A stretch of DNA of 23,783 nucleotides from a virus. Positions 1 through 23,783 of the stretch are shown here, in pieces. The notes beneath the pieces were generated by a model. The model was not told the origin of the DNA. It saw only the letters and a program-made list of their open reading frames with translations, and ran no database searches. Each line of letters begins with the position of its first letter. Position 1 is the first letter of the stretch. Made by a program: the position numbers and the translations under genes. The stretch is taken from the IMG/VR virus record IMGVR_UViG_3300023184_000519, positions 1 to 23,783 of that record; one strand, 5' to 3'.

Positions 1-134
1 TTGCACAGGAGAAGGCAATTGCAGCCCGTGCCGCTAAAATTAAAGCAGCAAAGACTCCTCTTCCAGATACATCTAAAATGAATTCAAAGCAGTATGATGA
101 TTATCTAAAAAAATTCGTGATTGGAAAAAAGTAA
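1..134 (+). CDS. 3' end of an Ala/Lys-rich phage protein (partial)
   Basis: An open frame runs in from the left edge and ends with TAA at 132-134, giving about 43 residues. The visible tail is rich in Ala and Lys (AQEKAIAARAAKIKAAK), then a more ordinary C-terminus ending in FVIGKK. The TAA overlaps the ATG of the next gene (TAATG), which supports this as the reading frame. Its position ahead of virion genes suggests a head or structural protein, but the tail alone does not identify a family. Confidence 0.6.
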   Translation, partial: AQEKAIAARAAKIKAAKTPLPDTSKMNSKQYDDYLKKFVIGKK

Positions 135-316
135 TGAAAAAAGTTCATCGTGGTTTTGAGGCAGTTGCCAAGTCAATTGCAAAGAAGCAAGGTATCCCGT
201 TAGAGCGCGCAAATGCTATTGTAGCCGCTGGTGCTCGTAAGGCAAGTCCTGCAGCAATCAAGGCTAATCCACGCTTGAAGAAGGTTTCTGGAGTAGTCAA
301 GAAGAAGGCTAAATAA
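134..316 (+). CDS. Small basic protein, function unknown
   Basis: This encodes 60 residues, strongly basic (many Lys/Arg) with Ala-rich helical stretches such as GARKASPAAIKA. It starts with an ATG overlapping the stop of the gene before it and ends on the ATG of the gene after it (TAATG), so the three are translationally linked. The first half, about residues 8-32, looks helical; the C-terminus is a Lys tail (VVKKKAK). I recognise no family. Charge and position fit a small DNA- or virion-associated protein, which is inference only. Confidence 0.65.
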   Translation: MKKVHRGFEAVAKSIAKKQGIPLERANAIVAAGARKASPAAIKANPRLKKVSGVVKKKAK

Positions 317-603
317 TGACTGAGGCATGGACACGTAAAGAAGGCAAAAACCCCAAGGGAGGGCTCAACGCCAAGGGCAGAGCCTCCTACAAGGGTGGAA
401 CCCTCAAAGCGCCTGTAAAGGCTGGAGATAACCCTCGTAGGGCTTCTTTCCTAGCACGTATGGGCGGTATGCCAGGACCAGAACGTAAGCCTAACGGTGA
501 ACCAACAAGATTGCTCCTATCGCTTAACGCGTGGGGTGCAAGTTCCAAGGCTGATGCCAAGAAAAAGGCAGCAGCAATATCCAAGAGAAATAAGGGAAAA
601 TAA
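316..603 (+). CDS. DUF6321-like small basic phage protein
   Basis: This encodes 95 residues. The pattern WTRKEGKNPKGGLNAKGR, then GDNPRRASFLARMGGMPGP, then SLNAWGASSKADAKKKAAA matches a small conserved phage protein I know from cyanophages and marine phages as the DUF6321 type. The family's biochemical role is not established; it is usually found among structural or packaging genes. It overlaps its neighbours by single bases on both sides (TAATG), so it is co-translated with the two other small Lys-rich proteins. The family assignment comes from recognised sequence pattern, not a search. Confidence 0.75.
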   Translation: MTEAWTRKEGKNPKGGLNAKGRASYKGGTLKAPVKAGDNPRRASFLARMGGMPGPERKPNGEPTRLLLSLNAWGASSKADAKKKAAAISKRNKGK

Positions 604-740
604 TGGCTAAAGTAATAATTAAGGGACTGGCAAAGCGTAAGGTTGCCAAGCAATATGGCAAAGTTGCACCACAGCATAAGCCAGGTACCAAGGTGAGTCC
701 AGCAAAAGCAAACGTTAAGAAACCAACAGTAGCAAAGTAA
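603..740 (+). CDS. 45-residue Lys-rich protein
   Basis: ATG at 603 overlaps the preceding stop (TAATG) and the frame ends with TAA at 738-740. The product begins MAKVIIKGLAKRKVAKQYGK and ends in VKKPTVAK. It is very basic, with no acidic residues in view. It is the third consecutive tiny basic protein in this stretch. Tight coupling to the upstream gene and continuation of the same composition argue that it is real despite its length. No family is recognised; nucleic-acid contact is a guess from charge. Confidence 0.55.
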   Translation: MAKVIIKGLAKRKVAKQYGKVAPQHKPGTKVSPAKANVKKPTVAK

Positions 741-754
741 GAAGGTAGGGGACA

Positions 755-1495
755 ATGCAAGAGACAGTAGCAATTGCTTGGTGTGACAATGGAATGGTCG
801 ATGGCAAGTTCATGCAGGGCGTTACAGATGTAATGCTTCATTCTGGAGTCAAGTTTGAAACAACGTTGCGCAGTCAGGGAAACCAGATTGGTCGCCAACG
901 TGAGCGAGTTGTAAACTACTGGTATGAAAACAAGAAGTCTGACTGGATTCTATGGGTCGATTCAGATGTTGTTTTAAGTCCAGAGAATTTTTTGAAGTTG
1001 TGGAATAAGAAAGATGCAGTTGCTAAGCCTTTGCTTACGGGTGTCTATTTTACAACAGATACACCAGAAGAGCCTTTGATGATTCCAATGCCAACAGTAT
1101 TCGAATTTGTCAATGAAGAGAACTCTGTAGGGATAAAGCGGATTCATCCACTACCTAAGAACTCATTCCTCAAGGTGGGCGCAGCAGGTATGGGGTTCGT
1201 CCTTATGCATCGTAGTGTAGTTGATAAGATAAAAGAAGTTTTGCCAGATGCCCCACTCTTTACAGAGATTGGTGTCGACAAGTCATTTATGGGAGAAGAT
1301 ATTTATTTCTTTGCCCTATGTGATAAGGCTGATATTCCAGTATGGTGTGATACAAGTGCAGTTGTTCCTCATATGAAACGATTCTCATTTGATGAGCATT
1401 ACTATAACGCATTCTTTGGTGGACAACAAGAAAAACCTAAATCAAATATAGTCCTTCCAAAGCATTATCAGAAAGATTTCAAGAAAGGTAAATAA
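755..1495 (+). CDS. GT-A fold glycosyltransferase-like protein
   Basis: This encodes 246 residues. Features typical of GT-A glycosyltransferases are visible: an R-x3-V-x2-Y helix (residues 47-56), then DWILWVDSDVV with a DxD-type metal/nucleotide-sugar motif at 69-71, a long central region, then GEDIYFF (180-186) like the acceptor-side ED motif, and a late His (206) in VVPHMKR. The expected reaction is transfer of a sugar from a nucleotide sugar. Phages use such enzymes to decorate virion proteins, DNA or host surface glycans. Its place among virion genes suggests virion or tail glycosylation (inference). A GGTAGGGG sequence just upstream of the ATG can serve as ribosome-binding site. It overlaps the next gene by one base. 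Confidence 0.7.
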   Translation: MQETVAIAWCDNGMVDGKFMQGVTDVMLHSGVKFETTLRSQGNQIGRQRERVVNYWYENKKSDWILWVDSDVVLSPENFLKLWNKKDAVAKPLLTGVYFTTDTPEEPLMIPMPTVFEFVNEENSVGIKRIHPLPKNSFLKVGAAGMGFVLMHRSVVDKIKEVLPDAPLFTEIGVDKSFMGEDIYFFALCDKADIPVWCDTSAVVPHMKRFSFDEHYYNAFFGGQQEKPKSNIVLPKHYQKDFKKGK

Positions 1496-1779
1496 TGGCA
1501 ATTGGTAATCCAGGCAGTCCGCTATGTGCGGAACTAAACCGCTTAGCAAATGGTGGGACTTATCCAACTCGTGATACTTTCAAAGATTCACAAGGCGCAG
1601 CCAATGCTTGGGCTGGACTAACTGGTGCAGCAGTGCGTGGTGTAGTCGGTGCCCTGAATTACAAAGTAAGCACATCAAGGACACCTGATGCTTTCAAAGA
1701 CATTGATGGCGTATGTAATGAACTTGCTGGAACTACTGGACTTGCAGCACCTGAGGCACTAAGGAGAATATCTTCGTGA
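1495..1779 (+). CDS. Small virion-associated protein with an internal duplication
   Basis: This encodes 94 residues. Two halves share a pattern: LNRLANGGTYPTRDTFKDSQ (about 14-33), followed by GAANAWAGLTGAA, is echoed by SRTPDAFKDIDGVCNELAG, followed by TTGLAAPEAL, in the second half. Both keep FKD-x2-G-x2-N-x-(W/L)AG. This suggests a duplicated small helical unit. Similar short proteins sit next to head-tail connector genes in other phages; their function is unknown to me. It starts TAATG after the glycosyltransferase-like gene and overlaps the next start by four bases (GTGA). Confidence 0.65.
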   Translation: MAIGNPGSPLCAELNRLANGGTYPTRDTFKDSQGAANAWAGLTGAAVRGVVGALNYKVSTSRTPDAFKDIDGVCNELAGTTGLAAPEALRRISS

Positions 1780-2714
1780 CAACTACCCTAAGCAATATGA
1801 TTGATGAAGTACTTATCAATCTTGCAGGTTATACATTTCAACAGGACCGTGCTACCTACCTCAAGACTGCTATTGCAACAACGACTTCTTCTGCAGCATC
1901 CCCATTAGTTGTATCTCTTGGTTCAACTGACAGTGTGGGCAAGGGAGTCATTGAAATTGATGAAGAACTTATGTGGGTTGATTCTTATGACCGCATTTCT
2001 AACACTGCAACAATCGCTCCTTATGGTCGCGGTTACTTAGGAACAACTGCAGCGACTCACACCGCAGATGTCAAGGTTTCAATCTCACCAACGTTCCCGC
2101 GCTTTAGCGTCAAGCGAGCAATCAACGATACAATCCGCTCCCTTGGAGCAAACATCTTTGCAGTCAAGTCAACATCATTTACTTTCAATGCAGCCATATC
2201 CACCTATGCTTTCGCTAACTTGAACATCAAGAATATCTTGACAGTTTCGTGGCAAAGCATTGGACCTTCTAAGGAATGGATTCCTGTACGCAAATGGGAC
2301 TTTGATTCTATTGCAAACCCTGAGGCATTTGGATATGTAACTGGAACAGATACTGTTCAAACTATTACTCTTGGTCAAGCGCCTATCTCAGGGCGCACAG
2401 TCAAGGTTACATATGCAACAGACCCAGAAGCGTTTACAACTAATGCCCAAGACTACTCAACACAAACTGGACTACCAGAATCGACTCGTGATGTGACAAT
2501 CCTTGGAACAGCCTATCGCCTGCTCTCATTCCTGGACCCAGCACGTGCTGCACAGGTTAGCCCACAGGCTGATGAGACAGATAGCAAGCGCCCATACGGT
2601 GCATCACAAAGTGCAACTAAACAACTTTATGCTCTATACACGCAACGTCTCAATGAAGAAACAAAAGCACAACAGCAAAACTACCCACCCCGTGTTCACT
2701 TTAGTCGTCGATAA
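1776..2714 (+). CDS. Head-tail connector / tail adaptor-like structural protein
   Basis: This encodes 312 residues from a GTG start overlapping the previous stop (GTGA), with AAGGAG upstream. The N-terminal part has short beta motifs around IEIDEELMWVDSYD and APYGRGYLGTTAATH (about 60-100), which recur in phage neck/adaptor proteins. The middle contains an FPRFSVKRAINDTIRSLG helix. The C-terminal part is helical and ends in a polar tail (LNEETKAQQQNYPPRVHFSRR region). Its location just before the tail fibre gene supports a role linking head and tail or tail and fibre. I cannot assign a named family from sequence alone. Confidence 0.6.
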   Translation: MTTTLSNMIDEVLINLAGYTFQQDRATYLKTAIATTTSSAASPLVVSLGSTDSVGKGVIEIDEELMWVDSYDRISNTATIAPYGRGYLGTTAATHTADVKVSISPTFPRFSVKRAINDTIRSLGANIFAVKSTSFTFNAAISTYAFANLNIKNILTVSWQSIGPSKEWIPVRKWDFDSIANPEAFGYVTGTDTVQTITLGQAPISGRTVKVTYATDPEAFTTNAQDYSTQTGLPESTRDVTILGTAYRLLSFLDPARAAQVSPQADETDSKRPYGASQSATKQLYALYTQRLNEETKAQQQNYPPRVHFSRR

Positions 2715-2723
2715 GGAACTTCA

Positions 2724-4940
2724 ATGACAGTTAGAAAATACTCCTCACGCGCTCAACAGACAACCTTGAGTGCTCCCATCACATCGACTGCTACTACAAT
2801 GTCTGTCGTCAATGGTGCCTCTCTTATGGGTGGCAAGACACTTACCAGCACACAGACTTACACAGTTGTCATTGACCCAGATACAGCACTTGAAGAAATT
2901 GTAGATATTACTGTATACACAACTGGTAATACACTAACAATTACTCGTGGTATTGATGGTCCAACTCCTGGCACAGGCTCTGCTCACTCTGCTGGTGCGG
3001 TAGTTCGACATATGGCAATTGGTCGAGACTATCAAGAAGCCAATGACCATCAAGAAGGAACTCTTGCAGCACACGCTGCAACAACATCTACTCAACTTCG
3101 TGGAGTTATATCCGATGAAACAGGTACTGGCTCTTTAGTATTTGCAACTTCCCCTACTCTTATAACTCCAGCATTAGGCACTCCAGCATCTGGCGTACTT
3201 ACTAATGCAACTGGACTTCCCCTGACAACTGGTGTAACTGGAACTCTTCCAGTAGCCAATGGTGGAACTGGTGTAACAACATCAACTGGTTCAGGTGCAA
3301 CTGTGTTATCTACTAGCCCTACTCTTGTAACTCCAGTATTGGGCGTTGCCACAGCAACTAGCATCAACGGAACAACAATTCCAACAAGTGCAACTCTTAT
3401 CAAAACAAGTGATACTGGAACAGTAACTGGCACAATGATTGCCAGCGATACTATTGTAGATGCTGATATCAATGCATCTGCAGCAATTGCTAAAACTAAG
3501 TTAGCACTTACTGGTGCAATTACATCAACTGACATTGCTAACGATACAATTCTAAATGCAGATATAAATACTGCAGCAGCAATTGACTGGACAAAACTTG
3601 CTATATCATCTACCGTCTCATCAACTGAGATTGGATATGTTGATGGAGTAACATCTGCAATTCAAACTCAAATTGATTCTAAGTTAGCAACTGCAACCGC
3701 TAGTAGCACATATGCTCCTTTGGCTAGTCCAGCATTGACTGGAACTCCAACCGCACCAACTGCAACTGCTGGTACAAGTACTACTCAGGTAGCAACTACA
3801 GCATTTGTAGGGACTGCAGTTACTAACCTTGTTAGTGGTGCTCCTGGAGCACTTGATACTCTCAATGAACTAGCAACTGCTTTAGGTAATGATGCTAACT
3901 ATTCAACAACAATAACAACTGCTCTTGCTGGAAAACTACCTCTTGCTGGTGGCACTATGACTGGTGCTATTGCTATGGGTACTAACAAGATTACAGGTCT
4001 TGGAACTCCTACTGTATCTACAGATGCTAGCACTAAAGGCTATGTAGATAGCATTACAACTGCTCCTAGCAATCTAACTGGTGTTATTACATCTGTCGGT
4101 CCAGCAACTTCCATAGCCTCTCAGACAGGTACTGGTACTAAGTTTGTAGTAGATACTAGCCCAACTCTTGTTACTCCTGTACTTGGTGTGGCTACAGCCA
4201 CATCTATCAATGGCACAACTATACCATCAACTAAGACTCTAGTAGTAACTACAGATAAACTATCTGCCCTTGCTGCTACAACTTCTGCAGAACTTGCTGG
4301 AGTTATCTCTGATGAGACTGGCTCAGGTGCTTTAGTCTTTGCTACTTCACCAACTTTGGTAACACCTACACTTGGCACTCCTGCATCTGGAACACTTACT
4401 AACACAACTGGATTACCAATCAGCGGTTTAGTTGCTTCAACTTCTGCAGCCCTTGGCGTAGGTAGTGTTGAACTTGGACACGCTAGTGATACAACTATTG
4501 CTAGAGTCTCTGCTGGTGTTGCATCTATTGAAGGTGTCAACATTGTTACAACTTCATCAACAGATACTCTTACAAATAAAACTCTTACTAGCCCAGTAAT
4601 CAACACACCTAAAATTGCTTGTACATATACAGCCAAGACCGCTGCCTATACATTTGCATCTGGCGACGAAGGCAACATCTTCTCAATGAACAACGCTGCA
4701 TCTGTGCAGTTCAATATCCCTACTGATGCCACATTCAACTTTGCAGTTGGTACTGAATTTACAGTATTTTGGATTACAGGTGCAGGTCAACCAACAATCG
4801 GTGCAGTAACTCCTGGCACAACAACTGTTATCTCAACAGGTGCTACAAGTGCTACACCAAAACTACGTGTAGCCAACTCTGGTGCAACTTGCAAGAAACT
4901 TGCTGCTAATAGTTGGATAGTGTTTGGAGACATCGCCTAA
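2724..4940 (+). CDS. Repeat-rich tail fibre protein
   Basis: This encodes 738 residues, dominated by Thr/Ser/Ala/Gly. The N-terminal part (1-125) contains a [20 protein letters not shown]-like module (about 70-95) seen in phage tail proteins. The shaft then holds repeated blocks: [10 protein letters not shown]...TPASG...TGLPL (127-167 and again 527-567) and [20 protein letters not shown] (198-217 and 479-498). Two classic fibre motifs follow: [20 protein letters not shown] (341-360) and [20 protein letters not shown]...DASTKGYVD (409-442). The last 120 residues form a distinct beta-rich end domain. It is predicted to be a trimeric fibre that contacts the host surface. It is followed directly (TAATG) by three tandem appendage proteins. 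Confidence 0.85.
3102..3224 (+). repeat. Intragenic fibre repeat, copy 1
   Basis: This encodes fibre residues 127-167, [20 protein letters not shown] followed by a [10 protein letters not shown] segment and TGLPL. A second copy lies exactly 400 residues further on. The protein copies are close to identical but the codons have diverged, which points to an older duplication kept by selection on the protein. Confidence 0.75.
4302..4424 (+). repeat. Intragenic fibre repeat, copy 2
   Basis: This encodes fibre residues 527-567, [20 protein letters not shown] followed by [10 protein letters not shown] and TGLPI. It is a near match to residues 127-167 of the same protein and marks a repeated shaft module. 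Confidence 0.75.
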
Positions 4941-5494
4941 TGCCAATGCTTGGAATTATGGCTTCTGGTATATCTGGCAATCTGTGGGCACCTGCTGGTG
5001 CCTATGACTCTATCTCTACTGCTACGGTGACAACTGGTGGTACTGCAAGTATTACTTTTTCATCTATTCCTGCTACTTATACTCATTTGCAAATTAGAGC
5101 ATTAGGTATGTTTACAGGTACAGTCGGTGTTGGAAACATTGCTTTCAATGGCGATAATGCAAGTGGTAACTATTCATATCATTATCTTCTTGGTGATGGC
5201 AGTTCTTTGCCAGGTGCTGGTTCTGGTGTTTCTCAAAACCAAGGAAGGTTTACTGCTGCTGCTGGAACGACCCCATCTTATCCAACGACTATGGTTATGG
5301 ATATTTTGGATTATGCCAATACAAATAAATATAAAACTTCAAGACATTTATTTGCTTGGGATGGCAATGGTAGCGGTTACGTTGAATTTGATTCAAATAG
5401 TTGGCGTTCTACAAATGCAATTTCTAGCATTGTTCTAACACCTGCAAACACTTTTGCTATTTATACAAGCGTTGCCCTCTACGGAATCAAGTAA
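4940..5494 (+). CDS. Tail appendage protein, paralogue 1 of 3
   Basis: This encodes 184 residues. I place the start at the ATG at 4940, which overlaps the fibre stop (TAATG), rather than at an upstream in-frame ATG inside the fibre gene. The domain has a recognisable frame: TTGGTASITFSSIPATYTHL near the start, a middle with NGD-x-N-YSYHYLLGDG, a strand pattern around NTNKYKTSRHLFAW, and a final TSVALYGIK. The next two genes repeat the ITF-(S/N)SIP-x-YT-x-L opening and the SLYG ending. These are probably beta-sandwich appendage or receptor-binding subunits (inference from position and composition). Confidence 0.7.
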   Translation: MPMLGIMASGISGNLWAPAGAYDSISTATVTTGGTASITFSSIPATYTHLQIRALGMFTGTVGVGNIAFNGDNASGNYSYHYLLGDGSSLPGAGSGVSQNQGRFTAAAGTTPSYPTTMVMDILDYANTNKYKTSRHLFAWDGNGSGYVEFDSNSWRSTNAISSIVLTPANTFAIYTSVALYGIK

Positions 5495-5504
5495 GGACTA
5501 GACA

Positions 5505-6023
5505 ATGGGTGTCACATACACAACCGCAGCAGCAAACACATACGTTCCGATAGCGACTTACACCGTACCAAGTGATACTACTTCCTATACTTTTACAAGT
5601 ATCCCATCAACTTATACAGACCTATATTTAGTAGCCGCTTTTGCTACTGACGCTGCCTCATCAATCAATCTAAATGTTGGCAGTGGTTCAATAGACACAG
5701 CCTCAAATTTTTCTTGGACTTACTTACTTGGAAATGGCACTGCTGCAAGTTCAAGTAGAGGCTCTGCTGATACTCGTATTTTTAGCGGTGCTACAAACTC
5801 CGTAAATGGACAATGTAATATGGAAATTAGTTTCCAAAATTATTCAAATGCAACTACATATAAAACAACTCTTAGCAGATTCAACGATACTACTCAAGGC
5901 ACTTATGCAACTGTAGGTCTATGGCGCAACACTGCCGCAATCAACCAAATTAGAATTTTAGCCAATGGTAATAATTTGAAATCTGGTTCAACCTTCTCAC
6001 TCTACGGAATCCTAGGAGCATAA
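5505..6023 (+). CDS. Tail appendage protein, paralogue 2 of 3
   Basis: This encodes 172 residues and starts 10 bases after the previous gene, with AAGGA upstream. It has the same domain plan as its neighbours: SYTFTSIPSTYTDLYLVAAF near the start, WTYLLGNGTAASSSRGS in the middle, NYSNATTYKTTLSRF, INQIRILANGNNLKSGSTFS and the terminal SLYGILGA. It is a single-domain member of the local family, a likely virion appendage subunit. I know of no established function for the family. Confidence 0.7.
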   Translation: MGVTYTTAAANTYVPIATYTVPSDTTSYTFTSIPSTYTDLYLVAAFATDAASSINLNVGSGSIDTASNFSWTYLLGNGTAASSSRGSADTRIFSGATNSVNGQCNMEISFQNYSNATTYKTTLSRFNDTTQGTYATVGLWRNTAAINQIRILANGNNLKSGSTFSLYGILGA

Positions 6024-6025
6024 CA

Positions 6026-7366
6026 ATGGCTAATAAAAATTATGTTTTACTAGAACGCGTTGAAGTAGGCGAGGCTGGTGCATCCAGCATTACCTTCAAC
6101 TCAATCCCTCAGACTGGCTATACCGATTTGAAGGTTGTATCTAGTCTTCGCGGTGATGCAAATACAGTTGATATGACTTATACCTTCAATGGTCTAACAA
6201 CTAATCAATCTGGAAGATTACTTAGAGGAAATGGCACTGCAGCAGCATCAGGAACAGACACGCTTATTTATGGTCTGCAAAATGCAAGCACTTATACAGC
6301 AAGTACCTTTACTAATTCAGAACTTTATATTCCTAATTATACTTCTGCTAACTATAAATCTATGTCACAAGATGGTGCTACTGAAAACAATGCCACTCTT
6401 TCATACACTTATTTAGTAGCGCAACTTTGGTCTGCTACTGCTGCAATTACATCTATTGGTTTAGTTGCTGGCAGTAGCGGTAAATTTGTTCAGTATTCAA
6501 CAGCATCCCTATACGGTCTTGCAGCCGTAGGCACTACACCAACTAAGGCACCAAAGGCTACTGGCGGTTCAATCATCCAGACCGACGGTACTTATTGGTA
6601 CCACGCCTTCCTTGCCTCTGGCACATTTACTCCAGCCGTAGGGTTGAGTTGTGATGTGTTGGTAGTAGCAGGTGGTGGTGGTGGTGGTGGTAGAAATGGC
6701 GGTGGCGGTGGAGCAGGTGGTTATCAAACATTTTCATCACAATCTGTTGCAGCATCTGCACAAACAATTACTGTAGGTAGTGGTGGAGCAGGTGGATTAG
6801 GTTCAACTGGAACTGTTGGTAGCAATGGTACTAACTCATCATTTGCCGCACTTACTGCATCAGTCGGTGGCGGTGGTGGTGCTGCTCGTTCTGCAACTCC
6901 TGGACAGTTAGGTGGCTCTGGTGGTGGTGCATCAACTGGTAACACATTTGGTGCTGGTACTGCTGGACAAGGTTATGCAGGTGGCGCACAAGGTACAAAT
7001 ATTTCAGCAGGTGGTGGTGGAGCAGGTGCAGTAGGTAATGCTGGTGATACTGCAAGCAACGGTAACGGTGGTATTGGTTCTTTCACAGCAATATCTGGTG
7101 GAGCAACAACTGCTGTTGGAGTTTTATCTGGCGGTAACTATTACTTTGCTGGTGGTGGCGGTGGTGGTACTGAAACTTCTGCATACAACAATGGTGCTGG
7201 TGGTACTGGTGGCGGTGGAGCAGGTTCTAAGAACTCAACTGTTGCAACAAGTGGAACTGCTAATACTGGCGGTGGTGGCGGTGGTGGTGCTTACAATAGT
7301 AATACATCACCATCAAACGGTGGTATAGGTGGTTCAGGAATTGTCATTATTCGGTATGCGGTCTAA
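6026..7366 (+). CDS. Tail appendage paralogue 3 fused to a glycine-rich tip domain
   Basis: This encodes 446 residues. Residues 1 to about 170 match the two preceding proteins (SSITFNSIPQTGYTDLKVVS ... TASLYGLAAV). A linker follows, rich in Lys/Pro/Thr, then a YHAFLASGTFTPAVGLSCDV strand and a long Gly-rich region (about 205-446) built of VVAGGGGGGG, GGGGGAGGY, VGSGGAGG and similar motifs, ending GGSGIVIIRYAV. Gly-rich domains of this kind, ending in GIVIIRY, occur at the tips of phage and bacterial adhesins. T4-type gp38 adhesins show that polyglycine loops can present host-range loops. I infer this is the receptor-contacting member of the trio. Confidence 0.75.
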   Translation: MANKNYVLLERVEVGEAGASSITFNSIPQTGYTDLKVVSSLRGDANTVDMTYTFNGLTTNQSGRLLRGNGTAAASGTDTLIYGLQNASTYTASTFTNSELYIPNYTSANYKSMSQDGATENNATLSYTYLVAQLWSATAAITSIGLVAGSSGKFVQYSTASLYGLAAVGTTPTKAPKATGGSIIQTDGTYWYHAFLASGTFTPAVGLSCDVLVVAGGGGGGGRNGGGGGAGGYQTFSSQSVAASAQTITVGSGGAGGLGSTGTVGSNGTNSSFAALTASVGGGGGAARSATPGQLGGSGGGASTGNTFGAGTAGQGYAGGAQGTNISAGGGGAGAVGNAGDTASNGNGGIGSFTAISGGATTAVGVLSGGNYYFAGGGGGGTETSAYNNGAGGTGGGGAGSKNSTVATSGTANTGGGGGGGAYNSNTSPSNGGIGGSGIVIIRYAV

Positions 7367-7375
7367 GGAGAAACG

Positions 7376-7684
7376 ATGAGTCATTGGGCAGAGTTGGATT
7401 CAAACAACATCGTCACACGAGTACTCGTAGGCGATAACAACGAACCAGATGAAGGCGAAGCCTTTATGAATAGCCTTGGTGGTATTTGGGTCAAGACAAG
7501 TTACAACGCAGCAACTAATGGTTTCCGCAAAAACTATGCAGGTATCGGTTACTCATACGATGCAGGCAGAGATGCCTTTATCCCACCTAAGCCAGAGTGT
7601 CATCCACTTGCTGTAAATTTTGATGAACAAACTTGCACCTGGTCTTGTCCAGATGCTTCACACGTACTAATCCAAGGAGAATAA
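7376..7684 (+). CDS. Conserved small tail-associated phage protein
   Basis: This encodes 102 residues, with AAGGAG ahead of the ATG. The motifs MSHWAELDSNNIVTRVLVGD, GGIWVKTSYN, FRKNYAGIGYSYD, then FIPPKP and an E-Q-T-C-x-W segment near the C-terminus match a protein very common beside tail fibres in marine and freshwater phages. Its biochemical role is not established; an accessory or tail-assembly role is inferred from location. The pattern is strongly conserved, so the gene call is secure. Confidence 0.8.
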   Translation: MSHWAELDSNNIVTRVLVGDNNEPDEGEAFMNSLGGIWVKTSYNAATNGFRKNYAGIGYSYDAGRDAFIPPKPECHPLAVNFDEQTCTWSCPDASHVLIQGE

Positions 7685-7686
7685 TA

Positions 7687-7917
7687 ATGTCAAAGCCAAC
7701 AAGAATTGAAGTCAACTGCACAACTGGAGTTGTCTCAGAGATTGAACTCACCGATGCAGAAATTACACAGCGTGAACAAGATGCTGTCATTGCAGAGATG
7801 GAACGCGCAGAGCGCGAGGCTGCAGCACAAGCAGTAGCAGATGCAAAACTATCTGCTCAGGCTAAGTTGGCTGCGTTAGGTCTTACTGGCGAGGAAATCG
7901 CTGCGCTAAGTAAGTAA
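7687..7917 (+). CDS. Small Ala/Glu-rich phage protein
   Basis: This encodes 76 residues from the ATG at 7687, three bases after the preceding stop, with AAGGAG just upstream. I prefer this start to an earlier in-frame ATG within the preceding gene. SKPTRIEVNCTTGVV-x-EIELTDAEI opens the protein, followed by a long charged helix (about 25-60, heptad-like Ala/Glu) and a final LAALGLTGEEIAAL. Similar short proteins follow tail genes in other phages. The function is unknown; a coiled-coil helical hairpin is likely. Confidence 0.7.
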   Translation: MSKPTRIEVNCTTGVVSEIELTDAEITQREQDAVIAEMERAEREAAAQAVADAKLSAQAKLAALGLTGEEIAALSK

Positions 7918-8001
7918 TTGGATACATTTGTAAGCAGTCTTATACCCCTGTTTAGGGATATAGATGATGCAGTAGATGAAGCGGAAGAACAAATATACTA
8001 A
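7918..8001 (+). CDS. Possible 27-residue micro-ORF
   Basis: A TTG directly after the previous TAA opens a 27-residue frame, (M)DTFVSSLIPLFRDIDDAV..., ending in EEQIY and TAA at 7999-8001. It fills the only gap between the two flanking genes exactly, and the following GTG has its own AAGGAG. The sequence is a plausible amphipathic then acidic helix. Against it, no good ribosome-binding site is visible and the start codon is weak. It may simply be a spacer. Confidence 0.3.
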   Translation: MDTFVSSLIPLFRDIDDAVDEAEEQIY

Positions 8002-8010
8002 GGAGATACG

Positions 8011-10269
8011 GTGGCTGGTAGAGATATAACCGAAGGTGACGATGGTGTCTATTCCTCCTACGATGGTAGCGGTGTTTCAACTGTTCTTCGTGGTATTGCA
8101 GATATTGGTATTGTTTCATCATCTACTACTTGGCAAAATACTGATGTTGCATACGACGTAGCAATCGGTGGCTTGCCATTTATCTATGCTATCAATGATG
8201 CACGCCCATACATCCGTCAGACTGCACCCTTCAAGAAGGACCAGTTTGATAATGGCGCAGAACCAGGGGAGCAATCCCTTACTGGTTGGTGGATTCGTTC
8301 ACAGATGTCTTTTCACTCTGGTACTGGAATCAAGTTCTATGACCCAGCAACAACGGATGAGAACGGTCATTACAGATTCAGTGAGAGCAAAGGCGTTGAT
8401 GTCTTTACTAAAGGACAAGTAACCCTACTCAACAATTGTACTTCAGGTCATATCACTACAGGTCCTATTGCATCTAATGGTACACCTCAGCAACACTTGC
8501 GTTCTATCAAATGGGGAACAACGTCTGGACTTTTATTACACGATGAGTATGACGTAGATAAGATTCCAGTAAATGACCCAACTAATCCAGTTCATTTTAT
8601 TGATTATAATAGTGGTGCGAATTCACCAGTATATGCAATCTGTGATGATGGAACTTATGCCTATTGGATTACTAATACTGCAACTAAGAAAACTGTATAC
8701 AAGAAGCCATTGACTGGAAGTTCTGCATCTACTGCAGATGAAGTAAAGATGTTTGATGAAATTGGCACTATTGCTAACGCAACAATGGAGTATGTAAAAG
8801 ACCGTATTGTTCTATGTGCTGATAATAAAGTATATGAGTTTGCCCCATCTGCTTCTGCCTTTCCGACTGCTATATACACTCATCCTTCTTCTACTCACGT
8901 ATATACAAGTGTGACTGCATCTGGTCCAGCAATTTATCTTTCAGGATATAATGGTATTCAATCTACTATTCAGAAGTTTACTCTCAATACATCTGGCGTG
9001 ATGCCAACTCTTACCTCTGCTATCACTGCAGCAGAAATGCCAGTGGGTGAAATCATCCACAAGATTTACTACTACCTTGGATATATGATGATTGGTACTA
9101 ATAAGGGTGTACGCGCAGCCAATGTGTCAGACCAAGATGGTTCAATTAGTTATGGTCCACTTATCGTTGAGACAACTCAACCTTGCTATGATTTTGCAGC
9201 AAGAGATAAATATATCTGGTGTGCAACTAGCGTTGCTGGAGAGCCTGGTGTAATACGCATTGACCTTGGCAACGAACTCGAATCACTTCGCTTTGCTTAC
9301 GCTAATGATATTTATTATGATGGTATAACTGGTTATGCTACGACTTCTTGTGCATTTGCTAATGGGACGGATAGACTTGCATTTGCATCAACGGCTAATA
9401 CTGCTGGAACATTGATTGTAAATAAAGAAAGAACTGGTACAACCGCAACACTGACTACATCAACTGCTCACGGATTGAGCATTGGAAGCGTAGTATGGGT
9501 TGATGGTGTTGGCTCGCCTTTTGATTCTACAACATCAACATTTACTGTACTAACGGTTCCAACAACAACAACATTTACTTATACTACTTCAACCAGTGGA
9601 ACTGTTGCATCCACTGCTGTGTCATCATCTACTGCAAAAGCAAACTTACCTGGTGCAATATACATTGAAGATGATACGACTCTTCGCACATCAGGCTATC
9701 TAACTACTGGTAACATTCGCTATGGAACTCTTGAGCCAAAGAACTTCAAGCGTCTTCTTGGACGCGGAGACTTTACATACGGCTCAATGACACTCTATAG
9801 CATCGAAGCCAATGGTGATTCATACGACCATATTTCATACGATGCAACTATCGGCTCACCTGAGATAACCACATCACAGCCTGAGACAGCACAAGAGTAT
9901 CTTGCATATAAGTTTGAACTCTATCGTGATGGAACTGATTCAACTAAAGGTCCTACATTCAAGGGCTATCAGGCTAAGGCAACTATTGCTACACCTAGAC
10001 AAAGAGTTGTAAGATTTCCAGTCTATTGTTTCGATGTTGAAACAGATAGATTCAATACTGTAATTGGATACGAAGGAAGAGCCTTTGATAGAATCCTACT
10101 GCTAGAAGATAAAGAAGAGACAGGCGATGTGCTTATCTGGCAAGACTTATCTACTGGAGAATCACGTCAAGCAGTAATAGAACAAGTCACATTCACCCGT
10201 ATGACACCACCCGATAAGAGATTTGATGGTTTCGGTGGCATCTTAGAGATAACAATTAGGACAGTATAA
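8011..10269 (+). CDS. Large tail protein, beta-rich
   Basis: This encodes 752 residues from GTG at 8011, with AAGGAG five bases upstream. The first half has repeated short strands resembling propeller blades (for example VYAICDDGTYAYWITNTATK and later YIWCATSVAGEPGVIRIDLG). Around residues 470-545 sits a module TLTTSTAHGLSIGSVVWVDG followed by TSTFTVLTVPTTTTFTYTTS, widespread in phage tail proteins. The C-terminal 200 residues resemble a tail-wall or adhesin base (IEANGDSYDHISYD, then a CFDVETDRFNTVIGYEGRAF segment). It is probably a tail tube-associated or distal tail protein; no enzyme motif is visible. It ends TAATG into the next gene. Confidence 0.7.
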   Translation: MAGRDITEGDDGVYSSYDGSGVSTVLRGIADIGIVSSSTTWQNTDVAYDVAIGGLPFIYAINDARPYIRQTAPFKKDQFDNGAEPGEQSLTGWWIRSQMSFHSGTGIKFYDPATTDENGHYRFSESKGVDVFTKGQVTLLNNCTSGHITTGPIASNGTPQQHLRSIKWGTTSGLLLHDEYDVDKIPVNDPTNPVHFIDYNSGANSPVYAICDDGTYAYWITNTATKKTVYKKPLTGSSASTADEVKMFDEIGTIANATMEYVKDRIVLCADNKVYEFAPSASAFPTAIYTHPSSTHVYTSVTASGPAIYLSGYNGIQSTIQKFTLNTSGVMPTLTSAITAAEMPVGEIIHKIYYYLGYMMIGTNKGVRAANVSDQDGSISYGPLIVETTQPCYDFAARDKYIWCATSVAGEPGVIRIDLGNELESLRFAYANDIYYDGITGYATTSCAFANGTDRLAFASTANTAGTLIVNKERTGTTATLTTSTAHGLSIGSVVWVDGVGSPFDSTTSTFTVLTVPTTTTFTYTTSTSGTVASTAVSSSTAKANLPGAIYIEDDTTLRTSGYLTTGNIRYGTLEPKNFKRLLGRGDFTYGSMTLYSIEANGDSYDHISYDATIGSPEITTSQPETAQEYLAYKFELYRDGTDSTKGPTFKGYQAKATIATPRQRVVRFPVYCFDVETDRFNTVIGYEGRAFDRILLLEDKEETGDVLIWQDLSTGESRQAVIEQVTFTRMTPPDKRFDGFGGILEITIRTV

Positions 10270-10472
10270 TGACAGTGGCAAACTGGGCATCACTTGTAAT
10301 TGCAATGATTGCTATTGTAACTGCTTTTGCTGGTGCAGTACGTTGGTTAGTAAAGCATTACCTGTACGAATTGAAGCCAAATGGGGGCGGTTCCGTGAAA
10401 GACCAAGTGAACCGATTGGAAGAACGCGTTGACCAAATCTATACCCTTCTCCTTGAGAAAGACAGCAAGTAA
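10269..10472 (+). CDS. Small membrane protein with a coiled-coil tail
   Basis: This encodes 67 residues. One hydrophobic segment (about 5-28, [20 protein letters not shown]) is followed by [20 protein letters not shown] and a short coiled coil ([15 protein letters not shown]). This single-pass plus coiled-coil arrangement is typical of small membrane proteins found ahead of lysis genes in actinobacterial phages. It could be a holin accessory or a membrane anchor. It starts on the stop of the tail gene and overlaps the next gene by more than 20 bases. Confidence 0.7.
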
Positions 10473-11793
10473 GTACGCAGTATTTTTTCTACTATTAGGA
10501 ACTTCATTCTTTTGGAGTCTTTCAGCCCAAGCACAACAGACAGGTATGCTTACTGTTACTTGCAGTAATGGAACATTCAATGTTGGTTGGGATAATGCTA
10601 ACCAATATTTTGCCGATAAAGGAAACATAGCAGAGTACTATTGTTTTATAGTTCATAATACTGGATATGTCAGTGATACTGTTCAAGACCCTGCGCTACG
10701 TTGGTATAATGGAGTAGTACCTACTCCTGTTGTAACTCCAACTCCCGATACTTCATCATCTCCTTCACCTCAGCCAACTTCACCATCACCTGCGCCTGAG
10801 CCAAGTCCTGATTCACCAACTGTGGTTGTTGAACCTTCACCTTCTCCGACTGTAGAATCACAAACTGTTCCCTCAGTTCCTGAAACTCCGACTCTCGTTG
10901 TTGATACTTCAACTGTTGTGCTAATGCCCGAGACTCAAACTGTTTCTTCTGAGACACTAACAGTAGTGCAAGAAACAATGACAGTAATAGATACAACGAC
11001 TGTAACATCTAATCCCCCAATTCCAGTGGCTCCACCAATTGCAATACCCGACCCTGCCCCTGTTGTGGAGCCTCAGCCTCAACCAGTTCCAGAACAAGCC
11101 CCACAGATTGAGCCAGAGCCTGAACCTCAACCTGAGCCTGAACCATTGCCTCCTGTAGAAGAAGAACCTGCGCCTCAAGAAGAGGCACCTGCAGAAGAGC
11201 CTCCCGCAGAGAATCCTGAGCCTTCGCCAGAAGAAGAGACTCCTGCACCAGAGATAGTTCCTGAACCTGAACCCGAGGTTGAACTTCCGCCTGAACCTGA
11301 ACCTGCACCTGAGCCTCCTATCGATGAACCTGAGAGTATAGCACCTGAACCAGTAGAACCGCAAGTACTTATTGCAGATGAAAATTCTACTGATGAAGAA
11401 AAAGCAATCATCGCAGATGTTCTTATTTCTGCAGCAATGGGCGAACCATTGACTGCGCAAGCAATTCAAGATGCTGGTCTTACATTTGCTGATTTACCAC
11501 CAGATACACCTGTTGAAGTGCGTCAAGATGTAAACGGTAATGAAGTTGTTATTACTGCAGAAGTTGCAGTAGCCCTTGAGTTACTAGCAAATCCAGCAGA
11601 ATTATTAGCAGAAGTTTTCTCAGACCCAGGACAGGTGCTCTTAGCAATAAATAGCATCGGTGCTGATATGAGTATTGAAGAAAGAGCACAGTCTGAAAAG
11701 ACTATTGTTGCCGCTGTCATCGTAGGTCAAATCGCAGGACAGGCGGCAGTTAGTGCTGCTGCTGGTGCTGCCGCATACAGGAGGAAAATATGA
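10429..11793 (+). CDS. Secreted Pro/Glu-rich phage protein
   Basis: This encodes up to 454 residues. The N-terminus is a Sec signal peptide: a basic region (SLRKTASKY), a hydrophobic core ([15 protein letters not shown]) and an AQA cleavage-like site near residue 35. A small domain with two Cys follows (about 36-100), then about 200 residues of Pro/Glu/Ser repeats ([22 protein letters not shown]), then an acidic helical C-terminal domain ending in a hydrophobic Ala/Gly stretch and YRRKI. The start is uncertain: TTG at 10429 has a GGAAG upstream, and TTG at 10453 would give a more typical signal peptide. Long Pro/Glu tracts often span cell walls, so an envelope or superinfection role is possible (inference). 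Confidence 0.65.
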
Positions 11794-11960
11794 AAAAATG
11801 GTTTTCAGATATGGCAAATCAACTATGGACGCTCTTAGGAATGTTCATTGCCTGGGTCGTCCTTGATGGCTCAGCAAAAGTAATAGTTGGCTACGCAATC
11901 TGGGCATCTCTAGTAATCTGGGGTGTCACATATAAACTACGCAATCTAAAGGACGAATAA
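11790..11960 (+). CDS. Two-pass small membrane protein, holin candidate
   Basis: This encodes 56 residues starting ATG at 11790 in an ATGA overlap with the preceding stop, with GGAGG upstream. The segments [16 protein letters not shown] (about 12-27) and [16 protein letters not shown] (31-46) look like two membrane helices, with a charged tail (KLRNLKDE). Its size, two helices and place two genes ahead of the CHAP endolysin fit a holin or holin-like protein. Several holin-like genes are present, so which one times lysis cannot be decided here. Confidence 0.65.
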
Positions 11961-12202
11961 TGGAAACAATCAAAAGTGTTCTCATGCGAATCTTTGCAGT
12001 TATCGCAGCGGAATCTCTTGGCGTAATCGGTGCTGGTTCACTCGTTGGCATTGAAGTATGGCAGGCTGGAGTCCTTGCTGGTGCACTTGGTGCAGCACAG
12101 GTACTAGAAGCCCTGGCACGCTTCTATCTAGCAGATGGACACCTATCCGCAGACGAAATTAATGCAGCCTTTGCTAAGGTTGATAAGAAAGCAGGCGAAT
12201 AA
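11960..12202 (+). CDS. Small membrane protein, holin-like
   Basis: This encodes 80 residues beginning at TAATG after the previous gene and ending at TAATG into the endolysin. One or two hydrophobic segments (IFAVIAAESLGVIGAGSLVG and VWQAGVLAGALGAAQVLEAL, about 11-50) precede a soluble tail with LADGHLSADEINAAFAKVDK, an EF-hand-like or helical motif I recognise from small actinophage membrane proteins. Direct coupling to the endolysin gene argues for a lysis role. The assignment rests on topology and location. Confidence 0.65.
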   Translation: METIKSVLMRIFAVIAAESLGVIGAGSLVGIEVWQAGVLAGALGAAQVLEALARFYLADGHLSADEINAAFAKVDKKAGE

Positions 12203-12711
12203 TGGGTCAGCGTTTAGACTTTATTGCAGCAGCCAAATCACAGATTGGTGTAGTCGAAGGACCAAAAGAGAACGAGACAAAGTATGGAGCCTTTACTAAG
12301 GCTAACTTCCTGCCTTGGTGTGGTTCATTCGTTATGTGGTGTGCCAACGAAGTTGGTCTCAAAATTCCTAACTGTGTATCAACACTTGCAGGAGCACAAG
12401 CATTTATCAAAAAGAATCAGTGGGAAAAGGCAGAGGAAGCAATTCCCCTTCCAGGAGATATCGTATTCTTCGATTTTCCTAATGATGGCGTGGACAGAAT
12501 CTCACATATTGGTATCGTTGTAAAAGACAATGCCGATGGAACGGTTACCTGTATCGAGGGCAACACTGCTCCTGATAAGAAGGGTGACCAGCGTAATGGT
12601 GGTGAAGTTTGCCTAAAGGTACGCGCCTATAAGAAAAAGAATGGCTCCAAACTACGCAAGTCACAGGTTGTGACTATCGTAGGATTTGGGAAGCCAGTCT
12701 TCAAATCATAA
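12202..12711 (+). CDS. CHAP-domain endolysin
   Basis: This encodes 169 residues forming one CHAP (cysteine, histidine-dependent amidohydrolase/peptidase) domain. The nucleophile is Cys40 in the PWCGSFVMWC motif. The catalytic His is His102 in the GDIVFFDF...SHIGIVV pattern, and EGNT (119-122) supplies the third polar residue. CHAP enzymes cleave peptide or amide bonds in peptidoglycan. There is no signal peptide and no separate wall-binding domain, so export would depend on a holin. Holin-like genes lie immediately on both sides. This is the clearest lysis enzyme in the window. Confidence 0.9.
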   Translation: MGQRLDFIAAAKSQIGVVEGPKENETKYGAFTKANFLPWCGSFVMWCANEVGLKIPNCVSTLAGAQAFIKKNQWEKAEEAIPLPGDIVFFDFPNDGVDRISHIGIVVKDNADGTVTCIEGNTAPDKKGDQRNGGEVCLKVRAYKKKNGSKLRKSQVVTIVGFGKPVFKS

Positions 12712-12719
12712 GGAGAAAC

Positions 12720-12914
12720 ATGTTCGACAAAAAGAAAATCGAAGCAATGGTAACATCATATCTACGTGCAGCAGTAGCATCTGTTATTGCATTGTACTCA
12801 GTAGGTCAGCACGACCCAAAGGTGTTGGCTACAGCCTTCGTTACTGGTCTAGTTGGTCCAATCCTCAAGGCGCTTGATAAGAATGCGCCAGAGTTTGGTA
12901 TCGGAGCCAAGTAA
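12720..12914 (+). CDS. Holin-like small membrane protein
   Basis: This encodes 64 residues, with AAGGAG ahead of the ATG. A basic N-terminus (FDKKKIEAM) leads to SYLRAAVASVIALYSVGQHD and LATAFVTGLVGPILKALDKN, two hydrophobic helices, ending EFGIGAK. Short proteins with this AAVA-VIALYS ... DPK-LA-AF-GL-GP-L pattern sit next to endolysins in many phages and are usually called holins. It is the last gene before a strong terminator. Confidence 0.7.
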   Translation: MFDKKKIEAMVTSYLRAAVASVIALYSVGQHDPKVLATAFVTGLVGPILKALDKNAPEFGIGAK

Positions 12915-12931
12915 TACTTTATTAAACAAAG

Positions 12932-12972
12932 AACCCCCTTACCCTGTAGCGATACAAGGCGAGGGGGTTTTT
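12932..12972 (+). terminator. Rho-independent terminator of the late operon
   Basis: The arms AACCCCCT (12932-12939) and AGGGGGTT (12962-12969) form a perfect 8-bp stem around a 22-base loop, followed by a T run (12968-12972). It lies 17 bases after the last plus-strand lysis gene and just past the end of a converging minus-strand gene, so it may act in both directions. Confidence 0.85.
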
Positions 12973-12986
12973 GTCGTCCCTAAATG

Positions 12987-13160
12987 TTAATCTTCTTCGT
13001 CCTCAAACTCAAACTCACTATCTTCCATCTCTTCAAGCATGAGTTTCATTCGTTTATGACGTTGCTGATGTTGCCATTCTTGCACCAATGCGGTAGCCAG
13101 ATTGACTGTGAACATACCTAGTCCTGCACCTAAAAATACAGCCCAGAATGTATTTGACAT
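12987..13160 (-). CDS. 57-residue membrane protein with acidic tail
   Basis: The ATG at 13160 has AAGGAG six bases upstream on the minus strand, and the frame ends at TAA (12987-12989). The product begins MSNTFWAVFLGAGLGMFTVN, one membrane helix (about 4-26), continues with a basic HQQRHKRMK stretch and ends in an Asp/Glu-rich tail. It stands alone on this strand between the late operon, with which it converges, and the replication operon, from which it diverges. A lone single-pass gene opposite an early operon could be an early expressed membrane effector, for example in exclusion; this is a guess. No family is recognised. Confidence 0.7.
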   Translation of the reverse strand: MSNTFWAVFLGAGLGMFTVNLATALVQEWQHQQRHKRMKLMLEEMEDSEFEFEDEED

Positions 13161-13176
13161 AGTACTCCTTAGATAT

Positions 13177-13198
13177 TATAATTATATATATAATTATA
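13177..13198. promoter_or_regulatory. AT-only dyad with twin TATAAT cores
   Basis: TATAATTATA occurs twice (13177-13186 and 13189-13198), separated by TA; each copy is itself a palindrome. Both contain TATAAT on either strand, so the tract could hold the -10 box of the minus-strand gene that starts at 13160. It is also an easily melted region. Confidence 0.45.
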
Positions 13199-13201
13199 TA
13201 T

Positions 13202-13222
13202 ACAAAGGCTGAAAGCCTTTGT
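13202..13222. promoter_or_regulatory. Perfect 9-bp hairpin in the divergent control region
   Basis: ACAAAGGCT (13202-13210) and AGCCTTTGT (13214-13222) pair fully around a GAA loop. There is no clean T run after it, so it is not a good terminator in either direction. A TATAAT follows at 13228-13233. It may be an operator or an RNA structure in a leader. Confidence 0.5.
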
Positions 13223-13270
13223 TATTATATAATGTCTTACATAACTAAGTATACACGACTATTTTAGATA

Positions 13271-13296
13271 TGTCTAGTAGATATAACCACTAGACA
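13271..13296. promoter_or_regulatory. Operator-like inverted repeat overlapping a -35 box
   Basis: The 8-bp arms TGTCTAGT (13271-13278) and ACTAGACA (13289-13296) are a perfect inverted repeat with a 10-base spacer, which puts their centres about 18 bases apart. The right arm contains TAGACA, the likely -35 hexamer of the replication operon promoter. A dimeric repressor binding here would block polymerase (inference). Confidence 0.6.
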
Positions 13297-13320
13297 ATTA
13301 CCCCACTGATGTCATATACT
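13291..13320 (+). promoter_or_regulatory. Probable promoter of the replication operon (leaderless)
   Basis: TAGACA (13291-13296; 5 of 6 match to TTGACA), an 18-base spacer and TATACT (13315-13320) form a good sigma-70-type promoter. Initiation about seven bases after the -10 box falls on or next to the ATG at 13328, and no Shine-Dalgarno sequence precedes that ATG. Leaderless mRNAs are common in Actinobacteria, so the first replication gene is probably translated without a leader. Confidence 0.55.
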
Positions 13321-13333
13321 TGGCTATATGACA
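13310..13333. promoter_or_regulatory. Operator-like inverted repeat covering the -10 box and start codon
   Basis: TGTCATATA (13310-13318) and TATATGACA (13325-13333) are a perfect 9-bp inverted repeat with a 6-base spacer. The left arm overlaps the -10 box and the right arm includes the ATG at 13328-13330. It begins with TGTC like the dyad at 13271 but the rest of the arm differs. It could act as DNA operator or RNA hairpin. Confidence 0.6.
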
Positions 13334-13519
13334 ATCCAACTAGAAGAATATACACTACCAGAACATATATCCTACTCCGCATTTACAACCTATCTTACCT
13401 GTGGGTACCAATACTACCTTGGAAGACTCCTCAACAAGCAGGAGGAGCCCTCAGTGTGGTCAGTGGGCGGAACTGCGTTCCACCTTGCGTGTGAGAACTA
13501 CGACAAGGAGAACATGTGA
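13328..13519 (+). CDS. Cas4/RecB-like nuclease, N-terminal fragment (separate gene)
   Basis: This encodes 63 residues. ISYSAFTTYLTCGYQYYLGR (14-33) is the N-terminal signature of Cas4/RecB-type PD-(D/E)XK exonucleases, including the lone N-terminal iron-sulfur Cys (Cys25). SVGGTAFHLACENYD (45-59) is the conserved GxxxH motif (His52). The frame stops at TGA (13517-13519), where the family would continue into the nuclease core. That core is encoded by the next gene in the -1 frame, starting GTG in a four-base GTGA overlap. Either two polypeptides form one enzyme or translation shifts frame. It is the first gene of the replication operon, behind a likely leaderless promoter. Confidence 0.75.
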   Translation: MTIQLEEYTLPEHISYSAFTTYLTCGYQYYLGRLLNKQEEPSVWSVGGTAFHLACENYDKENM

Positions 13520-14130
13520 CTATAGCGAATACACTATGGACTGATGCCTGGAACAACTCTAAAGGTGACGTTGATATGTCCACTGCACGTGTGGGTGGCA
13601 GGGCTACCAAGGCTAATCCGAATAAGGAAGATGCTACCTTTTGGCAAACCGCTGGACCCAAGTGGGTTGAAGATTATATCGCTTGGAGAAAGCATAACTC
13701 AAGTTGGAAAATCTGGACAGCGCCAGATGGCAACCTTGGTATTGAACTTGCGCTGACTCCAGTAATCGATGGAGTTCCTATCAAGATGATTATTGACCGT
13801 GTGTTCGAGGTCAATGGGGAACTTGTTATCGTCGACCTTAAGACTTCTCAGCAAACCCCGTCTAGTAGCCTCCAACTTGGATTCTACAAACTAGGTCTCG
13901 AACAAACGTTTGGGATTGAAATCAAATGGGGAACATACTACATGTCTAGGGGTAGCAACATATCCGAGTTGGTAGACCTGTCTGAGTATACCTATGAGAA
14001 GATGCAGTACCTGATTAATCAATTTGACAAAGCACGCAAGGCAGGTGTATTCTTGCCCAACACAAACAATTGCCAGTACTTATGCGGTCTCACCGCGTAC
14101 TGTCAATTCTCAACAAAGAAGGATAAATAA
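13516..14130 (+). CDS. Cas4/RecB-like nuclease, catalytic fragment
   Basis: This encodes 204 residues from GTG at 13516, with AAGGAG five bases upstream. The PD-(D/E)XK core is complete: Glu77 (GIELAL), Asp94 (IIDRVFEVNG), Asp107-x-Lys109 in IVDLKTSQ, and a following Gln (LQLGFYKL, about 120). Three C-terminal Cys (186, 190, 196 in NCQYLCGLTAYC) match the C-terminal part of the Cas4 iron-sulfur site; the fourth ligand is Cys25 of the preceding small gene. Phage Cas4-like exonucleases process DNA ends in recombination and replication. The split separates the metal-site ligands onto two chains, which would need to assemble. Confidence 0.8.
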   Translation: MTIANTLWTDAWNNSKGDVDMSTARVGGRATKANPNKEDATFWQTAGPKWVEDYIAWRKHNSSWKIWTAPDGNLGIELALTPVIDGVPIKMIIDRVFEVNGELVIVDLKTSQQTPSSSLQLGFYKLGLEQTFGIEIKWGTYYMSRGSNISELVDLSEYTYEKMQYLINQFDKARKAGVFLPNTNNCQYLCGLTAYCQFSTKKDK

Positions 14131-14526
14131 ATGGCTGAAGACTGGAAACTACAAGTCTCGTATAAAACTAATACGGGAGACCTCATCAACATTCGCGCCA
14201 ATACTGCGGATGAACTAAGTGTTCTACTAGAGGGTATCGGTGACTTCTCAACTCAAATCGCTGCAGTTCAACGATTGATAGTTGGTGCTGGAGTGGCTGC
14301 CCCTTTAGCGACATCGCCTTCAACTCAAGGCACAACGCCACCTCCTTACTCCGCTCCACCCCAGGCTCAGGCTCCGTCCGCTACGGTAGCACCAACCTCG
14401 GGTCCAACATGCGTGCATGGGGCTCGGAAGTACAAGTCGGGCATATCCAGCAAGACGGGGAACCCATACGCGATGTGGGTTTGTCCTCAGCCTCAGGGCG
14501 CGGACCAATGCAAGCCAGTGAACTAG
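14131..14526 (+). CDS. Phage protein with Pro-rich linker and zinc-ribbon-like C-terminus
   Basis: This encodes 131 residues, starting directly after the nuclease stop (TAA then ATG). An N-terminal domain of about 55 residues (WKLQVSYKTNTGDLINIRAN ... STQIAAVQRLI) is followed by a Pro/Ala/Ser/Thr linker (about 60-90). The C-terminal module is CVHGARKYKSGISSKTGNPY then WVCP...C, whose Cys/His could bind zinc. Proteins with this C-HG-...-G-PY-W-CP ending often sit next to Cas4-like nucleases in actinobacterial phages. An accessory DNA-binding role is plausible but not shown. Confidence 0.65.
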   Translation: MAEDWKLQVSYKTNTGDLINIRANTADELSVLLEGIGDFSTQIAAVQRLIVGAGVAAPLATSPSTQGTTPPPYSAPPQAQAPSATVAPTSGPTCVHGARKYKSGISSKTGNPYAMWVCPQPQGADQCKPVN

Positions 14527-14569
14527 AACAAGAACAATTTCCATTTTGAACAATTAGGAAGGGAGCCAA

Positions 14570-15352
14570 GTGAGAACTCTAGTACGTTCAGTAGGACGAG
14601 CCTCAATTGGAGGGGAACCCCTTCCTAGTTGCTTCAAGGCGTTTGAATCAAATCAGATTATTATCAGACGTTCAGAAGTTTCAATGTTTGCAGGTGCTCC
14701 AGGAGCGGGTAAATCTACACTTGCTCTAGCACTTGCACTCAAAACCAAAGTACCTACATTGTATATCTCAGCAGATACCAATGCACATACTATGGCTATG
14801 CGTTTAGCATCTATGATTTCTGGGAAGAGCCAAAGTGATGTTGAGCAGAAACTTAATACTGATGTTGGTTGGACGAAAGCAGTCCTCCAAAAAGGAAGCC
14901 ATATAGTCTGGTCATTTGAATCAAGCCCAACCTTGCAAGACATAGATGAAGAGGTACAGGCGTTCGAAGAACTCTGGGGATGTGCGCCTGTCCTCATCAT
15001 CTTAGATAACCTAATGGATGTTGCCACAGATGGTGGCGAAGAGTTCGCGTCAATGCGAGCCATTATGAAGGAGTTGAAGTACCTTGCTAGAGCAACAAAT
15101 GCAGCGATTGTCGTATTACATCACACTTCTGAAGCAGTTCCTGGGAATCCTTGTCAGCCAAGAAGCGCAATACAAGGGAAAGTTTCTCAGTTACCTGCCC
15201 TCATATGTACGCTTGGTACGGTTGGCACATCAATGGGCGTGGCTTCAGTCAAGAATCGCTACGGCAGAGCAGATGCAGGAGGAACTCTAATGACTTGGTT
15301 AGCGTTCAATCCTGAGTACATGTATATCGAAGATATTCCAGAGAACTCATGA
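14570..15352 (+). CDS. RecA/DnaB-like P-loop ATPase (replicative helicase-type)
   Basis: This encodes 260 residues from GTG at 14570, with GGAAGGGAG upstream. Walker A is GAPGAGKST (42-50) and Walker B is VLIILDNL with Asp146. VVLHHTSEA (182-190) matches the sensor/motif-3 His of RecA-fold enzymes. KNRYGRADAGG (228-238) is an arginine-finger-like segment in DnaB and RepA relatives. There is no DnaB N-terminal domain, so it is a core-only form like the short ATPases that phages use as helicases or helicase loaders. It overlaps the following resolvase-like gene by four bases (ATGA). The neighbouring primase supports a replisome role. Confidence 0.8.
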   Translation: MRTLVRSVGRASIGGEPLPSCFKAFESNQIIIRRSEVSMFAGAPGAGKSTLALALALKTKVPTLYISADTNAHTMAMRLASMISGKSQSDVEQKLNTDVGWTKAVLQKGSHIVWSFESSPTLQDIDEEVQAFEELWGCAPVLIILDNLMDVATDGGEEFASMRAIMKELKYLARATNAAIVVLHHTSEAVPGNPCQPRSAIQGKVSQLPALICTLGTVGTSMGVASVKNRYGRADAGGTLMTWLAFNPEYMYIEDIPENS

Positions 15353-15717
15353 CAACTAGGAAGTCACACAAGGCTAGAGGAGCAACTTTTGAAACTGATA
15401 TACGTGATTGGTTCCGCGCTAATGGTTACGACGCTGAGCGCCTTGCTAGGACGGGTGCTAAGGATGAAGGAGATGTGGCGGTTAGGGCTGACTTCCTTGG
15501 AAGTATCGGAGTTATCGAGTGCAAAGCCCCAGGGGCAGGCAACGCTATTGACCTCAGCGGTTGGACGAAAGAGGCTCAGATTGAAGCAACGCATTATGCG
15601 CAAGCAAGGGGCAAGAAGCGCGACGAAGTAATGGCTGCAATTATTATCAAGGCAAGAGGCAAGTCTATCGACGATGCCTACCTAGTGATGAGGTTAGGTG
15701 ATGTTTTTGGTGGATGA
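15349..15717 (+). CDS. Holliday-junction-resolvase-like PD-(D/E)XK nuclease
   Basis: This encodes 122 residues starting in an ATGA overlap. The fold signature is visible: Glu15 (GATFETDIRDWFRANGY), Asp42 in KDEGDVAV, and Glu57-x-Lys59 in GVIECKAPG. It resembles the archaeal Hjc / VRR-type resolvase group, which cuts branched DNA; phages use such enzymes to debranch DNA before packaging or in recombination. Length fits the family. It overlaps the next gene (primase zinc-finger part) by about 20 bases. Which structure it cuts cannot be read from sequence. Confidence 0.8.
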   Translation: MTTRKSHKARGATFETDIRDWFRANGYDAERLARTGAKDEGDVAVRADFLGSIGVIECKAPGAGNAIDLSGWTKEAQIEATHYAQARGKKRDEVMAAIIIKARGKSIDDAYLVMRLGDVFGG

Positions 15718-16075
15718 TTTACCAGATATTGTATCTGTATTGAAGCACTACGGTGCAAACATTACACGTGCAAGTGGTCAGGTAAACGTCAAGTGCCCAT
15801 TTCATAACGACTCACATGCAAGTGCGAGTTTCAATACAAGAGATAATATTTTCAACTGCTTTGCGTGTGGCATGCAGGGTAATAGTATTCAGATAATTGC
15901 GAAGCAGGAAAGGTGCGACATACGTGAAGCAAAATCTATCGCAGAAGGAATTACTGGCGAAAGCCACAGCCAAGTACGCGGGAAACATTTATCAGGCGGA
16001 AGATTACCTAGCAAGTCGGGGAATAACGAGGGAAGCAGCGCGAGTGGCACAATTCGGCGTAGTCGTGGAGCCTGA
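15698..16075 (+). CDS. DnaG-type primase, CHC2 zinc-finger fragment
   Basis: This encodes 125 residues at most. The CHC2 zinc motif of DnaG is clear: Cys33-x2-His36 (VKCPFHNDSH) and Cys54-x2-Cys57 (NCFACGMQGN). The frame then reads IIAKQERCDIREAKSIAEGI, still typical of primases, before losing similarity (about residue 90 on). The TOPRIM part of the same enzyme lies in the +1 frame and overlaps by 179 bases. The start is GTG at 15698 or ATG at 15701, both inside the upstream gene's end. The zinc finger recognises template; the catalytic part is the next gene. Confidence 0.75.
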   Translation: MMFLVDDLPDIVSVLKHYGANITRASGQVNVKCPFHNDSHASASFNTRDNIFNCFACGMQGNSIQIIAKQERCDIREAKSIAEGITGESHSQVRGKHLSGGRLPSKSGNNEGSSASGTIRRSRGA

Positions 16076-16550
16076 GGTTGGACATGAAAATTTCCAAGGT
16101 CGTCTCTCGATTCCTTACATTACTAAAACTGGTATTGTTGATATCCGCTTTAGGTCACTTAATCCAGCGGTGGAACCGAAGTACATGGGAATGACTGGTC
16201 AAGAAACTAAGATGTATAACGTACTAGATATTGAAAGGGCAGGTGATTGGATTGGTGTCTGTGAAGGAGAGATTGATACACTCACACTTTCAGCGTGTAT
16301 CGGAATCGCCTGCGTCGGAGTTCCAGGAGCCAACAGTTGGAAGAGGCACTACACGCGCTTACTCGCAGACTTTGAAAGAGTATTCGTATTTGCAGACGGT
16401 GACCAACCAGGAAAAGAATTTGCAGCAAGTCTTGCAAGAGAGTTACCAGTTACTACAATTCAATTACCCGACGGGCACGATGTCAATTCAATGTTCGTAC
16501 AAGAAGGTGCTTCATACTTCCACAAGAAAGTTGGACTAAACGATGAGTAA
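15897..16550 (+). CDS. DnaG-type primase, TOPRIM catalytic fragment
   Basis: This encodes up to 217 residues. The TOPRIM motifs are Glu123 in GVCEGEIDTLTL and the Asp-x-Asp pair in VFVFADGDQPG (167-169), which bind the catalytic Mg ions. The upstream region (YLASRGITREAARVAQFGVV and GRLSIPYITKTGIVDIRFRS) matches the RNA-polymerase domain of phage primases. The first in-frame start is TTG at 15897; GTG at 15924 is an alternative; neither has a strong ribosome-binding site. A +1 frameshift from the zinc-finger gene in the 15950-15990 stretch would give one continuous primase. Both explanations remain open. Confidence 0.75.
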   Translation: MRSRKGATYVKQNLSQKELLAKATAKYAGNIYQAEDYLASRGITREAARVAQFGVVVEPEVGHENFQGRLSIPYITKTGIVDIRFRSLNPAVEPKYMGMTGQETKMYNVLDIERAGDWIGVCEGEIDTLTLSACIGIACVGVPGANSWKRHYTRLLADFERVFVFADGDQPGKEFAASLARELPVTTIQLPDGHDVNSMFVQEGASYFHKKVGLNDE

Positions 16551-16911
16551 AGAATTACCTCCATGTCCTATATGTGGAACTTACTTTGATAACGTATTTG
16601 AAGCAACAGACCACCTCATTGAAGATGGTGGAGAAGAAGAGTTTGACCCGAAGTTGATACTTCCTGGGGGTTACACCCTCATGGTTGGGTCTCTACTGCG
16701 TTGCTTGTACTCACATGCTAACAATCCAGAAGAGATTGAAAAGATTACACAATCAACATACGCCACGTTATACGCTGCGGAAACTAATCCTAGAGAGATG
16801 AAAAGCATCATCGAAGATATGGTAGTAGACCAGCACATGCTAGATATAGATGAAGAACTAACCGAACTATTAGATAAAGAGAATCCCACTGATGACGAAA
16901 GCGGAGCGTGA
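16543..16911 (+). CDS. Acidic protein with N-terminal zinc finger
   Basis: This encodes 122 residues, overlapping the primase end by eight bases. The N-terminus PPCPICGTYFDNVFEATDHL looks like a C2H2-type finger (CxxC ... H). The rest is acidic and helical (PEEIEKITQSTYATLYAAET, then an Asp/Glu-rich tail). No enzyme motif is visible. Its position in the replication operon suggests an accessory DNA- or protein-binding factor (inference). Confidence 0.6.
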   Translation: MSKELPPCPICGTYFDNVFEATDHLIEDGGEEEFDPKLILPGGYTLMVGSLLRCLYSHANNPEEIEKITQSTYATLYAAETNPREMKSIIEDMVVDQHMLDIDEELTELLDKENPTDDESGA

Positions 16912-16917
16912 AGAAGT

Positions 16918-17301
16918 ATGGCAAATTATAAATCATCTAGCGAATCAGGGATTGAATATAGTACAAGCGAAGAAGCAAGAACAGGAACTCATAGTGACTC
17001 TTTCCATACCATTATTAAGCGAGAGGTCTCGCTAGAAGTTTACGTTGACTCAGTAATGGCTGAACTCAAAGAGTTACTGCTATCTAAGCATCGTGACTAT
17101 GGTCCAAAAAATATATCCGATTCTCCTGGAGGTCCAGTCAATGGATTACGCGTAAGAATGCACGATAAGTTGGCACGAATCAATAACTTATTTGACTCGC
17201 AAGTACCAGCAAAGCATGAACCGTTTGAGGATTCATTCAAAGATATGGCTAACTATGCAATCATCGGATTGCTAGTACTAAGAGGAAGATGGGAAGTCTG
17301 A
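16918..17301 (+). CDS. NMAD1 (DUF1599)-like protein
   Basis: This encodes 127 residues. After a Ser-rich N-terminus (about 1-30) the conserved core reads LLLSKHRDYGPKNISDSPGG, then LRVRMHDKLARINNL, EDSFKDMANYAIIGLLVL. This is the pattern of DUF1599, renamed nucleotide modification associated domain 1 (NMAD1), found in phages near base-modifying enzymes. Its activity is not established. I see no recognisable base-modifying partner in this window, so modification of DNA remains a possibility only. The stop overlaps the next gene's ATG (TGATG). Confidence 0.75.
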   Translation: MANYKSSSESGIEYSTSEEARTGTHSDSFHTIIKREVSLEVYVDSVMAELKELLLSKHRDYGPKNISDSPGGPVNGLRVRMHDKLARINNLFDSQVPAKHEPFEDSFKDMANYAIIGLLVLRGRWEV

Positions 17302-17585
17302 TGAAAATATTCGGACCATATAAAGGTAGCAAGGCAAACGGTGGTCGTCCAATCTATGTTATCAAACGCAAGAAAAAAGATGGCACTACTACCACAACAT
17401 CTACCAACAAGGCACGTAAAGACTATGAAGACGCAACTGGCAAGACATTACCACGCAAGACAGATGTAGACCATAAAGACAATGGTGGACGCGCTGGACG
17501 CGACGGCATTGGCAATCTTCAAGCGATGTCACACAAGAAGAACGTCGCCAAAGAGAACAAGAGACGAGCAAAGAACAAGCCATGA
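17301..17585 (+). CDS. Small HNH-type endonuclease
   Basis: This encodes 94 residues from the ATG at 17301, which overlaps the previous stop; an in-frame ATG four codons earlier is also possible. A basic N-terminal half (KGSKANGGRPIYVIKRKKKD) precedes the HNH core: VDHKDNGG (first His/Asp), GRDGIGNLQAMSHKKNVAKE (Asn and second His). Such proteins cut DNA and occur as homing endonucleases or packaging and replication accessory nucleases. It overlaps the next gene by four bases (ATGA), so it is integrated into the operon rather than a recent insert. Confidence 0.75.
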   Translation: MKIFGPYKGSKANGGRPIYVIKRKKKDGTTTTTSTNKARKDYEDATGKTLPRKTDVDHKDNGGRAGRDGIGNLQAMSHKKNVAKENKRRAKNKP

Positions 17586-18322
17586 AAACTATAGTCTGCA
17601 TTTCCGATTTACAGGTACCATATCACGATGTGGAAGCCACTAAAGCCGTTGCGCGTTTCATCAAATCATACCAACCAGATACCGTCGTATCTTGTGGAGA
17701 TGAAATGGATATGCAGACTATCAGTAAGTGGAGTAAGGGAACTGAACTAGAGTTTGAACGCTCTATTGGTAGAGATAGGGACCTTACTCGTCAAGTCCTA
17801 TATGATTTGACAATTGAGCACATGGTGCGTAGCAATCATACAGATAGATTGTTCAACACTGTTGCTATGAGAGCCCCAGGATTGCTTGGGCTACCAGAAT
17901 TACAATTAGAAAACTTTCTTGGACTCAAAGAGTTAGAAATTCAGTATCACACTGACCCATACGAACTAGCCCCTGGCTGGTTGCTTATGCATGGTGATGA
18001 AGGCAACGTACAACCCACCGCAGGAGCCACAGCACTTGGTTTAGCCAAGCGTAGCGGTATGTCTGTAGTGTGTGGACATACCCACCGCATGGGTCTTACT
18101 CACCACACTCAGAGTTATCGTGGCGGTAAGCCAAAGACTATCTGGGGCATGGAGTTAGGCAACCTAATGGATTACCGTAATGCTAAGTATATCAAGGCTG
18201 GTCTATTCACTTGGCAACAAGGATTTGGAATCCTGCACGTTGACGGTAATACAGTGGTACCACAACTCGTACCAATTGTAAACAATTCATTCACAGTAGA
18301 GGGTAAGACTTGGAAATGGTAA
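17582..18322 (+). CDS. Calcineurin-like metallophosphoesterase
   Basis: This encodes 246 residues. All five metal-binding motifs are present: Asp9 with His15 (SDLQVPYHD), GDEMD (39-43), Asn85-His86 (RSNHTDR), His137 (MHGDEG) and GHTHR (165-169). Members hydrolyse phosphomono- or diesters with two metal ions. Phage versions are common in replication operons; proposed substrates include nucleotides or DNA 3' ends, not settled. It is flanked by short overlaps on both sides. The motif set is intact, so an active enzyme is likely. Confidence 0.85.
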   Translation: MKTIVCISDLQVPYHDVEATKAVARFIKSYQPDTVVSCGDEMDMQTISKWSKGTELEFERSIGRDRDLTRQVLYDLTIEHMVRSNHTDRLFNTVAMRAPGLLGLPELQLENFLGLKELEIQYHTDPYELAPGWLLMHGDEGNVQPTAGATALGLAKRSGMSVVCGHTHRMGLTHHTQSYRGGKPKTIWGMELGNLMDYRNAKYIKAGLFTWQQGFGILHVDGNTVVPQLVPIVNNSFTVEGKTWKW

Positions 18323-19029
18323 TGAACTGGGAGCGCATTGAACCTTGGGATTATATTGTAGTCTCCGTTGCAGCGGAGTACCACAAGAAGTATGCCATGG
18401 TTGAACTAGATGATATTAAGCAATCGCTCTATCAGTGGTTCCTAGAACATCCAAAGAAACTAGATGAGTGGGAAGCGATTGGTAATAAAGATGCCAAGAA
18501 TCTCATCTATCGTTCACTTAGAAATCAAGCATTAGATTATTGTCAGCGATGGAAAGCAAAGTCTATTGGTTACGAAGTAACTGATTTATTTTATTACACT
18601 CCTGAGATGATTGAAATCATGTTGCCAGCAGTACTACGTGGTGAACTAAGTGTGTTGCCAGTATTAAATCTTGGCGGTGCAGGACGACCACCAGCACCAT
18701 CAGAGGGTGGTAACGTGATGGCAATGATGGTCGAAATTGATAATGCATACAATAAACTTAGCGCAGAAGATAAGACTGTTCTGTTCTATAAGTATGCAGA
18801 ATCCCTGGACTTTGGTGCTATTGCATTAGAGATGGAACTTGGCAGTGAAGATGCTGCACGTATGCGTCATAACAGAGCCATAAAGAAATTGATTACTCGC
18901 ATTGGTGGATTCAGACCTTTCCTAGATAAAGATATCGTGGATAAACCTGAGAATCCAAGCAACGAGAGCGAATCCGTACCAGATACTGAGCAAGAAAGCG
19001 ATAGCCCCAATGGGGCTGATGAAAATTAG
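18322..19029 (+). CDS. Sigma-factor-like DNA-binding regulator
   Basis: This encodes 235 residues from ATG at 18322 (TAATG overlap); ATGs at 18310 and 18316 are alternatives. The N-terminal helices (DIKQSLYQWFLEHPKK ... NLIYRSLRNQALDYCQRWKA) recall sigma region 2 or its phage relatives. Residues of about 145-200 (YNKLSAEDKTVLFYKYAESL, then FGAIALEMELGSEDAARMRH) form a region-4-like helix-turn-helix. The tail is acidic and low-complexity. Similar proteins in actinophages are annotated as sigma-like or helix-turn-helix proteins. As the last replication gene it may switch on late transcription (inference). Confidence 0.65.
   Translation: MNWERIEPWDYIVVSVAAEYHKKYAMVELDDIKQSLYQWFLEHPKKLDEWEAIGNKDAKNLIYRSLRNQALDYCQRWKAKSIGYEVTDLFYYTPEMIEIMLPAVLRGELSVLPVLNLGGAGRPPAPSEGGNVMAMMVEIDNAYNKLSAEDKTVLFYKYAESLDFGAIALEMELGSEDAARMRHNRAIKKLITRIGGFRPFLDKDIVDKPENPSNESESVPDTEQESDSPNGADEN
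19003..19017. terminator. Possible hairpin at the convergent gene ends
   Basis: AGCCCC (19003-19008) and GGGGCT (19012-19017) pair perfectly around AAT, 12 bases before the end of the sigma-like gene and about 34 bases beyond the end of the converging minus-strand gene. No T run follows on either strand, so it is a weak terminator candidate. Confidence 0.3.
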
Positions 19030-19050
19030 GAATCGTTTTATCAAATAGAT

Positions 19051-19464
19051 TCACCAGTTTTCTAATGCATCGTGCTCAGCGATTTCCCTTTCACGTGCAG
19101 TCTTGATATGTTCCAGCAATACCGCTGGTGTAACAAGGTATCCCCTCGATGGATTCGGTGGGATATTGCACGTAATAGGTCTTGTTGACTCCCATACTAC
19201 TTCTTTGAGGCGATGCGTAGGCACTATCAGTACTGAATCTTCAAGCACGAATGCCCAATGCGTAGCCTTGCTAACACGTATCCCTGACGGCTCCCATGAC
19301 TGAGATGCTTGGTAATAGCACTCAGTTTCGATGTAGAGATTTCCAGTTTCGTGCCAACGTCTATCTGTCTTTACTTCTACTGTATCAAGAGAAAGCAAGT
19401 CTGCTACCTTGCTCTCCCCTGTAAGTCCAGCGCGTAGGTCTAAGTCCCAGTTACTATCTTTCAT
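19051..19464 (-). CDS. PD-(D/E)XK nuclease-like protein
   Basis: This encodes 137 residues. The pattern GLTGESKVADLLSLDTVEVK with Glu17, Asp27 and Glu30-x-Lys32, then RRWHETGNLYIETECYYQ (Glu46), fits a small PD-(D/E)XK nuclease fold. The C-terminal part (SGIRVSKATHWAFVLEDSVL ... PPNPSRGYLVTP) resembles phage proteins of this type. DNA cleavage or end processing is expected; the substrate is unknown. It is the last gene of the leftward module, overlapping the tiny gene upstream (ATGA), and converges on the sigma-like gene with 21 bases between the two stops. Confidence 0.65.
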   Translation of the reverse strand: MKDSNWDLDLRAGLTGESKVADLLSLDTVEVKTDRRWHETGNLYIETECYYQASQSWEPSGIRVSKATHWAFVLEDSVLIVPTHRLKEVVWESTRPITCNIPPNPSRGYLVTPAVLLEHIKTAREREIAEHDALENW

Positions 19465-19550
19465 TTCATATCAATTATTTCTTGTAGTAGTGTTTGTATT
19501 TCATCTATTAGTTTTTCCCGTTCTGCTATTTCTTCCTCTGAGTATTTCAT
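19461..19550 (-). CDS. 29-residue coiled-coil micro-protein
   Basis: The ATG at 19550 sits immediately after the FmdB-like gene's TAA, and the TGA overlaps the next ATG. The product is KYSEEEIAEREKLIDEIQTL-type sequence ending LLQEIIDMK, a clean amphipathic helix with heptad Ile/Leu. GGGAGG lies eight bases upstream of the ATG, within the end of the previous gene. Tight packing and composition support translation. Function unknown; it may bind a neighbour's product. Confidence 0.5.
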   Translation of the reverse strand: MKYSEEEIAEREKLIDEIQTLLQEIIDMK

Positions 19551-19727
19551 TTAGCCTCCCGTACTATAGAAGCCAGTGCCATTAAACTTGACTGGCGTTG
19601 CATTGATTACTCTACGAGTAAGTATACCACAGTATTGACAATTTGGAAAGTTGTCACGCTCATCGACATGTCGTGGGTGGTCTTCAGATGTTCCACAACT
19701 ATCGCATTTATATTCGTAGTTAGGCAT
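19551..19727 (-). CDS. FmdB-type zinc ribbon protein
   Basis: This encodes 58 residues starting MPNYEYKCDSCGT, with the second pair in NCQYCGILTRRV and the ending VKFNGTGFYSTGG. This is the FmdB / CxxC-CxxC family pattern: PxYEYxC-x2-CG, then CPxCG, then a V-F-G-x-GFY-T end. Members are small zinc ribbons proposed to act in regulation; no biochemical role is settled. GGAGGGAAG precedes the ATG. A copy of the 17-bp palindrome lies 20 bases upstream of the start, so this gene probably has its own regulated promoter. Confidence 0.8.
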   Translation of the reverse strand: MPNYEYKCDSCGTSEDHPRHVDERDNFPNCQYCGILTRRVINATPVKFNGTGFYSTGG

Positions 19728-19746
19728 AGGCTTCCCTCCGATTGAG

Positions 19747-19763
19747 TGCCGTATTATACGGCA
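19747..19763 (-). promoter_or_regulatory. 17-bp palindrome, site 1 (upstream of FmdB-like gene)
   Basis: TGCCGTATTATACGGCA on the plus strand; on the minus strand it reads with a TATAAT core at 19758-19753. A start about seven bases beyond would give a leader of roughly 19 bases with the GGAGGG ribosome-binding site. It is one of five copies. No good -35 is visible. Confidence 0.75.
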
Positions 19764-19790
19764 GTGTAGGTTTGTGTCGGCGGATGTTCA

Positions 19791-20171
19791 TTAGTACCAA
19801 CCCTTTCTCTCGTGGAACTTTAAAGCCTTGCATGGTGAGCCGTACCTGTAGATAATATAGGCAAAGCCTCTATCTATCTGTTGTGTTGCTGGTATGTGAG
19901 GAGACATCCCTAATAGTTGCGGTATCCCTCCTGCATTCTTGCCCATTACCTTGACCTTGTTATAGGCATTACTGCGCCAGTTAGATTCCTTAGTCCATAA
20001 TTTTTCTAGACATTGGAACTGCATATCATTATACCTGAGCATTACATCTCTGGCATAAGCCTTGCTATCATGTATTGTCCATACACGTTTCTTAGGTGCC
20101 TCAGATTTCCCAGTATGGGTAACCCCAAAGAATGTAAAGATTAGAATAAGAAACAACATGAATTTTTTCAT
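19791..20171 (-). CDS. Secreted lytic-transglycosylase-like protein
   Basis: This encodes 126 residues from the ATG at 20171 (GGAGAG upstream; TAATG overlap with whiB). The N-terminus is a signal peptide or anchor (MKKFMLFLILIFTFFGVTHT). The domain FQCLEKLWTKESNWRSNAYN has the catalytic Glu62 of SLT-type lysozyme-fold enzymes; AGGIPQLLG (80-88) and QQIDRGFAYIIYRYGSPCKA, ending KGWY, match the actinobacterial transglycosylase type seen in aggregation-promoting factors. It should cut glycan strands of peptidoglycan outside the membrane. It is remote from the lysis block and in an accessory or early module, so entry-, wall- or exclusion-related use is possible (inference). Confidence 0.75.
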   Translation of the reverse strand: MKKFMLFLILIFTFFGVTHTGKSEAPKKRVWTIHDSKAYARDVMLRYNDMQFQCLEKLWTKESNWRSNAYNKVKVMGKNAGGIPQLLGMSPHIPATQQIDRGFAYIIYRYGSPCKALKFHERKGWY

Positions 20172-20509
20172 TATCTCTCCAACCAAGGTAGTAGTCTATA
20201 GAACATATCTATTGCAATCGCCTCTGCTCTGCTGGCTGAAAAGTGTCGACGTTGGATGCCACTAGATAGTAATCGTTCTCCTGCCATTGTGCCTCCCCAT
20301 ATACCATACGATATATTCTCGGGCTTCATACCTTCTTCATAGCAGTCATCTATCTTAGGACATGTCCTGCATATAGATAGTGCTTCGTTTATTCCAGTAG
20401 CAAGTGCTACATTCTTTGCGATACTCGGTCGATGTTCAGGTTGCTCGGGAAACCAGAGGTCTGGATTCCTATGCCCCGTACAACTCCCAATGATTACATC
20501 GGTAGCCAT
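20171..20509 (-). CDS. WhiB-family iron-sulfur transcription factor
   Basis: This encodes 112 residues from ATG at 20509, preceded by GGAAGGGAAG; an upstream in-frame ATG lies in the ribosome-binding region and is not preferred. The four cluster Cys are present: one in GSCTGHRNPDLWFP and the CRTCPKIDDC triad (C-x2-C-x5-C). GIWGG, the family turn, follows. WhiB proteins carry a 4Fe-4S cluster and bind the primary sigma factor to alter promoter choice. Phage WhiB proteins, such as that of mycobacteriophage TM4, can repress a host whiB and cause exclusion. This is the best evidence for an actinobacterial host. It overlaps both neighbours (TAATG). Confidence 0.9.
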   Translation of the reverse strand: MATDVIIGSCTGHRNPDLWFPEQPEHRPSIAKNVALATGINEALSICRTCPKIDDCYEEGMKPENISYGIWGGTMAGERLLSSGIQRRHFSASRAEAIAIDMFYRLLPWLER

Positions 20510-20655
20510 TACTTCCCTTCCTTTTTGCATTGTTCACAATATCTAAATCTCTCATCAAAGATATAGATGTCATTATCGCAGTAAAAGCAGGAACTAAGGA
20601 ATGGTTCATCGTCTAGTCCCCTTGCTGTGTTATCCTCTAGTACAGGTTCACTCAC
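20509..20655 (-). CDS. 48-residue zinc-ribbon protein
   Basis: This runs from GTG at 20655 (TAGTG overlap; GGGAG upstream) to TAA overlapping the whiB ATG. An acidic N-terminus (SEPVLEDNTARGLDDE) leads to SSCFYCDNDIYIFDERFRYC and EQCKK, that is two CxxC pairs, a treble-clef or ribbon zinc site. Its overlap with both neighbours argues that it is expressed. No family is recognised; the module has several proteins of this plan. Confidence 0.65.
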   Translation of the reverse strand: MSEPVLEDNTARGLDDEPFLSSCFYCDNDIYIFDERFRYCEQCKKEGK

Positions 20656-20738
20656 TATTCTCCCTCATAACCGTCGTCGCAAGCCTTACAAGACTTGGAA
20701 TTGTCCATACAAAATGTGCAGATAATTACTTCACTCAT
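20655..20738 (-). CDS. 27-residue Cys-rich micro-protein
   Basis: ATG at 20738 (or 20741) to TAG at 20655-20657, which overlaps the next GTG. The product is MSEVIICTFCMDNSKSCKAC followed by DDGYEGE, with two CxxC pairs (7/10 and 17/20) close enough to hold one zinc ion or a cluster. It overlaps the upstream gene's end by eight bases. Very short, but the stop/start chaining on both sides matches the rest of the operon. Confidence 0.5.
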   Translation of the reverse strand: MSEVIICTFCMDNSKSCKACDDGYEGE

Positions 20739-20898
20739 CATCTAGCCCTGCCTCACTTCTGTCCTCAGGTTTAGGTGGGTATGAGTTACTCATCTCTATC
20801 TCTCTTTGATTCTTGCGGTAGCACTGCTCACACCATACTAGGTTATGAGAGTATACTACCTCAATCGTCTGCTTCTTGCAAATCGAACATGTGAACAT
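20731..20898 (-). CDS. 55-residue zinc-ribbon protein
   Basis: ATG at 20898 has a strong GGAGGTGGAG upstream and overlaps the preceding gene by 38 bases in another frame. FTCSICKKQTIEV (CxxC) and VWCEQCYRK (CxxC) form a zinc-ribbon pair, followed by a polar tail (SYPPKPEDRSEAGLDDE). The plan matches the 48-residue protein two genes further on (CxxC ... Y/W-C-EQC), suggesting a local duplication. Function unknown. Confidence 0.6.
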   Translation of the reverse strand: MFTCSICKKQTIEVVYSHNLVWCEQCYRKNQREIEMSNSYPPKPEDRSEAGLDDE

Positions 20899-21046
20899 TG
20901 TTCTCCACCTCCTTCAACCTGTCTATGTAATCAAACAGAGCGTCGATGTCGTCACCCACATATTCAGAGTCCATTAGAAACTCTAAGTATGCTTCAAGTG
21001 ATTCAACGTCAAGCAAGTCCCAATCTTTTCTTTCTAGGTATTCCAT
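20861..21046 (-). CDS. 61-residue acidic protein
   Basis: The ATG at 21046 overlaps the previous TAA (TAATG) with AAGGAGG upstream, the best ribosome-binding site in this module. The product is acidic and helical: MEYLERKDWDLLDVESLEAY, then SEYVGDDIDALFDYIDRLKE. It has no Cys and no membrane segment. Palindrome site 2 lies 42 bases upstream, within the preceding gene, so this gene may head a sub-operon leading to the zinc ribbons and WhiB. No family is recognised; acidic DNA mimicry is a bare possibility. Confidence 0.65.
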   Translation of the reverse strand: MEYLERKDWDLLDVESLEAYLEFLMDSEYVGDDIDALFDYIDRLKEVENNVHMFDLQEADD

Positions 21047-21177
21047 TATGCCACCTCCTTCAATAGCAATCGTAGTTGCGCTACCTTTGCCGTATTATAC
21101 GGCACGGTATTGTTAGTAAGCAATTGCAGATAGTCGATAAGGACTTCACGCAATTGTTCCTTCTGTTGTGTGGTCAT
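21046..21177 (-). CDS. 43-residue helical protein
   Basis: The ATG at 21177 has AGGGGATG upstream and lies one base after the preceding TGA. The product is TTQQKEQLREVLIDYLQLLT followed by NNTVPYNTAKVAQLRLLLKEVA. The segment VPYNTA is encoded by palindrome site 2, so this protein's C-terminal region is constrained by that DNA element. Two helices joined by the palindrome-coded turn are likely. No known family. Confidence 0.55.
   Translation of the reverse strand: MTTQQKEQLREVLIDYLQLLTNNTVPYNTAKVAQLRLLLKEVA
21088..21104 (-). promoter_or_regulatory. 17-bp palindrome, site 2 (inside the 43-residue gene)
   Basis: TGCCGTATTATACGGCA on the plus strand; the minus strand has a TATAAT core (21099-21094). 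It lies 42 bases upstream of the ATG at 21046. TTGCTT 18 bases upstream of the core is a partial -35. It shows that the element is kept exactly even within coding sequence. Confidence 0.7.
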
Positions 21178-21178
21178 A

Positions 21179-21415
21179 TCATCCCCTATTATATGCTGGT
21201 TGGTGTATTGGATAAATTGTTGCATTGAGCAATTGACTTGCCCATACCATAGCCTCATCCGAGGTTGGAAATAATCCGTAAAGAATTATTCCGTTTGTGT
21301 CGGTCAAGGTCGATGTGACCCACCCGACAATTTCCTGTCCGTCGAATGGTGGAATCACATCTATCTTGCCGTATAATACGGCACTGTTATTTTTTGAAGT
21401 CGAAGTAGTTGTCAT
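21179..21415 (-). CDS. Small conserved-looking phage protein, start uncertain
   Basis: This encodes 78 residues if the ATG at 21415 is used, 59 if the GTG at 21358 is used. The core is GQEIVGWVTSTLTDTNGIIL, then LFPTSDEAMVWASQLLNATI and the ending YPIHQPAYNRG, a compact alpha/beta pattern also found in short actinophage proteins. With the ATG start the N-terminus (TTTSTSKNNSAVLYGK) overlaps the amidotransferase gene by 29 bases and is coded by palindrome site 3. With the GTG start the palindrome lies eight bases upstream as a promoter. The latter would fit the other sites, but the ribosome-binding site is poor either way. Confidence 0.6.
   Translation of the reverse strand: MTTTSTSKNNSAVLYGKIDVIPPFDGQEIVGWVTSTLTDTNGIILYGLFPTSDEAMVWASQLLNATIYPIHQPAYNRG
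21367..21383 (-). promoter_or_regulatory. 17-bp palindrome, site 3 (after the amidotransferase gene)
   Basis: TGCCGTATAATACGGCA on the plus strand, the only copy with the central base reversed, so the minus-strand core is TATTAT. It lies three bases past the stop of the amidotransferase gene and eight bases ahead of the GTG at 21358. The flank CACTGTT is shared with site 4. Confidence 0.7.
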
Positions 21416-22214
21416 AGTACCACACTTTATCCTTTCCTTGTCGTTTTTCCATAGAGGCTCTGTCTTTCTCAGGCGTCCAGCACATGCAACCTTCGCCGTA
21501 TGTACCAGAGCAATCATAGCAGGTAGTACAGAATTCGCAATAGTAAGGATTGGCATCCTCATACGGTACTGCTAAGCAACTAGGACATGCATAGTCGCTC
21601 TCTGTATCATCCTTGATAAGCGTTGGCATGCCTACATACTTTGACCACATGCTCTCCTTGTAAGTGTCGTTACTCCACCACATGCCATCGTTATCCCAAT
21701 GCCCTAGATTCTCGTTGATAATGTAACAGTAAGCCTCAGCCTTAGGGTCTACGGTAAGCACTGCAATCTTGCTACCACTAGACCACTTGTTGAGTATTTT
21801 CCATACATTATCATCGTCGAGAGATGTAACGCCACCTAACTTAGGTAACGTATCCTCAGCGAATACCCTGCTATCACTGCGCTTATCTGAAGCGTGAATA
21901 GTGATATCTAGTATGCCATTGTGAGCAAGGTAAGTGCGGTCATCGCCACCGACCTTGAAAGGGTGGCAGTTGTCGTCATTCTTTACGCCATGCGTAGCGT
22001 ATCTAGCATGGAACATAGCATAACTCTTTGGATATTCCTTACGTACTTCTAGGAACTCCTTGATTATTTTCTTGGCACTCATGCCACGACCAGTAATAAT
22101 CTTATCACCAGCGATAACGGCATAGCCGAAACCGTGCGGATTATTACAAGAGGCACACTCCAAGTCTTTCTTACGGGGCGTTGAGTCTGGCGAGCAGACA
22201 ACTAATAAACACAT
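21387..22214 (-). CDS. Class II glutamine amidotransferase with Cys-rich C-terminus
   Basis: This encodes 275 residues. Cys2 is the N-terminal nucleophile (MCLLVV; the Met must be removed). Other class II (Ntn) signatures are NPHGFGYA (25-32), FHARYATHG (68-76), HPF (84-86), AHNG (97-100) and SDSRVF (113-118). It should release ammonia from glutamine. The C-terminal 70 residues carry CPSC, CEFCTTCYDC and CMCW, a zinc-binding cluster not part of the standard domain. There is no synthetase domain in the same chain, so ammonia or the amide must pass to a partner, most simply the amidoligase encoded just upstream. Palindrome site 4 lies 16 bases before its ATG, with AGAAAAGAG as ribosome-binding site. 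Confidence 0.8.
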   Translation of the reverse strand: MCLLVVCSPDSTPRKKDLECASCNNPHGFGYAVIAGDKIITGRGMSAKKIIKEFLEVRKEYPKSYAMFHARYATHGVKNDDNCHPFKVGGDDRTYLAHNGILDITIHASDKRSDSRVFAEDTLPKLGGVTSLDDDNVWKILNKWSSGSKIAVLTVDPKAEAYCYIINENLGHWDNDGMWWSNDTYKESMWSKYVGMPTLIKDDTESDYACPSCLAVPYEDANPYYCEFCTTCYDCSGTYGEGCMCWTPEKDRASMEKRQGKDKVWYYDNYFDFKK

Positions 22215-22230
22215 TTCTTATACTCTTTTC

Positions 22231-22247
22231 TGCCGTATTATACGGCA
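22231..22247 (-). promoter_or_regulatory. 17-bp palindrome, site 4 (amidoligase/amidotransferase junction)
   Basis: TGCCGTATTATACGGCA on the plus strand; minus-strand TATAAT core at 22242-22237. It supplies the amidoligase's stop codon (TAA within GTATAATAC) and sits 16 bases ahead of the amidotransferase ATG. A start near 22230 would make a short leader with the ribosome-binding site. Confidence 0.75.
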
Positions 22248-23464
22248 CTGTTGGTTAGTTGGATGTTACATCTCGATATACGTGCAACGAGACGTGGGTA
22301 CAGAGATTCATTCTCTGAAATATATTGTATGAACGCAGACTGGGTGAGTGCGCCATCTATGACCTGCTTGACACTAAGGGTACGGGTATACTCAACACTG
22401 GCATGTGCTAAGTCTAATTGTGCTTTGACTGTATCAGAATTGACAGAGCCTCTAAAGATTCTCATCTCTAGCGTCTCACGATTCTGCATATTTACTGCTG
22501 AGTAACGGTCAGTCTCACGACCATGCTCTATCTTATCTTTGAACGTGCGTTTTCTGGTGAACTGATAGTTGCCAGTCTCTTGGTCAGTTACACGTTCACC
22601 GTCCTCATCTCTGACCCATTCGTGCTTGATAATATCATCAAACTTAGCCCACCGTTCAGAGGAACGACCTGCTAGAGCCTCATAGAATGGTTGATTAGAG
22701 TAGACAAGGTTGAGGAATCGGTGCATGTGCGCACCACTACCAAACCCTGTGCGTGAGATATGGATATGAAGTCCACACGTAGTAGCGTCCCAAGATTTTA
22801 CTCTGTACTCAGTGCGTAATTTCTCCAGTGTCTCCCATAACTCATCGGCTTCATTCATATAGAAGTCATGACTCATAGGATGTGTGACTATCTCGAAACC
22901 ACACGATAGTGAGCCGTCATTCTTTAGATAGGCTAACTCTAGTGGCTCTAAACGTTGAGCATAGGTTGAGGATTCCTGCCTATTTCTAGGCGCTTCTACC
23001 TCAATCTCTATACCAAAGTATAGTTTCTCATTCCTATCTGTGGAATGAAAGATAGCGTCAGGACGATATGAGTAGTCATGGATAATTCTTGTATTATCCT
23101 CATAATCATCATCATGCCCTGTATCGCAACCGTCGAAATAGTAAGCGTCGCAATCGTCGCAATAGTATGCGTCTTGTATGCAATTCTCACAATATGCGCC
23201 ATGTCTATCCTCTGGCATAGTAATTGAGTCGGTTGTAAATTCTTGGCAACCGTCGCAGTAATTAGCATGAGAATCAGTGCAATCTATACACCACATAACA
23301 TAGTTATCTACGGTGTTCCAATCGTCATCTATTGTGCCAACCGTTTCACAACGGTCACACATTCTCATGCAATCTTGGCAGACAATCTCATCACTTCCAG
23401 TGGTGAGTTCATCGCCTTCAACTACATCAGTGCCACAGATAGTGCACTGTATTTCAGTTTCCAT
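22238..23464 (-). CDS. Zinc-knuckle amidoligase (Amidoligase_2-like)
   Basis: This encodes 408 residues. The first 115 hold seven CxxC pairs (7/10, 29/32, 36/39, 59/62, 70/73, 92/95, 102/105), a tandem zinc-knuckle or ribbon array. The second part matches the amidoligase (COOH-NH2 ligase, glutamine-synthetase-like fold) family: FGIEIEVEAP (150-159), KNDGSLSCGFEIVTHP (181-196) and CGLHIHISRTGFG (230-242), then a helical C-terminal region. Such enzymes join a carboxylate to an amine using ATP. Known family members occur beside class II amidotransferases and are predicted to modify peptides, proteins or metabolites. The substrate here is unknown. GAAAGGAAAG precedes the ATG, with palindrome site 5 upstream. 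Confidence 0.8.
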   Translation of the reverse strand: METEIQCTICGTDVVEGDELTTGSDEIVCQDCMRMCDRCETVGTIDDDWNTVDNYVMWCIDCTDSHANYCDGCQEFTTDSITMPEDRHGAYCENCIQDAYYCDDCDAYYFDGCDTGHDDDYEDNTRIIHDYSYRPDAIFHSTDRNEKLYFGIEIEVEAPRNRQESSTYAQRLEPLELAYLKNDGSLSCGFEIVTHPMSHDFYMNEADELWETLEKLRTEYRVKSWDATTCGLHIHISRTGFGSGAHMHRFLNLVYSNQPFYEALAGRSSERWAKFDDIIKHEWVRDEDGERVTDQETGNYQFTRKRTFKDKIEHGRETDRYSAVNMQNRETLEMRIFRGSVNSDTVKAQLDLAHASVEYTRTLSVKQVIDGALTQSAFIQYISENESLYPRLVARISRCNIQLTNSAV

Positions 23465-23487
23465 ATCTTTCCTTTCGATATACTAAC

Positions 23488-23504
23488 TGCCGTATTATAC
23501 GGCA
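23488..23504 (-). promoter_or_regulatory. 17-bp palindrome, site 5 (upstream of amidoligase)
   Basis: TGCCGTATTATACGGCA on the plus strand; minus-strand TATAAT core at 23499-23494, 23 bases between the element and the ATG at 23464, with the ribosome-binding site in that leader. It is a true intergenic copy and the clearest promoter-like placement. No good -35 is visible. Confidence 0.75.
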
Positions 23505-23536
23505 TTTAGGTACTTCATTGACTTACAGGAACTACT

Positions 23537-23722
23537 CTACACTATAGCCTTAGCATTGTCAATAAGGGCATCGGCTATCTTGCTACGCAGAATAGATGTC
23601 TCTATAACTAAAATAGAGAATCCGTCCCTCTTGTGCCTATCCTCTTGCGCTCTCAGTGCCATGCGAATCACTTCTGACTCGCGTGGCGTGAGAGTGAGCG
23701 TGAGGTTTGTGTCGGACGACAC
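23537..23722 (-). CDS. 61-residue helical protein
   Basis: The GTG at 23722 lies in a TAGTG overlap with the upstream gene; AGGG is the only ribosome-binding hint. The product begins SSDTNLTLTLTPRESEVIRM and continues with a charged helix (ALRAQEDRHKRDG), then SILVIETSILRSKIADALID. LTPRESEVIRMAL resembles the first helix of a LuxR-type or similar DNA-binding fold, but the rest of a helix-turn-helix is not clear. Function unknown. Confidence 0.55.
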   Translation of the reverse strand: MSSDTNLTLTLTPRESEVIRMALRAQEDRHKRDGFSILVIETSILRSKIADALIDNAKAIV

Positions 23723-23783
23723 TATGCCCTAGCCTGACGGCGCAATTTCAAGACCTGCTTCTCTAAGAGATAGATACGGCGAA
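23722..23783 (-). CDS. 3' end of an upstream leftward gene (partial)
   Basis: Nineteen residues (RRIYLLEKQVLKLRRQARA) and a TAG that overlaps the next GTG. The helix is basic with Leu/Ile spacing of a coiled coil. The other two frames end earlier or do not chain to the next start, so this frame is preferred. It is too short to identify. Confidence 0.45.
   Translation of the reverse strand, partial: RRIYLLEKQVLKLRRQARA

Follow-up and report, generated by a model that had tools for sequence, protein, structure and literature searches.

What would a phage do with an amidoligase and a glutamine amidotransferase (GATase) that are encoded side by side and both carry cysteine-rich extensions? The question is raised by the window, by which we mean the whole 23,783-bp stretch of DNA analysed, IMG/VR virus record IMGVR_UViG_3300023184_000519, whose genes include those for tail-fibre, endolysin, replication, sigma-factor and WhiB proteins. 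The answer that we favour, with a probability of roughly 0.5, is that the two proteins are the subunits of one glutamine-dependent enzyme that amidates its target (or ligates an amine to it) and bears LIM-like docking modules. The sequence-only reading had placed both ORFs between 21387 and 23464, with the ligase upstream, and had quoted a series of motifs; the coordinates, on the minus strand, and all the motifs are exact. A gap of 23 bp separates the ligase from the GATase that follows it. The features of the two genes are:

22238-23464, minus strand: amidoligase gene, 408 aa (ORF; PF12224 score; predicted GS/GCS fold by AlphaFold and Foldseek)
22382-23023, minus strand: ligase catalytic domain, residues 148-361, with ExE, DGS, HxH, R and ExR (invariant positions)
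23114-23446, minus strand: ligase N-terminal zinc region, residues 7-117, with four putative zinc-finger-like units (Cys conservation, spacing, weak Foldseek matches)
21387-22214, minus strand: predicted class II glutamine amidotransferase gene, 275 aa (ORF; phrog_25883; fold)
21669-22214, minus strand: glutaminase domain, residues 1-182, with C2, R71, N99, G100 and D114 (conservation in close and distant sequences; pLDDT)
21480-21587, minus strand: GATase C-terminal eight-Cys module, residues 210-245 (conservation; low model confidence)

WhiB genes are a marker of Actinobacteria phages. A 752-aa protein of the window is 70% identical to its counterpart in OX376640/OX376641 (LanE43-AprE7 and LanE43-AprF5), names that fit phages E7 and F5, the first cultured phages infecting freshwater 'Ca. 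Nanopelagicales' (PMC10202952). Many window genes, WhiB and sigma included, have counterparts in E7 and F5, and the amidoligase-GATase pair has none. Because of the WhiB gene and the kinship to E7/F5, the host is probably a freshwater actinobacterium; Nanopelagicales count among the most abundant bacteria of fresh waters. The record of the window is incomplete, and its pair-bearing relatives span 38-42 kb, near the full size of E7/F5.

The ligase matches Pfam Amidoligase_2 (PF12224) with 48.7 bits against a curated cut-off of 22 (E=1.2e-12), and this cut-off is exceeded in 21 of the 22 pair-bearing records, the remaining one having a truncated ORF. The motifs FGIEIE (residues 150-155), DGSL (183-186) and CGLHIHIS (230-237) lie in a catalytic domain with 23 invariant positions across seven sequences that are 22-55% identical to the window; ExE, DGS, HxH, R and ExR are invariant in the sequence alignment of seven distant ligases. 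The AlphaFold model is confident (pLDDT 88), and its top PDB matches by Foldseek are gamma-glutamylmethylamide synthetase, Dop, plant glutamate-cysteine ligase, YbdK and glutamine synthetases, all pointing to the glutamine-synthetase/glutamate-cysteine-ligase (GS/GCS) fold. The Foldseek probability for this superfamily is 0.9-1.0 at 9-14% identity, and since the whole-model TM-score is only ~0.3 we place the predicted fold at the superfamily level only. Searching PDB sequences with the ligase profile yielded chance matches only.

The downstream protein matches phrog_25883, the family of Marvin gp106 (E=6e-36), and its Pfam scores fall just under the cut-offs (GATase_6 24.9 against 27, GATase_4 20.9 against 23). 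Yet the fold agrees, and our assignment as a putative class II (Ntn) glutamine amidotransferase is made from structure and residues. The model (pLDDT 75, mostly >85 in the glutaminase domain and low in the zinc region) resembles GlmS/GFAT glutaminase, EgtC and PurF by Foldseek, with GlmS/GFAT glutaminase domains as the best matches. Cys2, HARYATHG (residues 69-76) and AHNG (97-100) are in place; C2, R71, N99 and G100 are invariant in seven GATase sequences and D114 is conserved in a larger alignment. We take these five residues to correspond to C1, R73, N98, G99 and D123 of the GlmS glutamine site. The predicted structures of both proteins agree with the two enzyme families first recognized from the letters, and the predicted active-site residues are retained across the lineage.

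The similarity to EgtC raises another possibility, in which the ligase would build an amide conjugate, gamma-glutamyl or other, from which the GATase-fold protein, acting as an amidohydrolase, would later remove a part, leaving a small metabolite or a reversible tag. Actinobacterial ergothioneine synthesis uses EgtA, a glutamate-cysteine ligase, and downstream EgtC, a GATase-fold hydrolase. It offers a precedent for such a combination, and the Foldseek matches include glutamate-cysteine ligase for the ligase and EgtC for the GATase. We nevertheless find this scheme unlikely, because the GATase is best matched by GlmS/GFAT glutaminase domains, no further metabolite-pathway gene neighbours the pair and zinc docking modules are better suited to a macromolecular target.

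Kinship of the GATase with LtsA had also been evoked. LtsA is an AsnB-type enzyme bearing a C-terminal synthetase domain; the protein of the window is only 275 aa long, has GATase families as its sole Pfam matches and lacks an asparagine-synthetase domain, which rules out an LtsA/AsnB-type enzyme. The pair might still amidate the cell envelope, either at the stem peptides of peptidoglycan or at another carboxylate, for instance to exclude other phages; the target would then differ from that of the enzyme we favour, with the same chemistry. Actinobacteria do amidate their peptidoglycan, and MurT/GatD is a different, class I-type amidotransferase. Cell-wall modification against superinfection was suggested for such genes in phiEco32, as quoted in a passage of PMC10580990. 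Yet an envelope target appears rather unlikely for a pair that is homologous neither to LtsA nor to MurT/GatD and whose ORF calls have no notable secretion or membrane feature, so that the precursor would need to be cytoplasmic.

What sets the pair apart is its cysteines. Ligase residues 7-105 hold seven CxxC pairs, exactly as counted by the sequence-only reading, but the count was incomplete: C113/H117 forms an eighth pair, and most relatives have C-x2-C there. The CPSC/CEFC/CYDC/CMC cluster of the GATase was correctly described at residues 210-245. The 15 Cys of the ligase zinc region are 99-100% conserved in 71 close sequences, with the exception of C73 (86%), and all eight Cys of the GATase C-terminus are conserved in 100% of 78 close sequences. 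With such conservation, and the E-value of the Amidoligase_2 match, neither the zinc Cys nor the ligase family can be attributed to chance.

The spacing is equally regular. In 69 of 71 ligases it runs C-x2-C, ~18, C-x2-C, 3, C-x2-C, ~19, C-x2-C, 7 and continues C-x2-X, ~18, C-x2-C, 6-7, C-x2-C, 7, C-x1-3-C/H, a LIM-like spacing that suggests four zinc-finger-like units, paired into two LIM-like doubles. The GATase tail, C-x2-C-x12-C-x2-C-x2-C-x2-C-x7-C-x-C in 78 of 78 close sequences (three with x14), reads as one shortened LIM-like double zinc finger, and Marvin gp106 has the same eight-Cys module with slightly shorter loops. By Foldseek, the ligase N-terminus weakly matches the LIM domains of LMO2 and PINCH (probability 0.7-0.8, E 0.05-0.15). 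These domains share with the window modules the order and spacing of tandem double zinc fingers, but they have His where the window modules have Cys, and the ligase linker has three residues and the GATase loops are shorter. The Pfam LIM model matched neither protein at E up to 1, and we do not count them as true members of the LIM family.

LIM domains usually bind proteins, hence docking, either between subunits or on a protein target, is the natural reading of these modules, and the target of the pair is probably macromolecular, a protein. That the modules assemble glutaminase and amidoligase on one and the same host protein, which the pair would then amidate, is a more specific proposal that we regard as doubtful; were it true, it would be a glutamine-fuelled, phage-encoded protein modification, undescribed so far. 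Zinc modules on both enzymes seem to be new, as far as work other than the Marvin paper and Iyer et al. 2009 is concerned: in the papers examined that link amidoligases with a zinc ribbon, amidoligases come up only through citations of Iyer et al.

Linkage of the two genes was examined in two overlapping samples, largely of the same contigs, seeded by the GATase and by the ligase (alignment scan). The GATase scan gave 80 viral loci at 61-73% identity, and, apart from those cut by a contig end, every locus (78/78) has the ligase directly upstream. Conversely, among the 80 ligase-seeded loci the GATase is directly downstream wherever there is room (76/76). The intergenic gap varies from -32 to +37 bp across pair loci. 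A third sample was picked via the neighbouring sigma gene and not via the pair: both genes are found in 19 loci, in 3 more the GATase lies where the contig ends, and 22 loci with at least 5.2 kb of room, including E7 and F5, have neither. Across the wider phage family the two genes are therefore either both there or both missing, and the neighbourhood survey that the sequence-only reading had called for upholds the functional pairing: within the lineage the homologues do co-occur.

Tandem pairs extend beyond this lineage to 19 records of cluster S mycobacteriophages, MW202733, MEP402 and the gut contigs MT839723 and MT835576. The coupling is not universal: in Clostridioides phage AR1086-1 no GATase was recognised among the tested ORFs adjacent to the ligase, and in Bifidobacterium phage BP677P1, which has the GATase, none of the ORFs tested was recognised as a ligase. 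The amidoligase locus of AR1086-1 (4743-6932) adjoins a gene for an RlaP-like RNA-repair polymerase and has a kptA (RNA 2'-phosphotransferase) gene nearby. The only cellular match is a 3.3-kb contig of a Rhodobacteraceae MAG with both genes (1701-3328), perhaps phage DNA that was binned as bacterial.

The surroundings of the pair bear on the remaining alternatives. Its conserved neighbours encode WhiB, a transglycosylase-like protein, a sigma factor, a metallophosphoesterase and small proteins, and a search beside the pair for a conserved third gene or precursor peptide revealed no obvious substrate among them. GGACT (PF06094) and ATP-grasp_4 (PF13535), the two families searched for among the optional cyclotransferase and peptide-ligase partners of Iyer-type systems, are absent from the window and 21 related pair-bearing records. 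As auxiliary metabolic genes, the pair could shift the use of glutamine, glutamate or ammonia by the host with no specific macromolecular target, a role proposed for similar genes of ZRK32 in a passage of PMC10945688. But ZRK32, as described there, adds a glutathione synthase and a gamma-glutamylcyclotransferase, whereas GGACT and ATP-grasp_4 were not found with the window pair, and such a role would leave the conserved zinc modules unexplained, which makes it very improbable. A still fainter prospect is that the substrate is the phage DNA, with a modified base that the pair would amidate or aminate. Other phages do have hypermodified bases bearing amines or amino acids, and some zinc fingers bind DNA, but no thymidylate-synthase-family gene was found in the 22 pair-bearing records.

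In the two-subunit enzyme that we favour, the N-terminal Cys2 of the GATase would hydrolyse glutamine and free ammonia, the GS/GCS-fold ligase would activate a substrate carboxylate using ATP and Mg2+ and couple it to this ammonia or to another amine, and the LIM-like modules would join the subunits and/or dock the macromolecular target, most likely a host protein. Both activities, the transfer of ammonia, complex formation and the protein target are what we infer from the families, folds and conserved catalytic residues of the two proteins, their strict adjacency in this lineage and their presence or absence as a unit. That the two genes stand in tandem, and in the same order, in Marvin, MW202733, MEP402 and gut phages argues for it too, as do the LIM-like modules on both enzymes here, reduced in Marvin, and the lack of another peptide-ligase partner (PF06094, PF13535) in the 22 pair-bearing records. 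Against it stand the single genes of AR1086-1 and BP677P1, the sub-cut-off Pfam scores of the GATase and the GATases paired in MW202733, MT839723 and MEP402, which lack the zinc module.

The early region of the window has other traits that should not be confused with those of the pair. A palindrome had been noted before each of the two genes:

23488-23504, no strand: 17-bp palindrome ahead of the ligase (TATAAT-containing copy of a phage-wide repeat)
22231-22247, no strand: 17-bp palindrome ahead of the GATase (shares 10 bp with the 3' end of the ligase ORF)

Both are there, but a role specific to the pair does not hold. The palindrome, TGCCGTATWATACGGCA, which contains TATAAT, has five copies in the leftward region at 19.7-23.5 kb (19747-19763, 21088-21104, 21367-21383, 22231-22247 and 23488-23504) where 0.05 are expected, and it occurs in just 7 of the 80 loci carrying the pair; several relatives have 3 to 9 copies. 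It is thus a repeat that belongs to the window phage and not to the pair, and it probably serves as an operator or promoter; the phage encodes its own sigma factor (18310-19029). A minus-strand gene of unknown function at 19051-19464 (phrog_13596), nuclease-like by eye, occurs with the pair in 20 cases, both are missing in 18, and each occurs alone in 2. These exceptions both ways rule out strict tracking, and the co-occurrence could be a lineage effect or functional. Finally, the region generally abounds in small zinc-ribbon-like proteins: WhiB aside, tiny CxxC-rich ORFs lie on the minus strand at 19551-20913, including an FmdB-like one (19551-19727) and others near 20509-20664, 20655-20741 and 20731-20913.

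Amidoligases with GATases have been published before, in accounts of OM43 phages and more than 30 metagenomic relatives (PMC10580990), LUZ24-like phages (PMC3890496) and phage ZRK32 (PMC10945688). Passages of these papers suggest cell-wall change with superinfection exclusion, secondary metabolites or nitrogen metabolism as roles, and report no demonstrated product. In the OM43 phages MEP401 and MEP402 (PMC10580990), the two families are adjacent in the order of the window, but at 22-30% identity, with no zinc module on the GATase and at most remnants on the ligase. In LUZ24-like phages (PMC3890496), StenR_269, RHph_N3_13 and ZRK32 (PMC10945688), amidoligase and GATase share one early block; the window pair likewise lies in one block, as in Iyer-type systems. 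Those multi-gene systems add ATP-grasp, COOH-NH2 ligase, GS-like or cyclotransferase genes, whereas the window has two genes only. The GS/GCS ligases GmaS, Dop, glutamate-cysteine ligase and YbdK share the predicted fold of the window ligase, but act on other substrates and lack LIM-like modules. Another close parallel is the cluster S mycobacteriophage Marvin, where gp105 and gp106 are an amidoligase and then a GATase in tandem, at ~28-34% identity to the window; its GATase has the same eight-Cys module, and its ligase has a smaller but Cys-rich N-terminus with fewer Cys pairs and a long extra C-terminus. Public records of cluster S label the amidoligase (Marvin gp105; 4627-5988 in the locus that we compared) 'glutamine amidotransferase domain protein', apparently a misannotation, since gp105 aligns with the amidoligase. 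The window pair is a zinc-bearing, minimal variant of the published phage gene pair. Amidoligase-GATase pairs recur among phages of very different hosts, and in this lineage the system is pared to two genes whose presence and absence always coincide, with conserved docking-type zinc modules on both proteins. It is thereby a compact system in which to look for the target; Marvin, which infects the laboratory host M. smegmatis, offers a zinc-bearing version open to testing.
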